From: Sistotremastrum niveocremeum HHB9708
Taxonomy: Eukaryota > Basidiomycota > Agaricomycetes > Sistotremastrales > Sistotremastraceae
Length of the DNA stretch: 64,000 bases
Assembly (NCBI GenBank): GCA_001630475.1
Contig: KV419407.1
Span: 124,001-188,000, forward strand
Direction: 5' to 3'
The notes below the pieces were generated by a model. It had not been told where the DNA came from and did not search any database. It worked only from the letters and a program-made list of their open reading frames with translations. Positions 1 through 64,000 of this stretch are shown in pieces; positions within the stretch are counted from its first letter, which is position 1; the number at the start of each line of letters is the position of its first letter. The translations under genes and the position numbers were made by a program.

Positions 1-1197
1 GAGGTTGAAGCCAGTGGTGGAAACGGATCGCGAGTTGTCTCATTCACGGTTAGCAGTGAATTGGATCACTCGACTGAAACGAGCGGTCTTGAGCCGCCTT
101 CCAGGACGGAACTGAATCCTTCGCCCTTGGAGGGAGCGCTTGCGGGCAGCTCGGTGCGTCAACTTTATTATGAAGGAAGAAGGTCGTCTAATCCCTTCTC
201 ACAGAATGTGGAACATTACCAAATAGCTTTGGAGAAGCCCAGCGCAGAACCAGTTGGGAAGCCTGAGAAACCGATCACCCCTCCGCCTTCACATCCATCA
301 GCTCTTCCATGGGGGAAATCGCCGTTGACATTTTCCGTGATCGAGTCTCCAGCGCGTGCGGCTCCCGACACTGATCATCTTAAAGCACTATGGTCTCAAC
401 CAACTGAGAAAGAGGCTTTACCATCGGCCAACTCGTTGAGGGGTATAGCTGATGATTTGACCGCAATTCCATTTACATTGCAAGACATGAAGTCAGAAGA
501 TGGCAATACCCCTCCTCCTCCCGGGCCGGTTGCCCCACCTTCGCGCATCGATGTTGCGAGGGCCTTTCAGCAAGTACCTCCTTCACCTCGCGGAAGTGTC
601 GGTGCGCATGCATTTACTCTTCCATCACCTGCCCAAACTGCGATGGTACTTCCCGTTCAACCAAACCTGCGACCACCTCTGCATCATCAAATGCGATCTT
701 ACGGACCATATCCTGCTCCTATACTGAACCATTCGCCAAGTCCTACGCTGTTGTACCCCCCGCACCAAATGGCTCCTAGTCCGGTACCGCAAGCAGTATG
801 GGCGCCTCCTGGTGCTACCAGGCCAGGAACATATATTCGTGGACCAGCACCTGCGAGTCCGTACATGACCGGACAACCTCATGTGATCCAATACCAGGCT
901 GCACCAACCCCCTTTTCAGCACCCACGCCCCCGCAGCAGTTTAGCCATCCTTCGAACGCTGTGAATAGCATGCGAAGCCGAGGTGCAGTACCGATGATGA
1001 GTCCTGGTCTAGGTCGTAACGGACAAAATCATCCATCGCAAGGCGTTCCTGTATACGCAGGTCCTCCAATGTATCCTGTACCGGCAGGGAGAGTACCATA
1101 CGATCCTTCACGGTACCCTCCCTCCAATGGGCTGCCGCAATCGGAGTCCCAAATCTATAATGCAGTCCCCGCGACATCTTTCGTTCGTCCATGGTGA
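1..1197 (+). CDS. Proline-rich C-terminal part of a Pbp1/ataxin-2-like protein (5' end outside window)
   Basis: The reading frame is open from the first base of the window, so this is the 3' part of a gene; the TTG at 61 is not a real start. About 398 residues are visible, without introns, ending at the TGA at 1195-1197. The sequence is disordered and rich in Pro, Ser, Tyr and Met, with patches such as PPHQMAPSPVPQ, TGQPHVIQYQ and GVPVYAGPPMYPVPAG. This style resembles the tail of fungal LsmAD proteins (Pbp1/ataxin-2, a poly(A)-binding-protein partner in RNA granules). The diagnostic Lsm and LsmAD domains would lie upstream, outside the window, so the family call is a recollection-based inference. 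It could be another proline-rich RNA-related protein. Confidence 0.5.
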   Translation, partial: EVEASGGNGSRVVSFTVSSELDHSTETSGLEPPSRTELNPSPLEGALAGSSVRQLYYEGRRSSNPFSQNVEHYQIALEKPSAEPVGKPEKPITPPPSHPSALPWGKSPLTFSVIESPARAAPDTDHLKALWSQPTEKEALPSANSLRGIADDLTAIPFTLQDMKSEDGNTPPPPGPVAPPSRIDVARAFQQVPPSPRGSVGAHAFTLPSPAQTAMVLPVQPNLRPPLHHQMRSYGPYPAPILNHSPSPTLLYPPHQMAPSPVPQAVWAPPGATRPGTYIRGPAPASPYMTGQPHVIQYQAAPTPFSAPTPPQQFSHPSNAVNSMRSRGAVPMMSPGLGRNGQNHPSQGVPVYAGPPMYPVPAGRVPYDPSRYPPSNGLPQSESQIYNAVPATSFVRPW

Positions 1198-1446
1198 CGC
1201 ACCCGCATTGTCCTGATGATATGAAATGTCTATATCTGTTGTCGATAGTTTTTATGAGCTCTATTTTTGCGTGGGCCTATTTGTCGTGGAGAACTTTTGT
1301 TGTCATTGTTATTATTTCCGTACAAGCTTTTCCATCTTGCAAGTGTAGCGATTTTGCTAGGCGTTAACGTTGTTTATTATCCTTGAACTCTCCGATCTCC
1401 AGCAAAAGGGGACTCTAGCTATATCTATATATGCAGAACATCACGA

Positions 1447-3020
1447 TTACGAGGCGTGCACCAAGTCAACGGCCTTGGAAGCAGCTTCATCCAGGCCATC
1501 GAATGCGAAAATTTTCAGGCCCGATTGACGAATCAACCTGTTAAGTTAGTTAGATGAATGGTCCTCGGAGTAAGAGTGGGTCTGCTCACTCCTTGGCTTC
1601 TTTCTCTTTCGTCCCTTGCAATCTCACGACGAGTGGAACCGTTAAAGCAAGCTCCTTGGTAGCTTTGATCACACCCTCAGCAATATAGTCGCACCGCATG
1701 ATCCCACCGAAGATATTGATGAAGATTGATTTTACACCCTTGTCAGCCAAAAGAATCTCAAATGCCTTCTTGACAGTTTCGGGTGTCGCACCACTAAATC
1801 GATGGGAAAATCATTAGTCAACAGAATGGAATTAAACCAAATTCAGACGCACCCTCCTACATCCAAGAAATTGGCGGGATCACCACCGTGCAGTTTTAAC
1901 ACGTCCATGGTAGCCATAGCCAGACCAGCACCATTGACAAGACACCCGATGTTGCCGTCGAGTTTGATGAAGTTGAGGTTAGCAGCTTGGGCCTCCACCT
2001 CCGCAGGATCTTCTTGGGAAACATCTCTCAAGTTAAATACCGCTTCCTGACGGAACGACGCGTTGTCGTCAAAGCCAAATTTGGCGTCCATGCTGCCGAC
2101 GGACATGAGTTACGACGCATTAGGGAAGAGAGTGGCAGAGTAGTCACCAAAGGACCTGGCCTTCAGCGGTCTCGGCCAATGGGTTGATCTCAATTTGAGT
2201 TGCGTCCTTTTCTTTGAACAGCTTGTACAGGTTTTGGAATATCTGGGCAGCCTCCGACTTGGCGCCCTCCGTTTTGAAGCCAAGTTTGTTTGCCACCTCA
2301 AGTGCTTGCGTGGAGGACAATCCGTTATCAAAATCAATAGTCGTGGTGATGATTGCTTCAGGGTCTTTAGCAGCCACTTCTTCGATGTTCATTCCGCCTT
2401 GTGACGAGACGACAAGAACGGGGGATTGTCTTGCACGGTCATTGAGAATTGCGACGTAGTATTCATGAGAAGGATCCCGGCGTTCTGCAAGCATCACTGC
2501 GTTACAGATACGACCGCCAGCTCCTGTCTGCTTGGTGATGAGCTTGTGTCCGATCATCTTGGCCGCATATTCCTTGGCTTGTTCGGGGCTTTGAACGGGT
2601 CGAGATGAAGATCAGGCATGGACGACGGGGGATTAGGCTCGCCTGTCAATAACATGAACACCGCCTTGGAAGCCGTTGTCGAACTTTCCCTTTCCGCGGC
2701 CACCAGCAAGAACTTGTGCTTTAATGACCAGTCTGTTGGTTCCTGCATATCTAATTGAGGATCGCATCTATCCCACCCGGGAAGGCTTACCGAAATTCTT
2801 AGCGACATCGTATGCCTCCTCTGGAGATTTCGCAGGGATACTCTTTGGTGTTGGAATGCCAGCCTAAAGGAGCAGGGTCAGGGCTCGCCCGGTAACTCGA
2901 TCAAGACCGGCTGGTACAAACAGCATTTAGGAGCTGGACGGATTGGTATTCATGAATGGAGAGGTAACGCCTCTGCCCAGGAGCCACATTGGCAAGACGG
3001 CTGCGAACTAGGCGGAGCAT
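1447..3020 (-). CDS. LSC2: Succinyl-CoA ligase beta subunit, mitochondrial
   Basis: Beta subunit of the TCA-cycle enzyme that converts succinyl-CoA to succinate with ATP or GTP formation in the mitochondrial matrix. The start at 3020 gives a presequence [20 protein letters not shown] followed by the family's SIHEYQS motif. Spliced exons read [30 protein letters not shown] (ATP-grasp), [48 protein letters not shown] and [14 protein letters not shown], ending KAVDLVHAS. The length, about 430 residues, is normal. There are several introns near 50-60 bases. The one at 2589-2642 must start with GC (AG|GCGAGC) to join VIDS to [10 protein letters not shown]. The gene is divergent from the DinB-like gene at 3363. 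Confidence 0.95.
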
Positions 3021-3362
3021 GGTCACGGTATAAGAAGGAAGCAAACTTGACACTCCGCTTCTATACCTTTTCAAGGACGACGACGACGGAGGACGCGACG
3101 CCCACATCGATCCCCCAGTCTCTTCACGCGTCTCCGCTGTTGGTGACGACGAGCAGTCCTTGGAGAACGACCCGCTCGCCTTGAGTTCGAGTTACTTACT
3201 ATTCTTGAGTTACCCGGAATTAGGCTGAGCGACACTCAGCAGCTTCTTCGTGCCTGTTAGTGCATGCATGTATAGCCCCTTTGATAGCCATCATCACACG
3301 TGTGTTTCTTATCTATTCACTTCTGTTCCCTGGCGTCTCAAGTATATAAATTCGCATACGGC
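3021..3362. promoter_or_regulatory. Shared intergenic region of LSC2 and the DinB-like gene
   Basis: These 342 bases separate two divergent start codons, so both promoters should lie here. The region near 3060-3230 is rich in CGACG repeats just upstream of LSC2. A TATA-like box is present near the right side at 3343-3350. No other element was recognised. Confidence 0.5.
3343..3350 (+). promoter_or_regulatory. TATA-like box before the DinB-like gene
   Basis: The sequence is TATATAAA. It lies only 13 bases before the first in-frame ATG (3363) and 40 bases before the next (3390). If it is used at normal spacing, transcription would begin at or after 3363, and the real start would be the ATG at 3390 (MSPAHHN). 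This is inference from spacing alone. Confidence 0.4.
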
Positions 3363-4060
3363 ATGGCTCGAGTCCCGTGCCCATCTCCCATGTCTCCTGC
3401 CCACCACAACACTGAGCCTGAACACCTCGCCGCTGACGACGGTCTCACCGCGCTGGGACAGCTCCAGACTGTTTCGTGCACCGTGCTCTTCCAGGCCCTC
3501 AATCTTCTCTCCACGAGCATCACATCCGACGCTCAAATGACCTACAACTCCACTTCCATCCCAGGCTCGACCATTGGGAAGCATCTCAGACACGCTTATG
3601 CCCACTTTGACCTCCTCCTCGAGGCCATGCAAGGCGAGAGACCCTGGATAGTGAATTATGATGTTCGGCAAAGGCAGTCGCCTATCGAGTCGTCTGTGCG
3701 CGCGGCCAAGGAGGCTATCGAGGGCCTCATTCTGAAGCTGACGCATCTGAGAGATGATGTCAACGCCGATATCCACATTGACGACCCGGTCATCCTCAAT
3801 GCTGTTACTCCAGACCGGCAAATCTTCCAGAGCACGTTTGGACGCGAGGTAAATGCTGACGTCGCTTGTGTTCCAACGGTCTTCTTACTTTGTACTATTT
3901 CCAGCTTTGGTTTGCCGCTCTACACGCGGTCCATCATTGGTCCATGATCCGATTAATAGCTTCTGAGCAGTTTGTGCACGTTGAGGAGTCATTTGGCATA
4001 TCTCCCTCCACCCTGGTGTACCGGGGAAGCAACGCACCACTGGCCAAGGCCAGGATATAG
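3363..4060 (+). CDS. DinB/YfiT-like putative metal-binding protein
   Basis: Two exons (intron 3849-3904) give about 213 residues; a start at 3390 is also possible. The sequence looks like a helical bundle. Histidine motifs typical of the DinB/YfiT superfamily are visible: GKHLRHAYAHFDLLL in the N-terminal half and, across the splice junction, GRELWFAALHAVHHWSMIR. In that superfamily three His residues bind a metal ion and members include thiol transferases; the substrate here is unknown. The C-terminus reads FGISPSTLVYRGSNAPLAKA. No presequence or membrane segment is seen. The stop is 69 bases from the stop of the convergent thioesterase gene. Confidence 0.7.
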
Positions 4061-4129
4061 TCCATCATCCCACCCATTGCATCTCGAACCCAACGACCTT
4101 ATTATAATATACACATCGATGGGTACCAG

Positions 4130-5349
4130 CTAAAGCTTGCCCTTCGTGCTTTCAACTGGCACATCTCTATGGTCCGTACGGACGACTCCTTCCTGACTTG
4201 CGATAGCACAAAGATTCCCGTGGCGATCGTACACTCTTCCGTGGACGACACCGCGCCCGGATCCCGTCGTCGGAGACTCGTTAACGTACAACATCCAGTC
4301 TCCATGGTCAAAGGACTGGTTATAGAAATACATTGAGTGGTCCAGGGAAGATTGCATGGCAATCGTATTGGGTCCACGGCCGTAGGAGAGGCCGAGGGTT
4401 TTGGAAGCTGTCGAGATGCTGAGATCGAAACGTTAGCGCATTGTAATTCAATCAAAAGAATAAACGTACAATAACAAGTCAGACACATAAGCGAGGATGC
4501 ACTGAATTCTGGTTATCAGAGGAGGGGTAGAATGGGGGAATAAATGCGGACCTTCTGGTATGCGGGTTCGTACTTGGGGATATTCTTTGCCTTCATCCAG
4601 AACATATAGATTTTACTCCGGTCAGGCGGCGTCGGGGTATCCAGCACAATCTTGATAGCGATAGGACTTCTTTTCCTATCCTGATTTTAAAGGTTAGATT
4701 GGCGAATATGAGAGTCGGCAAGGCTCCTGACCTGAATAACGCCGAGATATCTAGCCTTCTTCACAGGGTCCTGCGTACTTGCAGCTAATTGTGCATAAAC
4801 TTCCTCCTGAGAAGGGCAGTCTTCCGGCTTAGGCACAAGAGGCATAGGCCAAGAATGGCTGGGTTGCCGAGGCTCGGGGACTTGGAAAGAGCACATCAAG
4901 ATAAATATTGTCTGGCCAGATTGAACGGCTTTCACGGAGCGAGTCGTATATGAACGGCCTTCCCGCAGACGTTCAACATAGTATAGTATAGGTACTGTTG
5001 AGGATGCAGAGAGAAGGAAATAGCACTGAAGACCATGTCAGAGCCTCAAGTAATGGCTAAAGCTTCGCAGGTTCGGACGCACATGCAGGGACTGCAACTG
5101 GGTTAGTCTCGGTCCGGGTCAAGCGACGTATAATGGGCGTACATGAAGAGCATATTTGCTGTCAACGCTGTTGGTTGCACTGACGAGTGCCTGGCTCACA
5201 ACTTGTCCACCGAAGACGCCTCTTGCGCTTCTGGGAATCCACAGCGACCGCGACCGAAAGAGATTGGTGTCGAGCTGCTCGACATCTAAGGAAGTGGAGA
5301 TAAGTTCATGTTCTTCTTGGTCTTTAGGCACATCTACTTCAATAGCCAT
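4130..5349 (-). CDS. TES1: Acyl-CoA thioesterase II (TesB family)
   Basis: Hydrolyses fatty acyl-CoA to free fatty acid and CoA; fungal members usually act in peroxisomes. The N-terminal exon contains LWIPRSARGVFGGQVVSQAL, the first hotdog domain. Later exons include RLREGRSYTTRSVKAVQSG and, in the second hotdog, FDHGDWMLY and GNLCAIASQEGVVRTDHRDV. The C-terminus is ...STKGKL, a weak variant of the peroxisomal PTS1 tripeptide. Joining KYALH to CYFLLSAS needs a 9-base exon at 5083-5091 (TCCCTGCAT, encoding Ser-Leu-His), flanked by introns 5092-5142 and 5026-5082; KYALHSLHCYF is the family motif. The gene is divergent from RAD14, 115 bases away. Confidence 0.92.
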
Positions 5350-5464
5350 GTTGTGGAAGAGAGTGAGAAACTGGGCTGATCGGTCAGGTTTTTAGCATTT
5401 GGTGGCGGGCACTGACAAGCGATTAGATTGCCGGAGCCCGAATCACGCTCCTCTTCTGGTTATC

Positions 5465-6634
5465 ATGCCAGACAGATTCACAACTCCTCCTCCCCAACCA
5501 GCTGGCAACGTCGAGCTCAACTTAACTCCAGAGCAGGTCAGGAGAGTCGAGCTCAATAGACTTAAAGGTGCGGCTGAATGCGAAGTACTTGTTCAGCCTT
5601 ACTCATCCTTATATCAGCCAAAGCTCGGCAACGCGAACTCGAACAGACAGCGTCCTCAAGCACATCTCACGAACAGCCAAATGCCAACAATAAAAGGCCA
5701 CTGCAAGCCATTCCTGCCACTTCGACCTCACCGACGGTACCGGTTCGCAAAGAGAAACCCCTAAAACGAGATTCTCGCCTCGGAAAGTACTTCGAATATG
5801 ACTTGTCCAAGATGGTCAATTCGAAGGGTGGATTCTTAGTTGAAGATGATATGGAAGCCAACGACGACGAACGAAGGAAAGAAAAGGAACGAGAGAGGCA
5901 GCGAGCGGTTAAGAATCTTGAGCCTCGTATGTGCCACTGACTCGTCACTTGATTTTCTCACAATTGCCTGTGCAGCGGTACACTTGGAAAAGGAGAAAAA
6001 CCCCAAATGTGGCGAATGTTTAGTTTCGATGGATATAGATCATCAGTTCAGGAATGTCTTTGGTGTCAATGTATGCCATCGCTGCAAGAATGACAAGCCA
6101 GAGAAGTATAGTTTACTCACAAAAACAGAATGCAGAGAGGTATGGTTCACGATTGATATATGTTGTATTGTTTCCCAGTCTCATCATCTCTAATAGGACT
6201 ACTTGTTGACAGATTGTTCGTACGCTTGATTCTTGACACATTCCTCTCCTAATCTAGCCTGGGTAGCCGAGCTCAAGGACGAGGATGAACTACCACATAT
6301 CCTCAAGGCCAATCCACACAAGGCGACCTGGAACAACATGATGCTTTTCCTCCGCATGCAAGTGGAAGCTTTCGCTCTGAAGAAATGGGGTACATTCGAA
6401 GCTCTCGACGCTGAATTCGTTCGACGTGAGAACGACAAGAAAAAGAAGAAGGGAAAGAAGTTTGAGGAAGGGCTAAAGGAGCTGAGAAGAAGGACGAGAG
6501 AAGGTGTTTGGCAAAAACGAAGAGACGCAGAGCATCAGCATGTCTTCGGCGATGCCGAAATTACCGGGGACGACGGAGAAGCAGTCCAAAGATGCAGGGA
6601 ATGCGGATTCGAAGTGGAAATTGAGTTGTTATGA
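5465..6634 (+). CDS. RAD14: DNA damage recognition protein Rad14/XPA
   Basis: Nucleotide excision repair protein that verifies DNA lesions. After a disordered N-terminus comes [19 protein letters not shown], then a four-cysteine zinc finger ([10 protein letters not shown] ... NVCHRC) and the XPA C-domain ([40 protein letters not shown]). The end is basic and helical ([37 protein letters not shown]). There are three or four introns; the first (about 5568-5619) joins NRLK to [10 protein letters not shown]. The start at 5465 is the first ATG of the frame that gives a family-like N-terminus. Confidence 0.93.
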
Positions 6635-7455
6635 TCTTGAACCGGTGAGTAAACGCTTTTGATTCCATCTCTAGCCCCTTGACTCACCAGTTCTCGTGGA
6701 CATATGTAGGCATTTCATTGACAATTGGGCTTGAAAGTCTACGACGCTCTGTGGGGTTTGTAGTAACACATTGATTGAGCGTGCTGACTTGTGAGGTTGT
6801 TACTCAATCCGAGTAGGTTGAATGTCTCAACGTACGTGTCGTCGCTCAGTGCTTCATCTCCTGTTTAACCCTGAATACAGAAGATATTGTGCTGATTATC
6901 GGATTCCCCCGCCCTCTCTGTATCACGTAAATTGCCTCGCGAATTATCAGGAACCATCTGAATGAGAGTGAATCTTCGTGAAGATGACATGCGTGTGGCG
7001 GTATCTCGCGTTCGGAATTGAACAGGACGGCAGACAACTCGCTAGGTGGACGCCGACGATGTGCCAAACCCGCGCGATAGAGGGCAAGGCGCGCCCCTCA
7101 CTCGCCATGCTGCAATGAAAGATGATTTGGCTCCCCGCCCCCCTACGAGTTGGGCTCCAAAACTGGGAATCTTGCCATACGTGCACGGTCGCAAGGGCCG
7201 GAATTTTGACCCGATGGTTGGCATGATAAGATGTTAAGAAGACCTTCAACATTCGATGTACATTAAAACAACGGTGTCATATATCACTCGCATATGTAAA
7301 ATATTGTATACACGGACGGTCTCCCAAGCATCCTGACATAATGTGGAGGTCGAACCGACGCGTTAACTATGCAAAGCAAGGAAAGCAAAGAAATAAACAA
7401 AATTCGTTATGAGATCAAGGTCTGCAAGCACTGGCGCTCTGGAGCGTCATCGTAT
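6635..7455. other. Long tail-to-tail intergenic region
   Basis: This 821-base gap lies between the stops of RAD14 and RPD3 and is long for the window. It should hold both 3' UTRs. Short frames on both strands show no recognisable motif. A possible 3' UTR intron (GTGAGT at 6643, AG near 6710) follows the RAD14 stop. I found no tRNA B-box and no repeat. Confidence 0.4.
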
Positions 7456-9752
7456 TCAATTTTCCTTCGTTGCGCCCTCTCCGTGTACGATCACAGGGGC
7501 CGTCGACAACGGCGGCTCGGGGGTATCCAAGTCCATAGCGACTTCTTCGCCGATGACAGATGCATTGGTACTGCCTTTCTCTTTAGTAGGCGTCTCTGTT
7601 CCACTCCTGTCTCCCGCGGCGGCGGCAACCGCAGCTGGTATATGAAATGGGTGAATCGGACCCTTCCCTCGATTCATGCCGTCCATGATTCCGAATCCAG
7701 AGCCAATCCGCACGCGTCTGTCTTTGGTATTCCGTCGTCCGCCTTCGCCTTCATCTTCGGAATCTGACAGCTCGCCTTCTGGCTGCACGTGTGCATCACG
7801 GTCGCGCTCTGAATGAGTAGCCCAGAAAGCCTTTAGTGTGCGAATAAGGAGATGTGCATTGACTCGACTCACGAGAACGGCGTACGTCCGGGTCCTCCAT
7901 GTCTTCATCCTGATTCGGATCATCCATTACTTGATCGTGTGGAAGTCGTGGCACCTCTGGAAAAAGACATTGGAATACGGTTACACCAAGCGAGCATGAG
8001 ATTGACCTTGCAAAGGGACGCTTGGTGGGCCACCAATACTTCTTATGTTCTCGAGAACGATATTCTTCACCCGCTCAAGGTATTCGCGTGAGTTAAGATC
8101 ATTCATGTTTGATGACCTGACGTCGAGTCGATAATCGGGGCCGAAGTACTCGTAGTACTCGTTTACAGGGATTTCTGTCCGCCCAGTAAGAATCGCTTCA
8201 GATAGACGAGCAAGACACATACCGCTACCGAGTTCGACGCCAGCTGCAAGGCCGGTTTCATAGGCCCAAGCACGGGCGACATTACGCATGGTATACCCGC
8301 CCCCACCGAGTAGCAGCAGAGGTAAATTGAACGATTTTACAAATTTGACGCAACTAGCATGTCCTAGGTCGTGTCTTTGAGATGCATGAAAAGGGACAAA
8401 ACATATATTCACACCTCGCATGGATAGGTTGAGGCATCCCAGCTTATCTCCAGACAGTGAATCTGTACCACACTGCAGTACGACAGCGGAGGGTTTATAT
8501 GAGTGCATCACTTCAGTAATGACCTTGAGAACAATTATTTCTGTTGATTGCGAACGCATCACATTGGAACTCACGGGCTCGAAAATCGTTTTGTAATTTT
8601 GGTCCGTGATTCCATCCCGCAGTGGGAAATTGCATGCATATCCCTTCCCTTTCCCAATCCCAGTGTCCTACGAAGAGAAGAGACAATCTGTGCAGTTCAA
8701 ACTAGGTCGCGAAAGTACATACCCGCAATTCTCCAGTTCCAGGGAAGTATTCACCGTACTTGTGAAAACTCACTGTCATGACGCGATCGGTCGTGTAAAA
8801 TGCCTCTTCCACGCCATCGCCATGATGAATGTCGATGTCGATGTAAAGGACCCGCGGATGGTACCTGCTACGGTCAAAAGCTGAACGATGTGGAGTTGAG
8901 AAGCGAACCTTAGTAGTTCCAAGATTCCCAGGACTATATCTATACTTGGTATTAGTGAATGCCAGGCTCCGACACGCATGCAACCGAACCGTTAACGTAG
9001 CAGAATCCGCTAGCTTCGCTTTTCTTCGCATGATGAAGACCTCCCGCCCAGTTGATCGCTATATCACATTTATCTCGACTTAAGCGAGCCGCGCCCTCTG
9101 AGCGCCAGTCATATGGCAGAAAAGAGTCGATGAAGGGGAATGACGCACCCATTGAACCGCCAGCTGAGATGGAACAGTACTCGAAAAGACCATCAAAAAC
9201 GGGACAGTCATCTCCAACACTGTCTGTAATAAGGTGAACTCCGTGAGTCGCGTGATGACTGCAAAGACGACTTTTAGAAAGCCTACATTTGTGTTGCTCT
9301 TTCGAGAATCCACCTATGTTGGCTGGCGTGATGCGACTCAAGAAATCAACGTATTCGTCAGAGTGAAATTGGGTCATTTCACGCTTGGTGGCAGGTTTTG
9401 CGCGCTGCAGAGCGACATGAGACACGAAACACTCCGAGCATAGGTAAAGTAGAGAACTCACGAAGATTTCCATCTTTTTGTACAGACCATAGTTCATGAC
9501 GAGCGAGTGGCACATGCGTATCCTCGTGGGTTTCATCCTGCATGTAAGTTCAGGCTACAATGGTTTAAAAGGGACGCATATACAAGGGTGACTTACGGAT
9601 GCCCTGGGCCATAATGGAACCCGCCGATGTCAGAGTCGAAAAAGTAACACTTTATGGCGAGTCAGCAAGACTGAGAGTCATCCGTGCCCATTGAAACTAC
9701 TTACAACGCGTTGGTGAGGCTGCCCAGCGATGGGGATCATGGTCCCAGACAT
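7456..9752 (-). CDS. RPD3: Class I histone deacetylase, Rpd3 type
   Basis: Zinc-dependent lysine deacetylase, the catalytic subunit of Sin3-type corepressors. The start at 9752 gives [20 protein letters not shown] and then [20 protein letters not shown] across two introns. Active-site motifs are intact: [56 protein letters not shown] and [20 protein letters not shown]. The tail is acidic and disordered ([13 protein letters not shown]). All introns join in frame with GT-AG borders. The C-terminal DMEDPD motif matches fungal Rpd3. It is divergent from a GNAT acetyltransferase gene, with 251 bases between the start codons. Confidence 0.96.
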
Positions 9753-10003
9753 TGCGAGTTCAGAGCAGAAGGAAAGGTGGAACTGCGGAGATAACGGGAT
9801 TGAGTGCGTCGGCGTCTCCGGCTCGGCTTCCGCATCCGGCGATCACTTTTGCATCCGACCAAGCCTGAGTCTTATGAAATCGTCGTCTCACAGTAGCAGG
9901 ATGCGCCCGCAGCCTGCAGCATCTCGGGCGCTCAGAACGCACCTGACTAGGGGCTCATATATGATTCGACGACAGTTGTGCCACCAACTGCAGCTCTACC
10001 ACC
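9753..10003. promoter_or_regulatory. Bidirectional promoter region of RPD3 and the GNAT gene
   Basis: These 251 bases lie between the two divergent start codons and must contain both promoters and 5' UTRs. The middle part is CG-rich (about 9800-9850). I see no clear TATA box. Confidence 0.6.
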
Positions 10004-11488
10004 ATGAGCACCGACAGGCAGATCTTACATGACGACGACGTGGAACTCGTTCCATTTGAAGAGGCCTACCTCAAACACAGCGAGCACATGCTTGACCTCT
10101 GGCCAATAATACGAATGACAAGTGCAGAAGCCGCTCTTCACAATATTGACAATCTCTTTACATTTGTGGATCAATGTATCTACTTTGCAATTGTCAAAAC
10201 TCGCCGTCTTCCAACCTCACCAATTATCGACGCTGCACAGCCAACAAATACCCACAAAGGTTCTGAGAATGATCCTCTCATCTCAGGTAAGGAAACCACT
10301 CTGTTCTTTGGCCCAGCATTTAATATCGTTACAGAGGATAAGTTTTTGAACCCGGAAATCCCATCAGTTCTTGACGATTATCGGAGATTCACCCTGAATA
10401 ATGGCCACCAGCCTATCCTGGCGGGTCCGCCATCCATTATGGAACGATTGGGAATTCCTGAATCACATTTCCCTATCGATGACCGCAGAAATTTGGGTGG
10501 CTTGCCATCCTTCTCCGATCACACCTGCGGGCTACCTGGTTCGCAAGACGTTCCCTTGAACGTTGGCGCTCAGCAGAAGATAGTTGGCATCGTATACTTG
10601 ACCGCGTCACAGATCGGCGAAGTCTCGTTGGGTGTTGTAACAGATCCAGCCCATCGCGGTTGTGGCTATGCTAAACATGCAGTTAGCATCATGGCGGCTT
10701 ATTGCTTCGATGAGCTACGCTTTCATCGCATCTCAGCCGTCATCATGCACACCTCTCAGCCCGGAGTGGAAAAAAACAGCGCATTGAGTCTATTCACTAA
10801 GTTAGGCTTTGCGCATGAAGGAACACGCCGACGGTCCATCTGCGTGCCTTCCACTGGCGAATGGACGGACGTTACATCTATGGGGCTCCTGGACACCGAC
10901 TGGGTTATGCGAGACTACACGTCTGCTAGAGCACTTGCTGCCACACACTGGGACGCGCTCTTTGCGCGACATCAGCGGGAGAGAGAGGAACTACTTCGTT
11001 GGGAATCAAGAATATTACGCAGAAGAGATAGCACCGAGACTATCAGAAATCTCAATGACGCCACTCCTCTTGCTCCCTCTTTTAGCTCCTCCTCGCTGTC
11101 GTCCGCCGCTTCCCCGTCTTCACGATTGAGCCTCAGCTTGCAGAGCAAAGGGAAGGCGACGATGAAGCACAAAAAGTCTCATAAATCCAAAAAGGTGGTT
11201 TTCACCGACAACAATTCGAAGCCTGGCTCGTCTTCGAGCGGCTTGAACATTGACGGCTTCGGCGTTCGAGCCCAATCTCCGGATTCATCGCCATATTCGT
11301 CCGACTACGCGGAATCGATTTCCTCCAGCCTCGCGTATGTTACGCCACCCCCTCAATCGCCAACTCCAACTTCAGATATGGATGATTGGGATTTTCTTAG
11401 TCAAGGCAGTAGTCATTCCGCAACCCCCAGTCTCGATGACTATATCAGTTCGGACAGTGATCCATTCGCGGACCGAGCTGAGGAATAG
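10004..11488 (+). CDS. GNAT-family N-acetyltransferase with a long serine-rich tail
   Basis: A single-exon gene of 494 residues. Residues about 15-310 form a GNAT fold like the RimJ/RimL group: GEVSLGVVTDPAHRGCGYAK holds the acetyl-CoA loop (HRGCGYA), and SALSLFTKLGFAHEGTRRRS is the usual motif B, followed by WTDVTSMGLLDTDW. The fold is interrupted by an insert at about residues 65-185 that lacks known motifs. From about residue 340 the protein is disordered and Ser/Lys-rich (KGKATMKHKKSHKSKKVVF). The substrate cannot be read from sequence. It is one of the few intron-free genes here. Confidence 0.85.
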   Translation: MSTDRQILHDDDVELVPFEEAYLKHSEHMLDLWPIIRMTSAEAALHNIDNLFTFVDQCIYFAIVKTRRLPTSPIIDAAQPTNTHKGSENDPLISGKETTLFFGPAFNIVTEDKFLNPEIPSVLDDYRRFTLNNGHQPILAGPPSIMERLGIPESHFPIDDRRNLGGLPSFSDHTCGLPGSQDVPLNVGAQQKIVGIVYLTASQIGEVSLGVVTDPAHRGCGYAKHAVSIMAAYCFDELRFHRISAVIMHTSQPGVEKNSALSLFTKLGFAHEGTRRRSICVPSTGEWTDVTSMGLLDTDWVMRDYTSARALAATHWDALFARHQREREELLRWESRILRRRDSTETIRNLNDATPLAPSFSSSSLSSAASPSSRLSLSLQSKGKATMKHKKSHKSKKVVFTDNNSKPGSSSSGLNIDGFGVRAQSPDSSPYSSDYAESISSSLAYVTPPPQSPTPTSDMDDWDFLSQGSSHSATPSLDDYISSDSDPFADRAEE

Positions 11489-11927
11489 TGAAGTACGGGC
11501 GTAAATACCTGGCATTGTTCGTTTTGCCAGCGGGCGGTTGGGTGTCGACGGGTTTTGGGTCACATCTATTCCAGCACAGATGCTCTGTACGTTGTTTGTA
11601 TGATTGCGAGGTGTAGATACCGTTGCATGTAAATTTCAAGGATATAGAACGAAGTCACATTAGTACCCTACGGCAGTGATTTTTATATATTGAGGTCCAA
11701 ACGGTGTGCATGCAGGTCCCTTGGGACTAATAGGTCTCTGAAATGCGGGTCTTATCTGCACGTTAGGGCAACAAACTGTATCATCGGCAGGTATATTGAT
11801 TCAGTCTGCGCATTGAGACGTTAATCGAGGTTAGCTGGAAATCATACAAGAGGCGGGGTGGTGTTACATGTACACGAGGAGATGTGAAAAATTAAGACCG
11901 AGCGAGAGAGTGGTGTGGGATTCATTA
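11489..11927. other. Tail-to-tail intergenic region
   Basis: This 439-base gap lies between the stops of the GNAT gene and MTC1. It holds their 3' UTRs. No coding frame, repeat or RNA gene was recognised. Confidence 0.4.
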
Positions 11928-13387
11928 TTAAGACTGAACACTGTCCTTTGCAGAATCGTTCGGTTCTGCATTTACTTGGTCCTTGGCTGGCTGGGTGTTC
12001 GCCCAACCCATGCGAGCCACGACATATTCCTGGCAAAGAACTTCAACGCCTACTCGTAATGAGTCGACGATAACATCCTCTACCCATTCGTGGTCATCGA
12101 GTAGATCGAACCAAATTTCGGGTAACGCTTGAGTGACCGTTGTATGTGTCAATTCATGGCCGGGATCCATGATGTGCAGGAGAAATTGAAGATGTCGTGT
12201 GGGCGGCATCGATGATGGGTCTGTACTAGGTCTTGGAGACAAAGAGGAAAGTTGAGAGGAGAAAAACGGCTGAACCCGGAGGTAAACAGAAGAATAAGTT
12301 GTCGGGTTGTGTTCGGATTTTTGACTAGTGGAACCGGAGGGTTTCTTATTCTTCATTATTTCATCCAGATTAGCCTGGACCGGGACGTAAGTAACGGAGA
12401 TTTAAATAGAAAAGGACGACAAACGTACGCGAGACAATTTGAGAGCCGAATCGAAATCTTCTGCTGCGTTGATGTTGCGTGCGGCAGATGAATCCTTGGG
12501 TTTTGATTCATCTCCGCGGTTGACGACGAGGTCACCTCCCTCAACTTGCTCCATAACCTGAGAACAAACGGATATCAGATGTGAGGGAATGTAGTCGAGC
12601 GCAGTGTGGACCTTTGCCAAAGCCCGATATACCAAAGTTTCGATTCCATCATAGCCTTGCATGTCGTGGCTAAGCCAAAGTTGAATCACCTCATGCTCAG
12701 AGATGGGCGGTGCGACGGCGTTTAAAAGATCTGTCAGTGTTGACATTGATCTTTGCTTCAATTCTTGACCTTAGACACAACCAGTTAACTTCACGAGCAA
12801 GAGACAAGTGGAAAGGACTCACTGATCTGATCAAGCTGAACGTTCTTGACAATTCCCATGACACCCTCTCCCCATTTCTTAGCGTGTTCGTTGTTGGGCA
12901 AGTTCTTAACCTGATCATCAACGACGCTACGTGCTTGCTGCAAAGCTGCCGAAGCACTTGACCATACACTCCAACCCCAAGAGCTGGTGGTATTGGTAGG
13001 GTTTGGGGGTACCTGATTCGAAGTTTCGTTGACGACGGAGCTTGCAGCTGCATGGGAGGGAGGATGGGTCGCTGACTGTGGTTGAACAGATGCACGCGTG
13101 TGATCCGTGGTTTTCTTTAGCAAGGGTGGTGTAGCATTGGAGGCTCTAGAAGACGGTCTAGAGATGGTGATACGAGATGCAGCAGATTTGGTAGGTTCAG
13201 AACTCTTCTGAGTGACTTCGTCCAGGAAGGCCAATACGTCGGCGGCTTGGCCTGACGATGGTAACTCGGTGGAACTGGACAATTTAGAGGAGATCTTCGA
13301 GTCTGTAGGGAGTATAGGAGCAGATATACTATCGAGATCATCTAGAAATTGCAAGGCCTCCTGTTGCTTGGAGGATGGCTTGGCCAT
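11928..13387 (-). CDS. MTC1: Mtc1-family protein (maintenance of telomere capping 1)
   Basis: Conserved fungal protein named for a telomere-capping phenotype in yeast; its biochemical role is unclear and it has been linked to vesicle coats. The start at 13387 gives MAKPSSKQQEALQFLDDLD, the family N-terminus; an upstream in-frame ATG at 13495 is less likely. Other family-like parts are SSWGWSVWSSASAALQQARS, WGEGVMGIVKNVQLDQI, MSTLTDLLNAVAPPISEHEV and, near the end, LPEIWFDLLDDHEWVEDVI. Introns at about 12794-12840 and 12427-12480 join in frame. The next gene starts 160 bases away on the other strand. Confidence 0.8.
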
Positions 13388-13547
13388 TGTTGCAGACGGC
13401 CGCAGATCAGTGATTTCCGATTTCCGCTCATGCCGAGTTAGACTGGGGCTCGAGGTTTCTAGTATTGTAGCCTTTGTAAGAGCTTCCGAGTCCAATTTTC
13501 CAGTAATCTATTCGGGTGCCATTGATCTTTGCTCTGCGTGGAGCTGA

Positions 13548-16500
13548 ATGGCCGATGAAAATGAACTTGACGACGAAGAATATATTGTAGGCAAGTCGGC
13601 CGCTCCCAAAACTTGGTGGCTCACTGGCAGGTTGCTCATGGCTAAACACACAGAGGTCATACTAGCTGCAAGGGCCACACAGGATGGCGACTGGGTGTGT
13701 TTTCCTTGCCATGAGTATCTGTGTCTCTCTTATCCACTATCCAGGAATATTTGATCAAGGCAGGCTCGACAGCCTTTCGTAAATGTCCTACACTCATTCA
13801 TGCTCTTCCATAATTAGTGGTACGGTTTCGATCAACAAGATAGCTCCTGGGAGCCTTCAGGTGAGCGTGTATGATTATTTTGAATCTTAAGTACGACCTA
13901 CCTGGAATTAGCAAACATCGAGGGATGTAAACGCCTTCTAGCCAGTTTCTGGGACCAGTTTCCTGGCAATCCCGACTTTCCAATCGGAAAAGCTATTCCT
14001 GCTTCCCAAACATGGATCAGTACATTATTTTTCTCGCCTCACGGAAAGCATGTTCATCCTTGGTAGAAAAAGAAAGAGAATACTTCGCACAAGAGAACGC
14101 TGCAGGCACATTGCCAAATGTTAGACTCCCTTTGTCGTTTCCGCATAGCACTGACCCCATCAAATTATGCAGCCTCATCCTTCGCCCCAAAAAAGGATTA
14201 CTACCCAATCGAAATCAGACATTCCGCAGTCTGGTCCGTCCTCCTCGAGGGCTTCAGAAGAGAGAAAATCTGACAACTCTAAGCCAAAAGAGAAAGAACG
14301 CTCTAGATTTAGTTTGAACAAAGGTGGGTACAACCCTGCTCTGATAGGACTCCCATTGATATTTGCCTCAGAGATTTCAGCCCTTGCATTTGACAATCCA
14401 GGAAAATCCAATGAATTGGTCACATTGGGAAGGAAGAGGCAGACACGCTCTCGTAGGACATATGCTACCATTCCGATTTCGGTAAGTGACGCGCTCAAGA
14501 TGGCTGTTACAACTTAATCTCTTCGTAGGGCGAAGAAGATAGCGACACAACTACCGATACATCTTCTGCAACTTCCTCTTCCTCCGATGAGCAACCTCTG
14601 AAACGACGCAGAAGATCCTCAGCAGCTAGCTCCCGCAAGACGTCTGCTACTCCAAAATCTCATCAGGCTCCCAAAAAACACAAGAAGCATTCCGTGCGAA
14701 GGGTTTCAACGAGCTCGAGCGACTTATCACCCGAACCTCCAGCCAATGAGACTAATGCGCCTAATGTCGCATCCCCTTCATCCTTATTTTCAAAATCTCC
14801 GTCTCCTCCATTGGCGGACGCTTTGAAGAAAACACAGGCCCTTAATGATAACCCTCCTCCTCCTGATAGCCCAGCGAGCATCTCGGCGGATGTCCCGCCC
14901 TCCCCGGTCAGTATAGTTATAAACACTGTTCCTGGGAATTCCCGTACAGGTAGCGTAATAAACGAAACTCATTCCGTGCTGCAGGTCATTTCTCCCGTCA
15001 ACGAAGACCCTCCTGTGCCTGTGGCGTCTTCTTCCGCTGCGACCACTAAAGATATTCAACGGCCAGGGATGTCGTCAAAACCTTCGGCATATGTGCGGAC
15101 TTCGTCCTCACAAAATAATCCGCAGCTCAAGCCTACTGCTCGCAGCGAGACGTCTGCTGCCACTCTTTCTGCTCGGCTCAAAATGTCAAACCTTGAGGAC
15201 AACATGATCGCTCTGGGGCGTAAAATTTCAATTGATCCGAAGAGAATAGATACGTCCCTGGGCAAGAGAAAGCGATCTGATGCGTCGACAGCTTCCCCCA
15301 CGGTTCCCGTCGCAGGGAGTTCCCGCTTAGCTCCCTCTGCTCGCCCGCTCCAGGTATCCAGTGATAATAATAAAGGGACACCTCTGGAAATAGCGAAGGC
15401 GTCTCAATCGGAACCCTTGATGCGGCCTCAAACTCGCAACGAAGACCTCCCTATTGCTTCTTCGCCTTCTAACACTAGCACTCTCGTGCCTCATCAGACG
15501 CTTCAGACTAATGAGTCAATCTCAATGGATATCTCACCCTCTCCACCCAGAATGGCGAACATTGATCTGCCGTAGGGAATGTTTCGTGTGTACTGCATCC
15601 AGGATTAACCGTTCATCGCAGAGAGCCGCCAAGCGTTGTTTCCCCTCAGGCAGAAAACCGCCCCCCGTCTGACATTCCTAGTGTCCATAAATTTCTGGCG
15701 AGCATTATCCCAGAAGAGTGAGGAATTTTCTATATTGTCTCTCCCGACTAATATCAACTCTTGAATCAAATATAGAGGCTCACGAGCCATGAAAGACCAA
15801 CTCAACAAGTACGTGTTTTATTCTGACCGATATCACCTCACTGATCTCTTTGCAGTCCGGTCACCTCGTAAGTTTAACCAGCATAGGCTTGTTCCATCAT
15901 TCACCATATATACAAGACCAAATGAACCTAACTGGATCTGGAACGGGACACTGTCCTTCGGTAGTGGAAATCCCTGTAATATTCAGATGACTGGAACTTC
16001 TGTCCCTCAAAGTACCCAGCGACAGAGGCTCGAAACGGTTATGAAGATATACAATGGGCGCCATATCGAGCTTTCGACCTGTGTACCAGTTCAATGGAAC
16101 GTTGATATATTGGCGGTATATCCCTGCCTCCAAACGGCCAAAATTCTGGCCCGGGGACCAAGCGATCGCGATTCATTTGGTACACTGGTACGATGGATGG
16201 AGACACACAACCTGGTACGCAACGGATGGGAGCTTGTGAGTGAGGCTAGTGCGTGCTGAGCTTTACTAGATTTCTCTTCTTCCTCTCACGACGGCCCCGC
16301 CCAATCCCATGGTGATTTCCCATCTATTGGTTTTTCCTGGGGGCATGAAACATCTTCGTGAGCGCCTGAAGTTACCGGGCGGAAATAGCACCGAGACCAG
16401 CTTGGTCGCCGCGTTGGTTGCACAAGTGAAGCCGGAAATCCATAGACCACGCCGGTCAGCTGTATCTCCCTACGGTACGGAGCCCGGAGGCGACCTACCA

Positions 16501-17692
16501 GAATTAACAGATCGGATTCTAGGCTCAGAAGAAGCTCTCGCCAGGTTTCTCGGATTCCCGAATAGTTTGCTCTCAAATATTACATCCTCTTCGACTTACA
16601 ACATTGCCACCATCGCGCAAGAAGCGAAACCTATGGGCGAGGGACCTATTCTAAGTGCTCACACGAGGGCTATTCATGCCTTGATGGCACTTCGAAAAGT
16701 TCCAATACGTGACATGTATACTGAGCATCCATCGGTGCTCTTTATCAATTGTGGTGCCAAGCTGAGGCGGATCCCCGGGCTGGCAGATCGAAGATACAAG
16801 CATCCAGAACAGCGGTTCTTCACATATGGCCGAAGCAGTTCAATTGCGCCTGATCGACAAGGCGTTCGTGAAATTTGGCCACACGGTCTGCGAACTTTCC
16901 TTACTTCTCTGCATGAATATTTAATATGCCATGACAGGGGGGCTCGTAACCTTCGTACCTGGTGTCTTGATTGAGAATCCATTGGGGTTCCGAGACCTAC
17001 TTCATACAATAGCTGAGAATCCCATATATGACGCCTATCTTTGTCCGGCAGTGCTTGGATATATCATCATCCATTTGAAGGATGAGGTTAACACCAAAGA
17101 GTCTCTCAATCTGTAAGCTTCTTCTGGAACTCACAGGTGCATTGACCGATGCTGCAATTCAGATTAAGTCTCATTCAAGAAATAGTCCTCGAGAATCTTG
17201 AAGAAGGGCGCCTGTCTCTTGCGAGTTGTCCTCCAGAGCGCTGGCAATCAGTTTCGAAAGCAGAATGGATTGAGCGCACGCAAGCAAACCGCTTGAGGAT
17301 TATTCAGGGTGTCGATTATTCGCGAGACGAAGCGAACCGCGAGCGCGCACAACAACTCTTCCAAGACTGTACTGATGAAGCGCTGGATTCAGACCTGCAA
17401 GATGAGGCTTCCGTCACCTCGTACATCGCCAAAGATCTCGGTCGCCTGCAAATGCAGCCTGCTATTCAGGACAATTATCGGAGGTGCGTGTTGTGCGCAC
17501 CGATAAACAAAGCTCCTCATCACCGTTGGCAGATTTATCATGATGATGAAGGATGGCATGAGGACAAAAACCGAGGACGATCTTCAGTCTCGCGACGGCG
17601 TGCGTATTCTATTCTGTGTTTCTCTTCAATTAATCAATGGTGCACAGATCGAGAGACTAAATCTAGCAACGTTCAGATTTTCTCGCAGATGA
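13548..17692 (+). CDS. Chromodomain protein with SPOC-like and large C-terminal region (Chp1-like candidate)
   Basis: I read this as one gene of about 1,100 residues and roughly 14 introns. The chromodomain, residues about 8-60, is cut into tiny exons: EEYIVEVILAARATQDGDW, then EYLIK from a 15-base exon at 13745-13759, then WYGFDQQDSSWEPSANIEG. Introns 13591-13653 (G|GCAAGT) and 13760-13817 (AAG|GCAGGC) start with GC. A long Ser/Pro disordered part follows (to about 15570). The stop at 15573 is avoided by an intron (donor GTAGGG at 15571, acceptor near 15625) that continues in frame into SDIPSVHKFLASIIPEEGSR, then WIWNGTLSFGSGNPCNIQM (SPOC-like), SVLFINCGAKLRRIPGLADR and GGLVTFVPGVLIENPLGF. 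Chromodomain plus C-terminal SPOC and PIN is the layout of fission yeast Chp1 of the RITS complex; that homology is inference. It could instead be two genes with a break near 15600. Confidence 0.6.
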
Positions 17693-17955
17693 CATATGTA
17701 CCAGCTTTTTTTTTTGTTGTTGATGTTGTGTATGGCATGTTCATTATAATCTGTATAACCCACTTTACTCTATGTATTACCGATAACGTCGCCTGTTGCA
17801 GACTATACGAGAGTGCTTGAAATGCTACAGGGTCTCAGTTGAAGCTTCTAAATGGAGACCCTGCTGTAGCCGGCGCAATCACATGACAATGGGCGTCGAG
17901 GAGCTGCCGTCATTGTCCGTGGCCCGCTCAGAGCACTTGCCCTCCTCCAGTAGAC

Positions 17956-18707
17956 ATGGAGGCAATCAACCAGATCATCTTGGATCCTAGATACCACGAT
18001 TATCTTGGTATCCTCAAAGGCGCGAGAAACGGGCTCGTATACGGGGTGAAGATTAGATTTCCACATGCACTTCTCATGTCAATACTCTTTGGGCGGGGAG
18101 GGTGTGTTCATCTGTTCCCACCGTATTGCTTATCGACCACTGATTATGATATTGACAGATGGAAAGAAAGGGCGAAGCAGATATTCAAAGCTACCCGCCA
18201 GCATGCCACAAATCTGGCTGCCTTCGTTACGCTTTACAAGACCATGCTCCTGATGCAGAAGAAATTCAATGGCGGGAAGGAGAGGACAACGGACACCTTC
18301 ATTGCCGGGTTGATTGGCGGTTATATTGTGTTTGGGGATCGCAACGCCATCAATGAGCAGGTGGGTAGATTGGCGGGGTTTCGTTGACTGGCTATTGACC
18401 TTCCGTTCAGATTGTGCTCTATGTGTGTTCCAGGGTGGTTGCGTCTTTTATCCCTCGAGCAGGCGGCGCTGCAGTCGTCGACAACTCTCGTGCCTCAGGA
18501 TCAGGATCAGGCTCAGGCCTGAAGTCTATTCCCCCCGACGCCCGATTGTTCTCCCTCTTCGCCGCAGTATGCTGGGGTTCGGTCATGTGGTTATTCAATC
18601 ACCGTGGACAGACAATACAACCGGGCATGTACAGCTCGATGAGATACTTATATCAGGATTCCAACCGCTGGAAAGATTTACGGACGCTGCTTTGGCATAA
18701 TACTTAG
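17956..18707 (+). CDS. PMP24: Peroxisomal membrane protein 4 (Pmp24/PXMP4, Tim17/22 superfamily)
   Basis: Integral peroxisomal membrane protein of unknown transport role. The N-terminus MEAINQIILDPRYHDYLGIL with KGARNGLVYGVKIRFPHALL matches the PXMP4 family closely. Later exons read KATRQHATNLAAFVTLYKTM, TFIAGLIGGYIVFGDRNAIN (glycine-rich membrane segment), IVLYVCSRVVASFIP and PGMYSSMRYLYQDSNRW. Two introns (about 18100-18158 and 18361-18410) join in frame. A Gly/Ser repeat (SGSGSGSG) lies in the loop before the last membrane segment. The 263 bases upstream, after the chromodomain gene's stop, contain a T-rich run near 17705-17730. Confidence 0.9.
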
Positions 18708-18999
18708 ACCGCCTAGACGCCTCTTCCTTTGTCCTGTTCCGCATCAATCGATTCACATCTTGCATTCACCCGTACTAAGCTTCTCGTTGGGACAAAGGGC
18801 CAAGGTTGTTATCATTCATCAAAGTCCGGATCTACCAGCAGGACCTGATCGAGTCTTCGTGGGGCTCTGCGGGACTTGTACTAAACAGGCGGCGTGAGGG
18901 ACTGAGCACATGCAGAGGATAAACCGAGACGCACGGCAAGCATTTGTGTGGCAGCATTGACTGCTTTTAGGCATTGATGGCAATTCGGAAGAATTGTTG

Positions 19000-19891
19000 T
19001 CAGGGTCGCCATTTCTTGGGAAATGTCAGTTCCTGGTCAAGGTCAATCAACCACTGATGAAGGATGCCGGACACGCGGAATGCTGTATGCGCACCAGCAT
19101 GTAAGCGAAGAGCCAAAAAGCTTCTTTTGCTGTCCCAAAGTTTCTGAGTGGCGTCCGCGTGAGCGATGCACCGGCCATATCCATGGGGGAAGACATCTTC
19201 CTTGAGCACCAGTTCTCGGAGCCGCTCTTGCCTTTCGTGCTGCAACACATTCAAACGATGATAAGTCTCGGCGTTGCCGAGCAGACGGACATCTTCGAGC
19301 GACCACCGTTCAACCGGAGGTAAATTCAGCAGAAAAGTGCTAGCCTGCAGTGCAACGTGCTTCAAATTATGAGAGTTGGCTAGCGCAAAGACTTGCAGTG
19401 GATGTTTCTCGGCGTGGGCCAGAACATGAGTGTGCAGGACAGAAGTGATATCTTCAGTAAGGAGATACTTGTCCGCCAAATCGAGCAATGGCGGAAGCAA
19501 TGGCAAGGGAATGGCACCGTCGGATGAATGGCCTAGCTTGGATTCCGAGGTTGGGAATGTCTCGGGCGGATGATGGAGCAATCTCATGAGCATCGTAAGG
19601 TTCTCGACGCTCTCGTGTATGTCCACGGTCTGCTCGCTCTGACAGAGATCATAGTCGTCTTTGTCGTCGCAGCAAGCAAACATTTCTCCTGTCCAGTCAT
19701 CAGTATCAGTGCGTTGGCATAAAGAAGATCACTCTACGAAATGCATGGCTATGTGTGGCCAACGTGGACCGACAGACAACAAACACGAAGTCTTCGGGCA
19801 AACATCGAATTTCAAAGTCGGGCTCGCTGCCAAAGGAGATACGTGCGACTGGATGCCGTGAAGCGTCAGAGTTGGAAACCATGCTAGTCAT
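19000..19891 (-). CDS. BTB/POZ-domain protein
   Basis: Two exons joined by an intron at about 19684-19733. The BTB core reads EDFVFVVCRSTLATHSHAFR then EMFACCDDKDDYDLCQSEQT, followed by VDIHESVENLTMLMRLLHHP and LLDLADKYLLTEDITSVLHT. This is the common agaricomycete BTB protein type, in which the domain takes most of the chain and the rest is helical. Such proteins can be Cul3 adaptors, but no partner domain is seen. The start is the ATG at 19891 (MTSMVSNSD) or 19882. The protein has about 280 residues. Confidence 0.8.
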
Positions 19892-20228
19892 GTCCCATAC
19901 GCAAGCATAGATATTTAACAGACGAAAAGTACACGTTATAGATGATGTGGTTTGCTGCGTTGTCCGTTGCCGCAGTGCTGAGGACAACAATGCTCCGCTT
20001 TTGAGTATAATACAAGTGTAGATCAGATCAGGCCAGGAGCCCATGAGAAAAAGAAAGATGTAAGAGCTGTGGAAGAGTTCCTGATACGGAGACAAGTGGA
20101 ATGATAAAACGGGTAACCTCAAAGCTCGACATGAAAACCATAAACCCATGACGCAAATGAGTGAAAAGACCTGTCGCTCGCAACCTAAACTGCAACTCAG
20201 GCGTCTAAGGTGAACGAGATACCGAGGG
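19892..20228. other. Intergenic region between the BTB and Ras-like genes
   Basis: These 337 bases hold the BTB promoter and the Ras-like gene's 3' UTR, both on the minus strand. Frames through it are short and lack motifs. No repeat or RNA gene was recognised. Confidence 0.4.
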
Positions 20229-21170
20229 CTACACAATGATACATCGTGACTTTTTTGAGCGCGAAGGTCTCCTTTCCTGTTCCGGTTTGCCGGCTGGGGG
20301 TAGGGGCGGACGGGGGTTGTTTGATGCAAAGGCATCACCACTGGCTCCCACTCGGCTCCCACGGAGATTGCGTACCAATGTCATGAATAGTCTGTCCACA
20401 TTCTGTGCCGTCCTTGCGGAGGTTTCCAGAAATTCACATTCCAGTGAGTTGGCCATCCGTTGCCCCTCGTCACGGGAGACCTCGCGTTCCGAAGCCTTGT
20501 CCGACTTATTGCCAACAAGCATCACGATATGCTTGCCGCGTTTGACGCGACTCATTGACTGTCGGAACACATCAAGACGGTCGAATGAGGCGCGGGACGT
20601 GATCGAGTACACTAGGATAAATCCTTGGCCTTCCCTGTGAAGTAGTCTCATCAGTGAAAGGAGTGGTTGCGGACACCATGGGTACACACCGAACCCATTG
20701 GTCCCGGAGGGTAGCATACTCCTCTGCAAAGAGTTTGAGCAGTCTGAAGGGAGCCCTTTTCGAAAGGAGGACTTACCCTGACCGGCAGTATCTATTACTT
20801 CCACGAAACACATTCGGTCGTCCACGACCAATTGTTTTCGATAGGCGTCTTCTATCGTTGGATCATACGTCTATGATTCAATAAACACGACTGATTACTT
20901 CAGAGATATGAAGTTTACGTACCTCTGTAGAGATTGATGAGTAGGGGTCAAATAGTATGAAAGAGTACGAGCTTACCGACGAAACACCCCAAAGTGAACT
21001 AGAGATGGTGGAATAAGCGACAAATTGCGTACGCAGATATCTGATAAGGTCATACCTGTACAGCCAACGCTGTCTACAGAGGGGTGAGATGACGGCCAGG
21101 TATCGGAGCTGAATTGACGTACTTTGCCTACACCGCCGTCACCGAGAACAGCAACTCTCCAACTATCCAT
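20229..21170 (-). CDS. Ras-like small GTPase
   Basis: Membrane-tethered signalling GTPase. The P-loop is VAVLGDGGVGK then TALAVQ, split by the first intron. The chain continues FTLGCFVETYDPTIEDAYRK (switch I), FVEVIDTAGQEEYATLRDQW (switch II), LVGNKSD (NKxD) and ETSAR. The tail is Pro-rich, then polybasic, then the CAAX box CIIV, so it should be prenylated. It looks like the Ras2/Rsr1-type branch of fungal Ras rather than classical Ras1, because it has GDGGVGKTA. The switch I motif can only be read if a 2-base exon (AG, 20923-20924) sits between introns 20925-20976 and 20871-20922, both 52 bases; it completes the Glu codon of FVETYDP. The start at 21170 is the only sensible ATG. Confidence 0.92.
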
Positions 21171-21899
21171 GTTTAAACGTGCAGAGGTGGCAGAAGAGAG
21201 AGATGATCACAGGGGCTGTGACTAGGGACGAGACAATTGCCTTGGAAATTTTAAGAAAGGGCGGGGAATGAAGAAGTCAGTTGTCAGAAGAAAGCGATGC
21301 AGGGTATGCTTGACAGAGAAGAAGAGAGACGTAGAGTCGTGAATGGACGTGTTGAGGTCGTGAAAGAAGAGAAGAGGTTGGACGACGGAGTCGGGCAGAG
21401 GAGCAAAGCAGCTGGGCGACTCGCAGGAGACCCCTATTCGGAAGCATCGGACCAATTCTCTTTCGTCCCAGCGCATTTCCAAAACAGGCTCAAACTCGCC
21501 ACCTCCGATCCCATGAGATCCGCCAGATTGCCGATTTGCCTCTTTAACTCGTCCGAATGCGGCAATTTGTAATATTTCATAATTGCCGGCGGTCTGGAAT
21601 CGCTGACTAAGCTCCGGCTGCTCTCCGGTTCCGCCCCAACGGCTGCCTGCCGCCCGGTCCCATCGTCAGGCATCCATCTGGTGCTCAACATGTGCAGCAT
21701 TACAAGAAAACGCAGTCTTGTTCAATTACAGTATGAAGACCACTCGTCCGAGCTGGCCGAATACAACAGGGTAACAATATTAATAGACACAAGGGCGGTG
21801 TCCCGGCATCCGTTATTTGACTTCTTCTTTCGTCCGCCTCCTGCTTAAATATGTCCACAACAAATACAACAGGCTCCCTGCGATCGAGGGTGCTCTCTT
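21171..21899. other. Upstream region of the Ras-like gene, no clear gene
   Basis: This region of about 730 bases should include the Ras-like promoter. A short minus-strand frame at 21434-21700 contains MKYYKLPHSDELKRQIGN but has no conserved partner sequence that I recognise, and I do not call it. The stretch 21290-21420 is purine-rich on the plus strand. Confidence 0.35.
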
Positions 21900-22448
21900 T
21901 TATTGTTGTCTGCTGAATTCGGCCTGCGTCAAATTCAACACGAAAAATCCGCCATTGAAGTGCTTCGAGGGCTCGATAAGCTTCACAGGGCGTGCACACC
22001 CGGATTTCGGTCGACCAGGCGACGTCATGAGAGTGCTACCACTCTTTGACGTTGTTCGTGTCTGGATAGACGCAGCGATGGATGGGAACGGTCGGAGGGG
22101 CCGTGAGGCAGGGAATGAAGGGGTTCGTTGGGGAACTGCGGGCCGACTTGAACTAGGCAGCCCTTCTGAGCCCGATGACTGAGCTGCCGCAAGAGGCGAC
22201 GAAAACGCGGGTGTAAACGCGTTCTGAGTCCGCGACGGATTAAAATGGGAAGGAATAAGAGGTCGTGACGCGGTGGAGGCTATGGGATACGCTTTTAGTA
22301 ACTCAACGATCACCTCCTCGTGGAAAAACTCACCCATTTGGTTAATTGGGTTTCTTGGTGTATTATGTACGGGGATGACCGCTAGGTGGTGGCAGCGGAG
22401 ACGGAGTAGGGAGCAGATGGAATAGCAATTCGATAGAGGAGCTAACAC
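21900..22448 (-). CDS. Possible hypothetical Ser/Pro-rich protein
   Basis: An uninterrupted frame of up to 182 residues; the inner ATG giving MGEFFHEEVIVELLKAYPIA is the more protein-like start. The rest is disordered and Ser/Pro/Arg-rich (SGSEGLPSSSRPAVPQRTP). I recognise no domain. A plus-strand frame of 121 residues (21817-22182) overlaps it, which is a warning that either may be chance. Length and composition are the only support. Confidence 0.3.
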   Translation of the reverse strand: MLAPLSNCYSICSLLRLRCHHLAVIPVHNTPRNPINQMGEFFHEEVIVELLKAYPIASTASRPLIPSHFNPSRTQNAFTPAFSSPLAAAQSSGSEGLPSSSRPAVPQRTPSFPASRPLRPFPSIAASIQTRTTSKSGSTLMTSPGRPKSGCARPVKLIEPSKHFNGGFFVLNLTQAEFSRQQ

Positions 22449-23220
22449 CGCTCTTTTATAAGCTTCGTATCAATGTGCAGGAAGTAAAGAGCGATCTTTG
22501 GGGACGCATATGTTGGGGATGGAAATTACAGGCCCAAACATGCCCAAACAAGGGTCTCCGGCTTCTCAGTTGTGTTGCTGGAACACCGGTGCCCCGATTC
22601 GGCATCAGCTCTTTTGGACAGCCTCTGTATCAAAGCCGGGCAAGACATAGCACTGTTAAAGAGGATCGAAAGGAGACAAAACGTGGCTAATAAGGTGTAC
22701 AAAATAGTAAGGTGAATGTAACCCCTGCCGAGCGTAAACCCCGCAGGAGCTTAGATGAAGCAAATGGGGCCTGCCTTCGCATAGATGCGAGTAGATAGCA
22801 GGATCTCCAAGGGTTTGGGGGTAGCGTACGGAGGATAAGTGGTAATCGAGTGTCCTCACCCCACCGTCAATCTTAGGCGCCATTGAATAGGCCCGTCGCG
22901 CCGGCATACCGACATCCATGCGAAGATAACGATTCATCTGTATGGCATGCCCTGATGGAAGGCATAATACTACAGGGTGGCGGGACTGGGCCTACTTCTG
23001 GCTGCCGATTGGGTTTGAAAGCCGATGCTGAGAAAAGGTATTCTTGTCAGATAAATAGCACGTGACTGTGATATGACCGTTGGGCCACTGTGATGGCGAA
23101 TGTGGAGGCAGTGTCAGCGGCCACACATGAGCCGGTTGGTTGAGATGATTGCGTCGTCCAGAGTTGCGAAAGTCCGGTAAGGAAGTGATGTCAACGAATA
23201 TCGGAAGAGGGACTTCCGGT
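22449..23220. other. Intergenic stretch with no recognised gene
   Basis: These 772 bases lie upstream of the weak frame at 21900-22448 and behind the stop of the Yippee gene. A minus-strand frame at 22656-22937 (94 residues) has no motif and no splice partner that I can find. No tRNA-like or repeat structure was seen. Confidence 0.35.
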
Positions 23221-23717
23221 TCACTGCACATCTACCAGCAGCTGGCGTTCAAGTATAAATTTCCCTTCCTTGTATTTCTGGGACATCTCGAAGGCACGGT
23301 CCTACAGAACAGACTGAGATCGTGAGACGAACGAGCAAGCGCAACAATCTTACGTATTTCCAGCCTAGAGTAGTGCGGCATTTGCAACAATATATGTCTC
23401 GCACGATATGAACGCCCGTTGTCATAGTGCGCTCGCTGGGTTCACCTGTCGTGATATTCACGCTACAGAGAGGTCCAGTTGGTTCCGTGGTGTCATGTTT
23501 CCTACAGGTATACTTACACCGTTTCAAACAGATAAGCTCGTCCATGCTGCCCGTTGAAAGCCTAGCAAAATATGAGGATGATCGCCCAGGTTGCAGACGA
23601 GTATGCTGCGGTGCTCACGCGAGATATCATGGACTCAATGGTGGCAAGATGGGTGCGACATGTCGAACAACCAAAGATCCGAGGACCGAGAAGATACTCA
23701 CGATGGCTTTGGCCCAT
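23221..23717 (-). CDS. MOH1: Yippee/Moh1 zinc-binding protein
   Basis: Small conserved zinc protein of unclear function. Four exons read MGQSHREYLLGPRIFGCSTC ... ATIESMISR, then AFNGQHGRAYLFETVVNITT, then TTGVHIVRDIYCCKCRTTLG ending WKY, then DRAFEMSQKYKEGKFILERQ. The two CxxC pairs (CSTC, CKC with the preceding Cys) form the Yippee zinc site, and GRAYLFxxVVN and QKYKEGKFILE are hallmark motifs. The protein has about 115 residues. All introns are GT-AG and near 50-60 bases. The start at 23717 excludes an upstream in-frame ATG at 23762 because the family starts at this position. Confidence 0.92.
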
Positions 23718-24102
23718 GACTTTGAAATTCTTCTGGGAGATGTTGACGATGTTTCCAGGCAAGCTAGTGACGGTAATCGAGGCGCCAAGTAAACAGGAGG
23801 ACAGGAGTCATATAGCCTGAGGGAGACCGGTGACCTGCGGCTGGGAGGAGCGGAGATTGAACTTGGTCACGGCGTCACATCACCTTTGCCTTGTCTCTTG
23901 CCATCATCACTCTCTCCAACGTTAAAGCCACCGGACCCATTCTTCTCGTTCCGCTACGCACCTTCAGGAGCGGTGTATACAGCTATAACAGAAGCAAGAA
24001 ACAGCGACACGGCACTTTGCCTCAGTATTGGTGGCATCCAGTTCTGCAAGCGCTCAGAATCCATCTCTTTACCTACTTCGAAAACTATATCCTACACTCC
24101 TC
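23718..24102. promoter_or_regulatory. Divergent promoter region of MOH1 and ULP1
   Basis: These 385 bases separate the two divergent start codons. The part nearest ULP1 (about 23890-23960) is C/T-rich on the plus strand, as often seen around fungal transcription starts. No TATA box was recognised. Confidence 0.45.
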
Positions 24103-26067
24103 ATGACTTCATTAAAACGAAGTGCATCCCCTGATTTCTCTTCCTCTGCACGGCCGACAAAAGCACCTCGCGTTGAATCATCTCCTAATTCACCCACCCT
24201 GACGACTCGGTGGAAAGGACTTGTGTACGATTGGTGTACTCTCATTGTTGAAACCATTAATCGTACGTTCTTGTTCTGCGGGAGATTGGCCAGAATTTGA
24301 TAGAATGCGTAGAGTCGTTCTACTATCTCCCTCCAATGACTCAATTACTCCAACCCTCCGGCACCGCAACCATTACGCAGATGCCACTCGAGTCAGAAGC
24401 TTCCCTCTCCTCTGATCATTCCACGACTCAGAGCTCATCCTCATCGGATGCCTCCAACAAGAACAGTAGTCAGGAAGTCGATAGGGTATCCGAGCACCCA
24501 CCAAGGTGGATACGGCCTTCGCGTCCTAGAGTCCTGGTCGGACAACAAGGAATTCACAAGGCCCGCAAGCCAAGAGAACACATACACGCCCAGCTGGTTC
24601 GTCATTCATCCTTATCTCGGGAACAGTTGAATTGAATTATCCTCAGCACAAGGAGCATGTCCGAGAACATATGCGAAAAGAACTGTACAATCTAGAACGT
24701 GCCAAAGGTAATGAGCCTTGCAATCAAAACATTGAATTTGCTCACGGTCCTCAGGTTACTCATCCGACTTCTCCACCTTCAAAGGTAGCCCTCTCTCTCT
24801 TTGAATAGATTAAAGATATCTCAACTAACTTCATATCCAGCTTTCCTCGACTACAAAGCTCGGGTCGAAGATCTATCCAGACTACCGTCCTCGCCGACTC
24901 CTTCCGCTTCCTTTTATGCGCCTCTTGATTCGCAGTCCTCTAGGCCCAGAAATGTTGGCGCAGAGGTGAATGATCATTGCAATAAGCTAGTCAACTCTAC
25001 TCACCGTCCAAACGTTCATCAGAGCCACACTACCGAAGGTCTCAGACGAGCTCTTGAGCGCGCCCGGGACTCCCTGAACGCCCCTGGTCCAGCGAAGCCT
25101 TTCCTACCCACATTAGATCAGCTCCGTATCTCTGACCGTCAAGCCGACGAGCGAATAGAGAGAAGACTTCGCCCGAAGACAATTGTGCGCATCTATGATC
25201 CATTTTTTCATAAGCGACATCTAAGTACATATTGGACAGACCCCGGAATCCCTCCCCCCAGCCGAAGCCGCTGAGGCCGAAAGGTTACTCAGTGATAGGA
25301 AATTCTCAGCCAAGTTCGCGCGCGAGCAAGTTGCACACAAGGATTTGACTCGACTGCAACCCGGGCAGTGGCTTAATGATGAAATCATAAACTTCTACGG
25401 TGCCTTAATCATGAGTCGATCGGAAGCTCTGGAAAACTCCAAGGAGAATGTCGATCGCAAGGGGAAAGGGAAGGCATCCGCTATCCGCGTCCACTACTTC
25501 AATACATACTTCTGGACAAAATTGCTCACTGGGTACACCCAGTCAAAGCTTAACAAATGGACCAAAAAGGTGCACAATTCCCTTCCTGCTCCATAGCCAA
25601 GTTTACCAAGATCTTACCAGGTCGACATATTCGCGAAAGATGTCGTGATTATTCCGGTCAACCATTCGAATATGCATTGGACAGCCGCGGCTATCAATTT
25701 CCGGAAAAAGCGAATAGAGTCGTACGATAGTCTGGGCGGTCCTCGGCCAGAGGTGTTCAAGAAATTGCGTTCGTACTTGCAGGACGAACATCGTGATAAG
25801 AAGAAGAAAGACTTTGATTTCACTGGATGGCAGGACTATTGTCCAGAGGTCCGTTTCTCCCCTTTAAAGCTCGTTCCTCTCTGACACCTTGCCTACCAGG
25901 ACACACCCCGTCAAGAGAACGGTGTTGATTGCGGCGTCTTCACCATGCAATTCTTGGAGACGATAGCAAGGGGTGAAGAACACTTTCCCTTTGGCCAGAA
26001 AAATATGCGCTTTATGCGCCAGCGAATGGTCTTAGAGATCAGTCGCACAAAACTAGCAGACAGATGA
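24103..26067 (+). CDS. ULP1: Ulp1-type SUMO protease (SENP family)
   Basis: Cysteine protease that matures SUMO and removes it from targets. The N-terminal half is disordered and basic (start MTSLKRSASPDFSSSARPTK). The C48 peptidase domain fills the last part: LQPGQWLNDEIINFYGALIM, IRVHYFNTYFWTKLLTGYTQ, DVVIIPVNHSNMHWTAAAIN (catalytic His), KRIESYDSLGG (catalytic Asp), then NGVDCGVFTMQFLETIARGE (catalytic Cys). Introns join in frame, for example WTKK to VDIFAKD across the one near 25570-25619. The stop at 26065 follows RTKLADR. It is convergent with BET1. Confidence 0.93.
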
Positions 26068-26245
26068 CATTGATTCCCTCCCGTCTGCTTTCCCTATTTC
26101 TTTTCTTTGATTTCGTTGTTCTGTTCTTGTCTGTATTTGTTCTCTTTCGTGTTCTGTAATGTTGAAGTTATGGGCGATGGGGAATGCCAGGTTCCCCAAT
26201 TGCTCTGTCATCCCGGGCAAAAGAGAGGAATAGTGTTCATAAGTT

Positions 26246-26782
26246 CTATCGGCGAAACCACCAAACGACAATGAAGAACCAGAAAACGATGATTAGGAAT
26301 ACCATATACCACAGCCAACGACACCCTTGCCGTGAAGACATATTCTGCAATCTTCGAAATGTTCCCGACAGAATGCCTCCCGTCTCAGCGAACGCATCGT
26401 TCTGGCAGCACCGAGTTACTCAGACCGTGTCAGGAAGAGAAGGCATGCTTACCATCTGTGTTAGCTGTATCGTGGAGTCTTTCACCTCCGCTCCAATGGC
26501 AATAGTGACCTTTCAGATTTCTGCTCAAACCCGCCAATCCTGAAAGAACTTAGGGAGACGGCGCACCTGCTTCAGCTGTTTGACTTTCGCACTCAACCCC
26601 TCTAATTGCTCGTCATTTTGACTTTCTAGTTCCTCTGCTGTCCGTCGACGCGAGTATTCATTACTGACATCGTAAAATGGGGATGAACGCCCGGAAGAAG
26701 GAGCTGAACTTTCGCCCAGAAGAGCTGCGCGATTGTCGCGGTAGGACAGTCCTGGCTGGCCTACCCTGAGACTGTTCGTCAT
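26246..26782 (-). CDS. BET1: Bet1-type Qc-SNARE
   Basis: SNARE of ER-Golgi transport vesicles. Exons read MTNSLRVGQPGLSYRDNRAA, RRRTAEELESQNDEQLEGLS, then KVKQLKQ joined to VTIAIGAEVKDSTIQLTQM and then NDAFAETGGILSGTFRRLQN. The C-terminal anchor is WLWYMVFLIIVFWFFIVVWW followed by FRR. This is the usual length (about 140 residues) and tail-anchored layout. Two introns, about 26416-26457 and 26519-26570, are GT-AG. There are 178 bases to the stop of ULP1. Confidence 0.9.
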
Positions 26783-27234
26783 TCGGATTTGGGACGAGAC
26801 ACCACCGGGCCAACGACATACCGTGTGGACATTGATTAGGTCGAGAGGAAGATGATGTGAAATAGGAATTGAACTAGTTGTTCGTCATGGACAAGTGAAA
26901 GTAGGGCGGCGCGGTGGGACCAAATTCGAATTGGACACGTAAACGCCTGCGATTGATACGAAAGCAGCACGGTATCATTGACGACGACCTTCTGTTCCGC
27001 CTATCTAAATTCTTATACTATAACACTACAAAAATAATTATGAAATGTAAGAGGGGCCTGCAGTATTCAACAACGTCTCGAAGTTGCCTGATAGGCCAGA
27101 GTCCGTGACAAATGAAAGGAGTTGCGCTCGTGAAACCTGCACTAGAGCACGAATTTAAGCATGAATGTCAAGTGAGAAGAAAAATTGCGTGAGCGAATGG
27201 CAATAATACAAGGGAAATATGTAACAAGGCAGAG
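26783..27234. other. Intergenic region upstream of BET1
   Basis: These 452 bases hold the BET1 promoter and the 3' UTR of the UPF0658 gene. The stretch near 27000-27040 is AT-rich. No gene or repeat was recognised. Confidence 0.4.
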
Positions 27235-28888
27235 CTATTCAATGCTCATTCGATGACCCGTTGAGCTCGAAAATTGGCGAGAATGGCGACTGTCAGAGCC
27301 CCGTGAGCGTCCTGATCTTGTTTTGCTATTCGACACTGAAACGAAATAATCAGGAAGACACGGATGGGGAAACATAAAAACTGACAATTATTCTTTAGAC
27401 CTAGGCCGAAGTTTGACATGACTATGCATGCCCAAGTAAAGGTCGTTAATAAGAAGACCAGCGAAAGGGCGGCTATGCACAAGCGGGATGAATGTGTGCG
27501 CCAAAAAATAAATGCACAACTTACCGAAGGTCGACAAACTCTTCAACACGGACTTGTATGGGTCCTCATTTCGATGTTCAATAATTCGGTACAGCTGATC
27601 AAGACAGACCTTAAATAAATATGAGATTAGTGGGCCGATAAGACTTACTTTGTACCCAAAATACCCGGAGCCAGCGATGCAGCCTACCATGAAAACGTAC
27701 ATCAAAGGCTTGTTTTCGTGCCGTGCAGCAAGGTGACCAGCGATCAAGATGAGGAGGGATACGGGGAGGGCCGCGACTGTGATGTAGTACTCGACGTCCG
27801 TCCGTTGTAGCACAAGGGTCATAAGCTAGCTTAGCATGAGCTTGGAAGTCCGGAACAATGAAGCAATGACTGACCTGCGCAGAAAACCCAATGGCAAAGA
27901 AAATATCGAATTTTAGCAGACATTCATAAATCTGGTAGTGCATGTAGATTGTCTTGATTCGGAGATCGGCGCCCAGAAGCTTGAAGACTTTCCAACCAAA
28001 CTCCCTCCAGATACTCCAACCAAGAACAATGAACGCCAGCTCAGCCACTCCGATGACACATGGAATAATCGCAGTCAAGATGTTGATGGGTATTGTGCTG
28101 TTCTGTGGTTCACCTTGGGGCCATGTATTCCGAATTTCGGAAATTTGAAGGATGGCATATACCAGGAAAAGAGCATTGAACATACTGTAGAGCAGTGAGA
28201 CATCAGCGCAATATTTTAAACAAGGAACGTACGTAAGGAAAAGAAACTGAAGCGTATTCCTGAGACGGACTGCATCCAAGGCTACGACAAACTGGAAGAC
28301 ACTAGGAAGAATGAGGTAGGGCGATAGAGGGGAATTAATGATGTTACGCACTGGGCAAACGCAAAAATACTCAGATAAACCTGCAGTCTGTCAATGGCAT
28401 CTATCTGTCCCTTCTCTCCAAGTTGATGAAATCGTAATAAGATATCTCCTTCGATAGCAATGTCGGCAACAGTTTCAAGAACAACGACGAGAACGAAGAG
28501 CCGACAAGACATAGAGTCAGGCAGCATCTAATAACGATTAGATCGGTCGAAAAGAGAGTGCCAGATGTCATCCTACCGACGCCCAGATGCTCTTCTGGGG
28601 AGGCGGTGCCACCCTCACCGAACGCGAAGATTGGAAAGGTTTGTCGACCAAATCTGTAGAAGATTCGATATCCGGTAAGGATACATCGCTCTGGTACGAC
28701 GGTTTGGGCGAGAGAGCATACGTGCTGGGACCGCCCAGACGTGTGCTATACGGATAATTCGGGGTCGAATTGGTTGGCAAGGAGTGTTGGGGAGGATAGT
28801 GAATGGCGTATGGGTCGTTCGGAGGTGAGCTCTCTTCATCGTCATACTGGGGTTGGTTTCGAGAATGCGAGGAGTAGTACGGATCCAT
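27235..28888 (-). CDS. UPF0658 Golgi-type multi-pass membrane protein
   Basis: Uncharacterised fungal membrane protein family. A Pro/Tyr-rich N-terminus (MDPYYSSHSRNQPQYDDEES) is followed by several membrane spans: SCRLFVLVVVLETVADIAIE, HVFQFVVALDAVRLRNTLQF, MFNALFLVYAILQISEI, ITAIIPCVIGV-like segments, LPVSLLILIAGHLAARHENK and MSNFGLGLK. I end the gene at 27235 instead of 27246. A donor inside the LKNN codons (GTCAGT) and an acceptor before TGTCGAATAGC open a frame that gives an Arg/Ser-rich tail, SKTRSGRSRGSDSRHSRQ, ending RMSIE. That choice is inference; the alternative frame ends ...RAQRVIE. Confidence 0.82.
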
Positions 28889-29172
28889 TTGTGGACAACG
28901 AGCGGTTCAGTTGGCAAAAAGAGTGATGGGTCGTCCAGCGATTCAAGAGGTAACGGCCTTGCGGAGTTTGAATCCCTGCAACACAGTAAGTCGAGCGTTC
29001 TTCGGCGCATGCAACTTGGCTCATAAGGCAATACTGTTCTCTGCTTATTACTATCGCTATCAGACGACTATCAAGTCTACTATATTTGAATATCTTGTAG
29101 ATCAGTGGCAAAGCACAGCAAGATCAATCGACCGCGATTGACCAAACAAAGACAAAGCCAGCGCGACGCTGA
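28889..29172. promoter_or_regulatory. Divergent promoter region of the UPF0658 and CBS/PB1 genes
   Basis: These 284 bases lie between divergent start codons at 28888 and 29173, so both promoters should be here. No distinct motif was recognised. Confidence 0.5.
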
Positions 29173-31585
29173 ATGACATCCCGCATTCCAATCCCGAGCT
29201 CGTCCTCTGCTAATCTGACCTTCCCCGAATCAGGCAGAGCAGGCGCAGTCTCACCCGTTCACCGCCAACAGTCCTCTTATTCTGCCATGTCTACGCTTTC
29301 AGGACAATCAGTTCCATACGCGGAGACTAGGAAGAAACAAACTAAACGAGATGAGGTGGGTGCTTGGACTGTACATCCACAGAACGCGTCGTTCTCGCGT
29401 TCCAGATATTATGCGAGAGAGCTTGCTCCTTCTACATTTGACTTTGTCTTTATCGTGACGTTTGCTCATAATAACATTGGTCTAGGCAATACGCAAGAAG
29501 ATCGAGTCTGAGCTCGCGCGTAAACGGACCATCTCAACCACACATAATATCAGAAACAAGAAAGGTGGTCGAGCGGGAGCTGCTAAAGGAACAGTAGCCG
29601 CCTTGAAGCCCAGCCCAGCCCTTACTGTTCCTGACAACATTACGGTTTCTGATGCTAGTCAACTCTGTGCCGCTAAACGGACGGATTGTGTGTTGGTCGT
29701 CGACGAAGATGAAGGTCTTATTGGCATCTTCACTGCCAAAGATCTGGCCTATCGCGTATGCTTGCGGAATCCTTATCCATCTATGGCACCTGACCAACGA
29801 TAGGTGACTGCTGAAGGTCTCGATCCTCGAAATACGCCTGTCAGTGCCATTATGACTCGGAATCCCATGGTCACCAGAGACACTACGAGTGCTACCGAGG
29901 CGCTGCAACTGATGGTTCAGCGACATTTCCGCCATTTGGTATGTTTTAAAAGCATCTCAACAGAACTCGTTGACTAACGTATTCATAGCCTGTTTGTAAC
30001 GAGGAGGGAAACGTTGTTGGCCTCTTGGACATTACTAAGGTGTTCCATGAAGCTTTAGCTAAAGTTGAACGCAGTTCTTCAGCGTCTCAGATGCTATATT
30101 CGGCCCTCGAAGGTGTCCAGTCAGAGCTCGGACCTGGTCTTGCATCTAATCCTCAGGCCGCTGCTATGCTTGCCTACGTTGATGCTCTTCGAGACAAAAC
30201 AGCGCTCCCGGATCTCACTTCTGTTATGGATGCCAGGACCACCCCGGCCACCGTCGGACCCAAAAAAACCGTGCTCGACGCTGCAAAACTGATGAGAGAA
30301 CATCGAACTACTGCTGTGTGTGTAATGGAGGGAGGTGCTCATGTACCGGGTTCGCCACCTCGTATCGCTGGTATCTTTACCAGCAAAGATGTTGTCTTGC
30401 GTGTCATCGCAGCAGGTCTTGATCCTGCCAGGTGTAGTGTCGTTCGAGTCATGACGCCGCATCCCGACGTTGCTTCTCCTTCTATGACCGTGCAAGATGC
30501 TCTTAAGAAGATGCACAGTTCGTGCCTTTTTTGATAGTCCATCTGAGGTTACTTACGTGGATTATGTAGCTGGACATTATCTTAACCTCCCGGTCATCGA
30601 AGAAGACGGCAGATTGGTCGCGATCGTCGATGTGCTCAAATTGACTTACGCAACCTTGGAGCAAATGAATGCGATGACTGCTGGGGAAGGCCACACGGAA
30701 GGCGAAGGAGGCCCAATGTGGGGGCGTTTCTTTGATTCCATTGGGGGCCACGACGATACAGAATCAGTGATGTCTGGATCCCACGTGCGTCACGATGTGC
30801 ATACCCCTCCGCCTTTAGCGAACTCGTCGTCTTTGGACGCGTTGCAAAAATCACCCCAATCGGAGTTAGCTCCTGGCGACTCAGCCTCGGTTGCGGATGC
30901 AGATGAGGCTTCCGCCTTAGCAGACTTCCCCCCTCTTAGACGCAAAGCAGCTGGCCCCGAATCCTCAGTTGGCGATCTCCGGATGGCTCCTGCTATACCC
31001 GTTGACGACGGCACTTATGTGTTCAAGTTCCGGACGCCCAGCGGACGAACCCACAGATTCCAAGCGCGCAATGACAATTACGAAAATCTACGGGATATTG
31101 TCGCGGGGAAATTGGCCACCGATCCATTCTTCACGCACGTAGCAGCGAAAAAACCTGACGAACCAGCGCTAGATGCATCCGACTTTTCCCTTGCATATAC
31201 TGATCTCGATGGAGATACTGTCGTCATCAGTGCAGACTCGGATGTGGTTGATGCGGTCAAAATTGCACGAAAAGGTGGCGCTGATCGCGTTGTCCTTCTG
31301 ATTCAGGGTGGAAGAGGTTGGGATGAAGCTGGTGCTACAGAGGCTAGCGCCAAAGCCAAAGACATCGCGGCGGCTTCTGCTCGAGAGGTCAGAGAAGTGG
31401 AGAAGACGGAGATTAGCCAGTCGGTGCCTGAACCAGCTGCTTTCGCGCCTCCTGCAAAGGTCCATATCCCTGATGACGACAAAGTCTATGGTGTACCCAA
31501 GGACCTGTTATTGCCGGCTAGCATTGGCGCTCTCGCAGCAGTCATCGTCGCTGTGTTCGCAATCTCGAGACTGGCCAGAGATTAA
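29173..31585 (+). CDS. CBS-domain and PB1-domain protein with C-terminal membrane anchor
   Basis: Resembles fungal CBS/PB1 proteins such as fission yeast Mug70. A disordered N-terminus is followed by four CBS motifs: VSDASQLCAAKRTDCVLVVD with GIFTAKDLAYRV; MTRNPMVTRDTTSATEALQL with GLLDITKVFHEAL; MDARTTPATVGPKKTVLDAA with GIFTSKDVVLRVIAAGLDP; and MTPHPDVASPSMTVQDAL with TGHYLNLPVIEEDGR. CBS pairs usually sense adenine nucleotides. A PB1 domain follows at about residues 510-600 (YVFKFRTPSGRTHRFQAR, LAYTDLDGDTVVISADSD). The end is a single hydrophobic span (ASIGALAAVIVAVFAI) that would make it tail-anchored. Introns at 29345-29485, 29759-29811, 29941-29989 and 30520-30570 (approximate) join in frame. 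Confidence 0.88.
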
Positions 31586-31966
31586 ATTGTTACTTGACGA
31601 CTTTTATGACTTTTTCATCCTATCAAACGCCCCATTCCACACTTCATCCCTATATACCTTCCTTCATAATAATAGATACACTGGATTCACAATGTGATTC
31701 GCGCTGCTCCGCATAACAATAGAGCCTTATAGAATACGGCTGTCAAGAAAGTAGCCAGTCTTGGGATCATTAAATAACTTGACAGGGCATTTCACAACAA
31801 AGATTGCCCAAACAGTTGCTTGAGCTCGCCGTCGTCGGAAGCAAATGTTTAAACAACATGCGACCAATCATAACGCGCTAGCCCTGACTGTTGGAAGCGC
31901 CGAACATCAAGTAACCGGTCACCTTCGCCAAGCCACCGGGCTCAACACTTGAAGTGAAGATAGGCC
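31586..31966. other. Intergenic region upstream of SGF11
   Basis: These 381 bases contain the 3' UTR of the CBS/PB1 gene and the promoter of SGF11. The first 100 bases are T-rich. No gene or repeat was recognised. Confidence 0.4.
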
Positions 31967-33480
31967 ATGTCTGACCCATCAACAGATGAAATCTTGGATT
32001 CTTATGTATGTTGGGAGCTTTCCCTATTATCAAAATCTTCAACATCCCCATGACAGGCCAACGCGCTGTTTGACAAGATGATTGGTGATATAGTCCTGGA
32101 CATCGCGCTGCAGTCTCACAAGCAGATCTCGCGTTCAAAAGCTGTATGTAACATATGCCACACTCGGTGAGTCCACCACAAGGCATCCCTCTATCTTATT
32201 GACGAATATCATAGATGTGGTCAAAGTGCGTCGCTTCTCGACTTCTTGCTGACATCAGACGCATCTCTCATGCATTCCAGTCCATCTTCCCTTACCTGCT
32301 TCTGTGGCAGCTTCAAGTCGGAGTCAAGGATCTAGAACGGCTTCTCCTTCTCCCTCTGCTAAACAAGACTCAAATGGAACCAGCACTCCGACTCAAAAGG
32401 GCGACGGAAACATCTACTTCGACTGTTTGAACTGCAAGCGTCCGGTATGCTGAAACAAACGGCATCATTCTATTTTCATTGGATCTCGTTTTTAGATAGC
32501 GTCAAACCGCTACGTTCCTCATATGAGCTCATGCATGGGTATTGGGACCGTCAGAAGAGGGACAACAAGAAACATCAATGGGAAACCAAAGTAAGCTTCT
32601 CGTAGCCCCTCAACATGTCTCTGATTGCCGAATAGATCTGGATCTGATGCTGGGCGATCATCCCCCTTCCCTGACTCAGCTTCTCAGGGAGAACCTAGCG
32701 CTTCCCAGAGCAAGCCCAAGCCGAAGAAATCAAAGCCTGGCAGCCAAGGTAGATTATGTCTGGGCGAATCTCCAGTTCTAAATATCGTTAACTTCGGAAG
32801 ATGGTGTCAGTCCGAAGAAACGAGTCAGTAGAGCGCTCATGGTTTATGATCTATCGCTTATTCTCTCGCAGAGACCTTCGGAAGATACAGCTGCTTTATC
32901 CAGTTCCAAAAAACACAAGCCTTCATTGGGTAAGTAGTCCCGGCACTATAAGCGTCACATTTTGCTGTGCTTACTATGTGAATTTTTTCAGAGCGATCAC
33001 CGTCTGCGTCCGAGTCCATCACTGTATGTTTCGAGCAGCCATGTACCGGATGTTGTCGAATTAACTTTCCCACAAGATCCAATCTCTTTCGCAGTCATCT
33101 CAAGTCAAAATCCCATCGAAACTGCGAGAATCCTCCGCCACAACACTACGAGAAAATTCTGCCTCCCCGGTCAACTCTCCCAAGTCGGATTCTGGGACCT
33201 CGACTGCGTCATCTGGATCTTCTGCAACGAGCCCAATTCGTGGCAATCAACGTATTCCAAATGGAAAGACAACCCTTGCAAAGAATATGTCTACATCAAA
33301 TGATATCAGCATGCTAAAATCACATCCCCTAAGTGCTGCTGCACTTCGACAAAGAGCGCAGACAAGCAGCGTGGATTATATCGTCGGTAAGCGCTCCGCC
33401 AGACCCTCGTTTCTATCTTTGACCGTGACAAAGATGTTGATGACGATGTGGACGATAGTTCTTCCTCGGATGACGATTGA
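31967..33480 (+). CDS. SGF11: SAGA deubiquitinase-module subunit Sgf11-like protein, long form
   Basis: Sgf11 anchors Ubp8 in the SAGA complex that deubiquitinates H2B. Exon 1 is MSDPSTDEILDSY. Exon 2 is the N-terminal helix ANALFDKMIGDIVLDIALQS followed by HKQISRSKAVCNICHTR. After a Ser/Pro linker comes the zinc finger GDGNIYFDCLNCKRP then IASNRYVPHMSSCMG (CxxC...HxxxC), with an intron inside the finger. The remainder is a Ser/Lys-rich tail spread over many short exons (GSDAGRSSPFPDSASQGEPS, KPKPKKSKPGSQ) ending in an acid run, DKDVDDDVDDSSSSDDD. That makes it several times longer than the yeast protein of about 100 residues. Exon borders in the tail are my best in-frame reading. Confidence 0.78.
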
Positions 33481-33588
33481 TTGTCTCTATGCAACTAACC
33501 TATTTATTAGCCCACTATATCACAGTCTATATCATGAATCCCTCACTATCTCCGTTTTTTTCACAGCATCTCCTGTATTATATGTACT

Positions 33589-36120
33589 TTATATCATTTG
33601 CACTGTCCCTCTCACCCGTGATGGGAAGAAGGTCCAGAAGAACGCTAATCCTCCAGTTAGACCCACCAAGATGTAGGGAAGCACGCGAGGACTCTCTGCG
33701 TTCGAAATGGCACCCGTCATGAATGGAAAGAGTGCTATAGGATGGGGATCAGCGACAGAGCACATAAGTTCTGGTTCGACTTACAGCTTCCCAAGCTGGC
33801 AAAGGACGACCTTCAAAGTAACCAGATTAAACAGAGATCAATCTCGCTTCGAAGTGAAACTCACATCAATCCCATGGCAATCATGTGGAATTTTGACGGA
33901 AGAAATTTCGTGCTCAATAGACAAACTATTGGGAAGAGTGGGCCGTAGAGCAGACCGATGACACCCGTACATGCCATGTTTGCGACAACGGAAGGGGTGA
34001 ACCAAATGGCCAAGTGAACCGCAATGGCCGTGACTGCGATTGACAATGAGCATGGTTGAGGGAGCCAGGATGGATAGATACTTGCACCTGTTATAAGACG
34101 TTAGTAGAATGTCACGGTGCGTACAACCGCTTGATAGCTCACATGAGTCCATGAAGGATGGTCTTGATACGATGCGTATCAAGTCTGGCTTCTATTCAGC
34201 GATTTTGAACCAATAAAAAACGAGCCGCCAACCTTCGGAAGTAAATACTACTGAAGATACGGGTGATGGCCATACCAGCCCAGAAAGCTAGGAGCGCGTA
34301 AGGGCACAGGCTGCTGGGAATACATGCCAAATCCTACCACTAGTTGTATATCCCGCGGTTTTTGTATTTGCGTCCTGCAGCGGACCAGTCAGAAAAAATC
34401 TCTGATGTCGAAAACGCAAGCACTTTGGTGCTCAACAAGTAAATAACCATCTAGATGGCATGGATGAGTAACGGGAGTTGATAAGGCAAATCGTAACTCA
34501 CATAGCCCTGAGTTGTAGTTTCACTTTTTCGAAGTAAGCATTTATAGAAACCGTAACAGTAGTCTCAACTCACAGGCCACTGTATAAGCAGAGGAACAGA
34601 GCGTAAGCCCAAATCAAAGGGTTTTTGAGAGCAGAAGCCAGAACTGTTCTCTAACATGAGCTTTCGAGAATCGGACGGTCTCAGACTTAGCATACCATTG
34701 TCTGGTCCTTGATCGTTGTGACGCGGCGAAGGAGATGGGACAGATGCCTCGCAGTCCAACACTCGCTTCCCATCACTAACACTGGATAAGGATGCACGTA
34801 GCAAGGCTGCTCGCTTATCCCGTTCAAGTTCAGGGCCGGTGACTCGGAATACTGTTCCAAGGAAGATGACATTGAGGACGCCGACTACTATAGATCCCAA
34901 ATAGAAGTTTGGCCAAGGGACCCCTTTTGCGACCAAAGTTTGACAGACAATAGGGGAGATACATGCCCCGATGCCTTTCAAATCTGTCAGTGGAAACAAA
35001 ATGAGATGAGAATTTATATCACCCCAAAACCCATGCAATTGCGCTATGGGACTTCCCGGTCTTGAAGTTGCAAATGCATTCCTGTTATTGATCCAATCAG
35101 AGGAATAATCAATATGGTTTTGACCACGCTAAACGTACAATTGACCTGAGCGGAACATCACGTAACGGGTTCAGAAGAATTAAAGAGGAGAGAGAACTAA
35201 CCAGTCAGAAATGCCCTTGCGAAGGCCGCCACCGAGTAGGCGAAAAAGAGAGTCGGTGCACCTCCCTTCAATCCCACTATCACGAAGAAAAGGGAAAGCA
35301 TGAAGGCAGACCAAACTAGAGAGAAGTGGAGGGCTTGAGCTTCGGAGAATCCCAATTCTTTGCCCTTGCCAGCACCGAGTACCCGAGACAAAAAACTGGG
35401 CAACATGGGAACGCGCCTTGCTTTGGATTTGGACACGTCAAACTTTCCCAGATATTTGATGACTGACTCGAGAAGGAAGGTCCCGATAAAAAATCTATCC
35501 CATATTCTGTTCAGCGAAGTCCCAAATAATGGAAGAACCACATACCCAACTGTCGCGGCTACAAAAACAATTGATGACAATGTATATGATAAATGATAAT
35601 CTGCATCGAAATCTGTCCCGAAACGAGATGTAGACAAGTTCATGAATGGGATTCCAAGAGAACTGACAAGGAAGAACCGTTCCCGTGACTAGAAAACGAT
35701 CGACCATGTCAGTATGTACAAACATCTGTGAGTAAAAATGAGCTGACCTCCATCTCCCCATCCGCAGACAAAATAAGCGTAAGAGCCTGCCGCTAGACGG
35801 ATTTTGTCCAATTTTCGAACTCGAAGCTCCGCTTCCACTTGCAGTGAATCGAAATTTGAGGGACTGCATTTTCTGGTTATCGTGCCACAGTCGTCATAGG
35901 GAGGTATTTTAAGGGAGTCAAAAGGTTGTTTGTCAGAGTGGTAATGAACTGAGACGGGGGAGTCAGTGTAGCCTGAGATGGTGGGGGAGCTTTTGTCGAT
36001 ATAGAGTTGAGGAAGAGATGTGAGGATCGAGGCATCCTTCCCAGTGGTAGACTTGAGCACGAGTCGAGATACGCTCTCCATGGAGACTACCTCCTTTTCG
36101 TTAACGTTCGTAGAGTTCAT
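33589..36120 (-). CDS. Major facilitator superfamily transporter (Bsc6-like)
   Basis: A multi-pass membrane transporter with a long cytosolic N-terminus of about 140 residues (MNSTNVNEKEVVSMESVSRL). Membrane parts include LDKIRLAAGSYAYFVCGWGD, YTLSSIVFVAATVGYVVLPL, FSLVWSAFMLSLFFVIVGLK, GACISPIVCQTLVAKGVPWP, FYLGSIVVGVLNVIFLGTVF and MACTGVIGLLYGPLFPIVCL. The sequence PWPNFYLGS and the central charged loop fit a fungal MFS group that includes yeast Bsc6. The end I choose, FPFMTGAISNAESPRVLPYI ... GGLAFFWTFFPSRVRG, stops at 33589. Substrate unknown. Exon borders between 34050 and 34560 are not resolved. Confidence 0.75.
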
Positions 36121-36597
36121 GAGACCAAAGAATAAAGCCCGAGTGACCTATAGGTAGGAGACTGCCTTGGCAACTGTGCGTAGTTTTATAGCATTTGCAT
36201 GACCTTGGATGAGATTTTCATAGAGTGCCTAGAAAGGAAGAAAAAACGGAAGACCGACAGACAGTCGCCGAGTTTGATGTTGAGAACTTTCTGCAAGAGA
36301 TATCCTGCCCCAGCCCTGGACGACATGCAGGGCTGCCCGAACATGAGGTCCCGATCCTCTCATTCTGCCGGACAAAAAAAAAAGGGAAAATAGACAGGAC
36401 GAGTCAAAGAGATTCTTTGAGGTTCATTTCATGGTGGTCGAGGCGAATGCTCCGTCCGTTGTTTGAACACATAGTTACGTCCTGTTCACAAACAAACGGA
36501 CTTTGGCGGGAGTTCGAGCCGTGGGAATTCGAGAGCTTGAGGGACCTGATAATTCTGCCCATGGCGTCCTCACAGTGTGCGTTCTCTGTTCAACCAA
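36121..36597. promoter_or_regulatory. Divergent promoter region of the MFS and PTH2 genes
   Basis: These 477 bases lie between divergent start codons. A run of A residues occurs at 36375-36384. A short plus-strand frame at 36560 (MASSQCAFSVQPNESIF) ends before the PTH2 start and could be an upstream ORF. Nothing else was recognised. Confidence 0.45.
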
Positions 36598-37567
36598 ATG
36601 AATCGATTTTTTGACAGAATTTGTCTTCCAGTATCAACTTACGCTGCTTTGATTGTCGGGTCGCTGTGCATAGGCTATTGGGCGGGGGTCGGCTCGACTC
36701 TGCCCATCACTCGCTCTTCCAATCTCCCTTCTTCGCCTGAACTGCTCGAGCCTGTCGCGCCTGAGAACAGGGACGACGAATCTGAATCTGAAGACGACAT
36801 ACCAGAAAATGATCTCTCGAAAGTCGAACCATCAGCAGATGAGGACTGCAAGCTGGTACGTGACATTCCTTTGACTCGGGAACTTGTCCGATCCGGACCC
36901 CGTCAGGTTCTGGTCGTAAGAACTGACCTCGGGATGACAAGTGGGAAGATAGCCGCACAGTCCGTTCGTTTTCCTATTCTTTGTTGATATATCCTAACTT
37001 GGTGTGGATGCAGGTGCTCGTAGGAATTCTTTTGACGGTGCTCCGCGAAGTTCGCTAAAGACCTTCTGAAAGTCATGCGACCCTTGCCTGTTACAAGGCA
37101 CTCTCGAAAACCAACCCTAAAGTAAGTAAGTTCCTCCAATTCAACGTAATGCATTTACCAAATGTTTCATAGCTGCTCCGACACTGGGAACGAACAGGGC
37201 GAGTTGTTGTATGCGGGTTCTAGGTTTCAGCGAAGTCTTACGTTCTTGACCAGCCAAACGAAAATCGCCGTTCGATGTGCCTCCGAGGATGAACTACTGT
37301 TGTTGCAAGCAACTGCACAGAGCTTGAACGTCTGCGCACGATCAATTCAGGATGCGTGAGTTGAAGCGCCTGGTTTTCGACATTCTTTTCAGGCTTTATC
37401 ATTACTCTAGGGGACGAACGCAGATCGCAGCTGGTTCGCGAACAGTACTTGGCGTTGGTCCAGGTTTGTTTCATGATCCCCAGGATCCGAGCCATACTGA
37501 TACAATTCTCGGACCAGCTCCCGTCCGATTAGTAAACCAAGTAACGGGTAAACTGAAATTACTCTAA
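36598..37567 (+). CDS. PTH2: Peptidyl-tRNA hydrolase 2, membrane-anchored
   Basis: Frees tRNA from stalled peptidyl-tRNA; in eukaryotes the N-terminal anchor places it on the mitochondrial outer membrane. The start at 36598 gives an anchor, STYAALIVGSLCIGYWAGVG, then an acidic linker. The catalytic fold reads RQVLVVRTDLGMTSGKIAAQ, CSHATLACYKALSKTNPK, LLRHWERTGQTKIAVRCA, SIQDAGRTQIAAGSRTVLGV, GPAPVRLVNQVTGKLKLL. Joining IAAQ to HATL needs a 6-base exon (GTGCTC, 37014-37019) between introns 36960-37013 and 37020-37072. The intron 37199-37253 starts with GC (GG|GCGAGT) and joins ERTG to QTKIAV. The C-terminus is exact for the family. Confidence 0.92.
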
Positions 37568-37723
37568 CCACCTAACGAGACCGAAGCACGTTCGACATGT
37601 CAATAGATATTTGACAAATCAGGTATCCTATTATCGTTATGTACATGAGTCATTACTTAATGGTACAGGTAGAGTGTCAAAGATGGGCTGGAAATGACAT
37701 ATATCGTGAATCAAAATTCAGAG

Positions 37724-38069
37724 TCACGCAGTCTTCCTGGTGCCCCTCGAAGATCTTTGACTATTCGTATAGACGAAATATATTATGCCAATCACGGCGA
37801 TGACCACGAAATTGGCTGAGAATATAAGTGAGGTTGTGCGGACAAAATGATGACATATGGTGCTCACCTGCAACGAAGCCTATCACACCTTGGAACAAGT
37901 CCATAAATGCAGAAAGTATACCCGACACCGCCTTGAATGCACCCCCAAGGATGTTTTCGATCATGGCGAATGCCCCAGAGAAGATGGCAAGAATTGAATT
38001 AATCAATGAAGTGAAGACATTGAGAATCGAGCCGATGAGCTCAGTAAATGCAGATACGACTGAAGGCAT
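37724..38069 (-). CDS. Small hydrophobic protein, uncharacterised
   Basis: Two exons, about 95 residues. The first part is a series of hydrophobic/amphipathic helices (MPSVVSAFTELIGSILNVFT, SLINSILAIFSGAFAMIENI, LSAFMDLFQGVIGFVAG). The second exon adds a clear membrane span and basic tail (ANFVVIAVIGIIYFVYTNSQ, then RSSRGTRKTA). The intron (about 37814-37866) is GT-AG. I do not recognise a named family, though similar small proteins occur in basidiomycetes as far as I recall. Repeated helices with conserved Ser/Gly spacing suggest membrane insertion or self-assembly; that is inference. Confidence 0.65.
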
Positions 38070-38255
38070 GGTTCTGCAAAGCGCGAATTAGTGCAAAGCT
38101 TGACAGCACTTCACAATACACCTACAATGTTGGGAGAGTTCGAAAGGTGTTTCTTAGAGGCGGGTCTCGCAGAGCTTTTATACGAACGCGATCATCGTAT
38201 GATGTCATTTGTGGGGTAACGTGGAGTCAAATACGACTACAAGCTTAGGTTGCCA

Positions 38256-39621
38256 TTACAACGACTTGTCACTATTGATGTCCTCCCAGCTCCCCGACAT
38301 GCTAGTGGTAGTACTATGATGCGATCCGCTGACCCTGCCACCCAGTTTGGAGCCTTGAGCCACTTTGGGCCGAATCTCGGCCAACTCGGTTTCAGACCCC
38401 GGCAATGTTATAATCCTAGGTTGCAAAGGCTTCAACTCGCCGGAAGCATGCATATGCTGTATTTTTTCTAGGTCTAAGCCAGCGTCAGCGACGATAGCGA
38501 ATAAAACTCTTTTGCACTTGCCATGAGCCCACATCGCAGCACCAATTCGATTAGAAACCGAAAACAGGAGCCCAATAATCGGTAAGCTCTCAACTAGAGC
38601 TGCAGCAAATCCAAACGCTCGATAGTAATATTTTCTTTCTTCCATAAAAACAGCGACTTGCTGCTGCGTCATTTTCTTCGCAGCAAAGTACTATTATTCG
38701 GTCAATGTAAGAAAGCATGGAAGCCCGGGCTTAGACGAACCGGTTTGTGAAGATATCGCGAAGTGGTAATGCCCTTGAAATAAGCAGCAGCCAGAAGGCC
38801 CAATCCGGGATAGAAGTTGAGTGGAAGAAGGATCACTATCCACAAACGGTTTCAGTATGTCTGGTAAATGTTGAGAACATCGCGAGCTTACCTCTCTGAA
38901 CGATGTATCTCTGCAACCAATTGCCAACCCACTTTTCCCATGTTCGTCCTCCAATCTCTACGGCAGGGGGGTTCTGCCACTCTTCGACGTAGGGTTGCCA
39001 GAACTCAGGGCCCTTCCCTCTTGATTTGACAGTCTCGTCCCATGCTCTATCACGAGCGATTCGTATATTCTTCGACAGGAAAAAGAATATGATAGCGTGG
39101 ATTTGAGAGGAGATGAACAATATCGTGGCATCTGGGGCAGTCGCGATGTTAAGCTCGCTGTGTTCGCGTTAAGGCTCTCGAGAAGACGTACATGTGGTGA
39201 CAGTGAAAGGGAGTTTGTACCCGAATAGAGTATCATGAGAAAGACCAGTTACTCGTGGCGAACTTGGACGGATTGAGCAGAACGTCGCGGTGAATGCTGG
39301 AAGAGGCACACTTGACCAAGAATAGTTTCACGAATGCTCTTTGAATATTGAACGTCAGACCAGTCTATGTCAAATGAGAATCTGAATGAAAGAAAAATGG
39401 CAGGCTCGAACCCAAATGGCTGCGACAATGACGCCTCGCTGCACACCATGTCGACACTTGTCCCAAATTGGCACATACAAGGACTTGGTTGTTACTAGCC
39501 TGTAAACGCCAACGATAATATACGTAGGAGGAAAGTTCAAGCGAGATTGCCTTAGAGAAGCATGGATGTCGCTGGAATCGACCTTGGAAATTGATTCGCG
39601 GCTTGAGTCGATCGTGGACAT
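38256..39621 (-). CDS. EI24-family membrane protein (Lds/Rrt8-like)
   Basis: Fungal EI24-like proteins of the Lds1/Lds2/Rrt8 group, linked in yeast to lipid droplets and the spore wall. The chain starts MSTIDSSRESISKVDSSDIH. It continues with FPPTYIIVGVYRLVTTKSLY, WDKCRHGVQRGVIVAAIW, later GGRTWEKWVGNWLQRYIVQR, then ILLPLNFYPGLGLLAAAYFK, TSRYLHKPYF, and KMTQQQVAVFMEERKYYYRA, FGFAAALVESLPIIGLLFSV, SNRIGAAMWAH. The motif around PLNFYPGLG and the RYLHKPYF segment are typical. A Ser-rich tail ends WEDINSDKSL. It has four or five introns; exact borders near 39170-39360 are uncertain. Confidence 0.8.
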
Positions 39622-39850
39622 GGCTCTAGTAATAAACGCCTAAACGCTGGAGAGAAACAATTGCATACAAATCACTATCTATAAGTATTGTATTGGCGAG
39701 GAGAGAAAGGACGCCTGCATAAGTACAAGAATCGTCTGAATAAGACGATATCTGTACATGGTGCTCTGATTGAGCCTGGTACAACGAATGGTGATAACTC
39801 AAGCATCCAGTAGCAGGACACGCTCCTCCAGCGTTCGAGGAGCAGTTCAA

Positions 39851-40477
39851 TCACGATGAAGGGTCGCGTATAACAGCCAGAAGATAACGTTCGTCTAGTA
39901 AATGAAGTCAGCGTCGGCATAGGTCAAAACGGAACAGGAACCAACCAGGCGAGATGATGAGCTCGTGACGTTTCGTTCGAACTCTCATGAATTTCAGTTC
40001 ATCCTATGCAAAGAAAGTGCTCGTTAACAATACGCCAGTCTAATCGAATCTGATATCTCACCCCCTCCGCCCCGCTGACGTCTTCCAGTCCAACGCGAAC
40101 CGCGTCCACTATTCGTTTCACAGCAGACGCGTATTTCTTGCCTTGCTCGCCATCGAAAACTACGCCTGAATGCCTGACGATACCGATGGGACTGGTCCTA
40201 GTGAGGACGATGTAGCCAAGGACCGAACGATTAGTTGTCAGCGATGAGAGAATCTGTTCCAGTTCAGGCGAGACAGGAGCATTGGTTGACGACGATGTCG
40301 AACTCGGTCCGTTCTGACTGACTACATCTGTAGTGGATGTTCCTTGTGAAGGCTAGAGGTATGCGTTTGTCATTGAGAAGTTATGCACCGCGATGGCAGA
40401 CAAACGAGCTGACCATCTAGAAGACTGGCCCCGACTGAGTTCAAAATAAACGGCCTCTGCTTATGCTCAGGTTTCAT
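39851..40477 (-). CDS. Roadblock/LC7-domain protein (dynein light chain type)
   Basis: Small dimer-forming protein of dynein or GTPase-regulator complexes. The core is LGYIVLTRTSPIGIVRHSGV, VFDGEQGKKYASAVKRIVDA, VRVGLEDVSGAEG, then DELKFMRVRTKRHELIISP and DERYLLAVIRDPSS. A Ser-rich stretch precedes it (NGPSSTSSSTNAPVSPELEQ). The first exon MKPEHKQRPFILNSVGASLL joins through an intron whose acceptor is the AAG before GAACATCC. The start at 40477 overlaps by 15 bases the start of the plus-strand gene at 40463. The start exon is the least certain part. Confidence 0.78.
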
Positions 40478-41811
40478 GGCCGCACTTGGCTCACAAGCAC
40501 TTCGCGTCATTTAAGCACCTGTCCTGTGTTGAATAATGAGGTTCAGAATTCGTCGCAGAGCCGGCCAAAGGGAGCACCTATAGCGAAGAAGTTTCGTTCT
40601 GTAAACCTGAGTTCGTTTCGAAAAACTAGAGCTTTTTCTACCACACCTAACCGTACTAATATAGCTAAAGACGGCTTGTCACTGAACACATCCTCCAGTA
40701 ACCAAGGGGGCATAGCTGGTGCACTTGATGAAAAGATTCTTCGGTCGCCAGAACATTTCAAGCCAGACGGTACTGCGCTTCACCTTGCCAGACGGGAGCT
40801 CGACAAACGGCGAGACACACAAAGTTCTGTCCCATCACTTGAATCCACATCACGACAGAGAATCGATAATGAAAGTCTTGAAAGTATGTTGCCAAATCCC
40901 ATTGAATTTCTGCTACTGATGACCTTCCAGCTCGACCTGCGCCGCCTCAGAGAAGACGAAACCTGTCTCAGACAGATGATCTTGCTGTCATCCCGGACGC
41001 AGGTCCTCGTTCAGATCGTCCCACGTCTCGAGAACCATCGATGAACTCTGCGGATGCTCTTCCAAAGCCCCCAACAACCCGCGCGCCTTACACTGGCACT
41101 CGTCGTCGTCCCCAGACATCAAACTCTGAAGGCCAACCCACTTCTCAGCCGCTAGGCCTTTCTCAACCTGAAGGGTTCACTTTGAGACGTCGGTTCCCTT
41201 CGCAAGCGGATCCTACAGCCACAACCAGTCAATCCCCAGGACGCATGCCTGTTAAGCGGCGACCCAAGCGTCCAGTCCAGCAGGACGGTAATGATAAGGG
41301 TGGGGCTAGGCGGGAAGAAAGGCCTGCTTGGTTTGATGAAGTTCTGGGTCGCCAGCAGACAGCGGAGAACGTCCAGGCCGAGAGCACAATCCCTCGCCTA
41401 GCTCCCATTCAAACGAAGCACGCGTTGAATCACATCTTGACACGAGATCGCAAGCAAGCCTCCCAGGCCTCTGCTCGCACAAGGCTCGACCTTGATCTGA
41501 AGAGGAAGCCTACTGGTTCCCGCGGTACCACTTCCAAATCGCTCGTGCGATCATCTCAGACAGAGTCACAGGTCGCTCAAAAGCGAACCAATACGGGTTC
41601 TATATTACTTTCAAGCTATCGGGGACATCTTCCATACCGTCTGATTGCCATCAACCGACATCCTCACATTACTCCCTATGATTACATGCGACTCACCCTG
41701 GCACGTAATCGGTCGGTAGGCCTGAAATCCAGAGAACGAATCCAGGAGATCGTGCAATCTTTCACTTTTCTCAAACGCCCTGCTCCACACGGCGTTGCTA
41801 AGCAGTCCTAG
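40463..41811 (+). CDS. Uncharacterised, probably mitochondrial protein
   Basis: The N-terminus MLRFHGRTWLTSTSRHLSTC is a good mitochondrial presequence: basic, Ser/Thr-rich and without acids. One intron (about 40885-40931) links the two halves, reading ...NESLET then RPAPPQRRRNLSQTDDLAVI. The middle is disordered and basic (PVKRRPKRPVQQDGNDKGGA). The C-terminal 60 residues look folded and are probably the conserved part: SSYRGHLPYRLIAINRHPHI, TPYDYMRLTLARNRSVGLKS, RERIQEIVQSFTFLKRPAPH. I do not recognise the family. A mitochondrial RNA- or ribosome-linked role would fit the basic composition but is speculation. Confidence 0.7.
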
Positions 41812-41942
41812 GTAAATAGATGGGTATACACTTTGGCGAATATTACTGGGGAGTTTGAATTACATCTAGCTAGTAATGACAACAAATACAAAAAATCCTT
41901 GGGAAGCTGTGCACCCAGAGTGGTATATAATCGAGAATTAAA

Positions 41943-43526
41943 TTAAGGGTGTGCATCCAGAGAGGGTGGGTCGCCATCCTCGGCTTCGGGCTCACGCTCT
42001 GCGATCAATGCCTCCAAGTCTATCCATTCAGGAAGCTCAAAGTCCCTCTTCTCCTGGAGCTCGTCGGGTGCTTTGACACCAAATGGCATCAATGCACGAT
42101 GTGTTGTTCGCGAATTGTGTTCCGTTCTTTGCGCAGCAGCAACAAGAAAGCATGTACCGTGTGAGGTTACAACCTCAGGCGGGGCAGGGGCGTGTTGAGC
42201 AATAGTAGACGTTTGTCTCGTCTTGAGCGGAGGAAGAGAAGCACTCCCTGTCCGTCGCTTGCGCCGTTTTGTGGTCGGCGCATTGCTATGCACCGCACGT
42301 GGCGTGATCTCAGATGAATCTACCTCGGGAGGTGGAGACCCAGAGCTCTCGCGCGAGGAGGACGGAGAGGGACTTGCTGACTGTGCGTGTCCGTTGTTCC
42401 GTTTCGATGGTCCTGGTGATTCTGACTCTGGCTCCGGCTCTGGCATCGCTGACAAAGAACGGCCTTTCTTTCGTCCGGGAAGGGTTTCTACCATAGAAGT
42501 GCTCGCCGGTGCATTCTTGCGAGGGACCTTGAACTTGATTTTGAGCGATCCGTTCGGTTGGGGAGCTGGTAGGCTCGCAGCGCGGTCTTCTTCTGCGTCA
42601 CTGGCGGTGCCACTCCTAGCAACTCGTTTATCGACGGGCCTTGGACGATCTGGTGGAAGTAAAACCCGATATCGTTCCGCGAGATCTTCAGCCGTCGTGA
42701 GCATCATTTGTCGTTTTTGCTCGCATTCTGCGACGTCTTTGCCACCAAACGCCAATGGTTCCATAGCCCGCAGCTGGTCTATCCGCTCTCTGAGCTTGTA
42801 TTGTTCGTGCGTAAGTTTTTCTTTTTCTCGCCGTCGCTGCCGCTTTTCAAATGCTTCATATTTCCGATGGCGAGCAATATATGCTGCGTCAGATGTATCT
42901 TCAAACGCCTGGATATGAGATTCTCTATGAGATTGTGCCGCAGACATGAATATTGCCAAAGCTTACATCGTCTGCTAACCGTGTTCTTAAGCGACCACTA
43001 ACTGTGGCCGCATCGTCCATTGAAGTAAAGTCGGGGGTTTGGATACTCTGTTGTAGACGACAGGATTTAAGGACCTGTGGGTTTCCAAAATACGTTTGGT
43101 AGGAGAGGGGCACGTCCTCTGAACTGTCATGCGGATCATCGCCCGCAGACTCTGCGTCTGGTTGACTCGACAGATTTTGCGCGTCGGTGACCAACAAGAA
43201 CACGGTGTTTTCTGAGATTAACGGTCTATTCTCCTCTACATGCGTCGCGGTGTTAGAACACTGTATATCTTACGAAAAACTGAGACAAACTTACCCGCTC
43301 TTCTCAAAGCGTCCATAATGGTTTGGTCGACATCTGAATGCCCAACACCTGGACCTCCTCTTCGATTTCTCGTGGGGAGCACTCGTTTCTGAGACAACAA
43401 GCCAGACGAGATCACCTCGCCGACGATCTCTTCGGCAGGAGGGGATGCGGGAAGCACTGCGGCCGCTTTAGAACTTGTTCGTCGCCGTTTAGCAGGTGGA
43501 GGCCTCGAGGTCTCTCCTGGGCTCAT
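41943..43526 (-). CDS. Uncharacterised nuclear-type protein with basic coiled coil
   Basis: The start at 43526 gives MSPGETSRPPPAKRRRTSSK, a likely nuclear localisation signal. The second exon is acidic and Ser-rich. After an intron ending ...ATCCAG the chain continues AFEDTSDAAYIARHRKYEAF and EKRQRRREKEKLTHEQYKLR, ERIDQLRAMEPLAFGG, a conserved-looking charged helix. The last third is disordered with further basic patches (TTKRRKRRTGSASLPPLKTR) and ends with a short acidic helix, LPEWIDLEALIAEREPEAED. It resembles subunits of chromatin-modifying complexes in style, but I cannot name a family. It is divergent from the PDH E2 gene, 153 bases apart. Confidence 0.72.
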
Positions 43527-43679
43527 TGTACAGTGTAAGTTGCAGCGATAATACAGAGAGCAGCCGTGGACAACGAAGAATGCGTCGACAAAGGTTGTTT
43601 CGAGCACTAGACGCGAACGTGGGAACTCGGCTATTCTACAGGTTTTTGCGGTGACCCCCAACCTTCTTATTCGTCTTCA

Positions 43680-45298
43680 ATGGCGTCCATCGCACGGATT
43701 CTTTCGCGACGTAGGTGTTCTCTTATCTCGTGTATAAGAATTTACTTCATAGGTCAAAGGCATACACTCTTCTGCGAGGCGCCATGCCCTGTCAAAATTT
43801 ACCATGCCTGCGATGAGCCCGACCATGTCTGAGGGTGGTATTGCGCAATGGAAAAAGAAAGAGGGCGAGTCTTTTGCGTCCGGCGACGTCCTCTTAGAAA
43901 TAGTATGCTCTTAACAGTTTGAATTAACCGTTGGGTTGACCCTCTATTAGGAAACCGACAAAGCGACCATTGATGTCGAGGCACAAGAAGATGGTATCTT
44001 GGCTAAAATCATCGTCAGTTTCTTCAATTCATTGATATTTGTTTTCTCATTCATATCAAATGGCAGTCCGACGACGGTGCCAAAAACATTGCTGTCGGAA
44101 CCCCGATTGCTATTCTGGCTGAGGAAGGAGATGATCTTTCTGGTGCTGCTAAACTCGCTGAAGAGGCTGCATCAGCGCCTCCCGCTGCGAAGTCAGAAGA
44201 AGAAGCACCCAAACCGAAAGACGAGCCTAAGCCTACCTCTTCAGAACCATCACAGTCAACTCCTCCACCTCCTCAAAAGGACCTGCCCAGAGGCGATCGC
44301 ATATTCGCAAGCCCTGTCGCCAAAAAGATTGCTCTGGACAAGGGTATTCCGTTGGCGCAGGTTAAAGGGACGGGACCCAACGGCCGTATCCTCCGCACCG
44401 ACGTTGAGAACTTCAAAGCCCCTGCAGCCGCAGCTCCAGAGAAATCATCTACTACAACTCCATTACCTAGCGCACCTGCTGAATACACGGACACACCAGT
44501 CTCCAACATGCGTCGCGTGATTGGCCAACGGCTAACGCAGTCTAAGCAAGACGTACCTCACTATTATCTTACTGTCGACATCGATATGGGTCGTGTGCTG
44601 AAACTGCGAGAAGTGTTTAACAAGGCTCTGGCTGAGAAGGACAAGGAAGGAAAGGGTGCATCCAAACTCAGCGTTAACGACTTCATCATCAAGGCAGTTG
44701 GATGTGCCTTAGCAGAGGTTCCCGAAGCTAACACTGCTTGGCTCGGAGAAGTTATCAGACAGTAAGATTTCTTTGCCTCGTCTACATATTTGAAGACGAC
44801 TGACTCAACCAACTCAGGTACCACAAAGCTGACATTTCCGTCGCAGTCGCCACGCCGAACGGCCTGATCACGCCAATCGTAAAAGATGTCGGTGCTAAGG
44901 GCCTCGCCGTCATCTCTTCGGAGGTGAAGGCTCTCGCTAAACGCGCCCGAGATGGCAAGCTGCAACCCCAGGAATACCAGGTTAGTCTGCTTCCAGTCTT
45001 AGCTTAGAGTGTCCTGACGCGTTTCCAGGGTGGAACATTCACCATCTCTAACTTGGGCATGTATGATATCAACCACTTTACGGCCATCATCAATCCTCCC
45101 CAATCTTGCATCCTTGCAATTGGCTCCACCGTACCTACCTTGGTCCCCGATGCCTCCGACGAGAGAGGATTCACGACGAAGAACATCATGAAGGTCACTC
45201 TGAGCAGCGATCACCGAACTGTTGACGGTGCCGTTGGTGCGAGATGGCTCCAATCCTTCAAAGGCTATTTAGAGAATCCCTTGACCTTTATGCTGTGA
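43680..45298 (+). CDS. LAT1: Dihydrolipoamide acetyltransferase, E2 of pyruvate dehydrogenase
   Basis: Transfers acetyl groups to CoA in the mitochondrial pyruvate dehydrogenase complex. A short presequence ([11 protein letters not shown]) is followed by one lipoyl domain, [20 protein letters not shown] and [20 protein letters not shown], where the Lys of ETDKA is lipoylated. After a Pro/Lys linker comes the peripheral-subunit-binding domain ([20 protein letters not shown]) and the catalytic domain: [60 protein letters not shown], and the active-site [16 protein letters not shown]. The end PLTFML is typical. Six introns are GT-AG. Confidence 0.95.
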
Positions 45299-45505
45299 TC
45301 ATGAACCGTTACGTTTTTACGTAGGTCTTCACGACGGAAACGCCTCGATCTCGTATCCCGGCTTAGATTCCCAAAATTGCACGCCCCTAATAAAGTCCAG
45401 ATTATCTAGTCTCAATACCATATTGTTATCCGGAGTACACTGAGCCTGAGTTTGACACGAAAAAGTCGGTTACTTTTGTGACGAATTGTGCCGAGGTGGT
45501 CTCCG

Positions 45506-46189
45506 ATGAACCAAGACGACAACATACTTCTTCCTGGCCAGCCTGTTACAATCCCAAACGGTGCTGCGCCAGATCTCGGGGGTGGCCTTTATCTGAAAGA
45601 TGGTGTAATTCGTGCAAGTCTTGTCGGCAAACTCAGTCGAGTAGGAAATGTCAGTGATCTCATATGACATGGGTCGACGTATATTCACGATTTTTACCTT
45701 CACATCAAAAGACTTTGACTATACCAAGACCAAGACCACACCCTCCTGCACCTGAGTCAGTTGTGTTGGGTTCTGTAATTCGTCTCTCGCCACTGCAAGC
45801 CGTCATTTCGATCACCGTAGTCGATGGGATACCCCTACCACAGGGCGAAGACTTTACCGGTGTGATCCGTGTCAATGATGTCCGAGCGACGGAGAAGGAC
45901 AAGGTCAAACTAGGAGAATGTTTCAGAGGGGGCGATGTCGTGAGGGGCATTGTGGTGAGCATTTATATCTGGTTTTTTGAGGTTTTTATGACTACGGCTT
46001 ATATGCCAATAGTTGTCTCTTGGTGACTCGAGAAGCTACTATGTATCAACAGCACGAAACGACCTCGGTGTCATATTCGCTACTAGTGAGGCAGGTGCAA
46101 CCATGGACCCAGTGTCATGGCAAGAAATGCGATGCCCGAAAACAGGAAAACTAGAAAAACGAAAATGCGCCAAACCAGACGGCCTATGA
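45506..46189 (+). CDS. CSL4: Exosome complex subunit Csl4
   Basis: Cap subunit of the RNA exosome. Three exons read [40 protein letters not shown]; then [60 protein letters not shown] (S1-like domain), [12 protein letters not shown]; then [20 protein letters not shown] and the last zinc-ribbon-like part [20 protein letters not shown]. The length, about 190 residues, fits. The introns are 45573-45660 and 45957-46011 (approximate). The stop lies only 5 bases from the stop of the convergent monooxygenase gene, so the two transcripts must overlap. Confidence 0.92.
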
Positions 46190-46194
46190 ACCTC

Positions 46195-47718
46195 TCATAG
46201 CTTGGCCTTGGTCGCATCACGGTCATCAGGCAATTTCATGCGTGCAAGACCATCAATAATGCGCTCAGCGTCCTTCTCGATCCTGTCGATGAGCTCCTGG
46301 CACGACGGAATGTCTGTGATCAATCCCATAGCTACGCCAGCTGTCCATATCCCAGCATCCGAATCACCAGTTTCATATGCCAATCGACCTCGTGCACCAG
46401 AGACCAGCTCTCTCAAATCTTCGAATTTGGCGCCTCCAGGACGGTTCTCCAGTCGAACGACCTCTTCGGCAACCTTGTTGCGATAAACTCTCGCTGGAGT
46501 TTAATGAGCATCCGCCTCGTACTAGAGGAACTAGAGGAACGTACAGGTATTCCGCAGTGTGCGGAAGATGTGTATTGTATCAAGTTCTGTGCCAGCGACA
46601 ATCTTATCTTTGATGTTTTGATGAATAGGACTGTCGATGCACAAGATCAGAAAACACGCTTCGACAATCGACCAGAAACATGCCTTTCTTTTGTGCACAT
46701 AAACCGTGTGCCTGTTACACGGTCAGATGACAGAGCCTATGCATTGCTGCTGATTGACATACCCATGTTGACGCCCTGTAACCAAGTCAGCGGAAGAAGA
46801 ACTCTACTAAGGTGGAAAAACTGACACATGCACCAAATGCAAGTGCGGCTGCAAGGCCACGTCCATCGGCAATTCCGCCAGATGCGATATACGGGATATT
46901 GAGCTCTTGAGCGGCACGAGCTAGCTTCAGCGATCTTTAGTGCTAGCCATTGGGGATGCCAACTGGTCACTCACGAGCACCAGTCCGCCCATGTCATCTT
47001 CTCCAGGATGTCCAGCACCTAGGACAATGGATCACCTCGAGGTGTCGAGTTTATTCAAACACGAAACGCACATTCCAGGCCGTCAATGCTTATGATGTCG
47101 ACTCCCATCCGTGCAGCAGACTGAGGGGCAATGTTAGACGGTACTCGGACATTTCTCAAGTCACGGAGTTACTTTGGCATGCCTGATTGTCGTGCATTTA
47201 TGCAGCACAATGCATCCTTGCGACTTGAAGAACTTGATCAGCTTGCCCGCTGTATCAAGTTCAGTAATTCGGGAAACTTGGGAGGAGCATGTGATAACGC
47301 ACGACTATTCCCAGCCGTTTCGAATATCCGAACGTTTTCCTCGACAGCAGCCCGAGCATAGCCTTCATAATCTGGTGGATTGATAGTGGGAAGGAGGGTA
47401 ATATTCACGCCGAAGTTGTTATTGGTTAGTTTCCGAGTCTCCCTGATTGCTTGTCGAAGTGCTTCCGGCGAGGGTTGGGTTAGAGCAGTGAGAATGCCGA
47501 GTCCGCCGGCATTTGAGACAGCTGCTACGAGAGCGGGCAGCCCGACCCTTCAACGACATGAAGCGACATGAAATGAACGAAATGCTTGAATATTCACCAT
47601 TGCATGCCACCCTGGACGACGGGTCTGTCATGAACTCAGTAAGGAGACGCTCGGAGATGGTTGATCAAGACTCTGACACTCTAATACCGAGCAACTTCGT
47701 TAACGCTGTGGAGATCAT
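46195..47718 (-). CDS. Nitronate monooxygenase (2-nitropropane dioxygenase family)
   Basis: FMN-dependent oxidation of nitronates such as propionate-3-nitronate. The start at 47718 gives MISTALTKLL, spliced to VHDRPVVQGGMQW (FMN-site motif). Then come LVAAVSNAGGLGILTALTQP, TNNNFGVNITLLPTINPPDY, KFFKSQGCIVLHKCTTIRHA, MGVDIISIDGLECAGHPGED (with the family His), and NIPYIASGGIADGRGLAAAL. The C-terminus is ...DATKAKL; the last three residues, AKL, are a canonical peroxisomal PTS1. The protein has about 370 residues. It is downstream of the peroxiredoxin gene on the same strand, 117 bases away. Confidence 0.9.
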
Positions 47719-47835
47719 TGTGGACGACGTGCAAGCTCAGCCCGAGACGACACTTTATATACGGATCTTGACTTCTAACAAGGCTAAGAGAGCTGACAGC
47801 CCGACACTCGTGATATTCAACTCGTGCGCTTCTGA

Positions 47836-48534
47836 TTACATACTCGGCGTCTCCTTTTCGACCTTCTCCAGCCACTTTGACACAAACTTGGAATGAGCAC
47901 TGAAGTTGAGCGTCGAGTCGTATACATCCCGAACGATCCCTTTCGAGTCAATAAAGAAAGTTACTCGCGCTGGCCAACGTCATTCAGCTAAATCTAAACC
48001 GACGGCCGCTCACGACATACCTTCTGTCAAGCCCATCAGCCCTTTGCCAACCGAATACGCTTTTCGAGCCTCTCCACTAGCATCGCTCAATACAGGATAC
48101 TATCCTGAACGTCAATCATCCGCGGCACAAAGCATATATCCAAAAAGCGCACATTCAACCCTTGTTCATCTACGAATTTCTTCTGCTTTGCTACGGCGTC
48201 CTGGCTTACACCTACGACTTCACATTTCGTACGCTTGAACACTTCGTTCCCTTGAGAAGAGTCCACGTTAGATGTTGATGAACGTAACAAGCCTCGCACC
48301 TTTTACTGCATCTCTAAATTCGCAAGCCTCTTTCGTACATCCATAAGTTCCTGGATCATGATAGTCGTCACCATTTGCTCGTCGAGACGCAATGTTCAGT
48401 GCATACCTGCTGCAGGATAGAAGAACAAAGCAGTCGGAACTCCACTCTTGCCAGGCTCCAGAGTAAACTGCTCGCCACTAGCATTCGGGAGCGTCAAGCT
48501 CGGTGCTGTCTTGTTCAAGAGAGGATGAGGCATG
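47836..48534 (-). CDS. Peroxiredoxin, Bcp/PrxQ type (Dot5-like)
   Basis: Thiol peroxidase that reduces peroxides. Exons read MPHPLLNKTAPSLTLPNASG, PGKSGVPTALFFYPAA, then TYGCTKEACEFRDAVK with the peroxidatic Cys in GCTKEAC and a second Cys five residues on, typical of the PrxQ group. These are followed by KRTKCEVVGVSQDAVAKQKK, FVDEQG, then AYSVGKGLMGLTEGRVTFFI and FVSKWLEKVEKETPSM. Introns are GT-AG. Yeast Dot5 is nuclear; this protein lacks a clear signal of that kind, so the location is open. Confidence 0.9.
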
Positions 48535-48769
48535 GAAGAATTAACGAGAGGCACAATTGTTCAACATCGTCCCATCTCGGGCATTTATACGGCTTCACAT
48601 TGCACGAACACGGTCGATCGCACGCTTCGCAGCAGCTTGATAAGGTTATATGATTCTGGCGATCGTGAGTCGCACGCTCGGCGCCAGTAACCGAAGTTAC
48701 CGGAACTGTTAACAAATCATTATTGTACAAATACATCAATCCAAGAAGATATAAAATAGAAGTTAAAAA

Positions 48770-51700
48770 TCTACGAGGACAGAACAGGCTGACTAGCCTT
48801 TGGCTTGTTTGTTAGCGCCTGGTTGTCAATCGAGATACCTGGGGATAATTAGTTCGATTTAGTCCAACTGAGGTGAGACCCTCGACTTACTCTGTGTTGC
48901 ATTAGCGGTCTTATAGATACCAATCAAACGATGGCTAAGTTCGAACATATCATTCCTGGAAGTTTGAAGTCAGTTCTGCTCTCGATCTCGTCAAGGTCTT
49001 TTCTTTACCTTAGTGAAATAATGATAAATTGGGCGTTCTTCGTGCGATCCTTGATATAATTCGCGACAATGGAAACATTGCGGAAGTCCAGCGCAGCATC
49101 AATCTCATCCATGAAATACAAAGGCGTTGGCTGAAGCCGATATTAGTCGAGTCTATCTTATTCTGAACCCAGAAGGCTGACCTTGAAGACGTGTAGAGCG
49201 AAGACGAGGGCGAGCGAACTCAGAGTCTTGGGGGATATATCAGCACACCGTTACTGGACGGAACCAGACCATACCTTCTCTCCTCCAGACAGATTAGAAA
49301 TGTTCTTCCAGCTCTTCTTCGGGGGCATCACACTGAAGATAATACCCTCGGAGAACGGATCCATACTGTCGACGAGTTCGAGTTCGGCATTGCCACCCAA
49401 AGTAATCATCTAAGCTCTGTTTTAGACAATGCCACGCTCGTGACATAGCATACACACCTGATACATCTCTTTCAACCTCGAGGAGATGGTGTTAAATCCC
49501 ACCATGAATTCATCGAGGCGCCTTTTCCGCAAGTCATCGTACGTCTGCTTCTGAACATCGCGAGCTTTGGTGACGTCCTCGAGTTGTTTGGCTCTCTTCA
49601 GGAAATCAGCTTCACGTTTTCGGTATTCCTTCAGGACACTCAGATCAGGTTTTGCGTTCTGCACTTGTTCTGTAATTCATTGTTAGCTGGAGGGTCGGAT
49701 GACAAACAGATTTAAGTTCCATACCTTCAAGGAGGGAGATGTTAGCTGTCAAATCAGTTCGTCTGAAGCCTTTCAACTCTTCCGCGGTATAAAGCTTCAA
49801 TTCATAACTAGACTCGTTTGCTTTCTCTTGCTTCACTGTCTCTGACGCTTCCAAAGATTCAGCAGGCTCAGCTGTCTCTCCACCTTCTTCGGGCATTTCC
49901 TCGTCATCGTCATCACTTGTTGAGTCATCAGTAAGCAGCTCTTTTCAAATGGAAGCACACTGACTCAAGCTCTTCCAAAGACAGTTTGTCGTGTTCGCTT
50001 TGAAAGTGCCGAATGCGCTCTTCGTTTTCGGCGGATTCCTTCTTTCGATCTTTGAGCTTTTGTTGAATTTCCATCTACGGTGGCCGAGACTAAGACACCA
50101 GGGGCTTAGTTCGAATAACGTGACGAGCGTACCTCCTTGGCCCGGAACTTTTGAATCACTTTCTGCTGTGAATCCAATTCGGCTTTGATACCTTCTAAGT
50201 CGTCCTTGGCGCTTTCACTAGCGGTGTGTGCTGCTTCCACTTTGGCCCTTATGTCTTGTAATGTCGTCTGACATTCCGCGTATTGTTCGTCCAAATCCTC
50301 CAACACTTTGGCCACTTCTTCCAACTCTGTGCTGTTGGTTTCGATGGCCGTGGTCATCCTAGTGACTTCTTTTTCCGCTTGGGATTTGTTGACTTCAGCC
50401 TTCGTAATGGCATCGTTGGCCAGAGAGATGTGCAGCTTGAGACCTTCGACTTTCGACTTCTGAGATAGCAGTCGGGAACCGCCTACGTCCAAGATCTTCT
50501 GCTCGAGCTCCTTGATCTCTGTTTCGATCTGCTGTGTTTTCTTCGCGACCTTTTCCTCTTCGGCCGTTGTTGATTTGATCTTGGCATCCAAGGCTTTCAG
50601 GCGGGAAACATCTCCGGTGTCCGGTTTGTTTTGGTTCCTTGGTCAAGGTCAATATTTCGGCTTTCCATAGATGATATAAGAAAGCTCACTTCAGCTCTTT
50701 GATCCGTCTGTCCATTTCTGCAACCCGACTATCCAAAGTCGCGATGTCAAGTTCAACTTTCCGGATGGCCATGTCCGTTTCAGGCATCTCTTTCGATATC
50801 ACTTCATGTTCTGCCTCCCGCTGCCTCAAGCTGGACACTGCAGCGTCTAGCTCCTGGCGAGCTACGTCGCAATCCCTCTGGTATTGACGGAGTTGATCGG
50901 GGCTAACGGCATCTGGAGCCAGCTTAGAGCTCATGCCTCCCCTGGAGACGCGATTACCGCCTCCGGACATTGTGCCTGATGCATCAATGAGTTGGCCTGC
51001 CAAAGTGACGACCCTCCAACGCCGCTGCCCAAAGGCTAAGCGATTTGCTTGGTCCAGATTGTCCGCGACTAGAGTATTGTGCAATGCTTTGTAGAACGCC
51101 GGTGCGAATTTAGGATCCTTAGGAGTGATCAAGTCGAATAGTCGGGGCGCATTCTCTGGAGTTTGAATCTTATCCATGCCTTGCTGCGAGAGCTTCTCCA
51201 AAATCATGAATGTGGCCCGACCGGTTCTGCTGCTTCGAAGGTGTTCAAGGCAAGCCTGACCTTGCTCAACCTTATCGACCACAAGATTATTCAGAGCACC
51301 GCATGCAGTGGTGACCGCAACGTCGTATTTTTCGGGTATTGTACCAAGGTTTCCAAGACGGCCCTTCAAATGCAAATCAGTCGTATGTTATCATGACGTA
51401 CACTGCACATACATGGAATCCCTGAATGCGCCCACTGTCTCGAAGACGAGTCAGAGAGTCAAGAACCGCATTCTGCGAGTTATTTGAGGCTTGGCTACTT
51501 CTGGCTTCTTCGATTTTCTGAGTGGCATTGCTGAGTTTCATACGGAGCTCTTGAACGTTACTTTGAATTTCCTATCAAAAAGTTAGACAGCTTTTCACGC
51601 AGTGTTTCTGTTCGCTGACCTTGATTCGGCGCTCCGATCCTTTGATCTTGGCTTCAATAGCTACGCGGGACTCCTTGAGGCCCCCCAGTTCTTCCACCTA

Positions 51701-54256
51701 AGGGATCAGTCAGAAGAGGAGAAGCCGTGCTGCTTTCAGTCACTCGCCTTCACCGAACGTTCAGTGGATGCAGCCTCCTTGGTTGATTCCGCGAGCGAGA
51801 GAGACGCTTGAATAGCAGCCACCTTCTGGCTCAGCATATGGTGTTCTCCTTGGGCAACGTTTAATTCGCTACGGATGTTGTTGAGCTTCGCCGTCCATGG
51901 CTCAAGATCCTTCTGCTTGGTCTCGATCTGATCGTGGAAAACCTGCGTTTTGTCTGAAACCACAATTCGCAAGTGCACCCCTTAGCTGTTACATTGACAC
52001 TTACCCTTGAGGCTGTCCCGGATGCCTTCCAAGACTTTCTCTTCTCGTTCAAGCTGTTCTTCGAAGTCGGCTAGTTTTCTCTTCTGATTTTCCATCTGCT
52101 CCGTGCTGTCTTCAATGGTCCGAAGAGCCTCGGTACGACTCTTCTCATCCTGCAATCACCATTATAGATTGAATGTTAGATTGACTGGGAAGGCAGCGGA
52201 CAAACCTCCTGGAGAGATTTCTTTAGTTTCTTAGCTTTGGTGTTCGCGTGCTTCTTCTTCTCTTGAAGGCCGACCTCTTGTTTCTCATGAACAGACAGGT
52301 TTTTCACGGCTTCGGCTGTGTGACGTTTGACATCCTAGTAAACAAATTAGAAACATGGTATCGGGGGGCGCCAGCGATACGTGCCTCGTAGATCGCAACA
52401 CGTTCGTCAAAATGAACTTGGAGCTCCTCGGCATGAGCCAAATCGTCTTTGTTACGCTCTGTCTCATCGGCAAGCTCAGCCTCCAATTGTGCCTGCGAGG
52501 ATGGTCATTTAGATTCAGTGTCAACTAAGAAAGGGGGAGAACTTACGATATCATGCTGGAAGCCCTTCTGATTGGTGAAACACTGCCACAAAGACCATTG
52601 ATACAAGCGAGAGTATGCACGAACTAACTCGTTCTGCAATCGAAGATAGTTTTCAGCCTCGCGCTTCTTGCTCTCGAGGGAGTTTTTCTCCTTCTCGACG
52701 ATTCGGAGGCGGTTCAACTTTTCCGCACGCTCCTCAGCACACCTGTCCAGTTCAACCAGAGCATCCTCGATGGACTGTTTGTACTTGGAGGTCCCAATAA
52801 TATCTTCGAGGTATTCAAGAAGCCCATCTTCATGTTCTGTGGGGGCCTTGGGCTTCATTTGCGCGATCGATTCAACTTCGCCCTAGAGAGATGTGTTGTC
52901 AGAACAGGCGATTGACTTTGCAAACGAATTATCGACCTGAAGAATCAGGAAACGTTTGTGATCCAGATCTATGCCACGCTCTTTGAGGAGAGTCGTGACT
53001 TCCGTAAATGAGCTAGCAGCTCCATTGATGGTGTACTTGCTCGAGTTGTTCTTGTACGCTGTGCGATTGACGACGAGCCGAGAATTAGGGACCACTTCAT
53101 ACGCGTGAGGGCCAGGCTATCGAGTCCGATGTTAGTTATGCAGTGCTAAAGCGAGCGCATTGGATTGTATACCAAATCGATGATCTCTCTAAAATGGACT
53201 TCCACGCTGCACTCCTTCAAATCGGGGTATCTCGCTGAATTATGTATCAGCTCCGAAAGTTTCCCTTGGCGCATTTTCGACGCGCGATAACCAAAGACGA
53301 ATAATAGGGCGTCGATGGTATTGGATTTGCCGGAGCCATTAGGGCCTACGATCGACGAGAAACTCTAGAATATGATATTAGAAAAATTTCTGGGTGAGTC
53401 AAGTGTAGCGCACCTTATGAAAAGGGCCAATTTCTTGTCGCCCAGCATAACTTTTAAAGTCCACAAGAACTAACTTGTGGATGACGAGTCGCGAGATAGG
53501 ACCGACGTTCTCCGGTGTCTCCGTAGCGGGAGTGATTATCGATACAGGTTTCTGACTCCGTGGGGGACTGGGCAAGATGTCCTCCTCGACGCTAGACTCG
53601 CTGGCTGAGCGCGGTCGCTTCAACGAACGACTCGACGCTCCAGACTCGGGAGAAGCTCCTGGTGTGCCTGGCACGATCTCGGGCTCAGGAGTTGCAAGCT
53701 CTGGTTGAGCAACCTTAGGCGTAGACGATGTAGGATCCGTCGAGGGTGCTTTCGACCCTCGCCTAAGAGGCGTCCCCTTGACCGGAGTCAACGGTGTTGC
53801 AGAGATATCTAAAAGCCAAAGGCGATGTTAAGGCAAGATGGCGCACTGTGGAGGAAACGATGTACCTTTGTGAAGACGGGAAGGCTTTGGAGTTTCACCA
53901 GCCGACTCTACATCATCTGGAAACGACTTCCGTTTCTTGTGAGGTGGTTTAGTCGTCACGCCCTCTCCTTCGGAGCTCTTCGCCTCCCCAATATCCGACA
54001 GACTCTCCTCTCTCTCTCTCAATGGACGCGGAGCGGTGGACGAGCCTCGTGTGCGGTGAGTTGCAGGTGTAGGGGACGCGACTGCTTGGTCCATATCCTC
54101 GATATTTTCATCTTGAACTCGAGCAGGCTTGGAAGTACGCTTTCGTTTTGTGGTACTGGGTGGCTTCGCAGTAGATGACTTCTTGGTAGCTTGATTGCCA
54201 GGCTCAAGTCTCTCAACCTCGACGGATTGAGAACGAGTGGAACGCCTAGGCGGCAT
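48770..54256 (-). CDS. SMC4: Condensin subunit Smc4
   Basis: SMC ATPase of the condensin complex that compacts mitotic chromosomes. The N-terminal 250 residues are disordered and basic (start MPPRRSTRSQSVEVERLEPG). The ATPase head reads LVLVDFKSYAGRQEIGPFHK, SIVGPNGSGKSNTIDALLFV (Walker A), KRFLILQGEVESIAQMKPKA, then EDGLLEYLEDIIGTSKYKQS, an Smc4-specific motif. Long coiled coils flank a hinge (GRLGNLGTIPEKYDVAVTTA, RRWRVVTLAGQLIDASGTMS). The C-terminal head has NLSGGEKTLSSLALVFALHV (signature) and PLYFMDEIDAALDFRNVSIV (Walker B). There are many introns. The stop at 48770 follows NKPKASQPVLSS. Confidence 0.96.
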
Positions 54257-54370
54257 AGTGGGTCGATGAAGTAGCCTGCGGCGGCAAGACGCGACGAACA
54301 AGAACTATTTGTGGTTTGTTTGGCGTTAGATACGCGTTATTTACACAAGCGCGCTAGATCTGGCATAAAA

Positions 54371-56023
54371 TTATCGGATCTGAAGGTGTTCCGATGAGAT
54401 CAGGGACAACCAGTGTCCCAACTTCTCGTCGTCTGTCTCTACATTATTCGTGCCCTCAAACTTAACAGGATACGCCTCTGGGAGGAGCGGCCTGAGATAT
54501 GATACAAACCAGCGGTCCCTGATCGCTGCGGCAGCAGATGCTCGCCCTTTGGGACGACATACCAATAAACCAGAGATAAGGCATATCGGAGTGTCGTCAC
54601 TACCGTTGTCAACAATACCAGGCAGCTTTTCTTGGAGGTCAACAGCTTCAGCTTCTCGGAACGTCACTTTATCGGCATCTGGAAGACCTTCAAATTCCTG
54701 AATTTCACTCTCGATGTTAACAATTTGTGGGAGATCAAAAAGAAGATATCATCACCGGCCAAGTTTGGGCATTTGGCGTCCCTAGCGTTTTAAAAATGCT
54801 CCAGATCAAACCCAGTTCCCCCCGACTAGAGTCGAACAAGGTGTCCCGCCTACAGATAGGTTCGTCACCCGAAGATGGAGAAGCAGGCTCGCTACCGTCC
54901 TCGAAAGTAGTGAACGCCCTTGAGTCCACAGAGTCGAGATCCAGATTTTCGCAGATGAATGGAGTGAAAAAATGAGCCAATGTCGTTCCTAGGCTCCATA
55001 GGTCACAGGCCAATGGGTCGTAGGTCCTCGGCGAGAAAAGTAGCTCAGGGGCACGGAAAGCGCTATGCTCGATGAGGACACATCGTCGAAGAAAGTTCTG
55101 AGAAGCTCACCCTGTACCTACTTGATGGTACATATTGTCAGATGTTTCAGTCCATACGTTTTTCAAGGAAATATGGGGATGTTGGTTGGATCCCTCTCGG
55201 GAACCCCACGCGAGACCGAAATCAATGAGTTTCACATATCCAGAAAGTTCGACGAGAAAGTTGTCGGGTTTAATATCGCGATGAGAAATAGGCGGCGACA
55301 AATCATGCAGATAAGCAACAGCAGCAACGACCTGGTAGCAGAGTCCTTTGGCGAGCCTCCCAAACACTCTTGTACGGTTTTCGAGCAACAGTGTCTGGCC
55401 GAGGAGCGTACCAGTATCGCGTGGTGGTCGATGGCGAGTGAACGTGATGTCATTCAGTATAGTAGTCAATCGAATGGGAACAAAAGGCATCCAGAGTTCA
55501 ATCACTGGTTCTTCCTGCGGCATAGCAACCCCTAAGAGTTGAACGATCTTCGTTCTGTTGAGCTGCGACGGTAAAAGAGATGGTGCTTAGTTCCTTACAT
55601 TACAGTGGGAAACGCGAAACAGGGCCTTGATCTCCTTCACGACGTCGTGTGGTTCTCTGATGCCTTTGTTCCCGTAAGGAACCAATTTCAAAGCATACGA
55701 AGCTTCTTGGTCTCCAAGTCTCCGGATTTTGTATACTGATGAGAAGACGCCTTCATCAAGAAAGCTGGATTCGATCTAGCTAAATTCAATTATAAGGAAT
55801 CTTGTGCAACAGAAGAATCTTCACATTGTCGTCGTCGGATGAGGGTAAATCGACAGGAGGTGGGTAAAGCTTCCGCGGTCGCTCAGCGACTGCAAAACAG
55901 TGAGCAGAGCTTTCGTGCTCACCCACATACAGATTGTTTCAAAGCTTCCAACGATATTGATACAAGCGGACGGATTTGTGGTCAGAGTCAACTGCCGGTA
56001 ACTAAAGTAAGGCCGGTCGGCAT
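54371..56023 (-). CDS. Protein kinase, CDK-activating-kinase-like (Cak1/Csk1 type)
   Basis: A serine/threonine kinase. Spliced parts read LDEGVFSSVYKIRRLGDQEA (glycine loop), SYALKLVPYGNKGIREPHDV (catalytic Lys), GLCYQVVAAVAYLHDLSPPI, SHRDIKPDNFLVELSGYVKL (catalytic loop), IDFGLAW (DFG), HQVGTGAFRAPELLFSPRTY and DLWSLGTTLAHFFTPF. The short, unusual activation segment and GTGxFRAPELL resemble Cak1/Csk1 kinases, but no single residue decides this. The N-terminus reads ERPRKLYPPPVDLPSSDDDN. The start at 56023 (MPTGLTLVTG joined by an intron) is a guess, because the frame before the first kinase exon has no ATG. Confidence 0.75.
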
Positions 56024-56078
56024 TTCAAATATAAACCTTATCTAGCAAGTATGACCGGCACCCAAACATCGAGAGCTC

Positions 56079-57276
56079 CTAGGCTGAATCCTCGTCCTCG
56101 TCTTTGTTAGGGCGAGGGAAAAAGTCTCTGAGTCTTCGCTTTCGTCGAGTTTGAAAATTTTTGTCCTCATGTTTCCCCTCTTTGAAAGCTCGCCAATTTT
56201 CCTCCAGTATATGGACCGCGCCTGCTACACCTTCCTCGAGTTCTTCGTTCCAGCTCTTCTCGACTCTCCACTCTTTTACTCCCGCTATTATATTGACCAT
56301 GTCCCATGTGCGCTGGGTAGAGAAGGATATATCATTATAGTCCGATTCCACGAGGAGGCGGTCGGGAGAGCATTGCGCAATGAGTTTACGATGGGCAGGA
56401 GAGCGACTATTGATGACAGTGGACAAAGATAGAAATATGTTGCCATGTGCAGCCTGTCACGGGCGTGTTCATAGAGAGGGTCGTATATGCTAATAGAGAC
56501 TGACCGAAAGCAATTTCCAAGTTTCGGCGCTCAGTCCACAGCTGTGCATGTCAATACTAATGTTGCGCCAGGATTGACCATATTTGCTTTGCATGCGGGC
56601 GAGAAGCTCAAGGGTGACGGCTTGGCTTTGTACGCTGTGCAAGCTCACAGGACGCTCCAATTCAACCGCTAAATCGAGCTGTGCCTCCAGTACCGAGATT
56701 TGGTGCTCAATCGGTACGTGAAAAGAAGACAGTTTTCGTGGTTGGTCGCCGGATCCATAACGAACTTTCATAGCACGGTCCAGACCGACCTCTCCCAGCA
56801 TAGCGTTTGGAAAGGAAGTGAGATTTGTTCGAAGTTCAGATAGCAGCTCTGATAGAGGGAATGGCTCTGGAAGAAACTCAAGGAGGCGATAGAAGTCACT
56901 GAGGATAGCAGCGTTCGGGTAATCAGTCTCGATGAATAGTTGACGGTAGTGATCTTCCTTGGAGCTAAAAGGTCGGACGGCGATCCAGTGGGAATACCAA
57001 GGATGATAGCCTTCAATCACAGTGAGAGATGGTATCGTACGAGTTCAGAATAATAGGCTAACCGAAACAAGGAATGACCTTGTCCGGGTGCTCCAGTGCC
57101 AAAGATTTCACCAATTCTTGATCGTTGGGGTTGCTCGCCATGGCACAGACAGTGACTGCGCAAGCTCGTACTGCCTCTGGCACAATCGGTGATTCGGTAG
57201 GATGACAGTGAACATCAACGACATGCTTCAAGAGTTCTTCATCGTCAGGGAGCGCGAAATGGTGATCTGGTGCCAT
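56079..57276 (-). CDS. TatD-family metal-dependent hydrolase (Scn1-like)
   Basis: TatD-type nuclease/hydrolase with a metal site. The start at 57276 gives MAPDHHFALPDDEELLKHVV, then VDVHCHPTES (HxH metal motif). Further on come CAMASNPNDQELVKSLALEH, KVIPCFGYHPWYSHWIAV, NAMLGEVGLDRAMKVRYG (Glu ligand), RPVSLHSVQSQAVTLELLAR, IDMHSCG and SPDRLLVESDYNDISFS (Asp ligand). The end is a basic, then acidic tail, TRRKRRLRDFFPRPNKDEDE, possibly a nuclear signal. The family relative Scn1 in fission yeast interacts with the APC subunit Cut9. The start codon is 41 bases from the divergent Trm5 start. Confidence 0.88.
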
Positions 57277-57317
57277 GATGGTCCGTTCTTGGTTTCGGCG
57301 TCTGCCATCAACGCTGA

Positions 57318-59144
57318 ATGCGACTGGCCCACTCAACATCTAGGAGCTTTTCTTCTCTGCTTCACAATCGACTGCTGCGCATTCATCCGGGTCATAAGAA
57401 AATCTATTACAGAATGGTGTCTATACAGTGCCCAGAACGACACTCAACAGCGGACAGCCTGGATCGAGATGCCTATAGGACAACCGTCCCAGTCTTGGGG
57501 TTAAAAGCTCCTCCATCCAAGATCGGAAAATATCTGAAAGAGGACGTATTAAAAAGGTCTTAATCTTGTGGGATAAGATACCCTGCGAAGGTTTCGTACG
57601 AACAACTGATACACTTCAGATCGCTCCTAAACGTTCCCCGAATTGCAAGTGTGGCCAAACTAGCAGACGGCGAAAGGCTCATTCTCTTAGAGGTTCAGTC
57701 CAAAGGTATATTCAAGATGACTCAATGCAACGACCCGATATTTACCGTCTATGCAGAAGAGCTTCCGCATGATGTTCAGGCGTTCATTGCGTCTGAGGGG
57801 TGTGATTTGGTGCCACATGCCATAAATCTCGATTATTCTTACTGGACTGCAGGTAACCCTCTCATTCCAATTCTATGTACCTTGTTGTATCCTACTCAAA
57901 ATGCAGACGATATTTTGCAATCCACTCTCCCCGAATCGCTCTGTGATGGCTCTCCAACAGGTTTTACCATTACGGGACATCTCGGTAATGGAGGCATGTG
58001 GGCCAGTAGCTCTTCACTGACACGGGGTTAGCACATCTCAATTTACGAGACGAATACCTGCCGTACAAAAAACTCATCGGACAAGTTATTCTGGATGTGC
58101 GCGTGTTTCAGTCATCGAGCCCATTTTTTAAAGTTCGCCCTAGAAAAACCCCGCGATCCGAACTGTTGTGAACAAACTGGATACCATTGATAATCAATTC
58201 CGATTCTTCAAGATGGAACTACTTGCGGGCGAACCTGATTATATCGTCGAAGCTGTACGTTTCAGAGTTTTCTGCCCGCTATGGTCTAATTTGTTTCTAG
58301 CATGAGTCTGATTGTCGGTTTACGTTTGATTTCTCTACTGTCTACTGGAATTCTCGACTCCACACGGAGCATGCTCGACTTGTCTCCCTCTTTCGTCCTG
58401 GCGAGGTGGTCGCCGATGTCTTTGCTGGCGTCGGTCCATTTGCTATCCCCGCTGCCAAGAAAGGAAGCTTAGTCGTAGCAAACGACTTGAATCCTAAAAG
58501 TTCAGAATATCTTGCCGTAAATGTGGAATCGAACCATGTAGGTTACGTGCAACACTCATTTTAATTCTATTCTTACGTGTTAAATAAGGTAGCGGAACGG
58601 GTTAGAGTATCTAACGAGGATGGTCGGACCTTCGTCGAACGAGTGGCAGAAGAAGTCTGGCAACGTCCTTTCCCTGCGCTGGGACCCTTGCAGTCGAAGC
58701 GCGAGGCCAAATCACGTAAACGAGCTGGTCCGACCAAAGAAGTCAGTGTAGACGCAGACAATCGCGTTGTGAGAAACATCTCGCACTTCGTCATGAATCT
58801 TCCCGATACTGCAATCTTATTTCTGGATGCATTCCGGGGTATCCTGAAAAATATAAGCAACGATCCCGCCTTTGCGGAGTTATATGCGACCATGCCAATG
58901 ATACACTGTCATTGTTTTACTCGTGAGCTGGAGCCAGCGGCTGCTGAGCGTGATATCCTTGAGGTAGGTGTCCATTTTCTTGTCCGTTTTCAATCATTGA
59001 GTTTGACAAATGATGTAGAGAGTGGAAAAAGTCCTCGGAGTACGTCCTTCGGAGGCTCTTAATTTTCATTTGGTCAGGTCTGTTGCTCCCAACAAGGAGA
59101 TGTACTGTATCAGTTTTCGATTACCTAAAGAGATTGCCCATTAG
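57318..59144 (+). CDS. TRM5: tRNA (guanine-37-N1)-methyltransferase Trm5
   Basis: Makes m1G37 next to the anticodon. The first ATG (57318) gives an acid-free, basic presequence, [20 protein letters not shown] then [13 protein letters not shown] second in-frame ATG at 57414 gives [20 protein letters not shown], a start without it; this suggests mitochondrial and cytosolic/nuclear forms. Then follow [120 protein letters not shown] (SAM site), [38 protein letters not shown] and [10 protein letters not shown]. The end ...[10 protein letters not shown] is family-like. About eight GT-AG introns. Confidence 0.93.
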
Positions 59145-59396
59145 TGAGAATGTACACGGTTTGTTGATAGAGCGCTCCTTCTTTGGGTCTGACAGCAACG
59201 CGCTTCCGTAGCCGAGCTGTTTCCGTGCCGCATTATTGCCGATTCCGATTAGCCAGATTACATAAGCAGAGTTTCAGAAAACTTACAGCACGTTCTGCAC
59301 CGCACTCCCCTTCTACCGCACTTGTCTCCTCATAGACTTTTTCTTTCTTTAAATCGCGCCTTTGGCTCTAATATTCTTGTCTGGTCCTAATTCACT

Positions 59397-62300
59397 ATGT
59401 TTCCTCGGCCTTCCGTTGCACAAGAAGTCGAGATGGACGACGGGTCACCCACGGCTTCTCGGAAGATCGGTGCTGCCCTGAGTTCTGTGAGCCGGGTGAC
59501 TGCAGTCCCAGAGTCAGAAATCAAAAGATGGAGGAGAACGTTCGACGCGAATGCGAAAGATATCGGTGGCGGAAAGTGAGTATGCAGAAACCGCAACGAA
59601 CGGGATCTAATGGTGGCCCAGGTACCTCGATAAAGAGTCGTTCGTGAACGCTATCGCACCCAAGGAAGATTTCTCGAAAATAAATCGCTCGCAATTCGCC
59701 ACGTTGTTCCGAGTTGCGGATTCCTCTCGCCGGGGCCTGGTGTCTTTCGATGATTTCACCGTTTTCGAGACTTTGCTCAAGCGACCAGACGCGGACTACT
59801 GGATTGCTTTCCAGTATTTCGACGTGTCAGTTCCTTATATCTCAGTCTAGGTCCTATATCTTATCGCGCTTTGAACAGTGATGGATCCGGGACAATCACC
59901 TTCGACGAATTCAAGAACGTCTTCTCCTCGACTATAGGCCCTGACAGCCTTCCCTTCGATTTTAACTGGTGAGATAGGCGCATTATAGTCCCCACTTGTG
60001 CCCAACCTTCATAGTGACTGGATCAAACTCTATTTGGGGAAGAGAGACGGAGCACATGTCCTAGGATGTGAGTCCATTCGATTTCATTCCGCCATTTCCA
60101 TATCTTAACGATTCCAGACAATGAATTTACCCAACTCATGAAAGGATTGCAAGGAGAGCGTCTTAGACAAGCATTCCACTACCTAGATCAGAACCAGGAC
60201 GGATTCATTCGCCCTGACGAATTCAAGCGCATAATTCTAGTTCGTTCTCACTCTACAACTTTAGTATACTAGTACCTGACAAGCCCACCCCATGACAGGA
60301 ACTCATGGGTCATAAATTATCGCAAGGCGTCATTGATAGACTTCCCACACTCTGCACACTGAGTCCTGGCGGCCGTATATCCTATTCAGAGGTTGTGGCT
60401 TTTCATAATGTCATTAGAGGTATGAGCATTGCACCGTCCGTGTTTGAGAACTCCGCTGATGAAAAGCCTAAAGAAATGGACATGGTAGAACGGTACTATT
60501 CGATCCCTTGAACTTCTTCCAATATTGACTTTGCCGTGCAGCGTAATCCGTGAAGCCACTTCGAAATCGAAAGATGGCCGAATAGACCAAGTTGACTTCT
60601 TGAATCATTCCGCTCTGAGCACTCGATACGGACTCTTCAGTCCAATGGAGGCTTCGATTATATTCCATTTTGCCGGCCGAGGCTCAGGCTCACAACGCCT
60701 CTCACTCCTTGATTTTGCACAACTTTTAGATCCTAGATGGGTCCCAGCGGCAGACGTAATCACGAAACCTGTCACGAAGACACAATCAGCGCTGAAGGAG
60801 GTAGCAACATCAGCGTACAATTTTGGACTCGGAGGAATCGCCGGAGCATTCGGGGCTACTATTGTATATCCAATTGATTTAGGTACGCATATGGATCGGT
60901 CCAGGTTGATCTACAGCTGAAATGGCTTCGTCCTACCTTTGTAGTGAAAGTAAGTCTATGGACGTTGTCACATTTCCACCGTGTCTAACTAACGACTGTA
61001 TCAACAGACTAGGTAACGAAACCGCATTTCGTTTGAACGATGTCTTAGTCACGTGCGGATTCAACAGAATGCAAAACCAGAGAAGTTCTGTAGTCGGACA
61101 GCTACTCTACAAGAACAGTCTGGATTGCGTGAAAAAGGTGTTCCGCAATGAGGGCTTCACCGGGTTTTATCGTGGTATTGGTCCTCAATTAATCGTTCGT
61201 TTAATACATCTGCTACAAGAGACCGTTAATGACTGGCTTATCTTTCCAGGGAGTCGCACCTGAAAAAGCCATCAAGCTTACTGTTAACGATCTCATCCGT
61301 GGTCGAGCTATGGATCCCGAAACTGGAAGAATCAAATTGCCTTGGGAGCTGTTCGCCGGTGGTATGGCGGGCGCTTGTCAAGTTGTGAGTGACATTGATC
61401 TGCTGAGGTTGCAACGGCTCACTGGCTTTAATTAGACATTCACGAACCCTCTTGAAATCGTGTAAGCGAAACGAACCTCATATGTCAATTTTGCGTTGAC
61501 TTGTGTTATCATCAGCAAAATCAGGCTGCAAGTTCAAGGCGAAGCAGCTAAAGCCGAAGGGGCAGTTCCTCGAGGTGCAATTCACATTGTGAGATCGCTG
61601 GGTCTGCTCGGGCTTTACAAAGGCGCTTCTGCGTGTCTGTTACGTGATATTCCATTCTCGGCTATCTATTTCCCGGCATATTCGCATTTGAAGAAAGACG
61701 TTTTCCACGAGGGTTTCCACGGCAAGCGGTTGTCATTCGGAGAGACATTGGCGTCCGCCGCTATCGCGTACGCGCACAGTCTAATATTTAGAACCATTAA
61801 CGAGACCCTTGCAGAGGCATGCCTGCTGCGTACCTGACTACGCCAGCTGGTGAGTTCGTGCCTCTCCTGGGCTACTATGTTTCCAATGTTACATTTGGCA
61901 GATGTTGTCAAGACTAGATTGCAGGTCGAAGCTCGCACTGGTCAAACGGTCTACAAGGGACTTTCGGATGCGTTCGTGAAAATCTGTAAGTGCGATGTTT
62001 GCGAGACATAGATAGGAAGTGACACCAGTCGATTAGACCGAGAGGAAGGGTTTAGGGCCTTGTTTAAAGGTGGCCCTGCTCGAGTGTTAAGAAGCAGTCC
62101 TCAGTTCGGTTTCACCCTAGTCGCATACGAATATTTGCATAAGGTACGAGGTCATCACATCGCTTGGGTAGTCAGACATTAATTTGATTCTGGTTTTCTA
62201 GCTAATACCGGTATGTGTATCAGAGTCACCGAAACTCAGATTGATGACTTTTTTGTTTGTTGATCAGTTCCCGTCGGACAACGGCCCCAAACCCCTTCAC

Positions 62301-62405
62301 ACGGCGCTGACAAGCGGCACTTCGCAGGATGACTTGTCAAGGATTAGAGCCCGGAATGCGTTGAAGATCTTGCTTGACGTGCATGGAGACTTTGGACGAG
62401 CTTAA
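59397..62405 (+). CDS. AGC1: Mitochondrial aspartate/glutamate carrier with EF-hands (Aralar/citrin type)
   Basis: Exchanges aspartate for glutamate across the inner membrane and feeds the malate-aspartate shuttle. The N-terminal half has EF-hand motifs ([28 protein letters not shown]). The carrier half has three repeats with PxD/ExxK/R signatures: [35 protein letters not shown] and [14 protein letters not shown]. The first signature is split by three introns (60883-60944, 60950-61007, 61013-61067) around two 5-base exons, TGAAA (60945-60949) and ACTAG (61008-61012), giving the Val-Lys-Thr-Arg codons. A 9-base exon, CTAATACCG (62202-62210), encodes LIP between YEYLHK and FPSDNGPKP. The stop at 62403 follows GDFGRA. 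Confidence 0.93.
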
Positions 62406-62915
62406 TAGGCAATTGAGACACGCTAAAAGTAGGGACCGTTAGTACAGAAGATGTAGAAGGTTCATGTATCGGTTGCAATGGGGACTGCTGAGACAGCGGT
62501 GCAGAGACGACATCGTGATGGATGAACATACGCTACGAGTTGATATGAGCCAAGGCGGCCAAGAAGTCCAAATTTGTCGGAGTTGGAAATGGGTAGTGAG
62601 GGTCGCCAGGAGACGCATCATTACATCAGTCGCTCTCCAACTTAGAAAAGCCCACCCGGCTCTGTCTCGTTCGCATCCTTTCCCCTCCTTCCCCTTTTTT
62701 TCCGCTTTCTTTACCAGTCAGTCACCGTCGTCGTCTGCAACGTCGTCTAACATTATTTTCAGGACGCTTGTCGTTTGGACTCGCACCGCGCCAACTGCTA
62801 GCCAGTGCCCGCATCTTTTGCAGCAGCGTAGACCGCTTTTTAATTTCGATTTCGTGGTTCTCAAGTCTCTCTTTCGTCTTCGTTAATCGTTTCATTTTCG
62901 ACCTTTCTATTCGTC
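62406..62915. promoter_or_regulatory. Promoter region of the secreted Thr-rich protein gene
   Basis: These 510 bases include the 3' UTR of the carrier gene and the upstream region of the next gene. A strong C/T-rich tract lies at about 62670-62715 and T/C-rich sequence continues to the start codon, typical of highly expressed fungal genes. No TATA box was recognised. Confidence 0.45.
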
Positions 62916-64000
62916 ATGAATTCTATTCTTTTCGGACTCTCACTCGCCGGCATGGCCGCTGCACAAAGCGTCATTGGAATGTCAATGATTCCTGCTAGTG
63001 CAGCGGCTGCCGCATCATATACACCCCCCTACGCACCTGCACCCTCAGCATCAGGGTACTATGCGCCTCCAGCCCAGGCCTCAAGTTATGGCGCCCCGCC
63101 TCCTCAGTACACTCCTCCACCAGCATATGCTGCCCCGCCTCCCGCCTACTCCATGATGCCGTATTCCTCGTTTACTCAGGGAGGGTATTCTAGCATGATG
63201 TGTGGTTATGGATATCAGAAGGCTGCAGATGGTTCATGTCAGACTATGTCATGGGTGCGTTCTCCGTGATTTGTTTCTATGAATGTTGCTATAACCCTCT
63301 ATCAGTATTCGACGTCGGGATGCTATGCAGGCATGTCGACTGCAGCACAAACGTGTGGATATCAGGGTGCAAGCACGGTTACGGTCACCATGACCGATAC
63401 TATGACCCAGGTCAGCCTGGTTATTTTGTACCGGGAAATCTTGGCTCATCATCACGCATAGACTATGACTGAGACATCCACGGTGCCAACCACTGTCACC
63501 CAATATGTCACCCAGACTCAGTGAGTACTTGGGTTTTCCGCCTCGTGCACTTCTCACACTTTCCGATAGACAAGTCACGGATACAGTCCAGTTCACCATG
63601 ACAGAGATCATGACTTCGACCGAGCTGGTGCCGACCACACGTGTGTGGGTATCGACGGAGAGCGTTGATTTTACTCACAATATCTACCATACCCTTACCG
63701 CTACCGAGACAATGACCCAAGTCAATGTTTATACTCAAACCCAGACCATGACTGACACGGCAACTTCCACTGCGACTGCCACTGAGACTGACTTTGTCAC
63801 GCGGACGTACCTGTCGACAATTATCCAACCCACCACTTACACCAGCGTCTACGTGAGCACTTCTGTGATCGACAACGTGAGTGCATTTGGCCTGGGGTTA
63901 ATACGCGGCTCAAGGGAGGAAAATCATTTAGACCAAGACGATCGAAATGACCCAGACTGCGACAATGACAGAGGATCAGACGATTGTGCAAACACAGACT
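62916..64000 (+). CDS. Secreted Thr-rich, wall-type glycoprotein (3' end outside window)
   Basis: The start at 62916 gives a signal peptide, MNSILFGLSLAGMAAAQS. It is followed by a Pro/Tyr/Ala-rich part (YGAPPPQYTPPPAYAAPPPA) and a short Cys-containing segment (MMCGYGYQKAADGSCQTM, YSTSGCYAGMSTAAQTCGYQ). After an intron (63416-63461, approximate) the chain is a degenerate repeat of Thr with Met, Glu, Gln and Val: TVTMTDTMTQ, TMTETSTVPTTVTQYVTQTQ, TATETMTQVNVYTQTQTMTD. Such regions are usually heavily O-glycosylated and wall-bound. Further short introns occur near 63521-63569 and 63876-63931. The gene continues past base 64000. I recognise no named family. Confidence 0.8.

What the first reader, a model, noticed from the sequence alone, without database searches (positions are those of the whole stretch)
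20869..20980. A 2-base exon in a Ras-like GTPase
On the minus strand, exon 3 ends ...TTCGTCG before GTAAGC, and the next exon starts ACGTATGATCC. Joined directly they give a stop. Between them lies CTACAG|AG|GTACGT, and inserting AG gives GTC GAG ACG TAT GAT, the conserved FVETYDPTIEDAYRK of switch I. The two flanking introns (20925-20976 and 20871-20922) are both 52 bases with normal ends. An exon of 2 bases is at the lower limit of what splicing can define and would test intron-definition models in fungi.
Basis: partly seen in the sequence, partly recalled or inferred. Interest (0 to 1): 0.8.

Follow-up and report, generated by a model that had tools for sequence, protein, structure and literature searches.

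The report
Two-base exon in fungal Ras gene
A Ras signalling gene of a fungus appears to contain an exon only two bases long, and signs of the same exon, missed by gene annotation, turn up in public Ras records across mushroom-forming fungi.

Summary
On the minus strand of a Ras gene of Sistotremastrum (Sertulicium) niveocremeum, exons 3 and 4 give the conserved switch-I peptide FVETYDPTIED only if a 2-base exon, AG (20924-20923), lies between two ordinary 52-base GT-AG introns. Of 267 enumerated splice models this one fits the family best.

(3) The same Val-Glu deletion occurs in 40 of 77 listed proteins with an NCBI source, from at least 11 Agaricomycete orders, and in 0 of 142 listed proteins without one. 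So the exon is probably ancient in Agaricomycetes and widely mis-annotated.

It is a new member of a known kind: 1-base exons are documented in plants and Fusarium. No cDNA of this species was available, and DNA was seen from one genome only.

The parts
21123..21170 (-). exon 1 (48 nt), MDSWRVAVLGDGGVGK, P-loop
21074..21122 (-). intron 1, 49 nt, GTACGT..TGTAG
21056..21073 (-). exon 2 (18 nt), TALAVQ
20999..21055 (-). intron 2, 57 nt, GTATGA..TCTAG
20977..20998 (-). exon 3 (22 nt), FTLGCFV plus first base of the Glu codon
20925..20976 (-). intron A, 52 nt, GTAAGC..CTACAG; TTGAC branch-like site 23 nt before its end
20923..20924 (-). 2-nt exon AG, completing Glu30 (GAG)
   Evidence: same exon in paralog
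20871..20922 (-). intron B, 52 nt, GTACGT..TCATAG
20777..20870 (-). exon 4 (94 nt), TYDPTIEDAYRKQ..TAGQ plus one base; switch I
20724..20776 (-). intron 5, 53 nt
20690..20723 (-). exon 5 (34 nt), EEYATLRDQWV region
20635..20689 (-). intron 6, 55 nt
20229..20634 (-). last exon (406 nt) with the C-terminal CIIV, CAAX-like
20871..20980 (-). rival reading: the single 110-nt intron implied by public protein P0001 (donor GTCGGT), which removes Val-Glu

Best explanation
The gene is a Ras-family GTPase in which the Glu codon just before switch I (Glu30, HRAS numbering) is split by an intron after its first base and followed directly by a second intron, leaving a constitutive 2-nt exon, AG. Shown from sequence: two normal-length GT-AG introns, the required frame, and the same structure in a paralog. 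Inferred: each intron is recognised across itself (intron definition), and the two are removed one after the other, because one acceptor and one donor lie 2 nt apart and can hardly both be occupied. The AG exon also supplies the exonic half of the second donor (AG|GTACGT), so removing intron A leaves a good donor next to exon 3. Skipping the exon gives FVDV-stop, so inclusion is needed for a full-length protein. The exon was probably present in an ancestor of most Agaricomycetes (inferred from gene models with the same deletion in at least 11 orders).
For: Enumeration of models with up to two introns of 35 nt or more: 267 for the focal gene, 48 open and in frame, best is the 2-nt exon at 85.1 against 72.4 for the next and 69.7 for the public model; 108 for the paralog, 16 open, best again the 2-nt exon at 14.7 against 4.7, public model -0.6. 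V/I-E at this place in 113 of the 120 best homologs listed, with an ungapped match to Rap1b and Rap2a. Paralog with identical exon sizes 48/18/22/2/94 and an AG exon; exon alignments score well above shuffles (z 5.0-6.8), intron A and B cores do not (z 1.0 and -1.2). Intron-length signal of this genome lies at 46-61 nt, with no clear excess at 90-160 nt; donor enrichment GTACGT 6.1, GTAAGC 3.7, GTTTGT 2.2, GTCGGT 1.07. Both A introns carry a TTGAC branch-like site 21-26 nt before the internal acceptor. Deletion of VE in 40 of 77 listed proteins with an NCBI source, 0 of 142 without.
Against: No RNA read or cDNA of this species was seen. The two B introns lack a YTRAY branch motif at a usual distance, as do three of the other ten introns of the two genes. 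Donors of type GTCNGT as a class show some intron enrichment (2.28), although GTCGGT itself does not. The public annotators chose another model; whether RNA supported it is unknown. No DNA of related genes from other species was found, so conservation beyond this genome is inferred from protein models. The profile used itself contains VE, so that test rests on conservation.
Confidence: 0.93

Rival explanations
1. A single 110-nt intron (20980-20871) with donor GTCGGT is removed, giving a Ras protein without Val29-Glu30, as in the public record P0001.
For: It is in frame and fits the deposited protein. The paralog's deposited protein P0188 and 38 deposited proteins of other fungi have the same deletion.
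Against: Removes two conserved residues; none of the 142 listed proteins without an NCBI source has the deletion. Within Suillus, Trametes, Schizophyllum, Phanerochaete, Boletus and Paxillus some models have VE and some do not, as expected of annotation error, though loss of an intron in some species could add to this. GTCGGT shows no intron enrichment, and 110 nt is outside the intron length peak. A false GTNGGT donor arises automatically from a Val codon + G + intron GT.
Confidence: 0.04
2. One long intron with non-canonical ends (GT..AT) runs from 20976 to 20873, keeping the AG that precedes ACG, so the same protein is made without an internal exon.
For: Gives the identical mRNA, because intron B ends in AG; protein data alone cannot separate it.
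Against: GT-AT ends are not a usual intron class (recalled). It does not explain YAG|AG|GTNNGT in the middle of both paralogs (chance of YAG|AR|GTNNG: 23 and 4 of 40000 shuffles), two halves of usual intron length, or the branch-like site in intron A.
Confidence: 0.02
3. The gene is a pseudogene or the assembly has an error here, and the AG exon is a coincidence.
For: None found.
Against: The rest of the gene is intact with a CAAX-like end, and the same structure occurs in a diverged paralog.
Confidence: 0.01

Closest known systems
1-nt exon of CYP621A in Fusarium (PMC12940212; abstract, first third of the text and discussion read)
   Same: Ultra-short exon in a conserved protein motif of a fungal gene, inferred from frame and orthologs during manual annotation, inside what otherwise looks like one overlong intron (139 nt in F. 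graminearum).
   Different: One base (AG|G|GT) in an ascomycete P450, with RNA reads. Here two bases in a basidiomycete Ras gene and a paralog, without RNA reads so far.
1-nt exons of APC11 and VPS55 in plants (PMC4674806, abstract and discussion read; PMC8831610, passages seen)
   Same: Exon below 3 nt, conserved over a wide clade and widely mis-annotated; sequential removal by intron definition proposed for APC11.
   Different: Plants, 1 nt, verified by RT-PCR and RNA-seq.
20-nt microexon of Xlr2 in Trichoderma (PMC11121469, passages seen)
   Same: Microexon in a filamentous fungus, missing from the JGI gene model.
   Different: Ten times longer and glucose-regulated; nothing is known here about regulation.
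Stwintrons, spliceosomal twin introns (PMC5639578, PMC9024468; only the start of the abstracts in a search listing)
   Same: Two adjacent introns that must be removed in successive reactions.
   Different: In stwintrons one intron interrupts a splice signal of the other. Here both introns have complete ends of their own and two bases between them stay in the mRNA.

Membership tests
Ras family GTPase (PF00071) | Match above Pfam gathering score over the whole G domain | tested here: met
   174.1 bits against a cut-off of 21.6, residues 6-163
Ras family GTPase (PF00071) | Ras spacing from P-loop Gly15 to Tyr32 | tested here: met
   17 residues with the AG exon (translation), 15 in the public model; of 219 listed homologs 177 have 17, 40 have 15, 1 has 21, 1 was not measured
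Ras family GTPase (PF00071) | C-terminal CAAX box | tested here: met
   CIIV at the C terminus in the translation; prenylation is not tested
Ultra-short exon (below 3 nt) | Canonical acceptor directly before and donor directly after the exon | tested here: met
   CTACAG|AG|GTACGT; paralog ATCCAG|AG|GTTTGT
Ultra-short exon (below 3 nt) | Needed for the reading frame and a conserved motif | tested here: met
   Without it FVDV-stop; best of 267 models. An in-frame model without it exists but loses Val-Glu
Ultra-short exon (below 3 nt) | Conserved in relatives | tested here: inconclusive
   Same exon in a paralog by DNA; in other species only inferred from VE-less models
Ultra-short exon (below 3 nt) | Present in mature RNA | not testable with these tools
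   No RNA reads available
Stwintron | Internal intron interrupts donor, branch site or acceptor of an external intron, leaving no exonic base between | tested here: not met
   Two bases needed in the mRNA; both introns have complete own ends

The most novel reading that the evidence does not exclude
A 2-nt exon in a core signalling gene has been kept since an ancestor of most Agaricomycetes (Phallomycetidae, Hymenochaetales, Russulales, Boletales, Agaricales and others) and through a gene duplication. Switch I of this Ras is therefore wrongly deposited for dozens of fungi, and obligatory one-after-the-other removal of two introns around a 2-nt exon is a long-lived, stable way of splicing in fungi.
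Probability: 0.8. Interest if true: 0.7.

Novelty: new member of a known kind. Interest (0 to 1): 0.6.

Why it matters
Switch I decides which partners Ras binds (recalled), and many deposited Ras models of mushroom-forming fungi lack two residues there. A widely conserved 2-nt exon also gives a natural, testable substrate for intron definition and the order of intron removal. It further suggests a cheap screen for hidden ultra-short exons: look for short in-frame deletions that recur at one place in gene models from genomes but not in proteins derived from cDNA.

Tried and rejected
Direct search for the spliced word in the own genome gave nothing, as expected of a split codon. An intron set picked from open reading frames was too noisy (137 candidates above the score, 34 in shuffled sequence); a codon-bias version crashed and then found one intron only, apparently because the codon signal was weak and words with N got into the model. 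Both were replaced by a donor-to-acceptor spacing contrast (on the window alone, on 264 kb). Related genes were sought in the prokaryote genome collection and the viral collection: 21 and 1 stretches matched a pattern, none encodes a relative. No close ortholog of the paralog was listed: after its own record P0188 the best hits are at most 54% identical. Literature searches: (9 of 10 allowed). None of the listings showed a 2-nt exon in a fungus or in a fungal ras gene; one search returned one paper, on sago palm, seen as a listing and not opened; PMC3990503 and PMC4014442 hold the word microexon once each, for a mapping option. That this exon is not in print rests on these searches of open-licence papers only.

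Full report
What was checked. The letters, coordinates and frame in the finding are correct. On the minus strand, exon 3 ends TTCGTCG at 20977, intron A is 20976-20925, the two bases AG are 20924-20923, intron B is 20922-20871 and exon 4 starts at 20870. With the AG, seven exons of 48, 18, 22, 2, 94, 34 and 406 nt give a 207-residue protein ending CIIV; without it translation stops after FVDV. The protein is a Ras-family GTPase (174 bits against a cut-off of 21.6) that aligns without gaps to Rap1b and Rap2a through switch I.

Source. The closest database protein, P0001, is 99% identical, is named Sistotremastrum niveocremeum HHB9708 and lies on a contig of 822740 bases, the length of the window's contig C14. 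NCBI taxonomy places the species in Sertulicium, order Sistotremastrales.

P0001 has 205 residues and reads GCF-TYDP: Val and Glu are gone. That corresponds to one 110-nt intron, 20980-20871, with donor GTCGGT. I enumerated the models with up to two introns (GT or GC donor, AG acceptor, 35 nt or more) between fixed ends and scored each peptide against a profile of 119 homologs (the 120 listed less P0001). Of 267 models 48 were open and in frame; the 2-nt exon scored 85.1, the next 72.4, the public model 69.7. The profile contains VE in most rows, so the test rests on conservation and is not independent of it.

Intron quality. In 264 kb of this genome (some 11 kb of it N), the distance from GTRNGT to a branch-like site plus YAG peaks at 46-61 nt: bins of 4 nt hold 31, 38, 53 and 20 there, against 5 to 18 from 62 nt up, the 18 at 114-117 nt. 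Donors used by the two-intron models are enriched (GTACGT 6.1-fold, GTAAGC 3.7, paralog GTATGT 4.0 and GTTTGT 2.2); GTCGGT is not (1.07, from 113 sites). GTCNGT donors as a class are enriched 2.28-fold, so the donor argument alone is moderate. Intron A has a TTGAC branch-like site 23 nt before its end; intron B has no YTRAY site at a usual distance. Of the 12 introns of the two genes, 5 lack one, both B introns among them.

Chance. Dinucleotide shuffles of the 106 nt between exons 3 and 4, keeping the first 6 and last 5 bases, give an AG|AR|GT exon with two introns of 44-62 nt in 283 of 40000, and with YAG and GTNNG in 23 of 40000. The paralog gives 33 and 4 of 40000. Among 1191 genomic spans of 100-115 nt between a GTRNG and a YAG, 10 and 2 qualify.

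A second instance. A Ras paralog on contig C36 (48% and 51% identical in the two pieces matched) has exons of 48, 18, 22, 2 and 94 nt, the same as here, with introns of 47, 53, 55 and 53 nt. Its 2-nt exon is also AG (C36:21687-21686). Exon alignments of the two genes score well above shuffled controls (z 5.0-6.8); intron cores do not for A (1.0), B (-1.2), intron 2 (0.8) and intron 5 (0.9), and hardly for intron 1 (2.2); raw percent identity in gapped alignments, 57-64% for introns and 59-72% for exons, does not separate them. The 2-nt exon is again the best of its 108 models (14.7 against 4.7), and its public protein P0188 again lacks VE. A third Ras gene, on C17 and of the Ras1 type, encodes HFVDEYDPTIE without an interruption there.

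Other species. The protein searches list only the best 120 of 1789, 2187 and 715 hits, so all counts are of listed proteins. Among the 120, four lack VE exactly here (P0001, P0093, P0101, P0107; all with an NCBI source), 106 have VE, 7 IE (one of them, P0109, with four extra residues), 2 VG and 1 IQ. A search with a VE-less N-terminal part, which favours such models whatever their source, listed 39 of 120; over both searches 39 of 187 lack VE, and the search with the paralog added P0188. Over all 219 listed proteins, 40 of 77 with an NCBI source lack VE and 0 of 142 without (by motif; by P-loop-to-Tyr spacing, where one of the 142 was not measured). Fisher p = 1e-22; alone 4 of 27 against 0 of 93, p = 0.002. 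The sequences are related and the second search was directed, so these p values are only indicative. Four control spacings around other parts of the N-terminal half show no such difference; 1-2 NCBI and 1-9 other proteins did not match the control patterns and were not looked into. The 142 come from the sources jgi, lgn, ena and eukprot, mostly on contigs of about 1 to 3 kb, and encode an uninterrupted protein, so most probably derive from cDNA; that is inference (one, P0217, is on a 34-kb contig; P0022 bears a label in the style of a transcript ORF). The VE-less models span at least 11 orders, by one looked-up species each: Sistotremastrales (this genome), Hysterangiales, Hymenochaetales, Gloeophyllales, Atheliales, Thelephorales, Corticiales, Polyporales, Russulales, Boletales and Agaricales. 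Within Suillus, Trametes, Schizophyllum, Phanerochaete, Boletus and Paxillus some models have VE and some lack it, as expected of annotation error, though intron loss in some species could add to it.

Why the error recurs. A Val codon (GTN), the G of the Glu codon and the GT of the intron together read GTNGGT, a false donor in frame with exon 4. A gene finder unable to place a 2-nt exon may settle on it. A different anomaly in Lentinula detonsa (P0109, FELPSIETYDP) would follow if an upstream acceptor in intron A were used together with the real intron B donor, since ..ATAG|AG| reads Ile-Glu; this is inference from protein only.

Mechanism (inferred). Acceptor and donor 2 nt apart can hardly be bound at the same time, so the two introns are most likely removed one after the other, each recognised across itself. 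The same is proposed for the 1-nt exon of Arabidopsis APC11 (PMC4674806, discussion read). Either order gives the right product on paper; I have no evidence for one. AG also makes the exonic side of intron B's donor a consensus match (consensus recalled).

What is known. 1-nt exons are documented in plants (PMC4674806; PMC8831610, passages) and in Fusarium CYP621A with RNA reads, reported there as the first fungal case (PMC12940212; [quoted passage not shown] No paper on a 2-nt exon in a fungal ras gene came up in the searches listed under Tried and rejected. So this is a new member of a known kind, with unusually broad inferred conservation.

Limits. No RNA from this species, DNA from one genome, and conservation elsewhere read from annotation errors. 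NCBI models that contain VE may have the exon correctly annotated or may have lost an intron; I cannot tell.

Noticed in passing
L008 1480-2298 (C36, minus strand): Ras paralog without a CAAX-like end (ends RALQTEH), at most 54% identical to any other listed protein apart from its own record and, in pieces, to the focal gene; may be a lineage-specific fast-evolving Ras.
   Followed up: partly
public proteins P0043, P0064, P0213: Three NCBI models read FVGTYDP where most others read FVETYDP; possibly another wrong joining around the same 2-nt exon.
   Followed up: no
public protein P0109: Lentinula detonsa model has ELPSIE in place of VE, as expected if part of intron A were read as exon up to ATAG|AG.
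   Followed up: no
window 21056-21073 and 20977-20998: Exons 2 and 3 are also very short (18 and 22 nt) and keep their sizes in the paralog.
   Followed up: partly
L039, L047: Two fetched stretches of the genome contain many N (2933 and 8336 bases).
   Followed up: no
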